Part shown: piece by piece, positions 1 through 64,000 of the stretch | Layout: each line of letters begins with the position of its first letter | How positions within the stretch are numbered: position 1 is the first letter of the stretch | Source: an uncultured Clostridia bacterium | GTDB taxonomy: Bacteria > Bacillota > Clostridia > Christensenellales > Borkfalkiaceae | Reading direction: 5' to 3' | DNA: 64,000 nucleotides | Assembly: GCA_947175325.1 (NCBI GenBank) | Contig: CAMWME010000001.1 | Location: 186,001-250,000, forward strand | Made by a program: the position numbers and the translations under genes | Notes under the pieces: generated by a model | What the model was told of the DNA's origin: nothing | Databases searched by the model: none | Seen by the model: only the letters and a program-made list of their open reading frames with translations

Positions 1-2015
1 ACATCATCGAACGGCACGCCGAAAACTTGTGAAGCCGTCGTGCTGTGAATATCCTTGCCCTCGTTATACGCTTCTATCAGCTCTTTACAGCCCGAAAAGT
101 GCGCCAAAAGCCTTAACTCAATCTGAGAATAGTCCGCATCGATAAATACGTTTCCTTCCCTTGCAACAAAAATTTTCCTCAGTTCTTTCCCTTCGTCGTC
201 TCTTATGGGAATATTCTGCAAGTTTGGATTCGAACTTGAAAGCCTTCCGGTGGTCGTAACGGTCTGATGGAAAGTCGTGTGAATAAGTTTGTCCTTGCCA
301 ATAAGCGGTTTGAAGCCCTCCAAATAGGTTGAAGTAATTTTCTGATAGAAACGGTACTTCAAAATATCCGCAATAACGGGGTGTTTATCAACTAATTTTT
401 CCAAAACGTCGGCACTTGTCGAATACTTCGTATCGTTCTTTTTCTTCTTAACTTCGGTAATGCCAAGGTTATTATAAAGCACGTCGCCGAGCTGCATCGG
501 GGAATTTAGGTTAAATTCTTTATCGCAAGCCTTAAAAATCTTCCACTTATACTCTTCGGCACGGTCGCGGAATTGCTTCGCTAGCTCGTTCATATCGTTC
601 AAGCTTACTTTAACACCGCTTATTTCCATATCGTAAAGAACGCCAACGAGTGGCTTTTCTATTTCCTCATAAAGCTTTTGCATATTTTCGGCTTTCAGCC
701 TTTCACTTACAGTTTTGAAAATTTCAGCCACTGCAAACGCCGAAAACGCATAGTCGTAAGAATAATAACCGCACAAATCTTTTAAAGGTAACGCCGACGT
801 CTCGTGGTCGCAAAGATAGTTAGCAAGCAACAAATCGTCAAATTTACATTTAAATTCGATGCCGAAATCGCGCAAAACGTGCATCAAGCGTTTGCAGTCG
901 TAGGTTATTATCTTGTTTTTCGAACGCGAAAAAATTTCGCTTAAAACGCTATCGAAATCTTCCCCGTTGATATTATCTACGGCAAAAAGGTCGGCAGAAA
1001 TAACGAGAGAGTACTCTTTACCGCCAACGTAAATTTCTGCGCTTCCTTCGCTTAAAATTACTGAAAACTCTGTATTTTTCTCTAAAACGGGGCGAATTTC
1101 TTCAAAAGATTTGCAAATTACTTTTTCGGGATAAGTAATCTCGGCAGACAGCCCGCCCGCAGATTCGTCGAAAATATTCAAAGAAAGCAGACTTCTGAAC
1201 TCGAACTCAGCAAACATTTTCTTAACTTCAACGTTATACTTTTTCGGCATAACGCAGTCCGAAAGCTGAATATCAAGCTCACAATTTCTGTCAATGGTCG
1301 CAAGCTTATAGGAAAGATAAGCAAGCTCCTTATTGGAAGAAATTTTAGTTAAAACGGAACCTTTCAGCTCGTCCAAATGTTCGTAAATGCCGTCAAGCGT
1401 GCCGAACCTTTCCAAAAGCCCCAACGCAGTCTTTTCACCTATACCGGGCACGCCGGGAATATTATCCGAGCTGTCGCCCATAAGTGCCTTCAAATCAATG
1501 ACTTGTGCGGGATTTATGCCGATTTCCGCCTTAAAATTGTTCTTATTCAGCTTTAAAAGGTCAGTAACGCCGCGCTTCGTGAAGTGCACGTCCGTTTTAT
1601 CGTCAACCAACTGGTAGCTGTCCCTATCGCCCGTATAAACGTAGCTGTGAACGTTAAACTTCTTTGAAAGCGTGCCCAAAATATCGTCAGCTTCAATGCC
1701 CTCTTTTTGACAAATCGCTATATTCATAGCCTTTAAAAGCTTCTTTAAGGGCTCCACTTGCACCGCCAAATCGTCGGGCATTTGCTTTCTAGTCACCTTG
1801 TAACCGTCATACATTTTGTGGCGGAACGTGGGCGCCTTCATATCAAAAGCTACAACGAGATATTCCGGCTTTATATCAGTCTGAATTTTGAAAAGAAGTT
1901 TAATAAACCCGAATATTGCGTTCGTGGGTATCCCGCTTGAAGTTGTAAAGACGGGTGTTGCGTAGAACGCTCTATTTAACAGGCTGTTTCCGTCGATTAA
2001 TACAAGTTTTTCCAT
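1..2015 (-). CDS. polA: DNA polymerase I, N-terminal ~672 residues (runs off window edge)
   Basis: Repair and Okazaki-fragment polymerase. Translating the minus strand from ATG at 2015 gives an open frame to position 1. It begins MEKLVLIDGNSLLNRAFYAT, the 5'-nuclease start, with a helix-3-turn-helix segment (GDSSDNIPGVPGIGEKTALG) near residue 185. A 3'-5' exonuclease-like domain follows. The polymerase domain has TGRLSSSNPNLQNIPIR and motif A DADYSQIELRLLAHFSG close to the window edge. The exonuclease domain has no recognisable DxE metal-binding motif (the region reads EFSVILSEGSAEIYV), so proofreading is probably absent, as in many Gram-positive PolA enzymes. The 3' end lies outside the window. 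No Shine-Dalgarno sequence precedes the ATG, and a promoter -10 box ends 7 nt upstream, so the mRNA may be leaderless. Confidence 0.96.
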   Translation of the reverse strand, partial: MEKLVLIDGNSLLNRAFYATPVFTTSSGIPTNAIFGFIKLLFKIQTDIKPEYLVVAFDMKAPTFRHKMYDGYKVTRKQMPDDLAVQVEPLKKLLKAMNIAICQKEGIEADDILGTLSKKFNVHSYVYTGDRDSYQLVDDKTDVHFTKRGVTDLLKLNKNNFKAEIGINPAQVIDLKALMGDSSDNIPGVPGIGEKTALGLLERFGTLDGIYEHLDELKGSVLTKISSNKELAYLSYKLATIDRNCELDIQLSDCVMPKKYNVEVKKMFAEFEFRSLLSLNIFDESAGGLSAEITYPEKVICKSFEEIRPVLEKNTEFSVILSEGSAEIYVGGKEYSLVISADLFAVDNINGEDFDSVLSEIFSRSKNKIITYDCKRLMHVLRDFGIEFKCKFDDLLLANYLCDHETSALPLKDLCGYYSYDYAFSAFAVAEIFKTVSERLKAENMQKLYEEIEKPLVGVLYDMEISGVKVSLNDMNELAKQFRDRAEEYKWKIFKACDKEFNLNSPMQLGDVLYNNLGITEVKKKKNDTKYSTSADVLEKLVDKHPVIADILKYRFYQKITSTYLEGFKPLIGKDKLIHTTFHQTVTTTGRLSSSNPNLQNIPIRDDEGKELRKIFVAREGNVFIDADYSQIELRLLAHFSGCKELIEAYNEGKDIHSTTASQVFGVPFDD

Positions 2016-2022
2016 AGTATTA

Positions 2023-2051
2023 AGTTTAACACTTTCTGCAAATAAAATCAA
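2023..2051 (-). promoter_or_regulatory. polA promoter, apparently leaderless
   Basis: Minus strand: -35 TTGATT (2046-2051), 17-nt spacer, -10 TAAACT (2023-2028) preceded by TGT (extended -10). Only 7 nt separate the -10 from the polA ATG, so initiation should fall at or next to the start codon. Confidence 0.6.
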
Positions 2052-2070
2052 TACGTTTATTCAAAAACGC

Positions 2071-2099
2071 TTGATTTTTAAGCGGTGTTATAATATAAT
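2071..2099 (+). promoter_or_regulatory. tRNA-Leu promoter
   Basis: -35 TTGATT (2071-2076), 17-nt spacer, perfect -10 TATAAT (2094-2099), 12 nt before the mature tRNA 5' end. It lies back to back with the polA promoter. Confidence 0.65.
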
Positions 2100-2111
2100 A
2101 ATAAAGCGTTC

Positions 2112-2198
2112 GCCGGCGTGGTGGAATTGGCAGACGCGCGGGACTCAAAATCCCGTGGTAGTGATACCGTGTGGGTTCGACCCCCACCGCCGGCACCA
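2112..2198 (+). tRNA. tRNA-Leu (anticodon CAA), CCA encoded
   Basis: The acceptor stem GCCGGCG (2112-2118) pairs with CGCCGGC (2188-2194), followed by discriminator A and an encoded CCA (2196-2198). The anticodon stem CGGGA/TCCCG (2139-2143/2151-2155) closes the loop CTCAAAA, giving anticodon CAA (2146-2148), which reads UUG. The long variable arm (about 2156-2169) is the class II feature expected of tRNA-Leu, and the T arm carries GTTCGAC. A hairpin terminator starts two bases after the CCA, so this is a single-gene transcription unit. Confidence 0.97.
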
Positions 2199-2199
2199 A

Positions 2200-2232
2200 A
2201 GCTCCGATTGATTTCTCAATCGGAGCTTTTTC
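2200..2232 (+). terminator. Intrinsic terminator of tRNA-Leu
   Basis: Stem AGCTCCGATTGA paired with TCAATCGGAGCT around a small loop, followed by a T run (2227-2231). Confidence 0.85.
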
Positions 2233-2255
2233 TAAGCGTATTCGCAAACTTTTGT

Positions 2256-2284
2256 TTGACTTTTTGGATTCTTCATAGTAAAAT
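2256..2284 (+). promoter_or_regulatory. Promoter of GIY-YIG gene
   Basis: -35 TTGACT (2256-2261), 17-nt spacer, -10 TAAAAT (2279-2284). It is followed by a leader of about 20 nt with a Shine-Dalgarno-like GAAGGA before the ATG at 2313. Confidence 0.65.
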
Positions 2285-2312
2285 ACAAGCAATAAAACAC
2301 GAAGGATTAAAA

Positions 2313-2807
2313 ATGGACGGCTGGCTTATTGCAATTATAGTAATAACCACAATATTTATATGTGCGGTTGTGCTGATAAGCATCTTACACTACCGCCACA
2401 AACAGAAGGCGCGCATAAAAAGAAAGGTTCGCGGGCTTGCAAATAACACTTTGGAAATGACCCCCGAAGACTTTTTCACTATGCGTAAAACCAGCTTCGG
2501 CGGAAAAGGCAGCCCCTCCTACGCGCTGACGATGAACTTTGCTGGCGTTTACATACTTTTTAACTCCACAAAAAATATGTATTACGTCGGTCAAGGTAAA
2601 GAAGTTTTAAACCGAGTAAACTCGCACTTCACTGGCAAAGGCAACGGCGACGTTTACGCCGACTATAAATACGGTGACAAATTCACTATAAAAATGATTG
2701 CCTTGAAAAACAGCGGATTTTCCACTTTAAACGATTTAGAGCGAAATACTATTTTGACATACGACGCGTTCGCCTCTGGATACAACAAAACGCGCGGAAA
2801 TAAATAA
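2313..2807 (+). CDS. Membrane-anchored GIY-YIG nuclease-domain protein
   Basis: 164-residue protein. Residues 4-26 form one hydrophobic membrane segment followed by a basic stretch (RHKQKARIKRKVR), so the rest probably faces the cytoplasm. Residues 77-155 form a GIY-YIG domain: GVY (78-80), YVG (91-93), the conserved Arg (R101) in EVLNRVNSHF and the metal-binding Glu (E143) in NDLERNTI are all present, so the fold should be catalytically competent. The ATG at 2313 was chosen because it has an upstream GAAGGA and its own promoter; an in-frame extension to 2118 would run into the tRNA. Membrane anchoring is unusual for this superfamily. The function is unknown; DNA cleavage is inferred from the family only. 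Confidence 0.85.
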   Translation: MDGWLIAIIVITTIFICAVVLISILHYRHKQKARIKRKVRGLANNTLEMTPEDFFTMRKTSFGGKGSPSYALTMNFAGVYILFNSTKNMYYVGQGKEVLNRVNSHFTGKGNGDVYADYKYGDKFTIKMIALKNSGFSTLNDLERNTILTYDAFASGYNKTRGNK

Positions 2808-2812
2808 AATAG

Positions 2813-2839
2813 CGCCCCGCAGCCAATTGCCGCGGGGCG
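2813..2839. terminator. Bidirectional terminator between convergent genes
   Basis: CGCCCCGC (2813-2820) and GCGGGGCG (2832-2839) form an 8-bp GC stem, A-rich on the left and T-rich on the right. It serves the GIY-YIG gene (+) and the DUF697 gene (-). Confidence 0.8.
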
Positions 2840-2854
2840 TATTGATTTTAAATA

Positions 2855-3928
2855 TTATGCAGCTTGCGGTTTTTTGCCGTTTTTCAGCTCTTTTTCTATC
2901 TTTTGGCAAGTTTCTTGTATTTCTTCTTCGGCTTCCACAAGCTCGACCCCGTCAAGAATTTGTTGCAATTTGTATTCCTGACTTAAATACTTTATGGTCT
3001 GATAACCTATAACCGCCGTTAAGACACCGTTGGTAAGTCCTTGCACCGACGAGTCCACTATCGCGGAAATGGCCGAGCCGAGAAGTGGTATTCCTCTCAC
3101 CGCGTCGCCCATCGTTTTAACTATGCTGTTGCCTATCTTCACTCCGCCCAAGCCGTAAGCTATAAGCGAGTTCTGGAACACACGGCCGAATATTTTTACG
3201 AGCTTTGCGTCCGACGGTCTAAAGCCGTACAAGAATACGATATCTTTTACAAGCTGTAGATTCAAGAACACGACAAGCGCCGCATCAACCGTACTCGTTT
3301 GAGAAAGCGCGGAGTACATAGCCGACTTCATCGAGCTTTTAAAAATCATGTCTTTTGCGGATTTTTTCACGCTACCCGTATAAAGCGCGGTCAGCGCGCT
3401 CATTATACCTTTATCGTTACCCGATTTTGCAGCAATTGCAAGCTCGCCTACGGTTGCGGAATCATACCAACCCACGCCGTCCACTTTCGCCGTCAAATCA
3501 ATAATTTTATCAGCTATCTCGCGCCTTACCTTTCTGTTATGCCTTTTCGCCGCCGCCGCAGTATGTACGTTAACGTTGACTATAAAGTACGGTGACTTCA
3601 TAACTTTTACCATCGGCACGATAAAAAGCACTATGTACAATATCAAACAAACTGCACCGGCCGCATAGCCCGCATATTCGTTTATCTCGTAAATTCTGAG
3701 TGATACGAAGAAAAGCACCGCAAACAGAAACAGCCCTATAACACCGCAAAGCAACCTTAAAACGATTTTGGCGCCGCGCACGTTCTGCCTTTTGGTATAT
3801 TTTTGCTCGTACTCATAAATTGTCAGCTTGCCACTACTGTTGTCTTTTTCGTCAACGGGCACTACGGCAAGCTCGGTATTAGCTTTTTCTTTGGCGGAAG
3901 AAGCCGCCACTGTATTTTTCTTTTCCAT
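2855..3928 (-). CDS. DUF697 (YcjF-like) membrane protein
   Basis: 357 residues. The N-terminus is acidic and hydrophilic. Two membrane segments lie at about 57-82 and 87-112 (GLFLFAVLFFVSLRI and AGAVCLILYIVLFIVPMV). A DUF697-type helical domain covers about 130-310, with the characteristic stretch around VVFLNLQLVKDIVFLYGFRP and glycine-rich helices (LGGVKIGNSIVKTMGD, IPLLGSAISAIVDS). The C-terminus is a charged helix. DUF697 is often linked to a Ras-like GTPase domain, but here no GTPase domain or neighbouring GTPase is visible. The molecular role is unknown. The gene is monocistronic, without a Shine-Dalgarno sequence, and its promoter lies very close to the start. Confidence 0.85.
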   Translation of the reverse strand: MEKKNTVAASSAKEKANTELAVVPVDEKDNSSGKLTIYEYEQKYTKRQNVRGAKIVLRLLCGVIGLFLFAVLFFVSLRIYEINEYAGYAAGAVCLILYIVLFIVPMVKVMKSPYFIVNVNVHTAAAAKRHNRKVRREIADKIIDLTAKVDGVGWYDSATVGELAIAAKSGNDKGIMSALTALYTGSVKKSAKDMIFKSSMKSAMYSALSQTSTVDAALVVFLNLQLVKDIVFLYGFRPSDAKLVKIFGRVFQNSLIAYGLGGVKIGNSIVKTMGDAVRGIPLLGSAISAIVDSSVQGLTNGVLTAVIGYQTIKYLSQEYKLQQILDGVELVEAEEEIQETCQKIEKELKNGKKPQAA

Positions 3929-3938
3929 AGTATATTAT

Positions 3939-3967
3939 ATTTTATTATTTTTCAATTAAAATGTCAA
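3939..3967 (-). promoter_or_regulatory. DUF697 gene promoter, near-leaderless
   Basis: Minus strand: consensus -35 TTGACA (3962-3967), 17-nt spacer, -10 TAAAAT (3939-3944). Ten nt separate the -10 from the ATG at 3928, leaving only 2-4 nt of expected leader and no ribosome-binding site. Confidence 0.65.
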
Positions 3968-4041
3968 TACACTGCCCGCATATATTATTGTAAATACTTT
4001 ACAGCAAATGTAATTTATGTTCAGAAAAACCATACTATTAA

Positions 4042-4070
4042 TTGACTTGCAATTTACAAAGTGATACAAT
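4042..4070 (+). promoter_or_regulatory. Pectate lyase gene promoter
   Basis: -35 TTGACT (4042-4047), exactly 17 nt, -10 TACAAT (4065-4070). It diverges from the DUF697 promoter and sits about 90 nt upstream of the lyase start. Confidence 0.65.
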
Positions 4071-4076
4071 AAAAAT

Positions 4077-4135
4077 AATCACGTTTAGGAACTACTGACG
4101 AGTCTACGGTATGGCAACCAGCCGTCCCTTTGCGT
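4077..4135 (+). promoter_or_regulatory. Structured 5' leader of unknown class
   Basis: This segment of the predicted 5' UTR is GC-richer than its AT-rich surroundings. It can fold as ACGG (4106-4109) with CCGT (4122-4125) enclosing TGG-CAA-CCA (4112-4120). An alternative pairing is GACG (4097-4100) with CGTC (4123-4126). It does not match any riboswitch consensus I can recall. It is followed by a T-rich stretch (4142-4147) and the AGGAGGAG ribosome-binding site. Confidence 0.3.
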
Positions 4136-4167
4136 AATAAATTTTTTTAAAACTTTTAGGAGGAGAA

Positions 4168-7100
4168 ATGAAGTTTTTAAAAAAGACGCTGAAAACACTT
4201 TTGTGTGCGTCGTTAGTTCTTTCTTTGGGCATTTCCGCCACTGCATGCAGTACGGATGACAACCCCGAAGGCACAGGCAACCCACCTACGGGTGATGGTC
4301 CCGTATACGTTGAACCGCCTTTTACCCCGCCCGATGACGGCAGCGAAGGCATTGACTGGACAAAATATTGGGACGGCGTAACTTCCGTTAGCGGTTCCAC
4401 GGATAACTTCTCGTTCACGAAAAGCATTGATATAGGTACCGTTGACGTCGGTAATACCGACCCGGGCTCGACTTCGGGAGAAGCGGTTGAAGTTTTCGAC
4501 GTTAGATTTGACGGAAACGGCGGCGAGGGCGCGGCCACGCAGACGGTAAACTCTGGCAGTTACGCGATTAAGCCTACCACCCCTCAAAGAAGCGGATATA
4601 TGTTCGTCGATTGGCTGAACGGTACCGAACATTACGACTTTAATGCTCCCGTCACAAAAGACCTCAGTTTAAATGCCGATTGGGCGGCAGTTGATAGCAA
4701 AATTAAAAGTGTTGAAGCATTCAACGAAAGTCTTACCGTAACTTGGACGGACAGCAACCCCACTTCCGCTTCAGTTCAGTACAAAGCAGCGGGCTCGAAT
4801 GACTGGATAACGGTTGACGCTCCCCTCGTTCGCAAAGCCGACAGCAGTACTGCAAGGGTTGATATTATGGGGTTACCCGCGGGCGGTTATAACGTAAAAA
4901 TTACGCCTTCCTCGGGTTCGGCAATCGAACTTCCCAGCCCCGTAACAGTTGACGCGTATGACCGCTCGGGTTACGCACACTTCAATTACACGGACGGCGT
5001 AGGCGCTTATACCGACGAAGGCGCAATTAAAAGCAACACCTTGGTAATATATCTTACCAACGAAAACAAAAATGACGTGCTTGACTCTTGTTACGTTGAC
5101 GGACAGAAAGTTGACATTACCCAATACGTAACCGACGCTTCCAACGTCGTACACAAAGGTATCGGTGAAATCCTCAATAACCGCAGATATTCGGGCAACG
5201 ACCGCTCGAACGTAGGCATCGGCAGACTCACACACGTGTACGGCGCAGTCAGCCTTAGAATTATCGGCGAAGTCGAGAACTTAATGCCTAACGGTATTTG
5301 CGACATTATCGGTCTTACCGATTACAACAGCACCGGAAACGGCGGTACCGTTGGCGACAGCGGCGGCATGGCCCGTATGGTAAACGCTAAAAACTTGACC
5401 ATAGAAGGCGTAGGCGATGATGCAGTCGTTAAGGGCTGGGGCTTCCACTTCGTATCCAGCACGCTTGCAAGAGTTTCCGCCGATGACGGCAAAAGCTTCG
5501 AAGCAAGAAACCTCATCTTCAAAAATTACCCCGAGGACGCACTCGGTATGGAAGGCGAGCAAAGCACGAAAAGCACAAGCTCTGACATAAGCGCATCCGT
5601 AGAAAGATGCTGGGTACACAACAACACCTTCTATCAAGGCGGTAACGGCGCGGCAGCGGAAAGCGACAAGGGCGAAGGCGACGGAAGTTGCGACTTCAAA
5701 CGCGGACAGTTCTACACCTTCAGCTACAACTATTTGGAAGCTTGCCACAAAACGAACCTTATCGGCTCGGCTAAAACCTCACTGCAATACAACATTTCGA
5801 TGCATCACAATATCTGGAATGATTGTCAGTCGAGAATCCCTCTTGTAAGAAACGCTAACGTACACTTCTACAACAACTACGTCTTGGTAACCAGCGAAGC
5901 CGCAAAAGCAAGCTACGTTCACTCGGTTAGAGCAAACGCTTATCTGTACAGTGAATACAACTATTACGACGGCTGCAAGACCGTTGCCGAGCAAGGCGGC
6001 GAGGGCGGCAATACCGGTATTAAAGGCTACAACGATACCTACTACGCTTGCTACAAAGGCGACGACACCACGATAGTTGCCGACAGAGAAGCTAAAGTTT
6101 CAAACGGTTGCCAATACGCATACGGCAAAATAGATTACTCCTCATTCGATACCGACCCCAACCTCTTCTACTACGACGCAACTAACAAGAAGAGTGATTG
6201 CTTACTTGACGATGCTGTTACGGCAAGGACGAGGGTTCTGATTACTGCGGGCGCCCAAGACAAGGGCACTAACAGCACCGCAATGAACGAAAATACCCCT
6301 ACCACTTCCGTTCAAACAAGCGGCGATAAGACTGATATAGAAATTCCCACCACGAAGCCCACGGCAACGGTAAACGGCGTTATGTTTACAAATCTGACGG
6401 GAACTTCAAGCGGCACGGTTAAGGGCAAAGGTCAAATCGTTACCTTCACCCTCGGTGCAGAAGCGGCGTTCACGATTACGGCAACGGCGTCTAACGCAGA
6501 CCAATACCCCGAACTTATCTCTTCAAACGGCACGGTATACGCAAATAAAATAAACGGCACCGTAACGGTAGTGCTTCCGAAAGGAACTTATATTATCACA
6601 ACGGGTCAAAAAGACAAGGAAGCAACGATTTCCGCAATGTCGTTTGCCGATACGGCAGCGTCCGCGGCAGAAAGGGTTGCAAGCGCACAAGCTGCGTTAG
6701 CGGCTATTCCTTCAATAGTAACGCTGAACAGCGGAACTACGATAACGGAAGCTCAACTTGCTTACAGCGCACTTCTATCTTCCGAGAGAGAACAAATTGA
6801 CAGTGACGTTTATAACAGATATTTAAAGGCAGTTAAAGCTTACGAAGAACTGAAAGTTGATTACGTTATTGCAAGAATAGACTATATCGGAACGGTGACG
6901 GCAGACTCCTACGTTAAGATTAACGCGGCACAGAAGGCTTACAGCAATCTATCATCAGAACAGCAATCAAGCGTAACTAACAAATCTACCCTTGACGCTG
7001 CTTGGGACGCGTTTGGCGGCTTCGAAGTACTGAACGTAATTAACAGATTAAACGACTTACCTAACTTGACCGCAAGTGACGTAAACATTAAATCCTCCGC

Positions 7101-7836
7101 TACGGTAGAAAAGCTTTACGATTGGTTCAACGCAGTTCAAACCGCTTACGACGCTTTGAAAGACGACGACGGAGACGACAAGCGCGGCGAAGTTCCCGCA
7201 GAATCACTTAAAAAGCTTACTGACGGCTTGGCAGAGCTTAAGAACGTTGAAGGCTTCTTAGCATTCAAGGAAACCCTTGAAAACACAGCAGTTGAAGACG
7301 CAACCACGGTTGGCGGAAACCTCGTATCCCTCTACAACGGCTTGACCGACGCGCAGAAAGCTAAGCTTAGCGCCGAAGAAAATACTAAGTATGAAGCAAT
7401 TAAGGCGGCTTACGAAGACTTTGCAAGCAAAGCGGTTTTCGCTGTTTACAACAGTTCTACAAATATACTTGAAAACACTAACGGCGGTCAAACCTTCACC
7501 CTTGTGGGAGGCAACCCTAAGACCTATAAGGCTACTGAAACATCTAAAACAATAACCGTTAACGGTACACAGTATCTTCAAGCGTTTGAATTCAATTCGG
7601 GTTCAACAATCACATTCAACCTTGCAGAAGGCGCAACAAAGACTTTGAAGATTTATACCAGTACCGCAACCGTTAGTAAAGAAGTAATAATCGGTGGTAA
7701 AAAGTATAGCGGTAAGCTTGTTCAAAATGGCGGAGACAGTTACGGCTTAATCGAAATCGAACTTACCGGTACGGGTGAAGATATAGTTATCACAAGGTCA
7801 AGTACCCCCGTTATCTTCATTATGGAACTTATATAA
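4168..7836 (+). CDS. Secreted PL1-family pectate lyase-like multidomain lipoprotein
   Basis: 1,222 residues, strong ribosome-binding site AGGAGGAG. A signal peptide ends in a lipobox with Cys27 (GISATAC), so the protein is predicted to be lipid-anchored on the cell surface. Residues 110-172 form an InlB/Flg_new-type repeat (VRFDGNGGEG...GYMFVDWLNG), then a fibronectin-like domain (about 178-265). Residues about 275-690 form a right-handed beta-helix of the polysaccharide lyase 1 type. The segment MHHNIWNDCQSRIPLVR preserves the R-x-P-x-x-R of PelC-like enzymes, and DGSCDFKRGQ is a likely part of the Ca2+ site. A carbohydrate-binding-like beta domain (about 725-820), helical repeats (about 830-1110) and a final beta domain follow. 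The likely role is beta-elimination of pectin at the cell surface. The substrate is inferred from the family. Confidence 0.88.
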   Translation: MKFLKKTLKTLLCASLVLSLGISATACSTDDNPEGTGNPPTGDGPVYVEPPFTPPDDGSEGIDWTKYWDGVTSVSGSTDNFSFTKSIDIGTVDVGNTDPGSTSGEAVEVFDVRFDGNGGEGAATQTVNSGSYAIKPTTPQRSGYMFVDWLNGTEHYDFNAPVTKDLSLNADWAAVDSKIKSVEAFNESLTVTWTDSNPTSASVQYKAAGSNDWITVDAPLVRKADSSTARVDIMGLPAGGYNVKITPSSGSAIELPSPVTVDAYDRSGYAHFNYTDGVGAYTDEGAIKSNTLVIYLTNENKNDVLDSCYVDGQKVDITQYVTDASNVVHKGIGEILNNRRYSGNDRSNVGIGRLTHVYGAVSLRIIGEVENLMPNGICDIIGLTDYNSTGNGGTVGDSGGMARMVNAKNLTIEGVGDDAVVKGWGFHFVSSTLARVSADDGKSFEARNLIFKNYPEDALGMEGEQSTKSTSSDISASVERCWVHNNTFYQGGNGAAAESDKGEGDGSCDFKRGQFYTFSYNYLEACHKTNLIGSAKTSLQYNISMHHNIWNDCQSRIPLVRNANVHFYNNYVLVTSEAAKASYVHSVRANAYLYSEYNYYDGCKTVAEQGGEGGNTGIKGYNDTYYACYKGDDTTIVADREAKVSNGCQYAYGKIDYSSFDTDPNLFYYDATNKKSDCLLDDAVTARTRVLITAGAQDKGTNSTAMNENTPTTSVQTSGDKTDIEIPTTKPTATVNGVMFTNLTGTSSGTVKGKGQIVTFTLGAEAAFTITATASNADQYPELISSNGTVYANKINGTVTVVLPKGTYIITTGQKDKEATISAMSFADTAASAAERVASAQAALAAIPSIVTLNSGTTITEAQLAYSALLSSEREQIDSDVYNRYLKAVKAYEELKVDYVIARIDYIGTVTADSYVKINAAQKAYSNLSSEQQSSVTNKSTLDAAWDAFGGFEVLNVINRLNDLPNLTASDVNIKSSATVEKLYDWFNAVQTAYDALKDDDGDDKRGEVPAESLKKLTDGLAELKNVEGFLAFKETLENTAVEDATTVGGNLVSLYNGLTDAQKAKLSAEENTKYEAIKAAYEDFASKAVFAVYNSSTNILENTNGGQTFTLVGGNPKTYKATETSKTITVNGTQYLQAFEFNSGSTITFNLAEGATKTLKIYTSTATVSKEVIIGGKKYSGKLVQNGGDSYGLIEIELTGTGEDIVITRSSTPVIFIMELI

Positions 7837-7855
7837 ACTAAATACTGTAAAACAA

Positions 7856-7884
7856 AAAGCCACGGCGTACGCCGTGGCTTTTTT
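7856..7884 (+). terminator. Terminator of pectate lyase gene
   Basis: AAAGCCACGGC (7856-7866) pairs with GCCGTGGCTTT (7871-7881) around GTAC, followed by T residues. Confidence 0.85.
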
Positions 7885-7887
7885 ATT

Positions 7888-7913
7888 GCCACCTTCTCCA
7901 CCACGGAGAAGGC
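7888..7913. repeat. Solo CCTTCTCC/GGAGAAGG palindrome, copy of right-hand repeat hairpin
   Basis: CCTTCTCC (7892-7899), loop ACCAC, GGAGAAGG (7905-7912). Positions 7890-7913 are identical over 24 nt to 8404-8427 in the right-hand repeat and in the same orientation, so this is a direct repeat outside the inverted pair. Confidence 0.8.
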
Positions 7914-7929
7914 AATTAACTGCATTATA

Positions 7930-7973
7930 GGCTTCCCCTTTGGGGAAGCTGTCCGCTATGCGGACTGATGAGG
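7930..7973. repeat. Left 44-nt inverted palindromic repeat of DUF559 cassette
   Basis: Two adjacent hairpins: GCTTCCCC-TTT-GGGGAAGC (7931-7949) and GTCCGC-TAT-GCGGAC (7951-7965), ending in TGATGAGG (7966-7973). Read on the minus strand it is CCTCATC + variable GC hairpin + CTTCCCC hairpin, the same architecture and length as the right-hand repeat at 8384-8427. It ends 6 nt from the DUF559 stop codon. Confidence 0.8.
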
Positions 7974-7979
7974 TCGTTG

Positions 7980-8330
7980 TTACAAGTTTAAATACCTATA
8001 AATTTCCGCGCAAACGTACGAAAAACGCTCATTAACGTCCCGATTAGAAAAACGCAAGACTCTAAACCCTAAATTCTGTAAAGACATATCCCTTTCTTTA
8101 TCAGCAATTTCGTTTTCTTCTTCATAGTGCTGTGAACCGTCAAGTTCAATTATCAATTTTGAAGATGCACAGAAAAAATCAACGATATAGTTATTAATGA
8201 CTTTCTGTCTGTTAAATGTTACGGGCAAAGTCTTGATAAAGTCATACCACAACCGCTTTTCTTCCTTAGTCATATTGTTACGCAAATTACGGGAATTGCC
8301 TTTCAATTTTTTATTGTATAGATAAGTCAT
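7980..8330 (-). CDS. DUF559 (Vsr-like) endonuclease-domain protein
   Basis: 116 residues, essentially one DUF559 domain of the PD-(D/E)XK/very-short-patch-repair nuclease fold. Landmarks are the N-terminal arginine/lysine-rich start (LRNNMTKEEKRLWYDF), FNRQKVINNYIVDFFC, the acidic LIIELDGSQHYEE with the probable catalytic E-x-D-G-x-x-H, and the C-terminal GFRVLRFSNRDV. Family members are usually 110-130 residues, so it appears intact. Its substrate is unknown. There is no Shine-Dalgarno sequence; the ATG lies 6 nt downstream of a good -10 box. It is encoded inside a pair of inverted palindromic repeats, which suggests a self-contained cassette. Confidence 0.88.
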   Translation of the reverse strand: MTYLYNKKLKGNSRNLRNNMTKEEKRLWYDFIKTLPVTFNRQKVINNYIVDFFCASSKLIIELDGSQHYEEENEIADKERDMSLQNLGFRVLRFSNRDVNERFSYVCAEIYRYLNL

Positions 8331-8336
8331 AGCATA

Positions 8337-8365
8337 ATTTTATCATTAAACTGAAAGGCAGTCAA
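8337..8365 (-). promoter_or_regulatory. DUF559 promoter inside cassette, leaderless
   Basis: Minus strand: -35 TTGACT (8360-8365), 17-nt spacer, -10 TAAAAT (8337-8342), then 6 nt to the ATG at 8330. The cassette therefore carries its own transcription start. Confidence 0.65.
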
Positions 8366-8383
8366 GATTTATTCTTGAATACC

Positions 8384-8427
8384 CCTCATCCGCCCCGTCG
8401 GGGCACCTTCTCCACCACGGAGAAGGC
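8384..8427. repeat. Right 44-nt inverted palindromic repeat of DUF559 cassette
   Basis: CCTCATC (8384-8390), hairpin GCCCC-GTC-GGGGC (8392-8404), then hairpin CCTTCTCC-ACCAC-GGAGAAGG (8406-8426). It has the same order, sizes and outer motif as the left repeat in inverse orientation. Confidence 0.8.
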
Positions 8428-8445
8428 TTTTAGGGGGGCAAAAGA

Positions 8446-8469
8446 AAAGCCCCGCCCGAATGGGCGGGG
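8446..8469 (-). terminator. Terminator of 735-residue lipoprotein gene
   Basis: CCCCGCCC (8450-8457) and GGGCGGGG (8462-8469) form an 8-bp GC stem around GAAT. On the minus strand the 3' arm is followed by a T-rich run (complement of 8441-8448). Confidence 0.8.
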
Positions 8470-8511
8470 AAAAGATTTAATTTAATTCTTTTATTTTATA
8501 GTATTTTAATC

Positions 8512-10719
8512 TTAGGAATTAACTGTAACAGACAAATCAAAGATATAAGCACCGCCGCCGGAACCACCGATATAGTAAGTACCCGCAGATAAAGTGAACT
8601 TATACGTACTTGCTTTAGTTGTAGGTAAAGTGTCAAATGCGTCTGCTGCTACATTATCAATTGTTAAGCCACTTATGGTTGCTGCATTACCATCTGAATC
8701 CAATACTGCAAGTTTAACAGTCTTATCACTCTTTTCACCTGCAACAACAGTTACTTCTGCAGTAGAACCAGCAGCAACGACAAACTTGATTGCATAAGCA
8801 TCGGTAGTAGCTTTGCCGTTAGTCAAGCTTATATGCTTACTATAGCCAGTATCAGCTATTTTACTACTTTCAACTTTAACGCCTTTAGCTCCGCCAATGA
8901 TAGTGAAGAATTCATTCATAGTTTTCGTTTCATTAGCAGACGTTGCACAATCAGCTACCGTTAACGTATGGCTAGCAGATTGAAGATTCTCAATCTTAGC
9001 ATAAATGGTAGTAATTGTAGCACTTGCAGTCAAAGGCAAGGTAACTTCAGTTCCTGCGGCATAAGCAGAATCAGTATAGTAGCCGACAATTTTCTTGCCG
9101 CTTTCTACGGTAACGTGAGCGTCAAGGTCTGCTTTAGTTACTTCTGTACCTTCCTTAACGGTAACAGTGTTATTACCGGAAGTGCCGTTACCAATGGTTA
9201 TGGTAATATCTTGCAAATCATACCAGCTATCCACATGAATTGCATCCAATGCGGTAACTGCTTCAGTATAAACGACGGTTGCTTTTTCAATAGTGTCAGC
9301 AGTTTGGAACTTACCTTCAAGTCCACCAATTACAGCTTGATAAGCCGGCTCGTTTTCTTCTTTTGTATAATTGCTTGAATCGTAGTCATTAGTTAATTTG
9401 TCGTTAATTGCATCCTTGTATAAACCAAGCACGCCGTTGTAGTAAGTATTATACAGCTCGTCGCAAGCTTCGTTCGTAGTAGCCGAATCAATTGCGCCGT
9501 TAAAAGCAGCTTTTAAAGTGGTATCGTCAACCGTGGTGATATCTGCGTGAAGCTTACCCATTACTGCATTTGCATTTGCTTTAACGGTTGCTATATACGT
9601 AGAAACGTCAACGGGCGTCGTTACAGCGATAATATCGTCAATTGCGAAGGTATCTGCGTTGCCCGAACCGGAGCTGAACTTAATACCCTTCAAAATATTG
9701 CCGTTAAGCTGCAAATCAGTTACAAACGCCTTACCGGCAATTTCAACTGAAATCTTGTTCGAAGTGGTATCGTATTTGTAGTATACTTCAATGCTACCGG
9801 AGGTACCGCTTGCCCAAGTCGGTGCGCCGGTAACGTCGTATTCGGTCTTGCCGTCCAAACGGTATTTAAGCACGCCGCCCTTGTTGGTTCTGATACCGAA
9901 CAATTCGCTGTCTTTGCCGTCTACGCTCGTAGTGAACTGAACTGCGGTATAGCCGTTGGAGCCCTTAACGTCACTGATTGTGAAGTAGCCTTCAACAACC
10001 GTTCCGTTTACGTTACCCCAGTCAACGTACAAGCAAGTAGCGGGTTCTTTATCGGGAGTAACAAGGCTTGCCTTGCCGCCGGATACGTCAACCTTATGGG
10101 TAGCGCTATTATCGGAAGCATAAAGACCCTTCGTGCCCCATTTATCGAATATAGGAAGCGCGTTTGCAACGAAGAACGTCTCATTGAGTAACGTCGTTGA
10201 ATCGTTAGTAACTTTGTTTTCAAGGAAGCTCTTGTATCCGGTCGAAGTTTCGCCTTCATATCCGCAAGTGTCGCACTTGTTAGGGTTCGTTGAAACTACG
10301 TGAGCACCCTCTTCGCTCTTCAAATCGGTGTGGTCGCAAATTGCTGCGTGGTAGTGGCCGCCGGGGGTCTTCGTCCATTCGGTTGCATAAGTATGCTCTA
10401 CTTCCCAACCGCACACGTCGCAATTCTTGTCTGCGTCGTCGCCGTCTACGTGAGCAGCGCGGTCAGCTTCATTGTCGCACACGTCGCAAACGCGCCAGTG
10501 CTCGTTAGCGTCTGCCAAGTAGCCGTTATACGCACCGGTATACTCGTGGTTGCAAGTGGTGCCGCCGTTGTTGCCACCATTGTTGCCACCGTTGTTACCG
10601 CCGTTGTTGCCGCTTTCGCCGCTGTTATCGCCGCAGGCAACTAAGCCGACCATTGAGGTTGCGGTTACAACACTCATTCCGAAAACCAATAAGGCTTTCA
10701 TGATTTTGGATTTTCTCAT
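8512..10719 (-). CDS. Surface lipoprotein with CxxC repeats and lectin-like domains
   Basis: 735 residues. The signal peptide has lipobox LVAC (Cys29), followed by a low-complexity Asn-Gly-Gly linker (about 37-55). Next comes a region with repeated CxxC pairs (CDVCDNE, CDVCGWE, CDTCGYE) and a free-standing CNHEY, at about 56-155; similar zinc-ribbon-like tags occur in other surface proteins of gut Clostridia. Residues about 180-365 look like a concanavalin-type beta-sandwich (KASLVTPD, SIEVYYKYDTTSNKISVEIAGK). Helical repeats and an Ig-like segment with TVKEGTEVTKADLDAHVTV follow. The C-terminal beta domain resembles the one in the neighbouring pectate lyase. No catalytic motif is visible, so it is probably a substrate-binding partner. 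Ribosome-binding site AGGAGG; own promoter. Confidence 0.8.
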   Translation of the reverse strand: MRKSKIMKALLVFGMSVVTATSMVGLVACGDNSGESGNNGGNNGGNNGGNNGGTTCNHEYTGAYNGYLADANEHWRVCDVCDNEADRAAHVDGDDADKNCDVCGWEVEHTYATEWTKTPGGHYHAAICDHTDLKSEEGAHVVSTNPNKCDTCGYEGETSTGYKSFLENKVTNDSTTLLNETFFVANALPIFDKWGTKGLYASDNSATHKVDVSGGKASLVTPDKEPATCLYVDWGNVNGTVVEGYFTISDVKGSNGYTAVQFTTSVDGKDSELFGIRTNKGGVLKYRLDGKTEYDVTGAPTWASGTSGSIEVYYKYDTTSNKISVEIAGKAFVTDLQLNGNILKGIKFSSGSGNADTFAIDDIIAVTTPVDVSTYIATVKANANAVMGKLHADITTVDDTTLKAAFNGAIDSATTNEACDELYNTYYNGVLGLYKDAINDKLTNDYDSSNYTKEENEPAYQAVIGGLEGKFQTADTIEKATVVYTEAVTALDAIHVDSWYDLQDITITIGNGTSGNNTVTVKEGTEVTKADLDAHVTVESGKKIVGYYTDSAYAAGTEVTLPLTASATITTIYAKIENLQSASHTLTVADCATSANETKTMNEFFTIIGGAKGVKVESSKIADTGYSKHISLTNGKATTDAYAIKFVVAAGSTAEVTVVAGEKSDKTVKLAVLDSDGNAATISGLTIDNVAADAFDTLPTTKASTYKFTLSAGTYYIGGSGGGAYIFDLSVTVNS

Positions 10720-10791
10720 TCTTTCCTCCTAAGGCTTTTCGCCCAAAATTTTTTAAAGTTAAGTGATATAATGAATTTTATCACCTAATCT

Positions 10792-10820
10792 ATTATACAA
10801 CCTAATTATTATAAATTCAA
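10792..10820 (-). promoter_or_regulatory. Promoter of 735-residue lipoprotein gene
   Basis: Minus strand: -35 TTGAAT (10815-10820), 17 nt, -10 TATAAT (10792-10797). The 72-nt leader contains a weak dyad GTGATA...TATCAC (about 10763-10784) and a tiny GGC-GAAA-AGCC-like hairpin just before AGGAGG. Confidence 0.7.
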
Positions 10821-10903
10821 GTAAATTATGAAAAAAATTAACTTTTTTTTATAATTATTTTCGTTTTCTGATGGAAAGAATGGAACTATTTGGAAAAACC
10901 GAA

Positions 10904-11671
10904 TTAAAGACTTTCTAAAATAAGCTTGTCCGCAACCAAAGCTATAAATTCGCTGTTGGTGGGGCGTTCGTTGCCTATGTACACCCTTGCGCCGAAGATA
11001 GAACTTATCGCGTCCGTCCTACCCCTATTCCATGCAACTTCTATGGCGTGGCGGATAGCCCTTTCAACCTTGCTGGGGCTGGTTGTAAACTTTTCGCTTA
11101 TCTTGGGATAAAGTTCCTTGGTTACCCTATTAATAATTGCGGGGTCTTCGACTGCAAGCTTTATGCCCTCTCTAAGATAAGAAAAGCCCTTAATATGGGG
11201 CGGAATGCCTATGGTAATAAATATATTGCTTATCTTTTCGTCAATCGAACCCGCCTTGCGCTTGTCCCTAAGCTCGGTTGCAACCTTATAGTTGACTGCT
11301 CTGCCGTTGGAAAGCTCGGTAATTCTGTCAACGAGCGTTTCAGCCTTGACGGGCTTTGCAAGATAGTACACCGCGCCGTGCTCGATAGCTTGGTCCACGA
11401 TTTTATCGTCAACGAAACCGCCGATGGCTATAGTAAGACAGTCGGGCGAGTTTTCTTTGACGAAGTCCAAAACGCCGAAACCGTCAAGCCCCGCAAGAAC
11501 CAAATCGACCACTGCCACCGTGGGCGAGCTGCGCTTAATAAGGTCTATTGCGGTGTTGCCGTTGGACGAAGTCGCGCACACGGTAAAGCCCTCTACCGCT
11601 TCTAAGGAATTCGAAAGCTCTTGAATCAGTTCGTCGTTGTTTGAGAATATTGCAATTTTTTCTTGTTTCAT
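10904..11671 (-). CDS. spo0A: Spo0A-type sporulation response regulator with altered receiver pocket
   Basis: 255 residues. The N-terminal receiver domain (about 1-120) is followed by the Spo0A DNA-binding domain, recognised by HIKGFSYLREGIKLA, the recognition helix SPSKVERAIRHAIEVAWNRG and PTNSEFIALVADKL. It is expected to be the master regulator of sporulation and stationary-phase programmes, binding 0A boxes (TGTCGAA). Against Bacillus Spo0A, which I aligned from memory, the phosphoacceptor D56 (AVVDLVL) and K106 (YYLAKPV) are kept. The metal-binding acidic pair D10-D11 is replaced by S10-N11 (IAIFSNNDEL), and the switch T84 is Gly. Classical phosphorelay control may therefore be weakened or lost. 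The ribosome-binding site GGAGAAA lies in a hairpin. Usual neighbours such as spoIVB are absent. Confidence 0.93.
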   Translation of the reverse strand: MKQEKIAIFSNNDELIQELSNSLEAVEGFTVCATSSNGNTAIDLIKRSSPTVAVVDLVLAGLDGFGVLDFVKENSPDCLTIAIGGFVDDKIVDQAIEHGAVYYLAKPVKAETLVDRITELSNGRAVNYKVATELRDKRKAGSIDEKISNIFITIGIPPHIKGFSYLREGIKLAVEDPAIINRVTKELYPKISEKFTTSPSKVERAIRHAIEVAWNRGRTDAISSIFGARVYIGNERPTNSEFIALVADKLILESL

Positions 11672-11679
11672 AATAAAAA

Positions 11680-11710
11680 TTTCTCCACTCGTTTTGGGTT
11701 AGTGGAGAAA
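11680..11710 (-). promoter_or_regulatory. Hairpin over the spo0A ribosome-binding site
   Basis: On the minus strand TTTCTCCACT (11710-11701) pairs perfectly over 10 bp with AGTGGAGAAA (11689-11680) around an 11-nt loop. The 3' arm contains the ribosome-binding site GGAGAAA of spo0A, and TTTTT follows immediately. It could sequester the site or act as an intrinsic terminator for transcripts arriving from upstream. Confidence 0.6.
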
Positions 11711-11738
11711 TTATATTACACATTTTTGAGTTTGTAAA
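11710..11738 (-). promoter_or_regulatory. spo0A proximal promoter
   Basis: Minus strand: -35 TTTACA (11733-11738), 17-nt spacer, -10 TATAAT (11710-11715). The predicted start near 11703 lies inside the 5' arm of the hairpin at 11680-11710, so transcripts from this promoter would lack most of that arm. Confidence 0.65.
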
Positions 11739-11806
11739 GTAATTTTGTAAAAAAATGACGGAATTTTTTACGAAAATAATGTAATTTTGTACAAAATTAT
11801 GTCGAA
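11739..11806. promoter_or_regulatory. Operator-like region upstream of spo0A: 18-bp palindrome, half-site, 0A box
   Basis: TAATTTTGTACAAAATTA (11782-11799) is a perfect 18-bp palindrome. Its left half plus flank, GTAATTTTGTA, is repeated at 11739-11749, directly upstream of the -35 box and 42 bp from the first copy. TGTCGAA (11800-11806), a match to the Spo0A-binding core, abuts the palindrome. The regulator of the palindrome is unknown; autoregulation through the 0A box is inferred. Confidence 0.45.
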
Positions 11807-11825
11807 TGGGGTCGACGGGTCAATT

Positions 11826-13403
11826 TTACTGAGTTATGATGTCCAAATATTCGTCATAATTGACGCATTTGTCAAATTTTTTGGTTTGGTTAATTTCTAT
11901 TATTCTGTTTGCAACGGTGTTCATAAGCTCTTGGTCGTGCGAAGTGAACAGCATACAGCCCTTAAAATTCTTCATTCCGTTGTTCAAAGCGGTTATACTT
12001 TCAAGGTCAAGGTGGTTCGTAGGCTCGTCCATAATAAGGAAGTTACTGCCTTCAAGCATCATTTTCGCAAGCATACAACGCACCTTTTCGCCGCCCGATA
12101 AAACCTTTGCCTCTTTAAGCGCCTCTTCGCCCGAGAACAACATTCTGCCGAGCCAACCGCGAAGGTACTCCTCGTAATGGTCTTTGGAGTATTGACTGAG
12201 CCATTGCACGAGGTTTAAATCGCAGCCTTGGAAATATTCGTTGTTATTTTCGGGGAAGTATGAAACCGAAATGGTTTTGCCCCAGCGCACGGTGCCACTG
12301 TCGGGCTGAGCTTTGCCGGTTAAAATATCGTACAGCATCGAAACGGTGGTTGACTTGTCGCTTACTATGCCGATTTTTTCGTCGCGCTGCACGGTGAAGG
12401 AAATATTCTCGAAATAGCCTTTCTTGGTAAGCCCCTCCACCATTAAAATGTCGTTACCGATATCTTTCTCGTATTTGAAGTCGATAAACGGATATTTTCT
12501 GAGCGAAGGCTTGAAGTCCGAAATGGTGAGTTTTTCAAGCTCCTTCTTCCTCGAAGTTGCTTGGCGGGATTTGGATGCGTTAGCCGCAAAGCGAGCAATG
12601 AAGTCTTGCAGCTCTTTGGCGCGTTGTTCGTTCTTTTTGTTTTGGTCGCGCTGTTGGCGTGCGAGAAGCTGGCTCGTTTCGTACCAAAAGTCGTAGTTGC
12701 CGAGCATCATATTGATTTTGCCGTAGTCCACGTCGCAAATGTGCGTGCAAACTTTATTTAAAAAGTGACGGTTGTGGGATACGATTATTATTGTGTTTTC
12801 GAAGTCGAGAAGGTAATTTTCAAGCCAACGCACCGTTTTAATGTCAAGGTTGTTGGTGGGCTCGTCCAATAAAAGCACGTCGGGGTTGCCGAAAAGGGCT
12901 TGTGCAAGCAAAACCTTGACTTTGTGCTTTGCGTCCAAGTCCGCCATAAGCGTGTAGTAATATTCTTCGGTTATGTCAAGCGCGTTTAAAAGGGTTTGCG
13001 CCTCGTACTCTGCCTCCCAACCGCCAAGCTCGGCAAACTCGCTTTCAAGCTCGCTTGCGCGAACGCCGTCCGCCTCGGTGAAGTCGGATTTAGCGTAAAG
13101 CGCGTCCTTTTCGTCCATTATGTCAACGAGGCGTTTATGCCCAAGCATGACCGCGCGAAGAACGGTTACGTTGTCGAAGGCGTTTTGGTTCTGTTGCAAA
13201 ACGGACATTCTTTCGGTCTTGTCAAGCGTAACGTCGCCTTTGTTGGGCTCTACTTCGCCGCTTAAAACCTTTAAAAACGTGGATTTGCCCGCGCCGTTTG
13301 CGCCTATTATGCCGTAGCAGTTGCCCTTGGTGAATTTTAAGTTTACGTCCTCGAACAGCTTTTTACTGCCGTATTGAAGTGAAACGTTGTTGACTTGTAA
13401 CAT
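11826..13403 (-). CDS. ABC-F family ATPase (YkpA/YbiT-like)
   Basis: 525 residues with two ABC ATPase domains and no membrane segment. These are ribosome-associated translation factors or antibiotic-protection proteins. Domain 1 has Walker A GANGAGKST (about 35-43), Walker B VLLLDEPTNNLD and signature-region changes (DLDAKHKVKVLLAQAL). The linker (about 240-300) is charged and Arg/Lys/Gln-rich (RQQRDQNKKNEQRAKEL), as expected for the P-site tRNA-interacting motif. Domain 2 has LSGGEKVR and IMDEPTNHLD, but its Walker A is degenerate (GIVSDKSTTVSML). From memory, YkpA-type proteins share this degeneracy, so it is probably a subfamily trait. It lies 17 nt downstream of the ABC exporter and has its own ribosome-binding site AGGAGA. 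Whether it protects the ribosome against an exported compound is speculative. Confidence 0.92.
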   Translation of the reverse strand: MLQVNNVSLQYGSKKLFEDVNLKFTKGNCYGIIGANGAGKSTFLKVLSGEVEPNKGDVTLDKTERMSVLQQNQNAFDNVTVLRAVMLGHKRLVDIMDEKDALYAKSDFTEADGVRASELESEFAELGGWEAEYEAQTLLNALDITEEYYYTLMADLDAKHKVKVLLAQALFGNPDVLLLDEPTNNLDIKTVRWLENYLLDFENTIIIVSHNRHFLNKVCTHICDVDYGKINMMLGNYDFWYETSQLLARQQRDQNKKNEQRAKELQDFIARFAANASKSRQATSRKKELEKLTISDFKPSLRKYPFIDFKYEKDIGNDILMVEGLTKKGYFENISFTVQRDEKIGIVSDKSTTVSMLYDILTGKAQPDSGTVRWGKTISVSYFPENNNEYFQGCDLNLVQWLSQYSKDHYEEYLRGWLGRMLFSGEEALKEAKVLSGGEKVRCMLAKMMLEGSNFLIMDEPTNHLDLESITALNNGMKNFKGCMLFTSHDQELMNTVANRIIEINQTKKFDKCVNYDEYLDIITQ

Positions 13404-13420
13404 ATTATCTCCTATTTTTC

Positions 13421-15181
13421 TTATATTGCGAATTGACTGTTGTAAAGGTTGGCGTAGAAGCCGTTTTTTGCAAGAAGCTCTTCGTGCGTGCCTTGCTCGA
13501 TTATGTTGCCTTGATTCATTACGAGGATTAAGTCGGCTTCCCTTATCGTTGAAAGACGGTGAGCTACGACGAAGCTCGTCCTTCCCTCCATAAGGCGGGC
13601 AAAGGCTTGCTGGATTTTTTGCTCCGTGCGGGTATCTATTGAGGAGGTTGCCTCGTCAAGAATAAGCATCGGAGGCAAACACAGCATTATGCGCGATATG
13701 CAAAGTAACTGTTTTTGCCCTTGGGAAAGGTTTCCGCCGTCCTCGGCAATAACCGTGTCGTAGCCGTCGGGCATCTGCATTATAAAGTTGTGCGCGTGCG
13801 CGGCTTTTGCGGCGTTTTCAACCTCTTCACGCGTTGCCTCGGGATTGCCCATGGCGATATTTTCAAACACGGTACCGCTTTTAAGCCACGTATCTTGCAA
13901 AACCATACCGTAATTTTTGCGGAGGGATTTGCGCGTAACGCCTAAAATATCGTTGCCGTCTACCGAAATTTCACCGCCGTCGGGGTCGTAGAAACGCATT
14001 AACAAATTTATAAGCGTGGTCTTGCCACAACCGGTAGGCCCTACTATTGCAATTCTTTGCCCCGCCTTTGCGGAAATATTCAAGCCCTCGATAAGCTTTT
14101 TGCTCTTATCGTACGAGAAGGAAACGTCTTTGAATTCAACCTCGCCCTTAACGTCTTCAAGCACGGTTGCGCCATTTGCGTCTGGCGTTTGAGGCTGTTC
14201 GTCGATAATTTCGTAGATTCTTCCCGCGCAAGCTATTGCATTCTGCAACTCTGTAACTACGCCCGAAATCTCGTTGAAAGGCTTAGTGTATTGGTTTGCG
14301 TAAGATAGAAGATTGGCAAGTTTACCTACGGTAAAAACCATGGGCAGAGGCACTGCGAATATGAGCATAAGCGCGCCCGCAAGCGCAACCGCCGCATACA
14401 CAAGCGCGTTGACGAAACGCGTCGTGGGGTTAGTGAGCGACGAATAGAAAATGGATTTTAACGAGGCCTTGGTGAGTCTATCGTTTATTTCGTCGAATTT
14501 TTCAAGGTTTTCGTCCTCGTGTCCGAACGCTTGCACCACCTTTAAATTGCCTATCATTTCGTCGATAAACGCAGTTTGTTCACCGCGTATCTGCGAAGTT
14601 TTTTTGAAAAGCGAATACGTTCTGGAAGCAATAAACTTTGCAACGAACAACGACAGCGGCGTTAAAACGAATACGATAAGCGCGATAATCCAGTTCATTG
14701 CAAACATTATGCCGAGAACGCCGAGTATCGTAAGTACGCCAGTAAAAAGCTGGGTAAAGCCCATCAAAAGCCCGTCGGCAAACGCGTCGACGTCGGCTAT
14801 TGCTCTTCCCACTATATCGCCGTAAGAGTGCGCGTCGATAAACTTCAACGGAAGCTTCTGCAAGTGAGCAAAAGCTTGCCCGCGAATATCTTTAACAACG
14901 TTAAAAGTAATGTGGTTATTTATAACGCTCGTAAGCCACTGCGCCACACAAGTTATGCCCACGGTAGCGCCGATAGCAATAAACTTTACGAAAACTTCTT
15001 CTAAATTAACTTGTTTGCCCGCAACGAATAAATCTATTATCTGCCCCACGAATATCGGCGCAAGCAAGTTGCCCGCCACCGAAACTAGCGCGAAAAATAT
15101 CGTTGCCGCAATTAAAAGCTTGTATTTTTTAAGTTGCTTTAAGATGCGTTTAAGCACCGATTTTTTAGAGGGTTTAGCCAT
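13421..15181 (-). CDS. Heterodimeric ABC exporter subunit with canonical catalytic glutamate
   Basis: 586 residues. Six transmembrane helices of the type IV exporter fold (about 20-320) are followed by an ATPase domain with Walker A GPTGCGKTT, Q-loop MVLQDTW, signature NLSQGQKQLL, Walker B LILDEATSSID and H-loop VAHRLST. Glu is present after Walker B, whereas the partner has Asp, and this subunit has LSQGQ instead of LSGGQ. This is the complementary asymmetry known from TM287/288-type heterodimers, in which one of the two ATP sites is degenerate. The start codon directly abuts the stop of the partner gene (ribosome-binding site AAGGAGGG), indicating translational coupling. The substrate is unknown; lipid-like or drug-like compounds are typical for the family. 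Confidence 0.93.
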   Translation of the reverse strand: MAKPSKKSVLKRILKQLKKYKLLIAATIFFALVSVAGNLLAPIFVGQIIDLFVAGKQVNLEEVFVKFIAIGATVGITCVAQWLTSVINNHITFNVVKDIRGQAFAHLQKLPLKFIDAHSYGDIVGRAIADVDAFADGLLMGFTQLFTGVLTILGVLGIMFAMNWIIALIVFVLTPLSLFVAKFIASRTYSLFKKTSQIRGEQTAFIDEMIGNLKVVQAFGHEDENLEKFDEINDRLTKASLKSIFYSSLTNPTTRFVNALVYAAVALAGALMLIFAVPLPMVFTVGKLANLLSYANQYTKPFNEISGVVTELQNAIACAGRIYEIIDEQPQTPDANGATVLEDVKGEVEFKDVSFSYDKSKKLIEGLNISAKAGQRIAIVGPTGCGKTTLINLLMRFYDPDGGEISVDGNDILGVTRKSLRKNYGMVLQDTWLKSGTVFENIAMGNPEATREEVENAAKAAHAHNFIMQMPDGYDTVIAEDGGNLSQGQKQLLCISRIMLCLPPMLILDEATSSIDTRTEQKIQQAFARLMEGRTSFVVAHRLSTIREADLILVMNQGNIIEQGTHEELLAKNGFYANLYNSQFAI

Positions 15182-16903
15182 TTAAGCGCCCTCCTTTTCA
15201 AACTGCGAATAGTGAATTTCACGGTATACGTCGCAATTTTTCAACAGTTCTTCGTGCGTACCCAGCCCTACCATCTTTCCGCCGTCCAAAACTATAATTT
15301 TGTCCGCATGCCTTATTGACGAGGTGCGTTGAGAAACTATAAATACCGTAGGATTATAATCGAGTTTTTTAAGCGACTGGCGAAGCCTTGCGTCGGTTGC
15401 GTAGTCAAGCGCGGACGCGCTGTCGTCAAGAATTAATATCTGCGGTTTTTTTACAAGCGCGCGGGCGATAGTAAGCCTTTGGCGCTGTCCGCCAGAAAAG
15501 TTCTTGCCGCCTTGCTCGACGATTTCGTCAAGCCCGCCCTCTTTGGACTTTATAACGTCGGTAGCTTGCGCCGTTTCGATAGCAGCGAAGATTTCCTCGT
15601 CAGTGGCGCCAGCTAAGCCCCACTGCATATTTTCGCGCACGGTTCCCTCGAAAAGAACGGCGCGTTGAGGCACTATACCGCACTTATCACGCAGTTTTTC
15701 GTCGCCTATTGCGTTTACGTTTTCGCCGTCAATAAATACTTCGCCGGTCTTTGCATCGTAAAAATGAGGCAACATATTCACAAGCGTGGTTTTGCCCGCG
15801 CCCGTGCCGCCGATAATTCCCACGGTTTGACCGCGTTCAACGGTGAAGTTGATACCTTCCAACGCATTATTGGGCGCATTACCGTAGTTTACGCTTACAT
15901 TTCTGAACTCGATAAAGCTTGCGCTTGCGCCGTCACTCCCCTCACCCTTTTTAAGCGAAGGCTGCATTTGAAGAATTTCGTTTATTCTTCCCGCGCACGC
16001 AAAGGACTTGGTTACGGTGATAATAAGGTTGGCAAGCTTGATAAGCTCGATTAAGATCTGGGACATATAGTTGTAAAGTGCAACCACTTGTCCCCTATCT
16101 AAACTTCCAGCATTGAATTTAATTGCACCCGTATACATCAACGCAATAATTGCCGCGTTGATTATGGCGTAGGTCAAAGGGTTCATTAAAGCCGAAACCT
16201 TACCCACGAACCTCTGTGATTTAGTAAGTTCGGCGTTCTTTTGATTATAAGAAGCAATTTCGTCGTCTTCTTTACAGAATGCGCGAAGAACGCGCGCACC
16301 CGTCAAGGTTTCCCGCGTGGCAACGGTAACCTTATCGAGGTTGCCTTGCACCTTTTTGTAAAGCGGAATACTTACAAGCATTATTCCGAACACCACTACG
16401 CACAAAACCGCAATGGCAATTGCAAACACACCGCCCGCAAAGGTATCAATTAAAGACGCCATAACCATAGCGCCGAATACTATGAACGGCGAGCGCATAA
16501 ACAGCCTTAATACCAAATTGACGCCCGACTGCACTTGATTTACGTCGCTCGTCATTCTGGTAATCATTTTGCCCGTGCCGAGGTTGTCGATTTCGGAATA
16601 TGAAAGCGACTGCATTTTATCGAACAAATCGTGCCGCAATTCTTTTGAAAAGCCCACTGCCGCCTTTGCCGCAAAGTACTGCGCCGCAACTGCACTGATA
16701 AGCCCCACTACGCCAAGCGCAACCAATATAAGGCAAGCGTATATTACGTAAGAAACGCTTCCGTTACCCGCGTCGATTTCGTTAATTATTGCCGAAACGA
16801 CCATAGGCACGAATAGCTCGAAGCTGGCTTCCAAAAGCTTAAAAAGCGGAGCCAGTACCGATTGCACCTTATAATTTTTGAGATATTTCAAAAGTTCGCG
16901 CAT
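15182..16903 (-). CDS. Heterodimeric ABC exporter subunit with degenerate ATP site
   Basis: 573 residues. Six transmembrane helices (about 15-310) are followed by an ATPase domain with Walker A GGTGAGKTT, Q-loop IVPQRAV, canonical signature FSGGQRQRL, Walker B LILDDSASALD and SQRTSS in place of the H-loop histidine (normally AHR). Asp instead of the catalytic Glu, plus the missing His, mark this as the degenerate-site partner (TM287-like). It is first in a three-gene operon with the canonical subunit and the ABC-F protein. There is no Shine-Dalgarno sequence; the ATG lies 9 nt after a strong -10 box, so initiation is probably leaderless. Confidence 0.93.
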   Translation of the reverse strand: MRELLKYLKNYKVQSVLAPLFKLLEASFELFVPMVVSAIINEIDAGNGSVSYVIYACLILVALGVVGLISAVAAQYFAAKAAVGFSKELRHDLFDKMQSLSYSEIDNLGTGKMITRMTSDVNQVQSGVNLVLRLFMRSPFIVFGAMVMASLIDTFAGGVFAIAIAVLCVVVFGIMLVSIPLYKKVQGNLDKVTVATRETLTGARVLRAFCKEDDEIASYNQKNAELTKSQRFVGKVSALMNPLTYAIINAAIIALMYTGAIKFNAGSLDRGQVVALYNYMSQILIELIKLANLIITVTKSFACAGRINEILQMQPSLKKGEGSDGASASFIEFRNVSVNYGNAPNNALEGINFTVERGQTVGIIGGTGAGKTTLVNMLPHFYDAKTGEVFIDGENVNAIGDEKLRDKCGIVPQRAVLFEGTVRENMQWGLAGATDEEIFAAIETAQATDVIKSKEGGLDEIVEQGGKNFSGGQRQRLTIARALVKKPQILILDDSASALDYATDARLRQSLKKLDYNPTVFIVSQRTSSIRHADKIIVLDGGKMVGLGTHEELLKNCDVYREIHYSQFEKEGA

Positions 16904-16912
16904 ACGGATTAG

Positions 16913-16941
16913 ATTATACCATTTATGGAAATAAAAAGCAA
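16913..16941 (-). promoter_or_regulatory. ABC exporter operon promoter, near-leaderless
   Basis: Minus strand: -35 TTGCTT (16936-16941), 17 nt, extended -10 TGGTATAAT (-10 core 16913-16918), 9 nt before the ATG at 16903. Confidence 0.65.
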
Positions 16942-16947
16942 TTTTTA

Positions 16948-16976
16948 TTGCAATTATTATCGTAATTTGCTAAACT
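16948..16976 (+). promoter_or_regulatory. RlmI-like gene promoter, leaderless
   Basis: -35 TTGCAA (16948-16953), 17 nt, extended -10 TGCTAAACT (-10 core 16971-16976), 6 nt before the ATG at 16983. Only 6 bp separate its -35 from that of the divergent exporter promoter. Confidence 0.6.
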
Positions 16977-16982
16977 TTGAGT

Positions 16983-18146
16983 ATGGCTTACAAAGTTTAC
17001 CTTAAAAAGGGCGAAGAAAAAAGAATTGTTGCGGGGCACAGCTGGGTTTACGCTAACGAAGTTGCAAAAATCGACGGCAAGGACAAGAACGGCTCTCTTG
17101 CAGAAGTTTATTCCTTTGACGGAAGATTTATCGGCAAGGGCTATATAAACCACGCCTCTAAAATTCTTATACGAATTTTTATCCGCGGCAACGAGACCGA
17201 CGACGAAAATTTTTATATGGAAAGGCTTAAAGCCGCAAACGACTACCGCTTGAAACTCGGCTACAACAACTGCTATCGCGTAGTGTTTGCGGAGGCGGAC
17301 AACCTCCCCGCCCTTATCGTTGATAAATACGGCGATTATCTTGCGGTGCAGTGCTTATCTCTCGGCATAGATATGCGTAAAAATCTTATTTGCGACTGCC
17401 TTGTAAAGTTGTTTGCCCCCAAGGGAATTTTCGAAAGAAGCGACGTAGCCGTAAGAAAAAAAGAAGGCTTACCCGAAGTTAAACAAGTTTTGTACGGCGA
17501 AGTGCCCGACTACGTGGAAATTACCGAAAACGGCTTAAAAATGCTCGTTGATATTAAAAACGGGCAAAAAACGGGATACTTTTTGGACCAAAAGGAAAAC
17601 CGCTTTGCCGCAAGAAAGTACTGCAAAGGCGAAGTTTTGGACTGTTTTTGCAACAGCGGCGGGTTCTCTTTAAACGCCTCCACCGTTGCCGACAAAGTAA
17701 TTTCTTGCGATATCTCCGAGCTTGCACTTAAAAACGTACGCGACAACGCAAAGTTAAACGGCATTAAAAATATCGAAACCCTTTGCGGGGACGTTTTCGA
17801 AGTTTTAAGAAATTTCAGAAAAGAAAAGCGACAGTTCGATACGGTTATCTTGGACCCTCCCGCTTTCTGCAAAACTGCCGACGAGGTGAAAGACGCATAC
17901 CGCGGTTACAAGGATATAAACCTAACCGCTATGAAAATAGTTAAAAGCGGCGGGTTTTTAATAACTTGCTCTTGCTCCCACTATATGACGGCAACCTTGT
18001 TTGAAAAGATGCTTATCGAGGCGGCGAAAGAAAGCGGCAGAACGGTGCGCTACGTAGAAATTAAAACGCAAGCCCCCGACCATCCCGCACTTCTTTCCGC
18101 AGAAGAAACGCAGTATTTAAAGTTTATCGTTTTACAAGTAATATAA
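16983..18146 (+). CDS. RlmI-like class I SAM-dependent rRNA methyltransferase
   Basis: 387 residues from the ATG at 16983; an in-frame TTG at 16977 would overlap the -10 box and is less likely. The N-terminal PUA domain (about 1-75: VYLKKGEEKRIVAGHSWVYANE) and middle domain precede a Rossmann methyltransferase with LDCFCNSGGFSLNA (SAM-binding motif I), SCDISELALKNV, and the catalytic-region motif LDPPAFCKT, followed by LITCSCSHYM. This is the architecture of RlmI/YccW-type 23S rRNA (cytosine-C5) methyltransferases and Firmicutes relatives. The exact target base is not predictable here. It is monocistronic with its own promoter and no ribosome-binding site, and ends at a strong bidirectional terminator. 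Confidence 0.9.
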   Translation: MAYKVYLKKGEEKRIVAGHSWVYANEVAKIDGKDKNGSLAEVYSFDGRFIGKGYINHASKILIRIFIRGNETDDENFYMERLKAANDYRLKLGYNNCYRVVFAEADNLPALIVDKYGDYLAVQCLSLGIDMRKNLICDCLVKLFAPKGIFERSDVAVRKKEGLPEVKQVLYGEVPDYVEITENGLKMLVDIKNGQKTGYFLDQKENRFAARKYCKGEVLDCFCNSGGFSLNASTVADKVISCDISELALKNVRDNAKLNGIKNIETLCGDVFEVLRNFRKEKRQFDTVILDPPAFCKTADEVKDAYRGYKDINLTAMKIVKSGGFLITCSCSHYMTATLFEKMLIEAAKESGRTVRYVEIKTQAPDHPALLSAEETQYLKFIVLQVI

Positions 18147-18175
18147 AAAGCGCGGCTTTAAAAGCCGCGCTTTTT
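18145..18175. terminator. Bidirectional terminator (RlmI-like / aminopeptidase)
   Basis: AAAAAGCGCGGCTTT and its exact complement AAAGCCGCGCTTTTT form a near-perfect palindrome with A and T tails, serving the two convergent genes. Confidence 0.9.
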
Positions 18176-18182
18176 CTTTAAA

Positions 18183-19412
18183 TTAAATTGCCCAGTTGCC
18201 GTCTTTGAAGATTTGAACGCGCTTGCCGTCCTTGGTTACACCGACGATAGACATATCCGCGCTTCCTATCATAAAGTCAACGTGAATCATCGAGCTGTTT
18301 ACGCCAAGTTTTTCGCATTCTTCAACGGTCAGCTTTTCGTAGTTTTCTATGCAGTCGTTAAAGCCTCTGCCAACCGCCAAATGGCAGCTTGCATTCTCGT
18401 CAAACAAAGTGTTATAGAAAAGGATACCCGTGTTATTTATGGGTGAATCGTAAGCGATAAGCGCGCACTCGCCAAGGTACGCCGCGCCCTCGTCCATCGA
18501 AATCATCTTCTCCAAAAGGTCTTGGTTCTTTTCCGCGCCAACCTCAACGACTTTGCCTTTTTCAAATCTCATCCAGAAGTTTTCAATCAGCTTGCCTTGA
18601 TAAGAAAGGGGCTTCGTCGCAACGACTTTGCCTTCGGCAACTCCGCGCACGGGCGAAGTAAAAACTTCTTCGCTGGGAATGTTGGGGTTAAAGTAAACGC
18701 GCTTTTTCCCTATCGTATACTCCCCGCCGCCGCAGAATTTACCTACGGGGTTAAGCCCAACGGTGAAGTCGGTGCCGTTCGCGCTCTTGTATTCGAGCTT
18801 ATCAAACTTGTAATCGTTCAAGAATTTGCAACGCTTTGCAAGGTTGGCGTTGTGTTCTTTCCACGCGGCAATAGGGTTTTCGTCCACGCGGGAAGTGTAC
18901 AAAATTGCTTCCCACAGCTTTTCAATAGCTTTTTTATCGTTAAGTTCGGGGAAAACCTTCTTCGCCCACTCTTTACCGGGGACGGCAGCAATACACCACT
19001 GATACTTGTTTTCCATAGCGTCACGGTAAGGCTTTATTATGGGATAACGCGCCATGCTTGCCTTTGCTATTTTTTCGCTGTCGGTACCGTTTAACCCGTC
19101 GGGGTCATCGGAATCCAACCACAGCTTGCAAGCAAGGGTATCAACCTTTTCTTGAAGCTCAGCCTTCTCAACCTCGGTAACTTCAGACATAGTTTCCAAA
19201 CTTCTGTAATCGTAGTGCAGCTTGGTTACGGGCATGTAAGTCCAATTCACCTTAACCTTTTTCGCGCCGGCTTTGTAGCATTCTTCCACTACCATTGCAA
19301 CGAATTCGGGCTGGTCAAGTCCGCAGTCGATAAAAACGAGCTGTCCTTTTTGCACGTTCAACCCGCACTTAACTATAAGCTTTGCATATTTTTTTAATCT
19401 GCTTTTCTTCAT
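18183..19412 (-). CDS. M29-family metallo-aminopeptidase
   Basis: 409 residues, the usual length for thermophilic aminopeptidase/AmpS enzymes of family M29. These are cytoplasmic two-metal exopeptidases that remove N-terminal residues. The expected metal and catalytic region is visible in order: IPSEEVFTSP (E248/E249), YLGECALI (E315), SCHLAVG (H344), and MIHVDFMIG (H377, D379). There is no signal peptide. It has its own promoter and an AAGGTGG ribosome-binding site. It could finish hydrolysis of peptides imported by the Opp system encoded about 6 kb away, but this is an inference from function, not linkage. Confidence 0.93.
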   Translation of the reverse strand: MKKSRLKKYAKLIVKCGLNVQKGQLVFIDCGLDQPEFVAMVVEECYKAGAKKVKVNWTYMPVTKLHYDYRSLETMSEVTEVEKAELQEKVDTLACKLWLDSDDPDGLNGTDSEKIAKASMARYPIIKPYRDAMENKYQWCIAAVPGKEWAKKVFPELNDKKAIEKLWEAILYTSRVDENPIAAWKEHNANLAKRCKFLNDYKFDKLEYKSANGTDFTVGLNPVGKFCGGGEYTIGKKRVYFNPNIPSEEVFTSPVRGVAEGKVVATKPLSYQGKLIENFWMRFEKGKVVEVGAEKNQDLLEKMISMDEGAAYLGECALIAYDSPINNTGILFYNTLFDENASCHLAVGRGFNDCIENYEKLTVEECEKLGVNSSMIHVDFMIGSADMSIVGVTKDGKRVQIFKDGNWAI

Positions 19413-19440
19413 AAATCCACCTTAAAATTACTTTGGGCTA

Positions 19441-19469
19441 ATTATAGCATTTTAAAAGCTTTATTGCAA
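19441..19469 (-). promoter_or_regulatory. Aminopeptidase promoter
   Basis: Minus strand: -35 TTGCAA (19464-19469), 17 nt, -10 TATAAT (19441-19446). It has a normal leader of about 20 nt containing AAGGTGG. Confidence 0.65.
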
Positions 19470-19475
19470 GAAAAA

Positions 19476-19667
19476 CTATACCTCGGTTTCAAAAATCAAA
19501 TCCATTTCGATTATTTTGCCGCTGGGTCCTTGTAAAGTGGGGAAATAGCCTTTATAAACGTAGCCCTTCGCGGCGTACTCGTCAATAATCTCTCTGTGCT
19601 CTAAAATGATTGCACAGTATGCGGGGTTGTTTTTTACCTTTACCGTTACGTATTCGTATTTTTTCAT
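19476..19667 (-). CDS. DUF4177-like small protein
   Basis: 63 residues with a DUF4177-type pattern: an N-terminal beta strand (KKYEYVTVKVK), a helix (HREIIDEYAAKGY) and C-terminal strands (IIEMDLIFETE). The function is unknown. It is the last gene of the TetR/ABC-2 unit, 13 nt after the permease, with a clear ribosome-binding site AAGGAGAAA, so it is probably co-transcribed. Confidence 0.75.
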   Translation of the reverse strand: MKKYEYVTVKVKNNPAYCAIILEHREIIDEYAAKGYVYKGYFPTLQGPSGKIIEMDLIFETEV

Positions 19668-19680
19668 TTTGATTTTCTCC

Positions 19681-20595
19681 TTATTTCTTTTTGTTTTTGA
19701 TTATAACTATTGCCACATAAGCCGCCAACAAAACGGCACAAGTTCCTAAAAGTATTCCGTACATAGCGCCGAGCGGTATCTCGGTACCGAAAACTTTTAT
19801 ACTGATATCAAAGTTTTCCTTAATGGCACTAATCGCCTCTTGCGGCACGCCTTCATCTGCCAAAGCTAATAAATATCCGTTCATATAGTGGTTGCGCATT
19901 ATCCCCACACCGTAAGTTCCGGGCAAACAGCAAAGCACGTTCCTCAGCCCTTCGGAAAACTGCGAAAACGGCATATACGCACCGCATATAAAACCGTACA
20001 TTGAAGAAACAAGCGTCGATACACCAGAAAGTCCGCCTTGTGAGGATATAAAGCTTTCCACCACCCCCGCCAAAAGCGTTCCGAAAATTACTCCGCACAA
20101 GATATCAACTATTATCATAAATACGTCGCCTATGGGAATATACCAACCGACAGCAGCAAGATAGACGTGCCCTATCAGCATTAGGCAAAGCATAATTATT
20201 AGCGTTACAAAGAAATTGGAAATGAAATATGCGACGGAGGTTGTTACTCCTTTCACCGGCGAAACGCGGAAATCATTAATATTTCCGTCTATTTTATCGT
20301 TTATCATTACAACGTTAGAGCAGAACGCTACCGTAACCGAGCTTACCGATAATATAGAAGACATTAACCATGCACCTGTTATACCCTCTAACACTCTATC
20401 ATTTACCGTAAACCCCTCGGGAAAAGCCGATTTAAAACTGTCAATATATACGTTTCTTAAAAAGGTTGCAAATAAAATCAAGAGAATAAGCGGCGTTATC
20501 ATAGAAATGAAAAACATAAACTTATCTTTAAAATAACACTTCGTGTTACGCGCAACCAAAGATACGAGTTTTTTACATTCAACCGTAGCAGTCAT
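19681..20595 (-). CDS. ABC-2 type transporter permease
   Basis: 304 residues. One membrane helix near the N-terminus (FFISMITPLILLILFATFL) is followed by an extracellular loop. Five more helices include SSILSVSSVTVAFCSNVVM, FISNFFVTLIIMLCLMLIG, VIFGTLLAGVVESFIS, SSMYGFICGAYMPF and the C-terminal YGILLGTCAVLLAAYVAIVII. This is the DrrB/NodJ-like ABC-2 fold used for export of drugs, lipids or polysaccharides. It follows the ATPase gene after a 1-nt gap. The substrate is unknown; control by the adjacent TetR suggests a small-molecule signal. Confidence 0.9.
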   Translation of the reverse strand: MTATVECKKLVSLVARNTKCYFKDKFMFFISMITPLILLILFATFLRNVYIDSFKSAFPEGFTVNDRVLEGITGAWLMSSILSVSSVTVAFCSNVVMINDKIDGNINDFRVSPVKGVTTSVAYFISNFFVTLIIMLCLMLIGHVYLAAVGWYIPIGDVFMIIVDILCGVIFGTLLAGVVESFISSQGGLSGVSTLVSSMYGFICGAYMPFSQFSEGLRNVLCCLPGTYGVGIMRNHYMNGYLLALADEGVPQEAISAIKENFDISIKVFGTEIPLGAMYGILLGTCAVLLAAYVAIVIIKNKKK

Positions 20596-20596
20596 T

Positions 20597-21505
20597 TTAC
20601 ATGCCCTCCAAATCTTTACCCGTAACTTTCAAAAATACGTTGTCCATATTGCCCTTTAACACCTCGAAATCAGTGAAAAGCTTAGGGTATTTTTTTATAA
20701 GCTCGGTAGCCTCGTTAGTCTTTTTTAATTCCACTTCCAAAAAGTCGCGCTCGCGTTTAAGCGCATAACCTAATGGCGCAAGCAGTTTTTCCGCCTCTTC
20801 TATTTCGGAATATATCCTAATATAGTCGTTTGCGTAGTTGTTTTTCAGCTCGTGAGGGGTGCCTTCCGCAACCTTTTTGCCGCCGTCGAGAATAACAACG
20901 TAGTCCGCCTCTGCCGCTTCTTCCATATAGTGCGTGGTAAGGAAAACCGTTAAGCCGCTCTCTTTACGCAGTTTATCTATAACGCTCCAAACGGTCTGCC
21001 GAGTTTTAGGGTCAAGTCCCGTCGTCGGCTCGTCTAATATGAGAAGTTCGGGTTTGTGGAATAGTGCACGCGCAATATCAATTCTTCTCTTTTGCCCGCC
21101 CGAAAGTTTATTTGTGGGGCGTTTTAAAAGCTCTTTTAAATCGAGAAGTTCGGAAATTTCTTCAAGCCGCGCTTTAAAGTCTTTGCCGAAAATTCCGTAC
21201 AGCCCCGCACGCGACTTCAAATTATCGTAAACGGATAATTTTTTATCGAGAACGGAGTTCTGAAAGACTATACCTATCTTTCCCTTTATTTCGTCGGCGT
21301 TTTGGTCGATATCAAATCCGCAAACCTTTACAGAGCCGCCGTCTTTTTTAAGCGTTCCGCTTATTATGTTTATCGTGGTTGACTTGCCCGCACCGTTTAT
21401 GCCGAGGAAGGCAAACAGCTCACCCTCCTTCACTTTGAAGGAAACGCCGTCAACCGCCTTGACTTCTTTAAACGATTTTTCAAGATTTTCGATTTCTATT
21501 ATCAT
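20597..21505 (-). CDS. ABC-2 transporter ATP-binding protein
   Basis: 302 residues from the ATG at 21505 (MIIEIENLEKSF), which overlaps the tetR stop in an ATGA arrangement and has ribosome-binding site AGGAGAGG; a longer in-frame reading to 21634 lies within tetR and is unlikely. Motifs are Walker A GINGAGKST, Q-loop VFQNSVL, signature KLSGGQKRRIDIARAL, Walker [13 protein letters not shown] and H-loop TTHYMEEA. A C-terminal domain (EIEEAEKLLAPLGYALK) resembles those of DrrA-type ATPases. It energises the adjacent permease. Confidence 0.93.
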   Translation of the reverse strand: MIIEIENLEKSFKEVKAVDGVSFKVKEGELFAFLGINGAGKSTTINIISGTLKKDGGSVKVCGFDIDQNADEIKGKIGIVFQNSVLDKKLSVYDNLKSRAGLYGIFGKDFKARLEEISELLDLKELLKRPTNKLSGGQKRRIDIARALFHKPELLILDEPTTGLDPKTRQTVWSVIDKLRKESGLTVFLTTHYMEEAAEADYVVILDGGKKVAEGTPHELKNNYANDYIRIYSEIEEAEKLLAPLGYALKRERDFLEVELKKTNEATELIKKYPKLFTDFEVLKGNMDNVFLKVTGKDLEGM

Positions 21506-22071
21506 TTGTCCTCTCCTTTTATTCTTGACATAAATCCAAGATAAGCCTCCGTTACCAAACTGCTTACCGTTTCCCAGTCCCAATTTATATAGTCGGTTGC
21601 GAACATACTTGCTATACCGTGAACGAATATCCACAGCTCGGTATGCAATTTTTCCGCGTTGCTTTGTATTAGGCCGTAATCCTTCTTAATAATATTCGTC
21701 GAAACGTCGTAGCTGAGCATCATCCAAGTCTTATCTTCTTGATGGTTAGTCATCATAAGATATTTGAAAAGTTCTTTTTCTTCCTTGGCAAATTTTATAT
21801 AGCCCATACCCACGGCCTTATATGGCACGTACTTGCCGGACGCCATTTCCCTTTCAATACACTGCTCAAAAAGATGAGTAATTTCGCCATTAATATCGGT
21901 TTTAAGGTCGTCCATTCCCTTATAAGACAGATATATAGGCTGAGTTGAACAGTTGCACGCCTTTGCAAGCGTACGCATATTCAAGCTATCCATACCCCTC
22001 TCGCGCACAATCTGTAAAGCCGCGGCAAGTATTTTATCTTTTGTAATTTGTTTTTTAGCCGGCAAAATCAC
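21502..22071 (-). CDS. TetR/AcrR-family transcriptional regulator
   Basis: About 187-189 residues. The N-terminal DNA-binding domain (TKDKILAAALQIVRERGMDS, LNMRTLAKACNCSTQPIYLSY) is a typical TetR helix-turn-helix, and the helical C-terminal domain would bind a ligand. Two starts are possible. GTG at 22071 directly abuts GAGGT. TTG at 22065 has GAGG (22076-22073) at an ideal 7-nt distance and is more likely on ribosome-binding-site grounds. It is first in the operon tetR-ATPase-permease-DUF4177. Two tandem 16-bp palindromes cover its promoter, so it probably represses its own operon. Confidence 0.92.
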   Translation of the reverse strand: MILPAKKQITKDKILAAALQIVRERGMDSLNMRTLAKACNCSTQPIYLSYKGMDDLKTDINGEITHLFEQCIEREMASGKYVPYKAVGMGYIKFAKEEKELFKYLMMTNHQEDKTWMMLSYDVSTNIIKKDYGLIQSNAEKLHTELWIFVHGIASMFATDYINWDWETVSSLVTEAYLGFMSRIKGEDK

Positions 22072-22079
22072 ACCTCAAT

Positions 22080-22111
22080 AATAACATAAGTTATTAATAA
22101 CGCTTGTTATT
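22080..22111. promoter_or_regulatory. Tandem TetR operator, two abutting 16-bp palindromes
   Basis: AATAAC-ATAA-GTTATT (22080-22095) is followed without a gap by AATAAC-GCTT-GTTATT (22096-22111). The two have identical 6-bp arms with different 4-bp centres. The second overlaps the -10 box of the tetR promoter. The arrangement fits two repressor dimers blocking RNA polymerase. Confidence 0.7.
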
Positions 22112-22137
22112 TTATCATTGAGATTATAAGAAGTCAA
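22109..22137 (-). promoter_or_regulatory. tetR-ABC operon promoter
   Basis: Minus strand: -35 TTGACT (22132-22137), 17 nt, -10 TAAAAT (22109-22114), which overlaps the tandem operator. Confidence 0.65.
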
Positions 22138-22165
22138 TCTTTTTAGGTAATTTAATTTAAAATAT

Positions 22166-22211
22166 CTCCATAGAGCTATTTTTTATAATTATAACTCCTT
22201 AGAGATATACT
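22166..22211 (+). promoter_or_regulatory. XRE gene promoter with paired CTCC(A/T)TAGAG boxes
   Basis: CTCCATAGAG (22166-22175) and CTCCTTAGAG (22195-22204) are near-identical dyads 29 bp apart, and TATAAT (22184-22189) lies between them. A second possible -10, TATACT (22206-22211), ends 6 nt before the ATG. The boxes are plausible autoregulatory sites for the downstream XRE protein. Confidence 0.4.
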
Positions 22212-22217
22212 GTCAAT

Positions 22218-22430
22218 ATGATTAAGATAAAATTTGCTGAAAATCTTCGTCTTTTGATGAAAGAATACGAAGTAAACCAAGTTAAGCTTGCAAATGATAT
22301 TAAAATTTCGCAAAGTGCAATAAGCGCGTGGTTATTGAACAAAAAAGAACCCAGCATAACCAGTCTGTGGCTTTTGGCGGATTATTTTAATTGCACCGTT
22401 GACGAGCTTATCGGAAGAAGCAACTTTTAA
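22218..22430 (+). CDS. Small XRE-family (Cro/CI-type) DNA-binding protein
   Basis: 70 residues, a single helix-turn-helix domain with no effector region: FAENLRLLMKEYEVNQVKLA, then the recognition helix ISQSAISAWLLNKKEPSI, then LADYFNCTVDELIGRS. It is intact and typical of SinR/Cro-like regulators. There is no clear ribosome-binding site. Duplicated 10-bp dyads upstream suggest autoregulation. The targets are unknown; the divergent tetR operon is the nearest candidate. Confidence 0.88.
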   Translation: MIKIKFAENLRLLMKEYEVNQVKLANDIKISQSAISAWLLNKKEPSITSLWLLADYFNCTVDELIGRSNF

Positions 22431-22442
22431 ATATAAACGTGA

Positions 22443-22474
22443 AACCCCTTCGGCGGATTTACGCCGAAGGGGTT
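22443..22474. terminator. Terminator between XRE gene and rnpB
   Basis: AACCCCTTCGGCG (22443-22455) and CGCCGAAGGGGTT (22462-22474) form a 13-bp perfect stem, with a T-rich tail on the plus strand and a weaker one on the minus strand. It lies between convergent units. Confidence 0.85.
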
Positions 22475-22483
22475 ATATTTTTA

Positions 22484-22839
22484 GTTTGAGATTAATCTGT
22501 AAGCCGAGTTCTGTCGTGTACGGTTATCTATCTAATCTTGCAGTCGCCTACAAGCTCAAGCGATATTTACGGCTGTAAGCAGACGGGCAGCCTTTGCATT
22601 TAAGCAAGCCTACAGCCCAATCTTGCATCGGGTGGGGTTTAATTGGCTCCCCTTGTCACCAAGGGGACGGTGAGCTCTTACCTCGCCATTCCAACCTTAC
22701 GGGTTGCCCCGCGGTATATTTCTGTTCACTTTCCTTGAAGTCGCCTTCTCTTGCCGTTAACAAGCACCCTTGCCCTACGATGCTCGGACTTTCCTCACGC
22801 TACTTAAAGTAGCCCGCAACCGTATAATTAACTCAAACC
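22484..22839 (-). ncRNA. rnpB: RNase P RNA (bacterial)
   Basis: On the minus strand, the conserved 5' core GAGGAAAGTCCGAGC (complement near 22783-22797) and 3' core ACAGAACTCGGCTTACAG (complement near 22497-22515) are both present at the expected distance. The ends are set by helix P1: GTTTGAG-TTAAT at the 5' end pairs with ATTAA-CTCAAAC at the 3' end. The length of about 356 nt fits. This catalytic RNA matures the 5' ends of tRNAs. Confidence 0.95.
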
Positions 22840-22845
22840 TTAGCT

Positions 22846-22875
22846 ATTATAGCACTTTTTATTAAAATCGGGCAA
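22846..22875 (-). promoter_or_regulatory. rnpB promoter
   Basis: Minus strand: -35 TTGCCC (22870-22875), 18-nt spacer, extended -10 TGCTATAAT (core 22846-22851), 6 nt before the RNA 5' end. Confidence 0.65.
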
Positions 22876-22949
22876 CTAATTTGCCGTTTAAGTTGATTTT
22901 TAGCACAAATTAATTTACAATAATAAGTAGCATTCAAGAGGCAAATTAA

Positions 22950-23261
22950 ATGAACGATATTGAAGAATTAAGACGAAGAGGGTTGTTGGTTACCGATAAA
23001 AAATACAAGCAATTACTTGCGGGCACATTATTAATGGTAATATTGCCGTGTGTCTTCTTTTTAATTGGTATGTTCTTGGCTATGTATGCACAATATGCGC
23101 CACAATACGGCTATGAAATTTTTATTGCGGGAACGATACTGCTGATTGTAAGTTTAGTAATATTGCTGTTTAACTTAGCTTATGCATTCCTTCAATTTTT
23201 GCCAAGGCTTCGTTTATATCAAGATTATAAAAAACATCCCGAAGATTTTGAACAAATTTAA
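22950..23261 (+). CDS. Small membrane protein of unknown function
   Basis: 103 residues, not recognised as a known family. The N-terminus is charged (MNDIEELRRRGLLVTDKKYK). Two hydrophobic segments (about 23-46 and 57-82) follow, then a basic and acidic C-terminal tail. The charge distribution suggests a two-helix hairpin with both ends in the cytoplasm. Ribosome-binding site AAGAGG. It ends 12 nt before pyk and probably shares its transcript, with no evident functional link. Confidence 0.7.
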   Translation: MNDIEELRRRGLLVTDKKYKQLLAGTLLMVILPCVFFLIGMFLAMYAQYAPQYGYEIFIAGTILLIVSLVILLFNLAYAFLQFLPRLRLYQDYKKHPEDFEQI

Positions 23262-23273
23262 GAGGTAAATTAA

Positions 23274-24692
23274 ATGAAAAAAACAAAAATAATTTGCACG
23301 TTAGGACCCGCTAGCGATACCGAAGCGGTTTTATCCGACTTAATTGACGCCGGTATGAACGTTGCACGCCTTAACTTTTCGCACGGCACGCACGAGGACC
23401 ACGCACAAAAAATTGCCATAGTTAAAAAATTGCGTGAACAAAAAAAGGCGCCCATTGCCATTTTATTGGATACGAAAGGCCCCGAGTTCAGAATTAAGAC
23501 CTTTGAAAAGGGCAAAATCACCTTAAAAGACGGTGATACCTTCACCTTCACCACTGACGATATAGTCGGCGACAAAACGAGAGTTTCCGTTTCATTCGCG
23601 GGCATTTGCGACCAAATGTTCCCCGGCGATAAAATTCTTCTTAACAACGGACTTATGATTTTCGAAGTCGTTAAAGTTGAAAAGCCCGACGTAATTTGTA
23701 AAACCATCGTTGGCGGCGTACTTTCCGACAGAAAATCAATGTTCTTCCCGGAAAAAGAGCTTAAAATGGAATACCTCTCCGAACAAGACAAAGCCGACCT
23801 TAAATTCGGTGTTGAACAAGGCGTTGACTTCGTTGCCGCTTCTTTCGTGTCCCGCGCGCAAGACGTTTTAGACGTAAGAAATTGGCTCAGAGAATGCGGT
23901 TCAAAAGACGGCGAGATAGAGATTATCGCCAAAATCGAAAGCCGCGCGGGCGTAAACAACCTTGACGAAATCTTAAAAGTATGCGACGGCATAATGGTTG
24001 CGCGTGGCGACCTTGGCGTTGAAGTGCCCTTCGAAGAACTTCCCAGCATTCAAAAAACGATTATTAAGAAATGCCGTATCTGCGGCAAGCGCTCAATTAC
24101 GGCAACCGAAATGCTTGAATCAATGATTAAGCAGCCCCGCCCCACCCGTGCGGAAATTTCAGACGTTGCAAACGCCGTTTACGACGGTTCTTCGGCAATA
24201 ATGCTTTCGGGCGAAACCGCTGCGGGTGCATATCCCGTTGAAGCCGTAAAGGCAATGGCAAAAATTGCGGCACAAGCCGAAGCGAACACCTCCTATATTG
24301 CACACATTAACGAAAACGATTACAACATTAACAAGCTTTCGGAAGCACTTGCACACTCCGCTTGCACATTGGCGCACGACATAGGCGCAAAAGTTATAGT
24401 CGTTTGTACCAGAACGGGCGGCACTGCAAGAACGGTTTCGCGCTTCCGCCCCATGATAGACATTATCGGTATGACCACCGACGAAAGAGCTTACAGAAAA
24501 CTTTCTTTAAGCTGGGGCGTAATCCCCGTTATGAGTGAGGAATTTTATTCGGTTGACGTCCTCTTCCATTACGCTAAACGCGCCGCACTTGATTCCGGCA
24601 TAGTGCAAAAAGGCGATAAGATAGTTCTTACCGGCGGCACGCCGAACGGCAAAAGCGGAAACTCCAACCTTATCAACGTTGAAGCCGTTTAA
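23274..24692 (+). CDS. pyk: Pyruvate kinase
   Basis: 472 residues. The enzyme catalyses the final ATP-yielding step of glycolysis, phosphoenolpyruvate plus ADP to pyruvate plus ATP, in the cytoplasm. Diagnostic stretches are TKIICTLGPASD, NVARLNFSHGTHEDH, the catalytic-site region EIIAKIESRAGVNNLDEI, GIMVARGDLGVEVPFEEL and ITATEMLESMIKQPRPTRAE. The C-terminal allosteric-type domain is complete (IVVCTRTGGTARTVSRFRP). The extra PEP-utiliser-like domain found in some Bacillus enzymes is absent. Ribosome-binding site AGAGGT. It is followed by a strong bidirectional terminator. Confidence 0.97.
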   Translation: MKKTKIICTLGPASDTEAVLSDLIDAGMNVARLNFSHGTHEDHAQKIAIVKKLREQKKAPIAILLDTKGPEFRIKTFEKGKITLKDGDTFTFTTDDIVGDKTRVSVSFAGICDQMFPGDKILLNNGLMIFEVVKVEKPDVICKTIVGGVLSDRKSMFFPEKELKMEYLSEQDKADLKFGVEQGVDFVAASFVSRAQDVLDVRNWLRECGSKDGEIEIIAKIESRAGVNNLDEILKVCDGIMVARGDLGVEVPFEELPSIQKTIIKKCRICGKRSITATEMLESMIKQPRPTRAEISDVANAVYDGSSAIMLSGETAAGAYPVEAVKAMAKIAAQAEANTSYIAHINENDYNINKLSEALAHSACTLAHDIGAKVIVVCTRTGGTARTVSRFRPMIDIIGMTTDERAYRKLSLSWGVIPVMSEEFYSVDVLFHYAKRAALDSGIVQKGDKIVLTGGTPNGKSGNSNLINVEAV

Positions 24693-24744
24693 TCAAGCAT
24701 CTTAATTACTGGTGCTTAACTTCAACTAATCACAAATCAAACGA

Positions 24745-24772
24745 AAAATCCCGCAGAAATCTGCGGGATTTT
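24745..24772. terminator. Bidirectional terminator (pyk / Opp operon)
   Basis: AAAATCCCGCAG (24745-24756) and CTGCGGGATTTT (24761-24772) around AAAT form a symmetric stem that ends both pyk and the long minus-strand peptide operon. Confidence 0.88.
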
Positions 24773-24773
24773 A

Positions 24774-25034
24774 TTATTTTAACCAGAAATATGCAAGCAA
24801 AAAGACCAAACCGAACATTACGATAGAAATAAGTATGAACGGAGCAATGGCGGCAAACGCGCCCCTTACCATCGCCCAATACTCTTTTCTTGAAACCTTG
24901 GTCTTGACTTTTTTCATATCGCTTTGCTTCTTTTGTTTCGCTTTCGGGTTATACCATTTAAACCCGTCCACATTCATATCCGCAAAGCTGGTAGTCGTAT
25001 CAAGGTCGTCGTCAGACCTTCTATTCGCCATCAT
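24774..25034 (-). CDS. Small single-span membrane protein at end of Opp operon
   Basis: 86 residues (or 85 from the second Met). The first 55 residues are hydrophilic with an acidic start and a lysine-rich middle (KAKQKKQSDMKKVKTKV). One strong membrane helix follows (about 60-84, FILISIVMFGLVFLLAYFWL). It overlaps the end of oppF by 14 nt, so it is translationally coupled to the transporter. No family was recognised; it could be an accessory subunit or anchor for the transporter ATPases. Confidence 0.7.
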   Translation of the reverse strand: MMANRRSDDDLDTTTSFADMNVDGFKWYNPKAKQKKQSDMKKVKTKVSRKEYWAMVRGAFAAIAPFILISIVMFGLVFLLAYFWLK

Positions 25035-26184
25035 TCACCTTTTGCTCGTCCGCGGGTTCCTCCGCTTTCTCTTTATTCTTTTTCTTGAACACCCGCATAT
25101 CTTCCTTTGCAAGCTTTGTAATCCTTTCAAGCTCTTGTGCTTTTTTAAGTTCCTTCTTGCACTGTTCGTTTTCTTCGGGGGTGTTGTAGAGGTGACAAGC
25201 GCAGAAATGCCCTTCTTCTACCTCTTTATAAGCGGGGCGAACCATTTCGCATATATCCATACAATGCTCGCAACGGGTGTGGAATTTACAACCCTTAGGA
25301 GGATTTACGGGCGAAGGGATATCACCTTTTAATATAATTCTGTTCATTTTTACGTGCGGGTTGGGCACGGGAACAGCCGAGAAAAGTGCCTTGGTGTACG
25401 GGTGCAGAGTGTTAGAGAATATTGCCTCTTTCGTGCCGTATTCAACCATACTGCCTAGGTACATAACGCCCACTTCGTCCGAAATATGCTTTACGACCGA
25501 CAAATCGTGCGAAATGAACACGTATGTCAACTGCAACTTCTGTTGCAACTCTTTAAGCATATTTATAATCTGCGCTTGGATAGATACGTCAAGCGCGGAT
25601 ACGGGCTCGTCACAGATAACGAGGTCGGGCTTCAACGCCAACGCGCGGGCAATACAAATTCTTTGCCTTTGTCCGCCGGAGAATTCATGCGGGTATCTTT
25701 CGAAGTAATGCGGTTGAAGTCCGCACATCTTCATTACGCTTAAAATATAGTCGTGGTATTCCTCTTTAGGTACGATGTGATGTTCGCGCACGGCTTCGCC
25801 GATAATTTCGCCTACCGTAAGCCTCGGTGAAAGGCTCGCGTACGGGTCTTGGAAAATCATCTGCATATTGGGACGGAGTTTATTAAATTCACGGTTGCTG
25901 ATTTTGGAAACCTCTTGTCCCTTGAACCAGATTTCCCCGCCCGTTACGTCGTAAAGGCGAAGAACCGTTCTGCCCATCGTAGTCTTTCCGCAACCGCTTT
26001 CGCCGACTATTCCAAGGGTTTTACCCTTGCTTATTTTAAACGATACGCCGTCAACGGCTTTAAGATATTTCGTCGGTCTGCCCAACAGCGTGGAATCAAC
26101 CACGAAATACTGTTTTAAATCTTTAACTTCCAAAAGAGGTTGTTCGGGAAGTTCTTCAACTTCGCTTGCTGTATTTTCAGCCAT
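25021..26184 (-). CDS. oppF: Oligopeptide ABC transporter ATPase OppF
   Basis: 387 residues from the ATG at 26184, which has a strong ribosome-binding site (AAAGGAGG); an upstream in-frame start at 26280 lies within oppD. Motifs are Walker A GESGCGKTT, Q-loop IFQDPYASL, signature EFSGGQRQRICIARAL, Walker B LVICDEPVSALD and H-loop ISHDLSVVKHI. The C-terminal oligopeptide-transporter domain has the cysteine cluster CKFHTRCEHCMDIC, expected to bind an Fe-S cluster in Opp/Dpp ATPases. The tail is highly charged (KKKNKEKAEEPADE). It pairs with OppD to power OppBC. Confidence 0.94.
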   Translation of the reverse strand: MAENTASEVEELPEQPLLEVKDLKQYFVVDSTLLGRPTKYLKAVDGVSFKISKGKTLGIVGESGCGKTTMGRTVLRLYDVTGGEIWFKGQEVSKISNREFNKLRPNMQMIFQDPYASLSPRLTVGEIIGEAVREHHIVPKEEYHDYILSVMKMCGLQPHYFERYPHEFSGGQRQRICIARALALKPDLVICDEPVSALDVSIQAQIINMLKELQQKLQLTYVFISHDLSVVKHISDEVGVMYLGSMVEYGTKEAIFSNTLHPYTKALFSAVPVPNPHVKMNRIILKGDIPSPVNPPKGCKFHTRCEHCMDICEMVRPAYKEVEEGHFCACHLYNTPEENEQCKKELKKAQELERITKLAKEDMRVFKKKNKEKAEEPADEQKVNDGE

Positions 26185-26185
26185 A

Positions 26186-27475
26186 TTAAACCTCCTTTCC
26201 GTTTTCTTTAGTTTGATATACGTAGCAAGATACGCTATGAGTAGGCGAAACCTTGATAAGCTTAGGGTATTCGCCCGCACACTCGCCGCGGCACTTGTCG
26301 CATCTGTCGCGGAAGTAACAATAATTGGGCATATCTACGGGGTTGGGCACGAAGCCGGGGATACAATACAGTGATTCCACTTCGGCGTCAACGGTAGGTT
26401 TACTCTTTTGCAAACCGATAGTATACGGGTGCAGAGGGTTGTCGAAAATATCTTCCGCCGTACCCATTTCAATTACTTTGCCCGCATACATAACGACCAC
26501 GAAGTCAGCCATTTCTGCAACCACGCCCAAGTCGTGCGTAATAAGCATTATACTTCCGTTAATTTTCTTCTTTATATCCTTTAAAAGGTCAAGAATTTGC
26601 GCTTGAATGGTAACGTCGAGCGCTGTAGTGGGCTCGTCCGCAATAATAAGGCGCGGATTGCACAAAAGCGCCATTGCTATCATAACCCTTTGGCGCATAC
26701 CGCCCGAAAGCTCGTGCGGGTACTTTTTATACACGCCCTCTGCGTCAGCCATACCAACGAGCTTCAACATTTCAAGGCTACGTTCTTTAGCTTTAGCTTT
26801 GGATATACCTTCAATGTGCAAAAGCGCAACTTCGTCAAGCTGGTTGCCTATGGTGAACACGGGGTTCAGCGAAGTCATAGGCTCTTGGAAAATCATGGCA
26901 ATTTCGCTGCCGCGGATAGTACGCATAGCGTCAGTGGGCATCTTTGCAATGTCAACTACGCGCTCCTCCCGCTCGTACATATTGCCGCCAAGCTCGTTCT
27001 TCTTTATAACGGGCTTGCCGTGTTTATCCAAAACGGGTTCTCCGTTTTCGGTTTCGTAAACGGGAATTTTCCTACCCCTTTCGTCACGCTTGTATGAGTT
27101 TGATTTAAATCTTATCGCACCGTCGACTATTTGCCCCGCCGGCCCTTGCACGAGCTGCATCGTAGAAAGCGAGGTTACTGATTTACCGCAACCGCTTTCG
27201 CCAACGACGCCGACCGTAGAACCTTCGGGTATCGAGAAAGAAACACCGTTAACTGCCTTTACGACGCCGGCGTCAGTAAAGAAAAAGGTGTGCAAATCCT
27301 CGATTTCGAGGATATTGGAAGAATCCTTCATCGTCGTGATAAATTCTTCTTCTTTTACCTTTCTTTTCTTCCGCTTTTCAAAGTACTTCGTCTGCTTGGC
27401 GTTTTCCCTTGCAATTCGGCGGGATTCTTTACCCGATATATAATGCGATTTTTTAGAATTCGTTTCTTCGGACAT
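26186..27475 (-). CDS. oppD: Oligopeptide ABC transporter ATPase OppD with extra insertion
   Basis: 429 residues. The first 50 or so are an unusual basic extension (SRRIARENAKQTKYFEKRKK). The ATPase core has Walker A GESGCGKSV, Q-loop IFQEPMTSL, signature ELSGGMRQRVMIAMAL, Walker B IIADEPTTALD and H-loop THDLGVVAEM. Between Walker A and the Q-loop there is a hydrophilic insertion of roughly 45 residues (RDERGRKIPVYETENGEPVL onward) not seen in ordinary OppD proteins. The C-terminal cysteine cluster is CYFRDRCDKCRGEC. It lies 3 nt after oppC and 1 nt before oppF. Confidence 0.93.
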   Translation of the reverse strand: MSEETNSKKSHYISGKESRRIARENAKQTKYFEKRKKRKVKEEEFITTMKDSSNILEIEDLHTFFFTDAGVVKAVNGVSFSIPEGSTVGVVGESGCGKSVTSLSTMQLVQGPAGQIVDGAIRFKSNSYKRDERGRKIPVYETENGEPVLDKHGKPVIKKNELGGNMYEREERVVDIAKMPTDAMRTIRGSEIAMIFQEPMTSLNPVFTIGNQLDEVALLHIEGISKAKAKERSLEMLKLVGMADAEGVYKKYPHELSGGMRQRVMIAMALLCNPRLIIADEPTTALDVTIQAQILDLLKDIKKKINGSIMLITHDLGVVAEMADFVVVMYAGKVIEMGTAEDIFDNPLHPYTIGLQKSKPTVDAEVESLYCIPGFVPNPVDMPNYCYFRDRCDKCRGECAGEYPKLIKVSPTHSVSCYVYQTKENGKEV

Positions 27476-27478
27476 TTT

Positions 27479-28555
27479 TTACCTCTTCATTTTAGGGTCA
27501 AATGCGTCCCTTAAACCGTCGCCTACGAAGTTGAATGCAAGTATTGCAAGCGTAATACATATGCCGGGGGGTATCCAGAAGTTGGGATACAAGCTGAGGC
27601 GGGTAATGTTTGCTGCAGAGTTTATCATTGCGCCCCACGTTGCAGTGCCTATCGGCGCGCCTATGCCGAGGAAGCCGAGCGTTGCCTCGGTAAGAATTAT
27701 GCTGCCAAGTCCAAGCGTCATTGATACGATAAGCTGGGGCAATACGTTAGGAATAAGATGTTTGAAAATCTTCCTCTTTACAGACAGTCCCGAGCATTTT
27801 GCGGCAAGCATAAACTCCTGTTCCCTTAAAGAAAGGATTTGCCCGCGCACGAGCCTTGCCGTGCCAGCCCAACCGATTAGGGTCAGAATACCCATCATAT
27901 AATACAGTCGTTCAATTCCCAAAACGTTGTTCGCATCGAATACGGCGTAGAAAATGAGCATTATGGGTAGCGTCGGGATACAGTATAAAATATCCGTAAT
28001 ACGCATTATTACGTTGTCTACTTTTCCGCCGAAGTAACCGGCAAGCCCGCCTAAAACTACGCCGAGCAGCGTTTCGAGAATAACGACTATAAAGCCTATA
28101 GTAAGCGAAATTCTTCCGCCGTACATTAATCTTGTGAAGATATCCCAGCCGTTTTCGTCAGTACCGAGCCAGTGCTGTGCAGAAATCTCTGCTTCCTTGT
28201 TGATATTGCTTTCCCCAACGGAAATATCCCAACAAGTCGTTAAGTTTCCGTCTTCGTCCTCAAATCTCGTTTGGCCGTAGCTTACGATTGTCGTCGGGGT
28301 CGTGTCTATCTCCATTTCACCCCAAGGCGAGAACAGAGGGCCGATAAAAGATATTAAAAACAGCGCAACGATAATAACCAAACCGACTACCGAAAGTTTG
28401 GAACGGAAAAATCTTTTTGCAACGGTTCTTGCGGGGGATAGAACTTTTACCCTTTCACCAAGCACTTCGCCGTGCAAATCGTCGTATTTGGTTTCTTCGC
28501 TAACTTCTGCTTTCACTTCGTCCGAAACTTCGGGCGTTTTCTTTTCTTCTTCCAT
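27479..28555 (-). CDS. oppC: Oligopeptide ABC transporter permease OppC
   Basis: 358 residues. A hydrophilic N-terminus of about 45 residues precedes the first helix (LSVVGLVIIVALFLISFIGP), then a large extracellular loop and five more helices. The binding-protein-dependent permease signature is present (EFMLAAKCSGLSVKRKIFKH, with the EAA-like loop contacting the ATPase), followed by the typical C-terminal ATWGAMINSA and PGICITLAILAFNFVGDGLRD. It forms the membrane channel with OppB. It is co-directional and tightly packed. Confidence 0.94.
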   Translation of the reverse strand: MEEEKKTPEVSDEVKAEVSEETKYDDLHGEVLGERVKVLSPARTVAKRFFRSKLSVVGLVIIVALFLISFIGPLFSPWGEMEIDTTPTTIVSYGQTRFEDEDGNLTTCWDISVGESNINKEAEISAQHWLGTDENGWDIFTRLMYGGRISLTIGFIVVILETLLGVVLGGLAGYFGGKVDNVIMRITDILYCIPTLPIMLIFYAVFDANNVLGIERLYYMMGILTLIGWAGTARLVRGQILSLREQEFMLAAKCSGLSVKRKIFKHLIPNVLPQLIVSMTLGLGSIILTEATLGFLGIGAPIGTATWGAMINSAANITRLSLYPNFWIPPGICITLAILAFNFVGDGLRDAFDPKMKR

Positions 28556-28565
28556 TTGCTCCCCC

Positions 28566-29558
28566 TTACTTTCCTAACTTAACGCGAGGGTCTACTATTG
28601 CGTACATAATATCGGTAAGCAATATGCCTATAATGGTCAAAACCGAAATAAACATATCGTAACCCATTATAAACGGAATGTCGCCGGTACGTGTCATCTG
28701 ATATGCCACGCTACCGATACCTTGAATTGCGAAAACTTGCTCAACTATCATTGAGCCGCCGAAAAGGGTCGGCAAAATACCGGCAAGGGTCGTAACGAGC
28801 GGAATAAGCGTGTTTCTGAAAACGTGCTTATAAACGACTTTGTTTTCCGAAAGTCCCTTTGCCCTTGCGGTACGGATATAATCGGCGTTCAATACTTCCA
28901 AGGTGTTAGTTCTGGTATACCTCATCATCGAACCTATGGAAAGTATCGTAAGTACTATAATGGGCAATACCAAGTGCCAGCAAGTATCAAGGAACCTCAT
29001 AATTCCCGTATAGTTTGCCGTAGGCGTATTCAACGAACCGACGGGGAACCAACCCAAATCAACCGCAAATATTTTAATTAAAATACTTGCAAAGAAGAAC
29101 GACGGGAAGGAAATACCTATCATCGTTAGTACCGTTACGGTATAATCAAGTTTTCCGTACTGGTTGCACGCACACTTAATACCGAGGGGTATTGCGATTA
29201 TCAATTCGAGCACGAGGGAAACCAATGCAATTGCAAAGGAAACCCCCATATTCTCGAAAATAACTTCGCCAACCGGTTTACTGTTGGTAAGGCTAGTACC
29301 GAAATCGCCCGCAAAGAAAGCGGTTATCCACATCCACCAGCCTTTCAAAATGCCCCCGAAAGAGTTATCGCCTAAATTATATCTGTCAAGAATGGCTTGC
29401 AACTCCTCCTCGCTACCCGCGTTATCCTTATGGGTGCTCCAATATTTCGTTTCTATAACGTTCGTGGGCATAAGCCTTATAAGCATATATAGAATTATGG
29501 ATACCGTCAAAAGGATAAACAGTGCAAGAAGCAACCTTTTTACTACGTATTTAAACAT
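28566..29558 (-). CDS. oppB: Oligopeptide ABC transporter permease OppB
   Basis: 330 residues. A first helix (LLLALFILLTVSIILYMLI) is followed by an extracellular domain and five membrane helices. The cytoplasmic EAA-type loop ADYIRTARAKGLSENKVVYKH and the C-terminal GDIPFIMGYDMFISVLTIIG plus YAIVDPRVKLGK are diagnostic for OppB/DppB. It lies 27 nt after oppA and 10 nt before oppC. Confidence 0.95.
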   Translation of the reverse strand: MFKYVVKRLLLALFILLTVSIILYMLIRLMPTNVIETKYWSTHKDNAGSEEELQAILDRYNLGDNSFGGILKGWWMWITAFFAGDFGTSLTNSKPVGEVIFENMGVSFAIALVSLVLELIIAIPLGIKCACNQYGKLDYTVTVLTMIGISFPSFFFASILIKIFAVDLGWFPVGSLNTPTANYTGIMRFLDTCWHLVLPIIVLTILSIGSMMRYTRTNTLEVLNADYIRTARAKGLSENKVVYKHVFRNTLIPLVTTLAGILPTLFGGSMIVEQVFAIQGIGSVAYQMTRTGDIPFIMGYDMFISVLTIIGILLTDIMYAIVDPRVKLGK

Positions 29559-29585
29559 TTTGTATAATTTGCTCCGATAATCTGA

Positions 29586-32225
29586 TTAATTGTAGTTAAG
29601 CTCCCAAATCTTGTACAGAAGTCCCGCATTCGCGCTTGCCTTTTGGTTAAGCGAATTTTGATTTATAACTTTATTGTTATATACGCCTAAATCGTGTCTT
29701 TGATAGGTGGGAAGTTCAACAGCAAGCTCCATAACGTCGTTAAGTGCGTTAATGTAATACTGTGCCCTATACTTTTGGTCCGTATAAGACCTTGCCAAAT
29801 CAATTTGTCCGCTGAGGTGAGTAAGAATCTCGTTTTCCTCGGGGAACGTGTCAAGATTACTCATTATGGTTGAATAACCCCAGTTTCTGGTACTTGAAGC
29901 GTTACTGTCCTTATGATATATCTGATACATATCGGGGTCAATACCAGTTGACCAAGCTGCTGCCCAAACTGCAAGCTTACCGGTTGCGAGTGAAACGAGC
30001 GCGTTTATGTCGTTCTTAACCGTTATATCGAAGCCTAACGGGTTAAGCTGATTGGCTGCTTCCCTAAACATCTGCATTGCAGGGTGGTCAGCTGACTCGC
30101 CCGCAATCGTGAAGGTTAAAGAAAGCGTCTTCCCGTTCTTCTCATACTTGCTGTTGTTGTCCTTCCTAGTCCAGCCCGCAGCTGCAACCAAGTCTTGAAT
30201 TAGACCCTTTTTACTATCAGTCCACTCTAACGTTACGTTACCGATGTCTCCATTCTCATCGCAAACTCCCTTCTTAAACACGTAAGGGCGCGAAAGAGCG
30301 TTGCCGTTTTCGTTATCGTAATTTTTAAGGAAGTTCGTCGACGAAGTAGGTCTGTAAATCGGCTCGGAATATTGTGTAGTATAATAACCGTCTACTATAT
30401 AGCTTTGAGGATTCATTGCAAGCATAATTGCAATTCTGACTTCCCTATCGGGAACGTAAGTGGGGTTAATACCTACGTAACCGAAACCGTTTGCTGCATA
30501 GTTACGCGAATTGAGGTGCGAAACGCCGGAAATCTGTTCAACGTTCGTCTTCGTACATTGAGGCTGACCGTAGTCTATCGTCCCGTTTTTAAGAGACTCT
30601 ATGATGGTATCGTCAGTGGTATAAACGTAGTTGAGATACTTGATTTTTGCGTTTTCAATTCCGCTACCCAAAGTTTCGAAGTATTCGTTACGCTGATAGC
30701 GAACCATACTTCCGTCGTAGAATTTGCTTTCGCCCTCTTTCATTTTGTAGGCGCCCGCACCTACTGGTACGTTTTTAGCGGAGCTGCCTATTACACCGTC
30801 CATAAAGTCGGCATTCATAAAGCAAACGCCGAATCTGTTTTCAGCATTGGGGTCTTGCCAGTTTTCTTGTGCAAACTGAACGTAGTCCTTATTTTCGAAC
30901 GTGCCCGAATAATAGTGCATGGGCGCAACGGTGAATGCAAAGTTATAAATTGCCGCGGGGTCAACCTTGTTGATGGTTATTCTGAGAAGGTCGTACTCAC
31001 CGCCGAGGTCTTTTCCTTTGAAAGAAGTAACTTTGTCCGTGGTAATACCGGAAATGCTCTTTACCGTCATACCGTCGGAACCGGTTGAATCGTTACTCAT
31101 TTCGTCCCTCATAAACGCGGTAAGTATATCGGCGCTGAACGAGCTTCCGAGGATAGCGCTAACCATACCCGTAGTTTGCCCTTGGTAAATGCCGTTAACT
31201 TTTTTAAAATAGTTCTCGAAAACGAAATCAACAGCAGCCGTCTTCATAGCCGCATCTCTTTCAGTACCGGTAAGGTCTTTATCTTCAGAATCCTTTAAAG
31301 CGGGCTCTATAATTCTGTTACGTATATACGTCTGGTCTTCAGTGCCTTGCATTGCGCCCTCAGCGGGAGCTTCAAGCGTAGTGTAAAATCTGCCTTGTTC
31401 GTCCTTCATCCTCTCTTTATTGTTAAGGCTGTTAATTTTATACTGATAGTCTGCAATACCTTCGTTCCACATATAAACTTCCCAGTCTTCGGTAAATCTG
31501 AATTCCTTATAGGAACTTACGGTACCTACTACGCTGGTCCAGTCTTTTTCAAGTCCTTCCTTGAAGCGCTTTGCAACGAGTTGAACGTCATCCTTAACTT
31601 CGTCCCAAGATTTAGTGGGGTTAGTATTATCGTACGCGAGAATGTTGCTTATTCTTTGCTGCGCGGCTGCTCTGTATTGGTCTTCAACGTTAATAGAAGA
31701 ATCGTCGTCGATTTCTTGCTGCGCCCTATACGATTTAAGCCCTTTAATGTTAGTGGAATAAATGGTTGACGAACCGGAATACACGGGGTCAAGGTAGACG
31801 TAAAGATTGAAAAGTACGTCAAGTATGCCCATATCGTAGCCCATACTGTCCTTTACGCCCTTCTTAATTACGAATTCGTAAGTGGTATGGTCGATAGACG
31901 TGCCGGAAGCTTCTTGTCCCGCTGCATCGTAAGACTTAACGCTGTAATCAAGCGCCATCGTTGCTTGGTCTTCACCGCATACGATATTGCCGTCCGCATC
32001 TGAAGTAAGCATAGAAATCTGCGTCATTCCGATTACGTCGCCGTCGTTGCCCGAAGTATAGAAGAACGGGTTAAAGTTTTCGTCAAGTGCGCCGGTTGCA
32101 ATTGCTACGGGGCGGGTTTCCGCGTCGAAGTGTTCAATTTCATCATCGGGGACACAGCCCGTCATAGCAAACAGCATAGTTGCACAAGTTGCGCCTATTA
32201 CTACGTTTCTTATGGCTTTTTTCAT
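29586..32225 (-). CDS. oppA: Oversized oligopeptide-binding lipoprotein OppA
   Basis: 879 residues, against about 540-600 for usual OppA proteins. A signal peptide with lipobox AMTGC (Cys24) anchors it outside the membrane. Family 5 solute-binding features are spread over the protein: the VAIATGALDENFNPFFYTS start, VKDSMGYDMGILDVLFNLYV, GAGAYKMKEGESKFYDGSMV with RYQRNEYF, and REVRIAIMLAMNPQSYIVDG. The C-terminal WAAAWSTGIDPDMYQIYH is typical of peptide-binding proteins. The extra 250-300 residues are mainly a charged insertion between about residues 150 and 400. The start overlaps the upstream stop (TAATG) and has ribosome-binding site GGAGGAA, so it is coupled to the preceding lipoprotein. 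Confidence 0.93.
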   Translation of the reverse strand: MKKAIRNVVIGATCATMLFAMTGCVPDDEIEHFDAETRPVAIATGALDENFNPFFYTSGNDGDVIGMTQISMLTSDADGNIVCGEDQATMALDYSVKSYDAAGQEASGTSIDHTTYEFVIKKGVKDSMGYDMGILDVLFNLYVYLDPVYSGSSTIYSTNIKGLKSYRAQQEIDDDSSINVEDQYRAAAQQRISNILAYDNTNPTKSWDEVKDDVQLVAKRFKEGLEKDWTSVVGTVSSYKEFRFTEDWEVYMWNEGIADYQYKINSLNNKERMKDEQGRFYTTLEAPAEGAMQGTEDQTYIRNRIIEPALKDSEDKDLTGTERDAAMKTAAVDFVFENYFKKVNGIYQGQTTGMVSAILGSSFSADILTAFMRDEMSNDSTGSDGMTVKSISGITTDKVTSFKGKDLGGEYDLLRITINKVDPAAIYNFAFTVAPMHYYSGTFENKDYVQFAQENWQDPNAENRFGVCFMNADFMDGVIGSSAKNVPVGAGAYKMKEGESKFYDGSMVRYQRNEYFETLGSGIENAKIKYLNYVYTTDDTIIESLKNGTIDYGQPQCTKTNVEQISGVSHLNSRNYAANGFGYVGINPTYVPDREVRIAIMLAMNPQSYIVDGYYTTQYSEPIYRPTSSTNFLKNYDNENGNALSRPYVFKKGVCDENGDIGNVTLEWTDSKKGLIQDLVAAAGWTRKDNNSKYEKNGKTLSLTFTIAGESADHPAMQMFREAANQLNPLGFDITVKNDINALVSLATGKLAVWAAAWSTGIDPDMYQIYHKDSNASSTRNWGYSTIMSNLDTFPEENEILTHLSGQIDLARSYTDQKYRAQYYINALNDVMELAVELPTYQRHDLGVYNNKVINQNSLNQKASANAGLLYKIWELNYN

Positions 32226-33673
32226 TATAATTCCTCCGTTTGGATATTCTTATTTTCTACTGAGTAAGTGTAAATTCTGTCGTTACCACTTCCGTCTTGA
32301 ACGACGTTGCCGTCTTTATCCTTAATAGTACACGTTGCAGAAAGTACTTTTATTTTATCGTAAGTTTTATCGTCTTTGTCGCCGAACAGCCAGTTGTCTT
32401 CCGTCGTAGCGGTTACGCTACTGTTGTCTGACAGCGTTATATTTAAAGTGCCGCTTATACTTACGTTATCAAACTTTGCCTTTTCGTCTATCGCGTTTGC
32501 AATAAAGCTGATATTTGCGTCGTTGGGCGTAGTAACTACTGTTCCGGACTCGGGATCAAATCGCGTAGTTCCGCTTGCTACAGTGAACTCTACGTTAAAG
32601 TTTTCAAACGACACGTTTTTAATAACGGCAGTTTCACCTATATTTCCAAATATCGCACCACCGCCCGCACTACGTTCAATTGTAGATTTCACAACGAAGT
32701 TGCTTAATTTGTGTCCTTCCGTGCCGCCCCAAATCGTTCCGGTTAAGCCGGTCCGCATATGAGAAATTTCTCTACCGTTGCCGTCAATATCTTGCTTTAT
32801 ATAGTAATTTTTGGAACCGCCGTTAAACATTCTTGCCACGTTTGCGGGGGTACTTACTATATCCCAATTACCTTTAAGCATCTTAACGTAAAGCTCTACG
32901 TCGTCGTATTTGCCTTCCGCATTCGTCGTCGTGGGATATTTAACGGGCCAATCGGTGAAAGGAACGTAAGTTTCGCCGACTTTCTGATAGAAACCTTCTA
33001 CGGTGTAACCTTCAAACCTATCTTGTAAAGCAGCAGTGTTATCGTCAAGTCCGCCCGTTTTAGGAATGTTTCGGCTTCCGTAAGCAATTTCCGCTCCGTC
33101 TTCAACGGTTACGGTCGTATCGCCGTCGGTATAACTTATCGAATTAAACGTACCGTCGCCCTCGTCAATGCATATAAGCTTCTGCACTAATCTTACGTCC
33201 TTAAAGAAATCGCCGCACACGTAAACGTGTTCGCCCTCTTCAAGGGGTTTGCTGAAATCGTACGGTTTGTCGGTCATAACGATTTTCTTTGTGCCGTCAT
33301 ATTTGTCGCCGTCCGAATAACTTCCGCCGTCGGTGTAACGCGGGTTCCCCGCGCCGTCTTTTTCAACTTCATACCAGCCCGTGAAGTTAAAGCCTACGTT
33401 AATCTTTAAATCAGAACTTCCGCTGATAAGCGCGTGCGAGCCGAGATTCATTGGCTTTTGACCGGCTTCAAAATACAAGTCTTTAACGAAAGAATTGTCG
33501 TTGAACGTACCGTCGTTGCTGTTCAAAAAGTACGTAACTTGCGCCGTCAGTCCGTATTTTTCTTTAAGTTCGTCTACGGTATACTTAACTTTGCAGCCCG
33601 CAAAGGCGCAAACGCATACCGTAGCGACTACGAATAAAACTGATATTAACAAGATTTTTAACTTTCTCGTCAT
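32225..33673 (-). CDS. Lipoprotein of unknown function between protease and OppA
   Basis: 482 residues with a signal peptide and lipobox AFAGC (Cys27). The N-terminal half contains stretches resembling InlB/Listeria-Bacteroides repeats (VTYFLNSNDGTFNDN, VGFNFTGWYEVEKDG, LICIDEGDGTFNSISY, RFEGYTVEGFYQKVG). The C-terminal half looks like a beta-helix, with short GLUG-like segments (GGTEGHKLSNFVVKS, GAIFGNIGETAVIKNVSFEN). No catalytic motif is visible. It overlaps the protease stop by 4 nt (ATGA) and the oppA start by 1 nt, making it an obligate member of the peptide operon. It is perhaps an adhesin or substrate-presenting protein. Confidence 0.8.
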   Translation of the reverse strand: MTRKLKILLISVLFVVATVCVCAFAGCKVKYTVDELKEKYGLTAQVTYFLNSNDGTFNDNSFVKDLYFEAGQKPMNLGSHALISGSSDLKINVGFNFTGWYEVEKDGAGNPRYTDGGSYSDGDKYDGTKKIVMTDKPYDFSKPLEEGEHVYVCGDFFKDVRLVQKLICIDEGDGTFNSISYTDGDTTVTVEDGAEIAYGSRNIPKTGGLDDNTAALQDRFEGYTVEGFYQKVGETYVPFTDWPVKYPTTTNAEGKYDDVELYVKMLKGNWDIVSTPANVARMFNGGSKNYYIKQDIDGNGREISHMRTGLTGTIWGGTEGHKLSNFVVKSTIERSAGGGAIFGNIGETAVIKNVSFENFNVEFTVASGTTRFDPESGTVVTTPNDANISFIANAIDEKAKFDNVSISGTLNITLSDNSSVTATTEDNWLFGDKDDKTYDKIKVLSATCTIKDKDGNVVQDGSGNDRIYTYSVENKNIQTEEL

Positions 33674-36600
33674 CTGTTACCTCTGTTTTTTCTGCGACTT
33701 AAAGTATAAACCACAAACATTAAACCGATTGCAGTAAGCGTCAACGTCATAGGTCCGCCTATTGAAGAAATACTTCCGCAACCGCCGCCGCAACCGCCGT
33801 TTTCACCGTCTTGGCCGCCGCCTTCCGTTACGCTGATACTAACGTAAACGGGAATAGGGCTGTCGGCATAAGTCAGTTTTACAACGTTGTTCATTGCCGT
33901 CAAGGGGTCGTGTAAATCGTAAGTTACCTTACTCATGTCGGCGTATTCGGTGGAATAATCGTCGTATTCTATAACGACTTGAAGCCCCGTAATGTCGAAC
34001 CTTTCACCCACTTTGTACTCCGACTTGAAGTTGCCGGTGTAGCTGAGATTTGAAATCGTAACGGGAATATTATAATTTTTCTTAATCTGGCGCAAAGCCG
34101 TTTCAACTTCGTTGAACTTCGTTATAAGCGCGCTGTCAACAAGTGAAAGCTGATATGCGTCGTTAGAGAAAACGTTGTAATATCCGTGCGCCGTCTTTAC
34201 TTTTTCAGAGAACTGTTCAACTTCCTTCTTAGACTTGTTGGATTCGTTCCAGCCCGAAATTTCACTTGCGTAATTGAAACCTTTTACAAGTTCAATGAAT
34301 GAATTGGTTGCCTCGCTCATCGTAACGCCCGTAAGCACGGTCTTGCTGAAATAATTCGCAAATACGTAATTATCGTAACCGGTGCCGTTATCGGGGTGGT
34401 AAATCGTAAGCGGAACGGCGCTGCCCTCTACTATATTTGCATAGAAGATAAAGTCGCCTTCGAAGTTCGCGTAATAGTAACCCTTGTTAGCCGTTGCGCC
34501 GTCCATTATTGCGTCAACTGCCGCCGAATAATCGGTTTCAAGCAAGGGCGCGGTTGCACCCATAAACTCGTACTTGGTTATGCCGCTGTTGTAGAACGCC
34601 GCCACACCCACTACTTTAAGTCCGTAAGGAAGAACTACTTTGTCAATTCCGCCCTTATATCCGTGGAATGCAGAGCCGGCAACTTTTACGGTGTTTTCCG
34701 GTAAGGTGTAAACCTTTTCGCCGTCCGTTGCCGCAACGGTTTTTGCCGAAGGGAACGCAACGAGGGTGATTTTACCCGTATCAACGAGCTGACCTTCTAC
34801 AACGTTCTTAACTTTTTCAAACAGAACGCCGTCCGTTACGAAGAAAGTATCGTTGCCGCCGGTAAAGCTCGTAAGTTTAGGTGAAGCCGCAAACGCGCCG
34901 TAGCCTATCTTAGCAAGGCTTGCGGGTATTTCTACGGTGGTTTCTCCGGTGCCCGCAAAAGCATATTCACCGACAGTTTCTGCCGAAGTAATTACGAGCG
35001 AAGTTAGCGAACCGCAGTCCGTAAATGCGTAATCACCTATTTCTTTAAGTCCGTTAAGTCCTACTACCGTGCTGAGCGCGCCGCAATTCATAAACGCAGC
35101 TGTGCCTACTTTGGTTGCGCCGCCGAGGTTTATTTCTTCAAGCGAACCGCAGTTAAGGAACGCGTACTCGCCTATCATAGGAACGAATTTAGTTCCGTTC
35201 TCCTCGTCGCCGGTTACGGCAAACGCGGTGCCAAGCGTTACGGAAGTAAGGTTTGACCTCTCGCCCGTGCTGTTCGCCGCAAAAGTGTAATTGCCGGTAG
35301 TGTTCGAACCGTTGCCGAAAATAACCGTTTCAAGGTTAGGCGTATTCCAGAAAGTGTATTCGCCCAACGCCTCTACGCTGTTCGTGCTTACGAGTGAAGG
35401 CAAAGTTACCTCTCTCAACGAGGTACAGCCCATAAACGTTCTGTCGCCGATAACTGCGATATTTGCGTGAAGCACTATTTCGGTAAGCGAAGTGCAATCG
35501 CGGAACACGAAGCTGCCGAGCGTCGCCTTTGTTGCGGGGTTGAAAGTAAACGCATTCAACTGACTGCCCGTCTCGGGGTCGCCCGCAAAGGCGTAATCAC
35601 CGACGTAAGTTACGGTTTCGGGTAAAGCTATCGAAGTAAGTTCGGTGTTGTAGAACGCGTATGCGGGAATTTCCTTCAAGTTCGCGTTAATAGTTACCGA
35701 GCTGAGCTTGCTGTTTGCAAACGCGCCTTCACCTATTACTTTTACGCTCGCGGGTATCGTTATGCTTTCGATTTCGGTATCCGCAAACGCATACTCACCT
35801 ATTTCGGTTACGTTTGCGTGAAGCGTTACGCTCGTAACGTCGCTGTTAGCAAATGCATACGCGCCTATCTTAGTTACTTCGTTAGGTACCGTATAGCTAC
35901 CCGCACCGAAATAATGCAACAGCGTATCGCCGCTTATTACAGCATTATTACTTACAGTATAACCGCTTTGACCGCTAAATGTCAAGCCGGTACCGCTGAA
36001 AGCTCCCTCGCCTATGGTTTCAAGCCCGTTTGGAAGCTTAAAGCCGCTATCTATAAGCGCCGTCTTTTCAAACGAGTGCGAGCCTATGCTCTTTACGGTG
36101 CAGTTTTCAAAAGTTACGGAAGCAAGGTAGGTACAATCCTTGAACGCACTGTTTGCAATATTGACGTCAGTGCCGCCAACAAACTTCACTTCTTTCAAGC
36201 CCTTCTTCAAGTCCAAGTCCGCGCAGTTTGCAAACGCGCCCACGCCTACCGTGCTTGTTTTGATTTCAATACTTTCAAGACTGTTACAAGCGGGGTAATC
36301 TTTGTACAAATCTTTCCATTCGGCATCTGTATAACTGTATTCTTGATATTCGTAATGGAGTTTCGTGAACATCCCCACGCCTATCGCCGTATATTTGTCA
36401 GTTATAACTTCACTGAGCTGTTCACAACCGCTGAAAACGTTCATTCCGGCAGTATGAAGTCCCGAAATATCTATTGAAGTTAACGCCTTGCATCCAAGGA
36501 AAGCTCCGTCGTAAGCCGTACCTATTGCCGTTGATTTAGCTACTTTTTTAAGGTTTACACAGTCCTTGAACGCTTCCCTTGCAACGGTTATAACCTTTAC

Positions 36601-39600
36601 GTCACTGAGGTCTAAAAGTTCAAGCGAAGTACAGCCCTCAAACGCTTTTCTGTCAATAAGCGTCAAATCAGCGTCTGCAATATGATTTACGTCGTTATCG
36701 TAATCTTCGGAATCGTAGTCAATAAAGTAGACCGCTTTAAGGTTAGTACAGCCGTAGAACGCTTTCTTACCTATCGAGGTAACCGTTTTAGGAATAATTA
36801 CCGCGTCGATTACTTTATTGTTTTTGAACGCTTCCTCCCCGATAGACATAATGTTTTTGCCTTCGGGAATTACTACCACGTGTTCACCGATAACTTTACC
36901 GGTTGCCTCGTCCGTTACCGGCACACCGTCGCCGTGATAGTACGTTAATGCCATATTATCTATTGTGAACGGGTCGGCTACGTTAAAGGTGAAGTTTACG
37001 GTATATCTTATACCGCCCGCCATAACCGTTGCGGTAACAACCGAAGAACCCCTTTCTTTGGTATGAACTTTTCCGGTTTCTCCGTCTATTTCTACCGCCG
37101 TGCCGGTGCATTTCCAAGTTACGTCAACGTCCTTCATGGGATAATACCAAGGGTCTGGCATAACTTCAAGCTGAATATCTTCGCCGGCGTTTACGGTTAT
37201 AGAGCCGGAATGCTTCGCCTTAACGAGCGATTCGTGATTAGATTTTATTATATTGAAACTGAATTCGGGGTTGTTTACCGTATCAACCTTGTCGGTTACC
37301 GTAACGTAAATCTTTTCGTTAAAGCCCCTACCGTTGCTTATCGTAACGCCTCTGCCTATACCGCGCGTTGACGACAAGCCGACGATTTCGCCGTTTTTAA
37401 CCGCCATAAATTGGTTTTGGGTTATGTTGCTGCCGGCGCCGTCAAGCGAAACTATAAAGTTTGAAATATCTGCGTTGCCTTCATAATCGAGAACTAATTT
37501 ATGGGCCTCGTTTATGTTTAAGGTGATATTTCTTTCACTGTCGGGAACTTTAAACTCATCGGGAAGAACGTTTTTGTTTACTGCGGTCGTCGCGTCAAGC
37601 ATAAGCGAGTTATTTACCGCACTGAGTTGATAAGTCGCGTGGTTCAAAGCGTAGTCGTCAAGCTGAACCACAAGGCGGTCCTTATACTCATCCCAGAAAT
37701 CCGTAACCTCTATCGAAACGGTAGTTACGCCGTTTCTGTTGGGATTAGCTACGGGGGTAACGTATTCGGTAGCAAGCTTAAGCTGCACTTCACCGTCCTC
37801 GGCTACGTCCCTGTAACAAAGCATTATGGACTGTGCATAATGGTTATCGAAAACGTCCAAATCGAGGTAAATTCTCTGCTTATCCTTATTGCCTTGTTTA
37901 TAGTTGTAATATCTGAGGCGTGCGTCTTGCAAGACGGGCGCTTCGTAGTCGACGTAGAAGTCGAACGAATAAGTGTTTTCTTCCGAAGGCTGAGATTTCT
38001 CATCGAAAAGGAACTCAAAGTCAAATCTGTACTTACCGTTTGCAAGAAGCCCTAAATCGTCGGGTGAAAGTTTAAGCTCCAAGTACGCGGGGCGGGCACT
38101 ACCGCCGTTAGCATACGCCTTGCTTATTCTGTTCTTCTGTCCTTCGTATACGAGTTCGCCGGTTGCTTCGTCGTAAAGGTAATACTTCACGTGGCGGGCG
38201 TTTCTTAAAAGTCCCGCATAGACGCACCTTATGTTGTAAGTCGTAAGGTAGTTGCCTATTCCTTCTTCGTTGCTGTACTCGTTAAATCTCGAAATAGCGT
38301 TGTACTCCATATTGGCGTACATTTCTTGCTTGCTGGGGTCGGGGTCTTGCGTATATACGAAAGAGCCGAGAGGAATTACGTAGTCCTCGTTCCAATACGA
38401 AGCGTAAGGTTGGGTTGCCCAAACCGTTGCCGAAGGCTTTTCTTCTTCGTTCTTTGAAGAATCTTGTTGAAGCTTAGCAAGCTCGTAAGCGTCCATATCC
38501 AGCATGGGCGCCTTTTCCCAATCGCCGTAGAAGCCGAGGAACGGAAGCGTCAAGTCGCACTGCGTTTCGTTTTCGCCGTTTTGCGCTATAAGCTTAACGA
38601 AGCCTTCAACGTACATTCCGTTTTTGAAGCTTTTGTCTATATATTCCTTTTCCTTGTCGGAAAGTTTTAAAGTAACGTTTACGTTTGCGTCTTTGTTCGT
38701 CGATATCGTTATTAAGCCGTCATTAAACGAAACGCCGTCGCCTTCAACCACAAATTGAGGCGCGATATCCGTAAGCATATGAGCCTTTTCAGCTACCGTA
38801 ATACCGTCGGTAGCCAATTCTTCGGTCATAAACAACACTTCGGGCTTGAATTTTAAATCCTTCGAATTGAAGTTTTTAACGTGGAAATTAAAGGTGTATA
38901 CGCCGTCCTTTTTCTCGTCTTCACCCAATTCGACTTTGGGTCTGCCGTCCTTCTCTTTGTAGTAATACGAGTCGCCTTCTTGGGTGTAAACGTAAGCGCC
39001 CGTGCTAACTATATTATTAAGATTAGCAAGTCCGGCACCTTGTTTACGGGGTGAATACGCAAGCTTTTGCTCGTCAAAAGCCGTGGTTGCCGTACTCATA
39101 ATAAGCTGATTAGTAAGCTGAGTAATTTGGCTGGCTGAATAATTTTTCGCAATGGGAAGCTGCTTAACGTAATTTCTTACGAGCGCCGTAACGCCCGCCA
39201 TGTTAGGCGCCGCCATCGAAGTGCCGCTCTGCTCTGCATAGCCGCCGGGTACGGTGGAAGTAATTTCTCCGCCGTGCGCGGTAATTTCGGGCTTAATCTT
39301 CAAATCGGGCGTGGGACCCCACGAAGAAAAGGCACTCATAAACGGTCCGGCCGAAAGCTTTCTGCTTATGGTAATCGTACCGACACCGCTTCTGTCTGCG
39401 TTATCTTTGAGAATTTTGCCGGCATCCCTCGTTATGGAAACTGCGGGAATGAACTTATCGTCAGCCACGTCGCCAAGAGACATTCTTATGACGCCCGATA
39501 CGTTGTTGTAAACGATTAAACCAACCGCACCGTTCTGCTGTGCAAGCTCCACCTTCTGCTGGAAGGTGTTTCCGCCACGCTGAACGACCGCTATTCTTCC

Positions 39601-41226
39601 TTCTACGTAGCGCGACATACCTATATAGTCTGCCGCTTGACCGTTGCCCATGGTTATATATTCTAAAGTTCTTTCCTCAACGGGAGCGTTGCCGTTTTCG
39701 GGGTCTACGCACATTTGGTCAACGAAGTCGTAAAAAACCGAGTTACCGTTGGTTGAGTTTTCAAAGTAAATTGCGCTACCGTTTGAAAGCATATATTCGG
39801 ACTTCTGTCCGCTTACGCTTGCAACCGACAAAGCCGCAAAATACGAGGAAGGCGAACCTACCGTTGCGGAGTCCGGGTTAGTTGCAAGGTTAGTACCGTA
39901 ATCCGAGCCGTAGCCCGCAGAATAATCGTTACTTGCAGCGCAAATAAGGCTTATACCCGCTTTTTGAATATTGTTGAAAATTAAGTCGTAAGTCGAGCCC
40001 TCTTCATCACCGTCGTCGGTCGAGGTAAAGCCCGCCGTGGTACCGAGGGACATATTTATAACGTCTACACCGAGCACGACGCAGTCCTCAAGCGCCGCCA
40101 TAATGTTTTCCGCCTCGGCACCGCCAAGCGCGGGGTCGTCAAGGTTGTCGGTGAAAGTTTTACAAATTACAAGCTGGCAGTCGGGCGCAACGCCTACGAA
40201 AGGAATGGGGTCACCGTTTTCGTCTGTGGCGACGTTGCCCTCCTTATCCGTATAGCTGTCATCTTGCCCTCCTATTATACCCGCAACGTGCGTGCCGTGG
40301 TTGGAATACGAGGGATAAACGTCTGCGTCAGTATCCGCATAGTCGAACGCATAGGGAACCTTTTCGTTAATGTAAACGTCGTCGGTTGTCAACGTGCCGC
40401 CGAGTGCGGTTACCCTTTTATAAGCCGTAGTTCCTTGCAGTTTGTCGCTGATATATACACTACCGTCGTCTTCGGTGGTAGAGTTCTTTTTGAAACGCTG
40501 CGTTGCGGGCATATGCGAAAATGCATCGTGCGTGTAGTCAAGTCCCGTATCTATAACGGCAACTACCGTTCCCGCACCGGTACCCCAAGCGCGGTCACTG
40601 TATGCGTGAGAATCGTAAATACCCGTTTTATAAACGAACGAATCGTTCGCAACCGCACCGTCGGCATCAAGAGGTGCTTCAAATACTTGCGGTGCAAGAT
40701 AGGTTCTTGCAATTTCGACGTTTTGAACGCCGGACATATTCTTTATTTCCGAAACGTAAGAAGTGTCCACCTCTATCGCAACCATATTTGCAATTGCGGT
40801 ATAACTGCTTTTAAGTTTATAAGATATTTTCTTGGAATCAAGTTTTTTGAGGAAATTCTTCTGCACTTCGCCGAGTTCACGAAGCTGTTTAACGCCTACG
40901 GAAGACTCAGCGTATTCCGCTACGGTTTCACTTGTGCGTTTCGCTTCGATAAGGCTTTTGCCCTCCAACGCAACGAGAACCGTTCTCTTTTCGTAGGTCG
41001 TCTTAGGCGCGGATAGAACGGACGACGAGTTGAAATTCTGCTTCATCAAGCCCGAAGTATCGTAATCACGCGTAACGTCGGTAAAAGAAAGGGTTTCGTT
41101 GCTGTTTGCCCCTACGTTTTTACCGCTGAAATTTGAAAGCACCAATCCCGCCGAAAGCGTCGCACAAAGTGAAACCGACAGTATTGCAAGTGCAGAATTC
41201 TTGATTTTTCTTCTTGATAAACTCAT
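33670..41226 (-). CDS. Giant cell-surface subtilase (S8) with BspA-type leucine-rich array
   Basis: 2,518 residues from the ATG at 41226 (ribosome-binding site AGAGGAAT); the in-frame TTG at 41247 is unlikely. Signal peptide 1-35. The propeptide-like region (about 75-185) precedes a subtilisin domain with the full triad: D226 (VVAVIDTGLD), H310 (NHGTHVAG) and S670 (QSGTSMAAP), plus oxyanion Asn433 (AASND). A protease-associated domain is inserted at about 515-615. Fibronectin-like domains of the C5a-peptidase type follow, then a bacterial Ig-like domain (about 1360-1430). About 20 BspA/LRR_5 repeats (about 1450-2230; SIGEEAFKNN, IGKKAFYGCTNLK, IGEYAFADTEI) come next, then another Ig-like domain and a C-terminal membrane helix with basic tail (SRRKNRGNR). 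There is no LPXTG motif. It should cleave extracellular proteins while attached to the cell. Confidence 0.94.
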   Translation of the reverse strand: MSLSRRKIKNSALAILSVSLCATLSAGLVLSNFSGKNVGANSNETLSFTDVTRDYDTSGLMKQNFNSSSVLSAPKTTYEKRTVLVALEGKSLIEAKRTSETVAEYAESSVGVKQLRELGEVQKNFLKKLDSKKISYKLKSSYTAIANMVAIEVDTSYVSEIKNMSGVQNVEIARTYLAPQVFEAPLDADGAVANDSFVYKTGIYDSHAYSDRAWGTGAGTVVAVIDTGLDYTHDAFSHMPATQRFKKNSTTEDDGSVYISDKLQGTTAYKRVTALGGTLTTDDVYINEKVPYAFDYADTDADVYPSYSNHGTHVAGIIGGQDDSYTDKEGNVATDENGDPIPFVGVAPDCQLVICKTFTDNLDDPALGGAEAENIMAALEDCVVLGVDVINMSLGTTAGFTSTDDGDEEGSTYDLIFNNIQKAGISLICAASNDYSAGYGSDYGTNLATNPDSATVGSPSSYFAALSVASVSGQKSEYMLSNGSAIYFENSTNGNSVFYDFVDQMCVDPENGNAPVEERTLEYITMGNGQAADYIGMSRYVEGRIAVVQRGGNTFQQKVELAQQNGAVGLIVYNNVSGVIRMSLGDVADDKFIPAVSITRDAGKILKDNADRSGVGTITISRKLSAGPFMSAFSSWGPTPDLKIKPEITAHGGEITSTVPGGYAEQSGTSMAAPNMAGVTALVRNYVKQLPIAKNYSASQITQLTNQLIMSTATTAFDEQKLAYSPRKQGAGLANLNNIVSTGAYVYTQEGDSYYYKEKDGRPKVELGEDEKKDGVYTFNFHVKNFNSKDLKFKPEVLFMTEELATDGITVAEKAHMLTDIAPQFVVEGDGVSFNDGLITISTNKDANVNVTLKLSDKEKEYIDKSFKNGMYVEGFVKLIAQNGENETQCDLTLPFLGFYGDWEKAPMLDMDAYELAKLQQDSSKNEEEKPSATVWATQPYASYWNEDYVIPLGSFVYTQDPDPSKQEMYANMEYNAISRFNEYSNEEGIGNYLTTYNIRCVYAGLLRNARHVKYYLYDEATGELVYEGQKNRISKAYANGGSARPAYLELKLSPDDLGLLANGKYRFDFEFLFDEKSQPSEENTYSFDFYVDYEAPVLQDARLRYYNYKQGNKDKQRIYLDLDVFDNHYAQSIMLCYRDVAEDGEVQLKLATEYVTPVANPNRNGVTTVSIEVTDFWDEYKDRLVVQLDDYALNHATYQLSAVNNSLMLDATTAVNKNVLPDEFKVPDSERNITLNINEAHKLVLDYEGNADISNFIVSLDGAGSNITQNQFMAVKNGEIVGLSSTRGIGRGVTISNGRGFNEKIYVTVTDKVDTVNNPEFSFNIIKSNHESLVKAKHSGSITVNAGEDIQLEVMPDPWYYPMKDVDVTWKCTGTAVEIDGETGKVHTKERGSSVVTATVMAGGIRYTVNFTFNVADPFTIDNMALTYYHGDGVPVTDEATGKVIGEHVVVIPEGKNIMSIGEEAFKNNKVIDAVIIPKTVTSIGKKAFYGCTNLKAVYFIDYDSEDYDNDVNHIADADLTLIDRKAFEGCTSLELLDLSDVKVITVAREAFKDCVNLKKVAKSTAIGTAYDGAFLGCKALTSIDISGLHTAGMNVFSGCEQLSEVITDKYTAIGVGMFTKLHYEYQEYSYTDAEWKDLYKDYPACNSLESIEIKTSTVGVGAFANCADLDLKKGLKEVKFVGGTDVNIANSAFKDCTYLASVTFENCTVKSIGSHSFEKTALIDSGFKLPNGLETIGEGAFSGTGLTFSGQSGYTVSNNAVISGDTLLHYFGAGSYTVPNEVTKIGAYAFANSDVTSVTLHANVTEIGEYAFADTEIESITIPASVKVIGEGAFANSKLSSVTINANLKEIPAYAFYNTELTSIALPETVTYVGDYAFAGDPETGSQLNAFTFNPATKATLGSFVFRDCTSLTEIVLHANIAVIGDRTFMGCTSLREVTLPSLVSTNSVEALGEYTFWNTPNLETVIFGNGSNTTGNYTFAANSTGERSNLTSVTLGTAFAVTGDEENGTKFVPMIGEYAFLNCGSLEEINLGGATKVGTAAFMNCGALSTVVGLNGLKEIGDYAFTDCGSLTSLVITSAETVGEYAFAGTGETTVEIPASLAKIGYGAFAASPKLTSFTGGNDTFFVTDGVLFEKVKNVVEGQLVDTGKITLVAFPSAKTVAATDGEKVYTLPENTVKVAGSAFHGYKGGIDKVVLPYGLKVVGVAAFYNSGITKYEFMGATAPLLETDYSAAVDAIMDGATANKGYYYANFEGDFIFYANIVEGSAVPLTIYHPDNGTGYDNYVFANYFSKTVLTGVTMSEATNSFIELVKGFNYASEISGWNESNKSKKEVEQFSEKVKTAHGYYNVFSNDAYQLSLVDSALITKFNEVETALRQIKKNYNIPVTISNLSYTGNFKSEYKVGERFDITGLQVVIEYDDYSTEYADMSKVTYDLHDPLTAMNNVVKLTYADSPIPVYVSISVTEGGGQDGENGGCGGGCGSISSIGGPMTLTLTAIGLMFVVYTLSRRKNRGNR

Positions 41227-41266
41227 TATGATTCCTCTGAAACTCAAATTGTTTGGATACTGTAAA

Positions 41267-44200
41267 TTAATCTATAACCGTTACGGTGTGGTCGACGTGG
41301 TTAACTTCAACCGTCATTACGGTACCGTCTTCAAGGGTGATTTCCATCGTCGTTACGTTACTGCTTACGGAATTAATAGAACCTCTTCCGTTCTTATCGC
41401 CCACTTTAACGGTTCCGTCAAAGTTGAACTCGTAATCAATTCCGTTACCCTCTGCCGTAAATATCGGTCCGCCTAATATATCGGATACTTCCGTAAGCTT
41501 TAAGCTACCATATCTCGTGTTGGGCTTGCGGTAAACGATTTCACCCAAAAATTCGTTGTCATACTCGTCGTAATTAAGTGTATAAGCTACGACAACGTTT
41601 TCGCCTTCTTCAAGCCACATATACAGAGTACCAAATCTGCGCGTGTACAAATAAGTTATGCTGTTGGTGGAATCCCAAGCAATACCTACCGAGTACTCAC
41701 TGTCTGCACATCCGTCAAATTTAAGGTCTGCTCCCGTTTGGGTGTTCTGCCACTGTCCGACGATCTCGTCACTGTGCGTAGCGTAATAAGTTTGGTCACC
41801 GCTTGCCAGATAAGGATACGACGATACGATAAGGTTGTTGTCGTCAATAAGCAACAAATAATTTATTAACTCGTAGCTATCAAACCCATCGCCTTGAACA
41901 ATGAAACGAATAACGATATAGTTGCGTTCGGGGAAGTATACGAAAGGAACGTTGTTCACACCGTTATAAGTACCCCTCGCTTCGTAAGTCAAGTCGAATT
42001 TGCCGATTCTGAAGTTATTCATAAGTCCGCTTATCGACCACTGACCGGTAAACGCAAAGTACAAATCAAGGTTCTTTTCCGTTACGGTTTCTTTTCCGTT
42101 AGAATCTTTCTCTTTAATGCTGATAAAGAACTTAGGTTCTTTAATAGTTATCGTTCCGACTTTGTCGTCAGCGCTAACCGAGCCCTTTGTAAACAAGTTA
42201 ATAACGATATCCAATTCGTCAATAGAACCGCTTACGATTTTATAGCCGTATTCTTCTACCGTGCCGTATTTATCGCTTTTTTCGGAATAAGTTATTGTAA
42301 GAACGCCACCGTTTGAAAGCTTGCCGCCGCCGTTGAATCTGTAAACGTTGTCTTCTGCGTCAACTAACGGCGTGCTTGCCATTTCGTCCTTGCGGAAGAA
42401 TTCTGCACTGTTGCCGCCGTTTTTAGCCGTAATCGTAACCGTGCCGTCGCCGTTGGTGGTAAGCAAGTAATCCGTTCCGTTATAACTGAAAGTGCCGTCA
42501 AGTCCGTCTTCAACCGAGCACTCGTATTCAACCTTCGTTCCGTTGATTACGATATAGCCGAGGGTTGCGTCCCCTTCCGCCTTATAAAGTCCAAGGCCGT
42601 TAAAGTCCATAACGGTGAAAGGCTTTTCATTGCCGACCTCGTCTTGGGTTATCCATTCGCCAAGATAATAATCGTAAAGAACGAAATTGAATTCTTGGAA
42701 TCCCGCGATACTTGCATCGTACAAGTTAGCCGTAATAGTATTAGTAGCAGCGTTGTAAGTGAAGTATCCGAACAACGAATAACTGCTTAAAAGCGTATAA
42801 GTGTAATTGTTGTTGGATGCAAATGCGTCGAAGAAACCGTCCTTAACGTAAGAAAGGTCTTCAAAATAAACGCCGTCGATTATTGCGGTTGCACTGCCGG
42901 CAAGCTCGTTGCCACAACCGTCAAGGACGAGATAAGCCTCGTCATCGCTTGAATACCAGTTGCCCAAATAGCTGTTTCCGATGCAGAAATACTTGTCGTT
43001 TTCGCCCGCCTTCTTTACAAGAAGAAGTCCGCTGTTATCTATACTTGCCGTTGCAATTACCGTATCTTCCGAAAGATTCGTCAACGTCGCAACGCCTTCG
43101 CTTATAGAGTATTTTCCGCTTTGCTTATCAGTCTTCCAGCTGTAAGACCAAGTCATATCGGCATTGAAAACGTACTTTTCGTTAATGGTTGCCGAACGCT
43201 CCCAAGTACCGACGAAGCCGTTTTTATCGGTTTGTTCTGTGCCCGCCTTCGTAAACGCAAGACGGTTGTCTTTCCCCTCGATAACCTCGTTGGTGAAATA
43301 AGTTCCGTCGTATACCAAAAGCTCGTTTCCGGAAAGCGCGCCGACAAACCTATACGGCTCGTAGCTCAGCCAAGGCATAGGTCTTTCGTTTTCGCCAATC
43401 ACGGAATTGCCGGAAAGCCTTGCAAACAACGCGTCGTTAAAAATAAGTTTATCGCCGTCGTATACGTACTTACCGCCGGAAAGTCTTACGTCTAAGTAAG
43501 TGAAGGTTGCGTCGGTATTAAGAGTCAACTTAACCGTTCTGCCCGTTGCTTGTTTGAATTCGTAAGTTCCCTCCACTTCGGAATAATCCGCAAAACCTAC
43601 GTAAATATCTATATTTCTCGTGGGAACGTAGCTGTAATGCACCCTCTTAGTACACTCTTCATCGAAGAAGAATCCGTACGAGGTGTGTCCGACAGCGTCG
43701 GCAACTATAGTCTCGTCAATAGAATTTACGAGGTGAGAGCTGAACGAAAAATAGCTTTGGTCCTTAACTTGAACGGGAACAACCTTCGTCTTTGCATTTT
43801 TAACGGTGTTGTTACCCAAATAGTTTAAAGTAATTTCGAAGTTTACTTCATCTGCTTGCGCCAAATTCGTCGAAGGATAAGCCCCTTCCTTGATTACCCA
43901 GTCCGCATTGTTCCAACCAAGTTTGTTTATGAATTCCACGCTGGTCGGCTCAGCCTCGCCGTCTGAATGCGTATCAACTACCGCATTATCAAACCAAGGT
44001 TCACAGCTTGCATACGAATTAAATACGGTAACTGCGTGTACGAAAGCAGTCTTGGGTGAAGCGTAAGCGTATATATCGCCCATTGCACAGTCAGTGTTTT
44101 TTCCTTCTGCGTTGAGAATACAAGTCGTAAAACTGTCAGAAATAGTCGTTTCTACACCAACGTACCCGGCTATGCCACCGGCATAAGCAAAATAATCTTC

Positions 44201-45370
44201 GTCTTCAATTGTAGTTCCGGTATTTTCAAAACTTACGGTAGCTTCAACAAAACCCGTTGAATAGCAGTTTGCAATTGACGAATAATCGCCGAGTCTACCT
44301 ACTACGCCGCCACAGTGCATCGCTCCGTTGATTTGACATTCCGAATAGCTGTTCATAATCATCGAAGTCGCTCTCTCGTGAGAGGACATTGTATAGCCTA
44401 CTACACCGCCCGCCATCACGAAGCCGTTGCTCGCAGAAATACGCACTTTCGTATGCACGTATTCCGTGGTGCTGTGATAGTGATATAACGTATTATCCGC
44501 TCGATTAATAGTTAAAGACTGCTGAACGCCTACTGCACCGCCCGCATAAGAAAAGTATCCGCTGCCGTAAACGTTTATTATACCTTCGGCACTGCACGCA
44601 ACCACGTTTGCGCCGCCGGTAACACCAGCTATACCGCCTACGAGGACGTTGCCCCTATCAGAAGACGTGGCGTTGATAGTAAAATTTTTCAAGTTGAGAT
44701 TTTGTATTATTACGGTCGTCGTAGAAGTACTGAGCTGAACGCAACCAAAAAATCCTACAAAAGTTTGACCGACCGTAGAAATCGTGTAGTTCGAAATCGT
44801 ATGTCCTTGACCGTCGAATATACCGGAAAAGAACGAGTATTGATCGCTATTTCCGATAACGTCAAGCTGAGCGCCGCCGCAATCAATATCGTTTAAAAGC
44901 CTATAGCTGCCCGTTACGTAACTGGGGTAGCCGGAATTGACCATATTTGCAACGGAACGTAAATCCTTCAAACTCGAAACCTTGTAAGGGTTTTCATTAG
45001 TGCCGTCGCCTTCAAGCAAGTCCTCTAAAACGGTTGCGTTAATCGTCGTGTCTTCTCCAACGAAATGCGAATACACGCCGTCAGTTGCCGACAATTCTTT
45101 GCCGTTAGCTCTAACTTCTACGGTGTCTGCAAGGAAACCGTCCTCGACGACTACCGAAAATTTCACGCTGCTATCTTTATCGACCTTCATTTGGTACTCT
45201 GCGACTTCCTTGCCGTCAATAACGTACCAAACGTGTTCGGACAGTTCAAAGTTAACCGTGCACTCGTTATTAACGGTAGTTCCGGGCTCAACTACGCAAC
45301 CGAAAGCAAACCCTATGCACGCACAAGATACAGCCGCAAGCAAAATCAATAAAAACTTTTTCAACTTCAT
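41267..45370 (-). CDS. Large GLUG-repeat surface lipoprotein, first gene of the operon
   Basis: 1,367 residues from the ATG at 45370 (ribosome-binding site GAGG); an upstream frame to 45448 would destroy the signal peptide. Lipobox GFAFGC (Cys25). Residues about 125-480 form a beta-helical region with GLUG motifs (VLVGGIAGVTGG, VMAGGVVGYTM, MHCGGVVGRLGD, FAYAGGIAGYVG), each following turns of the form NCYSTG or NSYSEC. The rest is a series of beta-rich modules with a recurring pattern (EGTYEFKQATGRTVKLTLN, YRFNGGGKLSNGGVLTITY, GTYNGVNNVPFVYF) that resembles lipocalin-like or ligand-binding repeats. No enzyme motif was found. It is probably an adhesin or substrate-binding protein acting with the downstream protease. 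Confidence 0.82.
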   Translation of the reverse strand: MKLKKFLLILLAAVSCACIGFAFGCVVEPGTTVNNECTVNFELSEHVWYVIDGKEVAEYQMKVDKDSSVKFSVVVEDGFLADTVEVRANGKELSATDGVYSHFVGEDTTINATVLEDLLEGDGTNENPYKVSSLKDLRSVANMVNSGYPSYVTGSYRLLNDIDCGGAQLDVIGNSDQYSFFSGIFDGQGHTISNYTISTVGQTFVGFFGCVQLSTSTTTVIIQNLNLKNFTINATSSDRGNVLVGGIAGVTGGANVVACSAEGIINVYGSGYFSYAGGAVGVQQSLTINRADNTLYHYHSTTEYVHTKVRISASNGFVMAGGVVGYTMSSHERATSMIMNSYSECQINGAMHCGGVVGRLGDYSSIANCYSTGFVEATVSFENTGTTIEDEDYFAYAGGIAGYVGVETTISDSFTTCILNAEGKNTDCAMGDIYAYASPKTAFVHAVTVFNSYASCEPWFDNAVVDTHSDGEAEPTSVEFINKLGWNNADWVIKEGAYPSTNLAQADEVNFEITLNYLGNNTVKNAKTKVVPVQVKDQSYFSFSSHLVNSIDETIVADAVGHTSYGFFFDEECTKRVHYSYVPTRNIDIYVGFADYSEVEGTYEFKQATGRTVKLTLNTDATFTYLDVRLSGGKYVYDGDKLIFNDALFARLSGNSVIGENERPMPWLSYEPYRFVGALSGNELLVYDGTYFTNEVIEGKDNRLAFTKAGTEQTDKNGFVGTWERSATINEKYVFNADMTWSYSWKTDKQSGKYSISEGVATLTNLSEDTVIATASIDNSGLLLVKKAGENDKYFCIGNSYLGNWYSSDDEAYLVLDGCGNELAGSATAIIDGVYFEDLSYVKDGFFDAFASNNNYTYTLLSSYSLFGYFTYNAATNTITANLYDASIAGFQEFNFVLYDYYLGEWITQDEVGNEKPFTVMDFNGLGLYKAEGDATLGYIVINGTKVEYECSVEDGLDGTFSYNGTDYLLTTNGDGTVTITAKNGGNSAEFFRKDEMASTPLVDAEDNVYRFNGGGKLSNGGVLTITYSEKSDKYGTVEEYGYKIVSGSIDELDIVINLFTKGSVSADDKVGTITIKEPKFFISIKEKDSNGKETVTEKNLDLYFAFTGQWSISGLMNNFRIGKFDLTYEARGTYNGVNNVPFVYFPERNYIVIRFIVQGDGFDSYELINYLLLIDDNNLIVSSYPYLASGDQTYYATHSDEIVGQWQNTQTGADLKFDGCADSEYSVGIAWDSTNSITYLYTRRFGTLYMWLEEGENVVVAYTLNYDEYDNEFLGEIVYRKPNTRYGSLKLTEVSDILGGPIFTAEGNGIDYEFNFDGTVKVGDKNGRGSINSVSSNVTTMEITLEDGTVMTVEVNHVDHTVTVID

Positions 45371-45502
45371 ATAAAACCTCAAAAAAGCACGCAAAAGAAA
45401 AGTGAGCACCACTTTTCCCCATAAATTTATTGAAGCGAACTTACGCAAAAAATCTCACCACTTTTTAGGTTGTGCAAAAAGTCCGCAAAATGATACATCG
45501 CA
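45371..45502 (-). promoter_or_regulatory. Leader of the protease/Opp operon with repeated CACCACTTTT element
   Basis: The predicted 5' UTR is about 125 nt. CACCACTTTT occurs at 45407-45416 and again at 45456-45465 (plus-strand sense). In the RNA the first copy can form an AAAAGTG...CACTTTT hairpin followed by CTTTT, resembling a weak terminator. The second copy (AAAAGTGGTGAG) can pair with the same CTCACTTTT strand. Two mutually exclusive hairpins are possible, so attenuation is conceivable. Confidence 0.35.
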
Positions 45503-45532
45503 ATTATACAATATAATAAATCGAAAACGCAA
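45503..45532 (-). promoter_or_regulatory. Promoter of the protease/Opp operon
   Basis: Minus strand: -35 TTGCGT (45527-45532), 18-nt spacer, -10 TATAAT (45503-45508). It is the only good sigma-A-type promoter seen upstream of the 20-kb gene cluster. Confidence 0.55.
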
Positions 45533-45724
45533 CTGATTTTGTCGTATTTTTATAGATTTATTATGGTTTAATTTTTTAATATATAAGGCGCGCTTATACA
45601 CCGTATTAGAAATATATATAATAGATAAATTTAGCTTATATTTGATGCGGAATTTACCAGTTTTTTCAATTCTTATAAAATGTGAATTTATACATTTATG
45701 CAAAATTTATTGTCATTATTCAAG
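45533..45724. other. AT-rich intergenic region, nothing assigned
   Basis: About 190 nt of AT-rich sequence between the operon promoter and the terminator of the flavoprotein unit. TA-rich runs (for example 45613-45625) are present, but there is no credible ORF or stable hairpin. It may hold upstream activating sites. Confidence 0.4.
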
Positions 45725-45756
45725 AAAAACCGAGTCGGAAATCCGGCTCGGTTTTT
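45725..45756 (-). terminator. Terminator of ferritin-flavoprotein operon
   Basis: AAAAACCGAG (45725-45734) pairs with CTCGGTTTTT (45747-45756), with an inner TCGG-AAAT-CCGG extension. It lies about 90 nt beyond the stop codon at 45843. Confidence 0.82.
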
Positions 45757-45842
45757 CTTAGAGAGAATATGAAAAAAAGTTGAGTGTAATCGCCTTTAAC
45801 GCTTGTTATTATACAGCCCGTTTGTGTTAAAAATATGAAAAT

Positions 45843-47378
45843 TTAATGATTTTTCCATTTTTCGAAAATTATTTCCGCAATTTTCAATCCGTCCGCCGCA
45901 GAGCTGGTTATTCCGCCGGAATAGCCCGCCCCTTCTCCGCACGGGTATAACCCCTTTACGGAAACACTTTCTCCGTCCGCCCCGCGCAAAATTCTCACGG
46001 GTGAAGAAAAACGACTCTCCACTCCCGTTAAAATCGCGTCGGGGTCGGCAAAGCCTTTAAGCCGTCTGTCCATATCGGGGATGGCAGCTTTAAGCGCGTC
46101 CGTTGCAATTTTGGGCAACACCGAGTCAAGCGGCGCAAACGCCGTACCCGCCGCATAAGTGGGCTTTACCTCTCCGAACGACGAAGAGGCTCTGTCCTTC
46201 AAAAAATCTTTGTAAAGCTGTACGGGGGCTCTATAGTTTCCGCCGCCCGCAGAATACGCCCGCCGTTCTATTTCACGCTGAAATTCCATTCCGTCGAATA
46301 GTCCGTCGCCGAAGTCCTCTCTTTTCATCTGCACCATAAGCGCCGAGTTAGAGTTTATTCCGTCGCGGGCGTAAAGACTCATTCCGTTGGTAACCACCTC
46401 GCCCTCTTCGCTTGCCGCGGGAATTACTACCCCGCCCGGGCACATACAAAAAGTGAATACCGTCCGTTCGTGTGCATGGGAAACGAGCTTATAGTCGGCA
46501 GTCGGCAAAAGTTTGAAATTCTTTCCGTATTGTGCAAAACCGATTTTCTCCGCAAGGTGTTCTATGCGAACCCCGACGGCAAAGTCCCGCGCTTCCATTG
46601 CAACGCCGCTTTCGGCAAGCATCTTAAAAGTATCCCTTGCCGAGTGCCCCAACGCTATAACCGCGCAGTCAACCGTCGCTTGCTCCTCTTTACCCGTGTG
46701 CAGATTTTTGTGAAAAACGGTACAAATTTTGCCGTTTTTCCGCTCAAACCCAGTAAAAATTTGATTAAAAAGATATATTCCGCCGTGTTCTTCAACGTAC
46801 TTTCTGATATTTTTAAGCACTAAAAACAGCTTATCACTGCCGATATGCGGCTTGTTTTGGTACGTAATTTCTTCGGGCGCGCCGAATTTTTTAAATATTT
46901 CAAGAACCTTTTTATTTAATCCGTCGTGCGTTTGCGTATTAAGCTTTCCGTCCGAAAAAGTTCCCGCGCCGCCTTCACCGAACTGCACGTTCGAATTCGT
47001 ATTTAAAACCTTATTTTCAAAAAAGTTTTCAATGGTTTTGCGCCTTTCTTCGACGCACTCCCCGCGCTCGATAATAATCGGTTGAACCCCGTGTTCAATC
47101 AACTGCAAGGCACAAAAAAGCCCCGCGGGACCAGACCCGATAACGGCAACTTTCGGGGGATTAGCAAGCCTTTCCGCCTCGCGTTCTTCCTCTTGTTTTT
47201 CGTCTGAAAAAGCTATTGAATAGACCCAAAAAATATTGTCCTTATCCCGCGCATCAAGCGATTTTTTGAGGATTTTGAAGTATTTTACCCCGTTTTTGAG
47301 TCTTTTTTGTGCAATTTTAAACAGCTTGTCCTCGCTTTCGGAAATATGAAGTTTTATATTATCAAGCCTTGTAATCAT
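45843..47378 (-). CDS. FAD-dependent dehydrogenase, COG2509-type
   Basis: 511 residues. An N-terminal alpha/beta domain of about 85 residues (LKISESEDKLFKIAQ-like start, YFKILKKSLDARDKDNIFWV) precedes a Rossmann dinucleotide-binding motif PKVAVIGSGPAGLFCALQLI (about 97-116). ALGHSARDTFKML and a C-terminal FAD-contact motif GLYPCGEGAGYSGGITSSAADGL-type segment follow. These features are typical of the widespread uncharacterised flavoproteins annotated as NAD(P)/FAD-dependent oxidoreductases. The substrate is unknown. It follows the BaiN-like flavoprotein after 1 nt, so the two are co-translated. Confidence 0.88.
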   Translation of the reverse strand: MITRLDNIKLHISESEDKLFKIAQKRLKNGVKYFKILKKSLDARDKDNIFWVYSIAFSDEKQEEEREAERLANPPKVAVIGSGPAGLFCALQLIEHGVQPIIIERGECVEERRKTIENFFENKVLNTNSNVQFGEGGAGTFSDGKLNTQTHDGLNKKVLEIFKKFGAPEEITYQNKPHIGSDKLFLVLKNIRKYVEEHGGIYLFNQIFTGFERKNGKICTVFHKNLHTGKEEQATVDCAVIALGHSARDTFKMLAESGVAMEARDFAVGVRIEHLAEKIGFAQYGKNFKLLPTADYKLVSHAHERTVFTFCMCPGGVVIPAASEEGEVVTNGMSLYARDGINSNSALMVQMKREDFGDGLFDGMEFQREIERRAYSAGGGNYRAPVQLYKDFLKDRASSSFGEVKPTYAAGTAFAPLDSVLPKIATDALKAAIPDMDRRLKGFADPDAILTGVESRFSSPVRILRGADGESVSVKGLYPCGEGAGYSGGITSSAADGLKIAEIIFEKWKNH

Positions 47379-47379
47379 A

Positions 47380-48552
47380 TTAAATTCTCTTTAAAACAGC
47401 ATTCGCAACGTGCTGTCCGCTCGTAAACGCCCATTGAAGATTGTACCCGCCGCAGTCGCCGTCCACGTCAAGCACTTCCCCCGCAAAAAACAAATTTTTC
47501 ACGAGCTTACTTTCAAGCTCGTCCGTCACCTCGTTCATATTTATCCCGCCCTTGGTAACTTGCGCGTAATCGAAACCGAGCGTACCCAAAACGGGCAGAA
47601 TAAAGTTTTTAAGCGTTTGAGTAATTATTGACGGACTATCCGTTCCGGCTCTTTTTATGACCGCTCTGCCTACTTGATTATGCAAAGTACCCGAAAGAAG
47701 CTCGCTTCTTTCATAACCCGCCTTTTTGTGCAATGCAATACTTTTCTCTATCTCATCAAATGAAAAGTCGGGAAGAAATTCAATTGAAAGCGTAACACCT
47801 TGCTTGTCCGCCACACACGAGGAAATCGAAAAAACCGCATTACCCGAAACGCCGTAATCGGTAAATATAACGTCCCCGCGCACCGCGTTTAACAATTTCT
47901 CGCCGTAAAAAGCCGAAATTTTGCAGTCAACGCGTATGCCCTTTAAGGTTTTAATATGCGAAGTTTCAGTTTTTAACTGAACGAGCGAGGGATAAAGCGG
48001 CGTTAAAGTGTGCCCTAAAGAAGTTGCAAGGGCGTATGAGGAACCGTCGGTTTTAAACTGCTTTTGCGCTTTGCCGCCTACGCACAGAACGATTATTTTT
48101 GTTTTGATAACTTGACCGCCGCTTCGGCAGACCTCAAACCCGTCCTTTGAATTTTTGATTTTTTCAACCCGCTCGCCCGTGAAAATATCTATCGAAGAAT
48201 CTTTCAACGAATTCATTAGGTCGTCAACGAGTGCGGAAGCTTGTCTGCCCGCGGGGTACACCCTTCCCTTCTCGTCGGCGGAAAAAAGACAGCTGAAAAT
48301 CTTTGCCCCTTCATACGGGTCACCGCAAGCGATTTTTTCAACCAAAGCGGTATTACCGCCGTGAAAATGCTCCGCCGTCATTTCAAGGTTTGAAATATTG
48401 CCTTGACCGTTGCCCGTTGCGGCAAGCTTTTTACCTAAGCGGTCGCCGGCGTCTAAAAGACATATTTTTAAATTTTTACCACTCTTATTCAGTTGTGCGG
48501 CACAAGCAAGCCCAGAGGCGCCTCCGCCTATTATCGTTACGTCGTAGTTCAT
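47380..48552 (-). CDS. BaiN/HI0933-family flavoprotein
   Basis: 390 residues. The N-terminal FAD motif YDVTIIGGGASGLACAAQL and family signature RLGKKLAATGNGQGNISN identify the HI0933/YhiN group, which includes BaiN-type flavin reductases. A middle insertion domain (about 190-330) and the C-terminal FAEVLDVDGDCGGYNLQWA-like motif (here FAGEVLDVDGDCGGYNLQWA) are present. The substrate is unknown. It lies 34 nt downstream of the ferritin-like gene. Confidence 0.9.
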   Translation of the reverse strand: MNYDVTIIGGGASGLACAAQLNKSGKNLKICLLDAGDRLGKKLAATGNGQGNISNLEMTAEHFHGGNTALVEKIACGDPYEGAKIFSCLFSADEKGRVYPAGRQASALVDDLMNSLKDSSIDIFTGERVEKIKNSKDGFEVCRSGGQVIKTKIIVLCVGGKAQKQFKTDGSSYALATSLGHTLTPLYPSLVQLKTETSHIKTLKGIRVDCKISAFYGEKLLNAVRGDVIFTDYGVSGNAVFSISSCVADKQGVTLSIEFLPDFSFDEIEKSIALHKKAGYERSELLSGTLHNQVGRAVIKRAGTDSPSIITQTLKNFILPVLGTLGFDYAQVTKGGINMNEVTDELESKLVKNLFFAGEVLDVDGDCGGYNLQWAFTSGQHVANAVLKRI

Positions 48553-48586
48553 TATACGAAGATTTTACCAAAAGCCGCGAAGAGTG

Positions 48587-49096
48587 TCAACATTTAAATT
48601 CCGAAAGTATACTTTCAAGTTTTTCAAGGTGAAGAACTTCGTCAGCCAAAATTCTCGCAATAATAGCTTTGACGGGTTCGTTTTTTAACGAGCGCAACAT
48701 TTTTTTGTAAGCGGCAATCGCACGACGCTCGCCGAGAATATCGTCCTCAAGCATATTTTTAAGCGAACACGAATAAGAAACGTACTTGGTCGAATAAAAG
48801 TTGAACGGACAAGCCGGATACTGCGAATAAACGGGTGCTGCACCGAGAGCAAGAACGGTTTCACCCAAAAGGTCAAGATGGCGCATCTCCGCAATAGCTA
48901 TCCCTTTAAGAACGTCGGCAATTTCACCGTATCCCTTTTTGTTGAAAAAGAAAGAATGGTAAACGTATTGAAGAATTGCGTTCAGCTCCCCGTCGGAAGT
49001 TGCGTAAGCGGGGGAAATTATTCTTAGGGTGTAAGCGTCGGGGCAAACGTTTTCCGTTGTGGGATACTGTTCTTCAACTCTTATAGGTTTAGGCAT
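48587..49096 (-). CDS. Ferritin-like (manganese-catalase/CotJC-like) di-metal protein
   Basis: 169 residues, mostly helical. The two-by-two metal-ligand pattern of a ferritin-like bundle is visible: Glu in SDGELNAILQYVYHS, E-x-x-H in AIAEMRHLDLL, Glu in LGERRAIAAYKKM and E-x-x-H in LADEVLHLEKL. Length and layout resemble short manganese-catalase or CotJC-type proteins of spore-formers, but a rubrerythrin-like or other oxidase role cannot be excluded. It probably handles peroxide or metal. Co-transcription with two flavoproteins suggests a redox unit. No clear ribosome-binding site was seen. Confidence 0.82.
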   Translation of the reverse strand: MPKPIRVEEQYPTTENVCPDAYTLRIISPAYATSDGELNAILQYVYHSFFFNKKGYGEIADVLKGIAIAEMRHLDLLGETVLALGAAPVYSQYPACPFNFYSTKYVSYSCSLKNMLEDDILGERRAIAAYKKMLRSLKNEPVKAIIARILADEVLHLEKLESILSEFKC

Positions 49097-49112
49097 AATA
49101 CAAACTATGAAA

Positions 49113-49155
49113 AATCGCCCGAATTTGGTGCTGAAATAACCAAATTGGGGCGATT
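49113..49155 (-). terminator. Terminator of uvrBA operon
   Basis: AATCGCCC-G-AATTTGG (49113-49128) pairs with CCAAATT-G-GGGCGATT (49140-49155). On the minus strand it is followed by TTTTT. It lies 54 nt after the uvrA stop and 16 nt before the ferritin-like start. Confidence 0.72.
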
Positions 49156-49209
49156 ATGTGTAACATAGTACTTTGCAAAACTCGAAAATTGTATAAAAAG
49201 TACTGTTTT

Positions 49210-52029
49210 TTAAACGTTTAAGACCTTTTTAAGGAACATACCGGTATAGCTGCCGTTTACCGCCGCAACTTGCTCCGGAGTGCCCGTAGCAACTATATTG
49301 CCGCCCTTGTCGCCCCCCTCGGGCCCCAAGTCGATAATATAATCGGCGCACTTTATTACGTCTAAATTATGCTCAATAACCAGCACGGTATTGCCGCCGC
49401 TTCTGAGCCTTGTGATAATGTTTACAAGCTTTTCAACGTCGTACGAGTGTAAGCCCGTAGTAGGCTCGTCAAGGATATAGATGGTTTTACCGGTACTTCT
49501 TTTTGACAGCTCGGTCGCAAGCTTCACGCGTTGCGCCTCACCGCCCGAAAGAGTCGTTGCGCTCTGCCCGAGCTTAATATAGCCCAAGCCCACGTCACAC
49601 AATGTCGACAGCTTATTGTAAATGGACGTTACGGGTTTAAAGAACTCGGCACCCTCCTCTACCGTCATTTCAAGAACGTCGGATATGCTTTTACCTTTAT
49701 ACTTGACTTCAAGCGTTTCCCTATTGTAGCGTTTACCGCCGCAAACCTCGCAAGGCACGAAAATGTCGGGCAAGAAGTGCATTTCTATTTGTATCATGCC
49801 GTCGCCTTGGCAGTGTTCGCATCTGCCGCCCGCAACGTTGAATGAAAACCTTCCGCTTTTGTAACCCTTCTCTTTTGCGTCGGTGGTGGCAGCGAAAAGG
49901 TCGCGTATCATAGTAAACACGCCCGTATAAGTTGCGGGGTTGCTTCTCGGTGTTCTGCCTATCGGCTGTTGGTCTATCGCAATTATTTTATCGAAGTTTT
50001 CAAGCCCTTCAAAGCCCTCAGCATTGCCCGTAAGCTGACGAGCGCCGTTCAACTTGTTTGCAAGATAAGGATAAATTATTTCGTTCACAAGGCTTGATTT
50101 GCCGCTGCCCGAAACGCCCGTAACCGCCGTTATAAGCCCGACGGGAATATCAACTGAAATATTTTTTAAATTATTCTGCTTGCAGCCTTTAACCTTCAAC
50201 CACCTATCCCCTACCGGTTGACGGACGGCGGGCACTTCGATTTTTCTTCTGCCCGCAAGGAAGTCACCGGTTATAGAGCGCGGTTCGTTCATAATTTCTT
50301 CAATGGTGCCGCTTGCAACTACTTCACCGCCATGAACTCCCGCATATGGACCTATATCTACGATATAGTCTGCGGCGCGCATAGTATCCTCGTCGTGCTC
50401 GACTACTATGAGCGTATTACCGAGGTCACGCAAGCCCAAAAGTGATTTTAAAAGCTTCTCGTTGTCGCGCTGGTGTAAGCCTATGCTCGGCTCGTCAAGA
50501 ATATATAAAACGCCCGTTAAAGCGCTTCCTATCTGGGTTGCAAGGCGGATACGCTGGCTCTCACCGCCGGAAAGAGTTGCAGCACTGCGGGAAAGGGTTA
50601 AATAGCCCAGACCGACGTTTCTGAGAAAGCTGAGTCGACTGTCGATTTCCTTTATTATGCTGTCGGCTATCATATGCTCGGTCTGCGTGAAGAATGAAAA
50701 ATCCGTAAAAGATTTCAAGTCGTCCACTGCCATATCGCATACTTCCGCAATATTTTTGCCGCCTACAGTTACGGCAAGCGCCTCTTTTTTAAGTCTTTTG
50801 CCGTGGCACACGGGGCAGTCCGAAGTACGCATATAGCGCTCTATATCCCACTTAACGCCCTCTGAAGAAGTTTGGTTGTATCTGCGCTGTAGGTTGGTTA
50901 CGAAGCCCTCCCACGACTTCTCGTAGCTTCCGGAAAAGTGATAAGCGTTGTATTGCATTTCAATTCTTTCGCCGCCGTTGCCGTACATAAGCATATCGTA
51001 AACGCTTTTCGGCAGCTCGGATACGGGAACGTCAAGTGAAAACCCGTACACCTTTGCAAGCGAAGAAAGATACATTTGGGTTATTGTAGAACTGTCTAAA
51101 TTCCAACCGCTTATTTTTATCGCGCCCTCCCTTAAAGTTTTGGACTTATCGGGGCATATAAGGTCGGGGTCTACTATTTGTTTAAATCCTAGCCCCGAGC
51201 ATTCGGGACACGCACCCCACGGTGTATTGAACGAGAACAGCCTTGGTTCGATTTCTTCAATAGATATGCCGCAATCGGGGCAAGCGTATTTGGAAGAATA
51301 CAGCTCCTCATTTCCGTCGCAGTCTATAACCACAAGTCCGTCAGCAAGGTTTAAAGCGTTTTCCAAGCTGTCGGAAAGGCGTTTTAAAATACTTTCCTTT
51401 ATAACGAGCCTATCCACAACGACAGAAATATTGTGGCGGATATTCTTTTCAAGGTGTATTTCTTCTTGTAAGTCGTAGATTATTCCGTCGATTTTGACGC
51501 GGCCGTAACCGCCTTTTTTGTAAGAGGCAAGCTCTTTTACGAACTCACCCTTTTTACCGCGCACGACGGGCGCTTCAACCATTATTTTGCTGCCCTCGGG
51601 CATAAGCATAACTCTGTCCGCGATTTCGTCAACGGTCTGACGGCGAATTTCTCTGCCGCACTTGGGGCAATGAGGAACGCCTACGCGCGCAAACAGAAGA
51701 CGGAAATAGTCGTAAATTTCCGTTACCGTACCAACCGTTGAACGGGGATTGTGCGAAGTAGTTTTCTGGTCAATAGAAATTGCGGGTGAAAGCCCGTCTA
51801 TAAGCTCTACGTCGGGCTTTTCCATTTGCCCTAAGAATTGACGGGCATAGGACGATAGGCTTTCTATATACCGCCTTTGTCCCTCGGCAAATATGGTATC
51901 GAACGCCAAAGTCGATTTTCCGCTGCCCGAAAGCCCCGTAAACACCGTAAGCGTATTGCGGGGAATGTGAACGTCGATATTTTTAAGGTTATTTTCTTTT
52001 GCGCCTTTAACGAATATTTCTTCTTTCAT
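49210..52029 (-). CDS. uvrA: Excinuclease ABC subunit A
   Basis: 939 residues. UvrA is the damage-recognition ATPase of nucleotide excision repair, acting on DNA as a dimer with UvrB. It has two ABC domains: Walker [10 protein letters not shown] (about 32-40) and GVSGSGKSS (about 640-648), signatures [12 protein letters not shown] and [12 protein letters not shown], and Walker [12 protein letters not shown] and [11 protein letters not shown]. The cysteine pairs [34 protein letters not shown] and CEVCGGKR are the expected zinc modules. It is full length. The start overlaps the uvrB stop by 4 nt (ATGA), giving a coupled uvrB-uvrA operon. Confidence 0.98.
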
Positions 52030-53993
52030 TTCTTTTTGATTTTCAATAATTTTTTCTTTAATTCCGAAATCGTATCACGGATTTCTATCGCCTTTTCAAA
52101 GTCAAGCTGAGCGGACGCAACCTTCATTAACGCCTTTAACTTTTCTATCTCTTGAGGGATTTCCGAAGGCTTTATATCGTCGGCAACAGTCTTTTTACCC
52201 GTTATCCCTATGGAATTTTTAACTTCCTTTATAATGGTTTTAGGGACAATTCCGTGTTCTTCGTTATATTCTGTCTGAATTTTACGGCGGCGGTTAGTTT
52301 CGTCAATGGCGCGGCGCATACTGCCCGTTACGCTGTCCGCGTACATTATAACCCGCCCTTCGGCGTTTCTTGCCGCCCTACCTATGGTCTGAACCAACGA
52401 AGTTTCACTTCTCAAAAAGCCCTCTTTGTCGGCGTCGAGAATAGCAACGAGCTTGACTTCCGGTAAATCCAAGCCCTCTCTTAAAAGGTTTATACCGCAA
52501 AGAATATCGAATTCTCCGCTCCTTAGCCCGTTAACGATATCAATACGCTCTAATGCGTCTATGTCGCTGTGCATATAGCGTACTTTAAGCCCGTGTTCCT
52601 TTAAATAGTCCGTAAGGCTTTCAGCCATTCTCTTCGTCATTGTGGTTACAAGCACCCTTCCGCCGCTTGCAATAACACCCTTAGCTTCGCCGAGCAAATC
52701 GTCAATTTGGGTCTTCGTTGGACGGATTTGCACTTCGGGGTCAAGTAGCCCCGTGGGGCGGATAATCTGTTCCACCACGTTGCCCGCTTGCTCCATTTCG
52801 TAAGGCGCTGGCGTTGCCGAAACACATATAAGCTGAGGAACGCGTTCGTCAAATTCTTCGAACGTCAATGGGCGGTTATCGTATGCGGATTTAAGGCGGA
52901 AACCGTAACCTACGAGGTTTTCTTTGCGGGAGCGGTCGCCGTGATACATGGCGCGTATTTGCGGTATCGTCATATGGCTTTCGTCAATAAATACGAGAAA
53001 TTTACCCGCGGGGAAATAGTCTAAAAGCGTGAACGAAGGCTCGCCCGGCGAACGCCCGTCGAAGTAGCGGCTGTAATTTTCAACACCGCTGCAATAGCCG
53101 ATTTCACGCATCATTTCCAAGTCGTAAGTGGTGCGCTGTTCAAGGCGTTGCGCTTCGAGAAGCTTGCCCTCATCTTTAAAAGCTTTTACCTCGTCGAACA
53201 TATCTCGCTCTATCATAGATAGAGCGGACTGCATTTTATCGCTGCCGACGGCGTACTGGCTTGCGGGGAAAATGAGTATATGTTTAAGCTCTGAAATAAC
53301 GTTGCCGGTGAGAGCGTCCTCTTCGCAAATTCTGTCTATTTCATCGCCGAAAAACTCTACGCGGATGGCAATTTCAGAATTGCTTGCGGGGAAGATTTCA
53401 ACCGTATCCCCGCGAACGCGGAACGACGAACGCTGAAAATCAATATCACGTCTTGCATACTGAATTTCTACGAGTCGGCGAATGAGCGCGTCGCGCTCCA
53501 TTTCCATACCGGGGCGAAGCGAAATTGCAAGGCGGAAATATTCTTCGGGCGCACCCAAGCCGTAAATGCAGCTTACCGATGCAACGACGATGACGTCCTC
53601 CCTCTCGCCCAAAGAACTCGTGGCAGAGTTACGGAGCTTGTCTATTTCGTCGTTCAAGCTCATGTCCTTCTCGATGTAGGTATCGGTTGAAGGAATGTAG
53701 CTTTCGGGCTGATAATAGTCGTAATAGCTGACGAAGTATTCAACGCGGTTGCGGGGGAAAAATTCCTTAAACTCGTTGCAAAGCTGTGCGGCAAGCGTCT
53801 TATTGTGGGCGATAACGAGGGTCGGACGGTTAACGTTTTTAATTACGTTAGCCATAGTAAACGTTTTCCCGCTGCCCGTAACGCCGACGAGAACTTGCGT
53901 CCTAATTCCGTCAAGAACTCCCTCTGTCAGACTTTCAATAGCTTGCGGCTGGTCGCCCGTGGGATTAAATTTTGAATGTAATTCAAACTTCAT
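52026..53993 (-). CDS. uvrB: Excinuclease ABC subunit B
   Basis: 655 residues. UvrB is the helicase-like damage verifier that loads UvrC. Walker [15 protein letters not shown] lies at about 36-49. The beta-hairpin region [20 protein letters not shown] inserts between DNA strands. Helicase motifs include [31 protein letters not shown] and [16 protein letters not shown]-terminal UVR motif (about 620-655) would contact UvrC. There is no Shine-Dalgarno sequence, and the -10 box ends 10 nt upstream of the ATG, so the transcript is probably nearly leaderless. Confidence 0.98.
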
Positions 53994-54003
53994 ACCATTT
54001 GAA

Positions 54004-54032
54004 ATTATAACCCAAAATTAAATTATTTACAA
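54004..54032 (-). promoter_or_regulatory. uvrB promoter, near-leaderless
   Basis: Minus strand: -35 TTGTAA (54027-54032), 17 nt, -10 TATAAT (54004-54009), then 10 nt to the ATG at 53993. An AAAC-TTTT-GTTT dyad at about 54062-54073 lies some 30 bp upstream of the -35. Confidence 0.65.
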
Positions 54033-54098
54033 GTATTTACGCGCTGTTTTTTTACAAAAAACAAACTTTTGTTTATTTGATTTAATTAAAAATAAAAT

Positions 54099-54127
54099 AA
54101 GCCCCCGCCGTTCATTGGCGGGGGCTT
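54099..54127 (-). terminator. Terminator of pnp
   Basis: AAGCCCCCGCC (54099-54109) and GGCGGGGGCTT (54117-54127) form an 11-bp GC-rich stem. On the minus strand it is followed by a T-rich run. It lies 10 nt from the pnp stop. Confidence 0.88.
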
Positions 54128-54137
54128 TTATTATTCG

Positions 54138-56231
54138 TTAAGATAACTTTTCAAGAAGCTTGAGGTCGATACCTCTATCGCCTATCTTGATAATTTCTAC
54201 TTTGACCGTATCGCCGACGTTTACTACGTCTTCGATTTTTTCAACACGCTTGTTGGAAAGCTGCGAAATGTGAATACCGCCGTCCTTGCCGGGCGCGAAT
54301 TCTACGAACGCGCGGGAAGGAATGATTCTTACGACCGTACCGATATACATATCACCGACTTCGGGGTCACGCGCAATGCTCATTACGATGGCCTTCGCCT
54401 TTTCAGCGTTCTCAATAGGACCTACGCAAGAGATATAACCTCTACCGCTATCGTCCTCGTTGAACTCGATTTGGGTGTTGGTTTCTTCCATAATCTTCTT
54501 GATTACGCAGCCTTGCTTGCCGATAACGTCGCCGATTTTGTCGGGGTTGATTTCAAAGCTGAGAATCTTAGGCGCGTAAACGGAAAGCTGAGGTGCAACT
54601 GCGGGAACGCATTCAAGCATTTTAGAAAGGATAAACTGTCTACCCTCGTTCGCTTGATTGATTGCCGTGTGCATGATTTCTTCAGAAATACCTTTGATTT
54701 TGATATCCATCTGAATTGCCGTAATACCCTTCGTGGTGCCGGCAACCTTGAAGTCCATATCGCCAAGGAAGTCTTCCAAGCCTTGAATATCGGTCATTAC
54801 CTTGAATTCGCCGGTTTCTTGATTCTTAATAAGACCCATAGCAACGCCCGCAACGGGTGCTTTGATGGGAACGCCGGCGTTCATAAGCGCCATAGTAGAG
54901 CCGCAAACGGAAGCCATTGAAGACGAGCCGTTGGAGCTTGTTATATCGTTTACCACGCGGATAGCGTAAGGGAAAGAATCTTCGTCGGGAAGAACGGGGA
55001 TCAAAGCGCGTTCTGCAAGTGCGCCGTGACCGATTTCACGTCTACCGGGTGAACGGAGCGCCTTAGCTTCGCCCGTGCAGTAGCCGGGGAAGTTATAGTG
55101 GTGCATATATCTTTTTGAAACTTCTTCGTCAAGTCCTTCAAGCTTCTGCGCTTCGCCAAGCATACCGAGGGTGCAAGTCGTAAGAGTCTGTGTTTGTCCT
55201 CTCGTGAATACGGCGGAACCGTGTGCACGGGGAAGAACTCCTTTCTCACACCAAATGGGACGAACGTCTTTAAGACCTCTGCCGTCGGGGCGGATACCCT
55301 TATCGAATATCTTCGCACGAACTTTTTCCTTGGTGAGGTAATAAAGGCTGTCCTTAATTTCACGCTTGTTATCGGGATAGATTTCAGCGAAGTGCTCTAA
55401 AATTTCTTTTTCAGCTTCGTCTTGTCTCTTTTCTCTTTCTTGTCTGTCGAAAGTATCGATAGCCCAGTCTATTTTCGCGGAAGCGTATGCGCGAACTTCT
55501 TTGTCAAGCTCTTCGGGAATATGATAAAGTTCGATTTCAAGCTTGGGCTTGCCGACTACGGGAACGATTTTATCTTCGATAAATTCGCAAATCTTCTGAA
55601 TTTCTTTGTGCCCGTACATAATTGCGCCGACCATCTCGTCGTTGGTAACTTCGTTTGCGCCCGCTTCAATCATCAAAATAGCGTCCTTAGTGCCCGCTAA
55701 GTTCAAATGAATTGCGCTCTTTGCGCGCTGAGCCAAATCGGGGTTGATAACGTACTTGCCGTCTACCATACCTACGACAACCGAGCCCGTGGGACCAGCC
55801 CAAGGAATATCGGAAATTGCAAGTGCGACGGAAGAACCTATCATAGCGAGGGGCTCGGGTGAAACGTCGGGTTCAACCGAAAGCGCTTGTGCCGTAACGA
55901 CTACGTCGTTAAAAAGTCCCTTAGGGAACAACGGACGAAGGGGTCTGTCGATAAGTCTTGCAGTCAAAATTGCCTTATCGCTTGCCCTACCCTCACGCTT
56001 TTTAAAGCCGCCGGGAATTTTGCCGATAGCGTACATTTTTTCTTCGTAGTCAACTTGCAGAGGGAAGAAATCCATACCTTCTCTGGGTGCTGCCGACATA
56101 CATACCGATACCATAACGGCGGTTTCGCCGCATCTTACAAGGCACGAGCCGTTGGTCTGTTCGGCGTATTTGCCCGTCTCGATAACGACGTCTCTTCCGC
56201 CTACTTTGAGTGTAAATTCTTTGTAGTTCAT
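54138..56231 (-). CDS. pnp: Polyribonucleotide nucleotidyltransferase (PNPase)
   Basis: 697 residues. PNPase is a phosphorolytic 3'-5' exoribonuclease in mRNA turnover. It has two RNase PH domains (about 1-140 and 300-530, with TSSNGSSSMASVCGSTMALM and GDMDFKVAGTTKGITAIQMD). A KH domain (about 545-610, DKIGDVIGKQGCVIKKIMEE) and a C-terminal S1 domain (about 615-690, GDMYIGTVVRIIPSRAFVEF) follow. Full length and typical of the family. It lies downstream of rpsO, the classical arrangement, but with an intervening terminator. Ribosome-binding site AGGAGAC. A leader hairpin may allow autoregulation. Confidence 0.98.
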   Translation of the reverse strand: MNYKEFTLKVGGRDVVIETGKYAEQTNGSCLVRCGETAVMVSVCMSAAPREGMDFFPLQVDYEEKMYAIGKIPGGFKKREGRASDKAILTARLIDRPLRPLFPKGLFNDVVVTAQALSVEPDVSPEPLAMIGSSVALAISDIPWAGPTGSVVVGMVDGKYVINPDLAQRAKSAIHLNLAGTKDAILMIEAGANEVTNDEMVGAIMYGHKEIQKICEFIEDKIVPVVGKPKLEIELYHIPEELDKEVRAYASAKIDWAIDTFDRQEREKRQDEAEKEILEHFAEIYPDNKREIKDSLYYLTKEKVRAKIFDKGIRPDGRGLKDVRPIWCEKGVLPRAHGSAVFTRGQTQTLTTCTLGMLGEAQKLEGLDEEVSKRYMHHYNFPGYCTGEAKALRSPGRREIGHGALAERALIPVLPDEDSFPYAIRVVNDITSSNGSSSMASVCGSTMALMNAGVPIKAPVAGVAMGLIKNQETGEFKVMTDIQGLEDFLGDMDFKVAGTTKGITAIQMDIKIKGISEEIMHTAINQANEGRQFILSKMLECVPAVAPQLSVYAPKILSFEINPDKIGDVIGKQGCVIKKIMEETNTQIEFNEDDSGRGYISCVGPIENAEKAKAIVMSIARDPEVGDMYIGTVVRIIPSRAFVEFAPGKDGGIHISQLSNKRVEKIEDVVNVGDTVKVEIIKIGDRGIDLKLLEKLS

Positions 56232-56256
56232 CTCTGTCTCCTTTTCTTCTTGTGTC

Positions 56257-56272
56257 CATAGCGCTTGCTATG
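56257..56272 (-). promoter_or_regulatory. Hairpin in pnp leader
   Basis: CATAGC-GCTT-GCTATG (plus-strand view) lies 26 nt upstream of the pnp ATG, between the rpsO terminator and the ribosome-binding site. By analogy with enterobacterial pnp it may be a processing or autoregulation site; this is inference. Confidence 0.35.
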
Positions 56273-56288
56273 AACGATTTTTTAAGCA

Positions 56289-56318
56289 AAAAAGAGCGCG
56301 TTAAAGTGCGCTCTTTTT
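56289..56318 (-). terminator. Terminator between rpsO and pnp
   Basis: AAAAAGAGCGC (56289-56299) and GCGCTCTTTTT (56308-56318). It starts 1 nt after the rpsO stop. Partial read-through would feed pnp. Confidence 0.85.
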
Positions 56319-56319
56319 G

Positions 56320-56574
56320 TTACTTTCTGAGTCCTAATGCCGCAACTATAGCACGGTATCTTTCGATATCCTTGCTTTTAAGATAGTCTAAAAGACCGCG
56401 ACGACGGCCAACCATCTTTAAAAGTCCGCGACGTGAATGGTTATCGTGGATATGCTCTTTAAGGTGTTCGTTGAGGTGATTGATTCTTTCGGTTAAAAGT
56501 GCAATCTGCACTTCGGGCGAACCGGTATCCCCTTCCTTAGTAGCGTATTTTGCGATAATTTCTTGCTTTTCCAT
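56320..56574 (-). CDS. rpsO: 30S ribosomal protein S15
   Basis: 84 residues. uS15 binds 16S rRNA at the 20-22 three-way junction during 30S assembly. Conserved stretches are [20 protein letters not shown], the H-LKEH helix pair ([20 protein letters not shown]) and [16 protein letters not shown]. Ribosome-binding site AGGAGGA. The leader of about 75 nt contains a possible stem that may be the autoregulatory S15-binding site. Confidence 0.98.
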
Positions 56575-56609
56575 TTAATTTATCCTCCTATGGAAATATT
56601 TGCGGGAAA

Positions 56610-56642
56610 CAAAGCTCGGCGTTGAGTGTTCGCGCGGCTTTG
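56610..56642 (-). promoter_or_regulatory. Possible S15 leader stem
   Basis: CAAAGC (56610-56615) and GCTTTG (56637-56642) close a GC-rich internal region in the rpsO 5' UTR. S15 leaders with translational autoregulation are known in several bacteria; assignment here is tentative. Confidence 0.3.
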
Positions 56643-56659
56643 AAACCGTATCGAAAATT

Positions 56660-56688
56660 ATTTTAGCACTATAAATTGTAAAAAGCAA
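56660..56688 (-). promoter_or_regulatory. rpsO promoter
   Basis: Minus strand: -35 TTGCTT (56683-56688), 17 nt, extended -10 TGCTAAAAT (core 56660-56665). The leader is about 80 nt long. Confidence 0.6.
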
Positions 56689-56729
56689 ACGATTTGAATA
56701 ATATTTTTAAAAATATTAGTACAAGCCCT

Positions 56730-58088
56730 TTACTTAAACAGCTTGCTTCTTTTTTCAATGATTTCGTCGATTTTGGAAAGATAGGTCGGAATGTCCTTAG
56801 GGGCGGCGTAGCGTTCGATTCTGTCCTCGTCCCCGAAATAACGTTTGGAAATTGCGTTTGCGCCTACGGCGACGTTGGAAGTTATTTCCTCCATCGTGTC
56901 AATATTGTATACGCACGCTTTATCGGGCTTAGCCCAACCGACGTTTTCCAACCCGCCAGCTTGATACTTCTGGCGGTAAAGATAGTAAGGCTCGTACCCC
57001 GCTTGCGTAAGAAGTTCGCGGGAAAGATTAATCATTTCTTCTATGCCCTTTACGTTCAACTTCTTGGTTTCTTCTTTCAATTTTGCACCGCTCTTTAACG
57101 AAAGCGTGTGAACGGTTATATTTGCGGGATTTAGCGAGATAGCCGTCTTTATTGAATTTTCAAAATCTTCGGGCGTTTCGTCAGCAAGTCCCGCAATCAA
57201 ATCAAGGTTAATATCGAAGCCGAATTTTGCCGCCGTTTCATACGCTTGAACGGTTTGGGCGGAAGTGTGTTTTCTGCCTATTTTTTTAAGGGTTTCGTCG
57301 TTGAAAGTTTGTGGATTCACGCAAATTCGCGTTACGCCGAAATCTTTTGCGGTTTTCAATTTTTCTTCGGTAAAAACGTCGGGTCTACCCGCCTCTACCG
57401 TGTACTCCAATTTTTTATCGAAAAGTGCGTTAATTGCGGCATATATGGGGGTCAATTGAAAATTTTCAAGCACGAAGGGGGTGCCGCCACCGACGTAAAT
57501 ACTGCGTAAATCAGTAAGAAAAGGTTTGACGGAATTCAGCTCTTTTACAAGACAATTTACGTAATTTTCTATATAGATTTTCGTCTTTTCGATAGGGGCG
57601 GTAATGAACGAACAATAGTCGCATTTGGTTGGGCAGAACGGTATACTTACGTATAAATCTTGCCCTCCCTTTTTATACGTTCCGCTCTGCGCTTTTATAA
57701 TGCGGGACACGAGGGCAGTATTATCTTCGGACACACACATTTTCTTAAACAGCTCTTCGAAGCTTGCGCCCGACGAAATCTCCGTATAAGCAAGTTTAGT
57801 GGGACGTATGCCCGTAAGCGCACCCCAAGGAAGGTCACCTTTAAATTTTGAAAGAACCTTGTAAAAAGCGAGCTTTGCCGAGCGCTTTGCAAGGCGTTTG
57901 AAAACCAAATCGTTTCCCGCCTTATACTCCTCTTCAAAGTCGTAAAACTCGCCGTTATATTCTATTGAGTTTAAAAATCTACCGCCCGAGCATGAAAAAT
58001 AATGCGTAAAATCTTCGTCCTCCGCGTCAAAAGCGCGGATTACGAGCATTATTTCGTCATACAAGCCTATGCTGTTTGTATTTAGCAT
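56730..58088 (-). CDS. hemZ: Radical SAM coproporphyrinogen dehydrogenase-like protein (HemZ)
   Basis: 452 residues. An N-terminal domain of about 150 residues (PWGALTGIRPTKLAYTEISS), typical of HemZ, precedes the radical SAM core. The 4Fe-4S motif is C-x3-C-x2-C in IPFCPTKCDYCSF, followed by the glycine motif YVGGGTPFVL and INLDLIAGLADETPEDF. HemN/HemZ-family enzymes oxidatively decarboxylate coproporphyrinogen III, though many HemZ homologues remain biochemically untested and no other heme genes are visible here. It starts 1 nt after the MBL gene stop, in the common Firmicutes order rel-MBL-hemZ. Confidence 0.9.
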   Translation of the reverse strand: MLNTNSIGLYDEIMLVIRAFDAEDEDFTHYFSCSGGRFLNSIEYNGEFYDFEEEYKAGNDLVFKRLAKRSAKLAFYKVLSKFKGDLPWGALTGIRPTKLAYTEISSGASFEELFKKMCVSEDNTALVSRIIKAQSGTYKKGGQDLYVSIPFCPTKCDYCSFITAPIEKTKIYIENYVNCLVKELNSVKPFLTDLRSIYVGGGTPFVLENFQLTPIYAAINALFDKKLEYTVEAGRPDVFTEEKLKTAKDFGVTRICVNPQTFNDETLKKIGRKHTSAQTVQAYETAAKFGFDINLDLIAGLADETPEDFENSIKTAISLNPANITVHTLSLKSGAKLKEETKKLNVKGIEEMINLSRELLTQAGYEPYYLYRQKYQAGGLENVGWAKPDKACVYNIDTMEEITSNVAVGANAISKRYFGDEDRIERYAAPKDIPTYLSKIDEIIEKRSKLFK

Positions 58089-58089
58089 T

Positions 58090-58695
58090 TTAATACCTTA
58101 GATACGGATTATAGGAGCGTTCGCGTGAAAGCGTGCTGTCTTCACCGTGTCCGCAATAAATTTTGTAATCGCCGTCAAGTGCGGCAAGCTTTTTGATACT
58201 GTTTATTAGCTGTGAAAAGTTACCCGTTGGCAAGTCCCATCTTCCTATACTGCCGCGAAATAGTGTGTCGCCCGTAAAAAGAGCATTTTCGGTAAGATAG
58301 CAGCAACTGCCCGCCGTATGCCCCGAAGTTTCCAAAATCTTAAAGCCTATTCCGCAAAGGCTTACTTCTTCCCCGTCCTTAAACGTTCTGGCTATTTCAA
58401 ACTGCGGAACAGTTACGCCGCCGAATATACTTAAATATTCTTTACTGAAAATTAAGTCTTTTTCGCGTTCGTTGCAGCATATGTGGGCACCTTTCGCAAA
58501 AAGTTCGCCGCAAGCACCAACGTGGTCGAAGTGCCCGTGCGTGAGTAAAACGAACTTGCAGACAAGCCCGTTTTTCTCTAAAACCTCTATAACGTTATGC
58601 CCCGAAGGGTCTATTACTACAGCCGTTTTTTTGTCGGCAGTTAAAACGTAAGAATTGCTTAAATATTCAAGCGGTAATACTTTTATAACTTGCAT
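58090..58695 (-). CDS. MBL-fold hydrolase (glyoxalase II-like)
   Basis: 201 residues, a single metallo-beta-lactamase domain. The metal-binding THGHFDHVGA motif is followed by SGHTAGSCCY, FTGDTLFRGSIGRWDLPTG and a terminal CGHGEDS, which together provide the ligands of the dinuclear site. The size and motifs match YcbL/hydroxyacylglutathione hydrolase-like proteins, which have thioester hydrolase activity. It lies 10 nt after rel and 1 nt before hemZ. Confidence 0.92.
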   Translation of the reverse strand: MQVIKVLPLEYLSNSYVLTADKKTAVVIDPSGHNVIEVLEKNGLVCKFVLLTHGHFDHVGACGELFAKGAHICCNEREKDLIFSKEYLSIFGGVTVPQFEIARTFKDGEEVSLCGIGFKILETSGHTAGSCCYLTENALFTGDTLFRGSIGRWDLPTGNFSQLINSIKKLAALDGDYKIYCGHGEDSTLSRERSYNPYLRY

Positions 58696-58705
58696 ATCTA
58701 TAAAA

Positions 58706-60844
58706 TCAATTTGTCGTTCTGTACACGTCCAGCACGCGCTTATCGCGCTTTAAACGGTTAATTAATAGGTCTATATCAGAGCGCTTATTAAGCTTTATTC
58801 GCACGTCAACTTCCGCCAAATTGTCCTTATTTATTCTGCCGCTGATTTGCGTGAACGAAAGGCGCATTGCCGCGATTTCCGAGATTACGTAAGCCGTAAC
58901 ACCGTCGTAGTTGTCTGAAATAACTTTTATATCTGCAAGGAAATCAGTATCAATGTCACCCGTCCACTGCGCGGGCTGCAAGCGGTTTTTATCCGCGTCG
59001 GACAAATTCGTACAGTCGGCACGGTGAACTATTACTCCTCTCCCGCGCGAAACGAATCCGACGATATCGTCACCGGGAACGGGGTTGCAACAGTGTGCAA
59101 AGCGAACCAAGAGACCACTCATACCCTTGATAGTTACACTGCCAGCTGGCGTGTGTTTTAGCTTGCCAGAATCAACTACTTCAACGGGCTTGGGCATTTC
59201 TTTCTTGTAGTAGTCAATCAGTTTAAAGATGACTTGATTAACGCTGACAGCTCCGTAACCGACGGACGCCATCATCTCGTTCACAGAACTGAAAACAAGC
59301 TTGTTTGAAAGCTTTTTGAAGGAGCTTTCAGTTAGCAAATCGTTGAGGTTATACCCCTTACGCTTTGCCTCTGCTTCAAGCATCGCTTTACCGGTCTTGG
59401 CGTTTTCCTCCTTCATTTCACGCTTGAAAAACTGCCTTATCTTGGCGCGTGCCGAACCGGATTTGACGAATTTAAGCCAATCCCACGAAGGTCCGCGAGA
59501 GTTTGACTGCGTGAGGATTTCAACCACGTCACCCGTTGTTAGCGTGGAATTGAGTGCAACCATTTTGCCGTTTACCTTAGCGCCAACGCATTTGTTTCCG
59601 ACTTCGGAGTGAATTGCGTAAGCGAAATCAACGGGTGTTGCTTCCAACGGAAGCGAAATAACTTTACCGTGCGGAGTGAAAACCAAAAGCTCGTTATCGT
59701 ACAAGTCGTTTTTTAAGCTGTCAACGAATTCTTTTGATTCGTTTAAGCTTCCTTGCCAATCCATAACGTCGCGTATCCAAGAAAGACGGGCGTCGAAGTT
59801 GGTTTCCTTTGCTTCGACAGAACCCTTTTCTTTGTACTTCCAGTGCGCGGCGATACCGTATTCAGCCATCTTATGCATTTCGTAAGTGCGTATTTGAATT
59901 TCAAAGAACTGCCCGAAATTGGTTACTACGGTTGTGTGTAAGGACTGATACATATTGCGCTTAGGCGTTGCGATATAGTCCTTAATTCTACCCGGTACGG
60001 GCTTCCACTTCATATGGATTTTACCCAAAATTTCATAGCACTCGTCGGTGCTGTCGACGATTACACGCGTTGCCGTTAAATCGTAAATCTGGTCAAGGGT
60101 TTTGCCTTGATTTTTCATTTTTCGGTATATGGAATAGAAGTGCTTAGGTCTGCCGATAACTTCGCCCTTAATGCCGCTTTCTTTCAAAATTCCTTTGATT
60201 TCCGCAACTACGAAGTCAACGAAAGACTTCCTTTCCTCCAACTTTTGGTGAATGTTAGTAACCAAAAATTCGTAGGCTTCGGGGTCAAGGTATTTAAGGC
60301 ATAAATCTTCAAGCTCACACTTTATTTGCGAAATACCGAGTCTACCCGCCAAGGGCGTGAAAATTTCCAAAGTTTCCTTGGCGATTCTTTGCTGGCGCTC
60401 GTTGGAAAGGAAGTTCAACGAACGCATATTGTGCAGTCTGTCCGCAAGCTTGATGATGATAACGCGTACGTCGTTAGCCATAGCGACGAAAATTTTTCTG
60501 AAATTTTCCGCGTCTTCTTCCTCGTGCGTGCGGAAATGAATTTTATCGAGTTTCGTTACGCCGTCAACCAAGGTCATAATCTCTTTGCCGAAACGGCGCA
60601 AAATATCGTCTTCCGTGGCGGGCGTATCCTCTACGACGTCGTGAAGAAAGGCTGCGGCAACCGTGGGCGTATCGAGTCCCAAATCAACTAAAATTTCGGC
60701 AACGGCGCACGGGTGCATAAAGTACGGTTCGCCCGAGGCGCGCTTTTGCCCGTTGTGCATCTCCCTTGCGTAGTTGTGCGCTGAAAGAAGGAGCGCGTAG
60801 TCTTCGGCTGAATAGTTCTTTTTGATTTTATCAATAACGTCCAA
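58706..60844 (-). CDS. rel: Bifunctional (p)ppGpp synthetase/hydrolase (Rel)
   Basis: 712 residues. Rel makes and degrades (p)ppGpp, the stringent-response alarmone, on and off the ribosome. The N-terminal HD hydrolase has NGQKRASGEPYFMHP, AAFLHDVVEDT and KLADRLHNMRSL. The synthetase domain (about 230-350) has GRPKHFYSIYRKMKNQGKT and IKDYIATPKRNMYQSLHTTV. A TGS domain (about 390-450, LLVFTPHGKVISLPLEATPV), a conserved-cysteine region (ARFAHCCNPVPGDDIVGF-like) and a C-terminal ACT domain follow. The hydrolase residues are intact, so it should be bifunctional. Its start overlaps the recJ end by 14 nt. Confidence 0.97.
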   Translation of the reverse strand: MDVIDKIKKNYSAEDYALLLSAHNYAREMHNGQKRASGEPYFMHPCAVAEILVDLGLDTPTVAAAFLHDVVEDTPATEDDILRRFGKEIMTLVDGVTKLDKIHFRTHEEEDAENFRKIFVAMANDVRVIIIKLADRLHNMRSLNFLSNERQQRIAKETLEIFTPLAGRLGISQIKCELEDLCLKYLDPEAYEFLVTNIHQKLEERKSFVDFVVAEIKGILKESGIKGEVIGRPKHFYSIYRKMKNQGKTLDQIYDLTATRVIVDSTDECYEILGKIHMKWKPVPGRIKDYIATPKRNMYQSLHTTVVTNFGQFFEIQIRTYEMHKMAEYGIAAHWKYKEKGSVEAKETNFDARLSWIRDVMDWQGSLNESKEFVDSLKNDLYDNELLVFTPHGKVISLPLEATPVDFAYAIHSEVGNKCVGAKVNGKMVALNSTLTTGDVVEILTQSNSRGPSWDWLKFVKSGSARAKIRQFFKREMKEENAKTGKAMLEAEAKRKGYNLNDLLTESSFKKLSNKLVFSSVNEMMASVGYGAVSVNQVIFKLIDYYKKEMPKPVEVVDSGKLKHTPAGSVTIKGMSGLLVRFAHCCNPVPGDDIVGFVSRGRGVIVHRADCTNLSDADKNRLQPAQWTGDIDTDFLADIKVISDNYDGVTAYVISEIAAMRLSFTQISGRINKDNLAEVDVRIKLNKRSDIDLLINRLKRDKRVLDVYRTTN

Positions 60845-63146
60845 AATGCTCCTCCTTTATTTCCTTTACCATATTATATAATGATGAATTTTCAAGTTTA
60901 CTTTTTACCCCGCGGACGACCTCTAATCTGCCGCTATTGAACGTAATTAACGAAAGTTGTTCAAACACTTTTAAGGCAAAGAAAACTTGCAATTTGTTAC
61001 CGAGATTATTGCGTTTTGCAACTTCTTCCGCGCAAGCACCCTCAAGATTTGAAGCGTTTGCCGAAATTTGTGCAAAAACGTTCAACAGTTCTTCCCTATC
61101 GCAGTTAAGCTTGTTTATAACGCGCGAGGCGGGTGCGTTTTCAACCACTTCCACATTACCTAAAATGCCAAGCCTTGTAGCGCACTTGGGGTTATCTAAT
61201 ACTATTACCCTTTTGTAGCCGCTCAAATCAGTCTCACCCGTAGGTGCAACCAAAATCGAAGTATGAAAACTTTTTGACGACGGCAAAAACATATCTGCGT
61301 CAAGGTTGCCGGAATTATTATAAGAGTTTATGGCAGTGTTATCCCAAGAAATAAACACCGTGCCCGCCGCTTTGTTTTTCATTAAATTCTCGACTTCGGC
61401 GTGGGAAATTGCCGAGATATTGCAGTCATATTTTTCGTTTGAAAGCGTTTCGATAAGTGAGAACGCCATTTCATCCTCGGCGTAAGCCCTTGCGTCGTTG
61501 CCGTAAACCACGTCCCTAACGAAACCTTTAATATACTCTTTACCGCGGAAAGAGGATACGTTGTATTCGAAGATTAGCTTTTTAGGCGCCGCACTTGATA
61601 GCAGTTTCGCATATTTGCTGCCGCCGAAATACATAAGTTCAAGCTTAAGATTTTTAATAGATAAGTGTGGCGACAAAGGTTTTACGGGGCGAACGGAAAG
61701 CGCCGTTTCATCCGCAACGAACATCGGGCGACGGTTGCCCACACCAAACGGTTCAAGGCACTCCATTTCCTTGACGAGCTTTTGCGAATATTCTTCGGAC
61801 AGCTTGCCGTTAACGTACACCGTGGGAATAAAATCTTCGTCGGTGTAACGCGCCGTCATATACTCTTCAAGGGCTTTATAAAGGTTGTCAAAATTGTCTT
61901 CAGTTACGTTTACGCCCGCCGCCTGCGAGTGCCCGCCGAATTCCGTCAAATATTCTTCGCACGCCTTTAACGCTTCGAAAATGTTTACACTCTCTACAGA
62001 ACGCGCCGAGCCTTTAAGCATATTGCCGTTCTTAACGAACAAAATCGCGGGGCAAGAGAACTCTTCCGCAAGCCGTGCGGCAACAATACCGACGAAGCCG
62101 GAGTTCCAACTTTCGTTGCATAGAAGAATAATTTTACCGCAAGTTCCCTTCTCTTTAATCATTTCCTTCGCGCTTAAATACAGCTCGTCACAGCATTTCT
62201 GCCGCTCGATATTGTAAGCGGTAAGCTTTGCGGACAAATCAAAAATTTTGTTTTCGTCAGTTTCGTTGAAAAGGGCAAGCGCGGCTTTTGCGTCACCCAT
62301 TCTTCCCGCCGCATTGATTTTGGGCGCAAGCGTAAACGCAAGCGTCTGGGCGGTTATAGCATCCGCTTTGTTTAAAAACTGCTGATAGCATTTGGAAGGA
62401 TTATCGCGGATAATCTTCAAGCCCTCGTGCACGATGTCGCGGTTTTCGCCCGTCAAAGGCACGCTGTCCGCTACCGTGGCTATTGCGGCAAAATCAAGGT
62501 ATTTATAGGCACTTTCGCCGTTTAAGGCGCAACCGACTTTAAAAGCGACGCCCGCACCGCACAAATTATCGTAAGGGTATCCGTCGTTAAATTTGGGATT
62601 TATACATATGCACTTAGGTATAACGTCGGGTAGCTCGTGGTGGTCGGTAACTATAACTTCCGCACCTAATTCTTTTAAATACTCTACTTCTGCCGCGCAA
62701 GATATTCCGCAGTCAACGGTAATAAAAAGCTGTGGAAAGTATTCGTCGAAAATATCGTCTATAGTCTTTTGTGAAAGCCCGTAGCCGTTAGTTCTTTCGG
62801 GCACGAAAATTATAGGCTCTATGCCGAAATCCTTCAAGACGTTGCCCATAATGGTTGAAGCGCAGATGCCGTCCGCATCGTAGTCGCCGTAGACAACGAC
62901 GGACCATTCTTCGTCTCTAGCTTGCGTGATAAGGTCTACTGCTTCTTGCATACCGCTCATTTTAAAGGGTGATACGAAATGGGCTTTTGACGGGTGCATA
63001 AAGACTTCTATCGCGCTTTTATCCCGCACGCCTCTGCCGTAGAGAATTTTTACCGTTTCTTCGCACAGATTGCACTCTTTGGCAAGACGGCGCACGTTAT
63101 TTAATTGTTCTGCCGAGAATTCAAACTCCGGTAAAATTCTTTTCAT
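60831..63146 (-). CDS. recJ: Single-stranded-DNA-specific exonuclease RecJ
   Basis: 771 residues. RecJ is a 5'-3' ssDNA exonuclease in recombination and mismatch repair. DHH-family motif I VVYGDYDADGICAST lies at about 83-97, the VDCGISCAAEVEYL and VTDHHELPD (DHH) motifs follow, and the DHHA1 part contains GHSQAAGVNV with GGHSQAAG. The C-terminal about 230 residues form the longer Firmicutes-type extension. There is only a weak ribosome-binding site before the ATG at 63146. The usual apt gene between recJ and rel is missing. Confidence 0.96.
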   Translation of the reverse strand: MKRILPEFEFSAEQLNNVRRLAKECNLCEETVKILYGRGVRDKSAIEVFMHPSKAHFVSPFKMSGMQEAVDLITQARDEEWSVVVYGDYDADGICASTIMGNVLKDFGIEPIIFVPERTNGYGLSQKTIDDIFDEYFPQLFITVDCGISCAAEVEYLKELGAEVIVTDHHELPDVIPKCICINPKFNDGYPYDNLCGAGVAFKVGCALNGESAYKYLDFAAIATVADSVPLTGENRDIVHEGLKIIRDNPSKCYQQFLNKADAITAQTLAFTLAPKINAAGRMGDAKAALALFNETDENKIFDLSAKLTAYNIERQKCCDELYLSAKEMIKEKGTCGKIILLCNESWNSGFVGIVAARLAEEFSCPAILFVKNGNMLKGSARSVESVNIFEALKACEEYLTEFGGHSQAAGVNVTEDNFDNLYKALEEYMTARYTDEDFIPTVYVNGKLSEEYSQKLVKEMECLEPFGVGNRRPMFVADETALSVRPVKPLSPHLSIKNLKLELMYFGGSKYAKLLSSAAPKKLIFEYNVSSFRGKEYIKGFVRDVVYGNDARAYAEDEMAFSLIETLSNEKYDCNISAISHAEVENLMKNKAAGTVFISWDNTAINSYNNSGNLDADMFLPSSKSFHTSILVAPTGETDLSGYKRVIVLDNPKCATRLGILGNVEVVENAPASRVINKLNCDREELLNVFAQISANASNLEGACAEEVAKRNNLGNKLQVFFALKVFEQLSLITFNSGRLEVVRGVKSKLENSSLYNMVKEIKEEHFGRY

Positions 63147-63171
63147 ATAAGTTTATCCGTGACACACAAAA

Positions 63172-63189
63172 AGGCGGGTTGCCCCGCCT
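63172..63189 (-). terminator. Terminator after secF
   Basis: AGGCGGG (63172-63178) and CCCGCCT (63183-63189) form a 7-bp GC stem with TTTTTG on the minus strand. It lies 13 nt beyond the secF stop. Confidence 0.82.
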
Positions 63190-63202
63190 AAGTTTTGCAA
63201 AT

Positions 63203-64000
63203 TTATTTTTTAGTGGATTTCGCCGCTTTCGTGCGCGATTTCGCCTTTAAGCCGTCGCCTATAAGTTTAAATCTTGAATACACTGACGGAACGAATAACG
63301 CCGTGCCGTAAGCGCAAGATACGAAGCTTATAAACGAGCAAAGAACGGCTGAAATTATCGTAAGCGGTGAAAGCGAGCTTATTGACAAAAGTATGAACGC
63401 AACTACGGATACCGTGGCAAGGCAAGCGGGCATAACCGTATTTATAACGAAACTTTCGTCTGCCGTTTTATCAACGATTTCAAAGGCGGTAAGCTTTTTC
63501 AAGTCTTCGTCCTTGAAGTTCTTTCTCATTCTGTCGAAAAGGAAGCAAGTTCCTATCATCGTAAGAATGACGGTGATTACCGCGAAGGTTGCAATCGACG
63601 AGCCTACGGGGATACGCGTAAGCGCCATAATCATAAGGAACAATGCTAAGTTATGCAAGTCCGCAAGAATTGCGCCAAGAGCCATCGTAAGCTTGTAGCG
63701 AATTACGAAATAAACGAAGTGGAAAACTATGCAAGCGGAAATTGCGATTGCCGCCATAGCAATAGCTTTGCCGCCGCCAAGAATCGTATTGGCAGTGCTT
63801 GCAACAGCGTAGTTATACGCAACGGCTGCTTCATCCACTTCTTCGGCAAGCTTTGAATTGATAGCCTTTTCGGCATTTTTAAGTTTGCCGCCGTCCGTTG
63901 AATTGACGAATTTGTAAATTACTGTGCCGCCCGTTTTGGTATCGCCGACGACGACTTGGTAACTGTTAACGCCTTCGTTTGAAAACGCAGTTTCGCAGAT
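63203..64000 (-). CDS. secF: SecF-like protein translocase membrane subunit (C-terminal part, runs off window)
   Basis: The frame is open from the window edge to a stop at 63203; about 265 residues are visible. A periplasmic-type segment (YQVVVGDTKTGGTVIYKFVN) leads into five membrane helices. The family signature resembling FDRIREN is seen in MIGTCFLFDRMRKNFKD, and the preceding helices contain ILADLHNLALFLMIMALTRI. The C-terminus is basic (KSRTKAAKSTKK). SecDF uses the proton or sodium gradient to aid late steps of Sec export. Whether SecD is fused upstream cannot be seen. An internal GTG at 63838 is not the start, because the frame stays open upstream. Its position before recJ matches the common Firmicutes order. 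Confidence 0.85.
   Translation of the reverse strand: MCETAFSNEGVNSYQVVVGDTKTGGTVIYKFVNSTDGGKLKNAEKAINSKLAEEVDEAAVAYNYAVASTANTILGGGKAIAMAAIAISACIVFHFVYFVIRYKLTMALGAILADLHNLALFLMIMALTRIPVGSSIATFAVITVILTMIGTCFLFDRMRKNFKDEDLKKLTAFEIVDKTADESFVINTVMPACLATVSVVAFILLSISSLSPLTIISAVLCSFISFVSCAYGTALFVPSVYSRFKLIGDGLKAKSRTKAAKSTKK

Follow-up and report, generated by a model that had tools for sequence, protein, structure and literature searches.

To our knowledge, repeats of the BoxC/PIT type have no known origin and no known mobility partner. Each copy combines a pyrimidine tag with a hairpin that carries its parallel complement, two variants exist, and copies can form inverted pairs. In E. coli MG1655, BoxC/PIT (TM_ECO) is present in 23 copies and forms five inverted pairs, always of an A with a B (PMC4666352). 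Such repeats have been known since the 1990s. According to the same report, genomes with the motif number more than 260, a stable triplex formed in vitro but was not observed in vivo, and remnants of a transposase or integrase were not noted at the copies; its main text holds no word beginning with DUF, nuclease, Vsr or endonuclease (PMC4666352). In REPtrons, a RAYT (TnpA-REP) is associated with REPs and BIMEs, and the REP tag is a GTAG at one end (PMC3733652). Proteins of the DUF559 family (PF04480) are described as predicted nucleases or as a repair factor. YcjD was listed as a member of the PD-(D/E)XK group, its Vsr hit being at 1e-5 (PMC1189080); in E. coli, the ycjD gene is reported to occupy the place of the eef operon between sapF and fabI (PMC12817139), and the DUF559 protein VsrA of Caulobacter drives a DNA damage response in the absence of a methyltransferase (PMC12907096). 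The portions of these papers drawn on here mention no repeat partner, and no link between DUF559 and repeats was found in the open-licence literature, although a description elsewhere is possible.

The window analyzed here is a stretch of 64,000 nucleotides from an uncultured Clostridia bacterium. It contains a DUF559 nuclease gene between two opposed double-hairpin units (Table 1), and the positions that a preliminary description had assigned to the cassette and its repeats proved correct. Both 44-nt units share one design, in which the CCTCATC tag that faces the gene is followed first by hairpin 1, which is variable, and then by the CTTCYCC hairpin 2. In its anatomy, a gene bounded on either side by inverted palindromic units, and in its distribution, the locus resembles a REPtron. 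In contrast to REPtrons, the enzyme is a DUF559 nuclease without an HUH/tyrosine domain, there are two hairpins per unit, and the tag is CCTCATC(A/C) and follows a parallel, triplex-like rule. Because the HUH/Y1 domain is absent and the tag is not GTAG, the locus would work like a REPtron without being one. Its units differ from BoxC/PIT repeats in that the loop between third strand and hairpin has grown into the variable hairpin 1, and in that they are tied to DUF559. The best reading of the locus is a REPtron-like element in which a Vsr-like nuclease may replace the HUH transposase, its chemistry being a prediction. On balance, the cassette appears to be, or to descend from, an autonomous mobile element with a Vsr-like PD-(D/E)XK nuclease as its sole gene and double hairpins as its ends.

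Table 1. Features of the DUF559 cassette, in window coordinates.
Position	Strand	Feature	Basis or remark
7888..7913	+	Outer hairpin, read as the hairpin 2 left from a truncated C-type outer unit	Edge approximates the left end of the insert
7930..7973	-	44-nt left unit	Folding, pattern match, coupling of A-tag and G-hairpin
7980..8330	-	DUF559 nuclease gene, 116 aa	
8337..8365	-	Promoter-like TTGACT-17-TAAAAT	ATG follows after 6 nt; the gene would be leaderless
8384..8427	+	C-type unit: CCTCATC-C tag, hairpin 1, C-CTTCTCC hairpin 2	Tag faces the gene's 5' end
8432..8438	.	AGGGGGG, possible leftover of an outer tag lost on the right	GATGAGGGG in L006; read by eye

DNA folding recovered the adjacent hairpin pair in both units (z of -4.4 at 8384-8427 and -7.8 at 7930-7973). 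The pattern CCTCATC-N{8,30}-CTTCYCC occurs twice in the window and the CTTCYCC hairpin three times, and neither was found in 100 shuffles. The additional hairpin copy that had been reported outside the cassette is indeed there, 7888-7913 being the last 26 nt of the right unit with one base different. It is read as part of an outer unit on the basis that an empty site in a relative (L122) diverges at this point and that another relative (L006) has a complete outer unit. While the two units and the gene stand as described, the insert extends from approximately 7888 to approximately 8444, which is wider than the bounds first given. The DUF559 gene is flanked by a pectate-lyase-like gene (1222 aa) and a 735-aa gene, the latter adjoining spo0A, and the cassette sits between convergent genes with terminator-like hairpins at 7861-7884 and 8450-8469. 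The pectate-lyase-like protein (window:4168-7836) carries a Listeria-Bacteroides repeat domain and the neighboring 735-aa protein has no Pfam match. A search of Rfam returned 22 matches up to an E-value of 5, none of which reached the gathering score; the top score, to the Brucella sRNA BSnc120, was 29.2 bits versus 114 and covers window:7835-7928 as a sub-threshold match. Rhizobial genomes carry similar CACCTTCTCC hairpins, so the BSnc120 family may itself include such a repeat.

Hairpin 1 had been proposed to be conserved in structure rather than in sequence. This was examined in 44 distinct window-type stretches from the fetched loci, of which 28 fell into length classes of at least three and could be used. 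The mean was 3.82 contiguous pairs, compared to 1.99 with the halves exchanged (sd 0.29, largest value 2.86 of 200). Hairpin 1 is hence kept more in structure, although only 19 of the 44 stretches have at least five contiguous pairs. A second proposal, that the gene has its own promoter and is leaderless, holds insofar as the promoter-like sequence lies 6 nt before the ATG, whereas such sites are no more common in the region than expected by chance (2 versus a shuffle mean of 1.9). The exact promoter-ATG pattern also precedes the DUF559 genes of L006 and L040 and occurs once elsewhere in L129; its recurrence in L123 and L132 apparently reflects the same contig as L006. As the same pattern stands before the genes of these two relatives, leaderless expression of the window gene is plausible.

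The window protein matches PF04480 with an E-value of 2.2e-32 (111.6 bits versus a curated cut-off of 20.6), and its gene is the sole PF04480 match across its own 1.54-Mb assembly. Residues invariant in all 24 aligned rows include R41, Q42, D51, F52, E62, D64, G65, H68, D77, R80 and R93; D51, E62, D64 and H68 are placed in the presumed active site, their catalytic role being suggested by the PD-(D/E)XK fold. A Y1/HUH transposase domain (PF01797) is absent from the protein and was undetected in its own assembly. Compared to solved structures, the DUF559 profile matched 3hrl at 8.5e-28; by eye, the sequence printed for this structure agrees with the L085 protein. A weaker match (9.2e-6) was to 3r3p, which is a mobile intron protein. 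A profile match to the PADLOC model 'homing endonuclease' was also obtained (3.4e-5). The distant match to 3r3p is the point of resemblance to Vsr-like homing endonucleases; unlike these, the cassette has no intron and no split host gene. In E. coli, ycjD was detected in 3365 of 5426 genomes, and 2061 of the 5426 complete genomes gave no match. E. coli ycjD (L076:2486-3049) ends in SPSP residues that extend into sequence resembling a repeat, with a BoxC-like unit about 165 bp past the gene. The DUF559 frames of L010, L015, L026, L047 and L059 read into the downstream unit, with Pro/Ser/Gly-rich tails such as GPPSPQGEG.

A site orthologous to that of the cassette, and lacking the insert, was found in G158, a genome of the same genus whose Spo0A is 97% identical over 231 residues. 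Homologous neighbors occur there in the same order (38% identity for the pectate-lyase-like protein and 47% for the first 106 residues of the 735-aa protein), both terminator-like hairpins are present, and the roughly 556 bp of the window are represented by 15 bp of unrelated sequence (L122). In G154 (Spo0A 93%), homologous neighbors enclose about 400 bp of other DNA at the cassette position. A profile search of the G158 and G154 genomes found no DUF559 elsewhere. In G192 (Spo0A 86%), a DUF559 protein with 78% identity is encoded in the same place with an inverted unit pair on each side; this contig is probably identical with the source contig of L006. The older form of the element was therefore probably an inverted unit pair on each side of the DUF559 gene. 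Since G192/L006 has unit pairs on both sides, the window looks like a decayed version of this arrangement, in which the left outer unit would have shrunk to its hairpin 2 and the right one to a few bases. A second filled site is present in Sinorhizobium sp. K101, where an AAA gene and its neighbor are separated by a block of two unit pairs with DUF559 between them (718 bp from tag to tag). In Shinella sp. PSBB067, the homologues of these flanking genes lie 10 bp from each other, and in Rhizobium leguminosarum TP16 the distance is 17 bp. The same block as in K101 was observed on pSymB of S. meliloti Ak57 (L079:1240-2070), where a copy of ISRm16 lies within or next to the right-hand pair of repeats. 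No unit or recognizable target repeat was found at the empty sites L122, L090 and L149, where a non-repeat recognition sequence is possible, and no target-site duplication could be read because the sequence around the empty sites has been replaced or has diverged too far. Insertion of the cassette as a block is well supported by these sequence comparisons.

The filled and empty sites also bear on the main rival explanation, a homing-type spread. Here, the DUF559 nuclease would cut existing repeat pairs and its gene would be copied in by break repair with the repeats serving as homology, while the repeats themselves would originate by another route. The matches to 3r3p and to the PADLOC model speak for this explanation, and in both L006 and Sinorhizobium the gene lies between direct copies of whole inverted pairs. 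However, the empty sites of G158, Shinella and R. leguminosarum contain no repeat pair, which speaks against homing, and units greatly outnumber the genes. Homing is thus considered unlikely, and an autonomous element remains the preferred reading.

To assess how general the arrangement is, DUF559 genes were collected from other genomes. Within the family to which the window belongs, PF04480 was detected in 45 of 151 genomes, 26 of them with a match below 1e-15, and in its genus 16 of 61 genomes had a DUF559 match below 1e-15. A profile search of contigs yielded 31 relatives, 30 of which were used. L036, with a match of 20 residues, was dropped throughout. For 66 oriented loci, flanks were compared with those of other genes; two loci without a flank were left out of the inverted-match test and one side was left out of the unit-score test. 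An inverted-match score of at least 28 between the 220-nt flanks was reached by 34 of 64 DUF559 loci and by 6 of 157 other ORFs from the same loci. Using a unit detector that combines a purine-armed hairpin with a parallel tag, a score of at least 10 was obtained on 69 of 131 DUF559 flank sides and on 14 of 196 control sides. Among 15 loci taken from plasmids (including two of E. coli) and from other phyla, 11 of 30 sides scored at least 14, compared to 1 of 98 random stretches drawn from these loci; five of these loci (L029, L030, L031, L033 and L034) are also among the 66. Eight of the 15 have a unit of at least 13, and E. coli ycjD, with a best score of 9.5, is not among them. Most of 13 further loci from the same genus carry such units when read by eye without a score. 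An inward tag is common and not universal (54 of 81 unit calls within 60 nt of the gene). Flanking of DUF559 genes by such units is therefore frequent in relatives and far above control genes. The repeats occur elsewhere and flanked homologues are common, contrary to both outcomes that the preliminary description had named as refuting it. The p-values given here overstate the case because related loci are not independent. As judged from sequence, the partnership between DUF559 and the units is well supported. A passive co-location, with units that are terminators or generic repeats and accumulate in permissive spacers into which small acquired genes also fall, would agree with the position of the cassette between convergent genes and their terminator-like hairpins. 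It is highly improbable given that control ORFs in the same loci are seldom flanked by units, that the block was inserted whole and that, as described below, repeat type tracks the DUF559 clade.

The relationship between tag and hairpin was analyzed in 48 double hairpins that had been found without using the tag. Agreement of the tag with the parallel complement of the 3' arm of its own hairpin 2 was 0.686, compared to 0.558 (sd 0.017) with arms exchanged, and none of 5000 exchanges was as high. This corresponds to a z of 7.3 in the 48 units and 6.3 in 35 non-redundant units, with offsets 0 and 2 having been pooled after the first anchored result; offsets 1 and 3 served as the negative control (z of -2.4), and shifted registers of the tag match fall below chance. 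An unanchored test gave 0.623 versus 0.595 for shuffled sequences (p 0.002), and here the parallel rule did not outperform a 5'-arm copy (p 0.42); its weakness is attributed to hairpin and tag not being anchored. A reading of the tag as a copy of the 5' arm was rejected, as it reached 0.404 versus 0.519 for the parallel rule at offset 0, although it was slightly higher at offsets 1 and 3. Of the window's own units, the right one follows the rule at 7 of 8 positions and the left one at only 5 of 8. In 58 T-type (window-type) units, the last tag base and the first base of hairpin 2 are C-C in 43, A-G in 12 and other combinations in 3. Twelve inverted neighbor pairs of the window type comprise seven A+C and five C+C pairs, so that pairing is partly within one type, whereas BoxC pairs of E. 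coli always contain both. By its sequence, the unit class is one that follows the BoxC/PIT rule of a predicted third strand parallel-complementary to the purine arm.

Repeat type was then compared with DUF559 phylogeny. The tree contains 63 rows (L028, L032 and L035 were left out), and 26 of the 63 fit none of four type patterns, which were written after the sequences had been seen, and were not counted. The 37 labelled loci require 4 type changes, compared to at least 11 in 300 shuffles, and the 18 loci from the window's own family require 3, compared to at least 5. In G084, G145 and G049, paralogues of differing repeat type are present inside each genome. Copies across whole genomes were counted as exact patterns, including units beside DUF559 genes; the backwards exact-pattern control gave few or no matches. 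H-type copies were present in 4 of 4 genomes with an H-clade DUF559 and in 6 of 147 others; this type is almost restricted to one genus, and the association persists inside it (p 0.0013). P-type copies were present in 6 of 11 genomes with the P-side clade, in 0 of 15 with other clades only and in 3 of 125 without DUF559; when gene-adjacent copies were not counted, the first value became 5 of 11 (p 0.007 against the 0 of 15). Copies of these two types are thus concentrated where the matching clade is present. At least three copies of the window type were found in 17 of 26 genomes with DUF559 and in 25 of 125 without (p 1.1e-5), while at least ten copies were not clearly more common with DUF559 (6 of 26 versus 13 of 125, p 0.10).

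Units far outnumber DUF559 genes. Dispersed copies include two more full units in the window's own genome and up to 134 in a genome of the same genus. The latter, G116, is among several repeat-rich genomes without a full-length DUF559 (G116 with 134 units, G112 with 65, G132 with 36 and G123 with 29), an absence that is uncertain either way because these are mostly draft assemblies in which repeats break contigs. One stretch of G116 (L151:500-2300) contains dense arrays of CTTCCCC units, CTCCC units and another repeat with GGTCATTGCGAGCG. A hidden gene in one repeat-rich stretch of this genome was considered and rejected, as the ORFs there look like chance frames within repeat arrays. Likewise, weak PF04480 hits in three repeat-rich genomes (L128-L130) did not reveal another enzyme and look by eye like genuine Vsr. 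These Vsr-like proteins have no flanking units and may be a natural negative control; one of the genes precedes what looks, by its motif, like the start of a cytosine methyltransferase.

Repeat-rich genomes without detected DUF559 are what would be seen if another transposase, for example a RAYT, moved units and cassette in trans. DUF559 would then ride along as a passenger or act as an accessory, perhaps resolving folded repeats as a repair enzyme, a role in keeping with the relationship of the family to Vsr (PMC1189080) and with the DNA damage response driven by Caulobacter VsrA (PMC12907096). Yet a search for PF01797 detected no Y1 transposase in the window's own genome, repeat type tracks DUF559 clade even among paralogues within one genome, and the three Vsr-like weak hits lack such flanks. 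Mobilization in trans is accordingly judged distinctly unlikely. The preliminary description had likened the locus to a REP/RAYT element with a nuclease in place of the RAYT, and this comparison is supported by the dispersed units, the flanked DUF559 genes, the empty site and the lack of PF01797.

We infer that the DUF559 nuclease moves the repeats. In a REPtron-like element of this kind, a unit would fold when its strand is exposed during replication or transfer, and the tag would lie against hairpin 2 as a third strand. The DUF559 nuclease would recognize folded units of its own type and cut at or near the tag, and by such cuts single units, inverted pairs or the whole cassette could arrive at new sites. 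In relation to the cassette, solo units would then be what REPs are to RAYTs, namely non-autonomous derivatives. A wider reading is tentative and stands at somewhat less than an even chance: a Vsr-like single-domain nuclease may be the sole transposition enzyme of a bacteria-wide superfamily with triplex-plus-hairpin ends, of which E. coli BoxC/PIT and the CCCTCACCCTAACCCTCTCCC-type repeats from other phyla would be non-autonomous members and in which the pairing of tag and hairpin would provide recognition.

These observations suggest that a little-studied family of enzymes either spreads a common, so far unexplained kind of repeat or is carried along with it. Through the tie between repeats and DUF559, a candidate enzyme and a predicted recognition rule become available for each repeat type, along with pairs of filled and empty sites, and a family of 'unknown function' gains a concrete candidate job. 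If a lone nuclease of the PD-(D/E)XK type is truly the enzyme of a mobile repeat, this would be a new way to move DNA.
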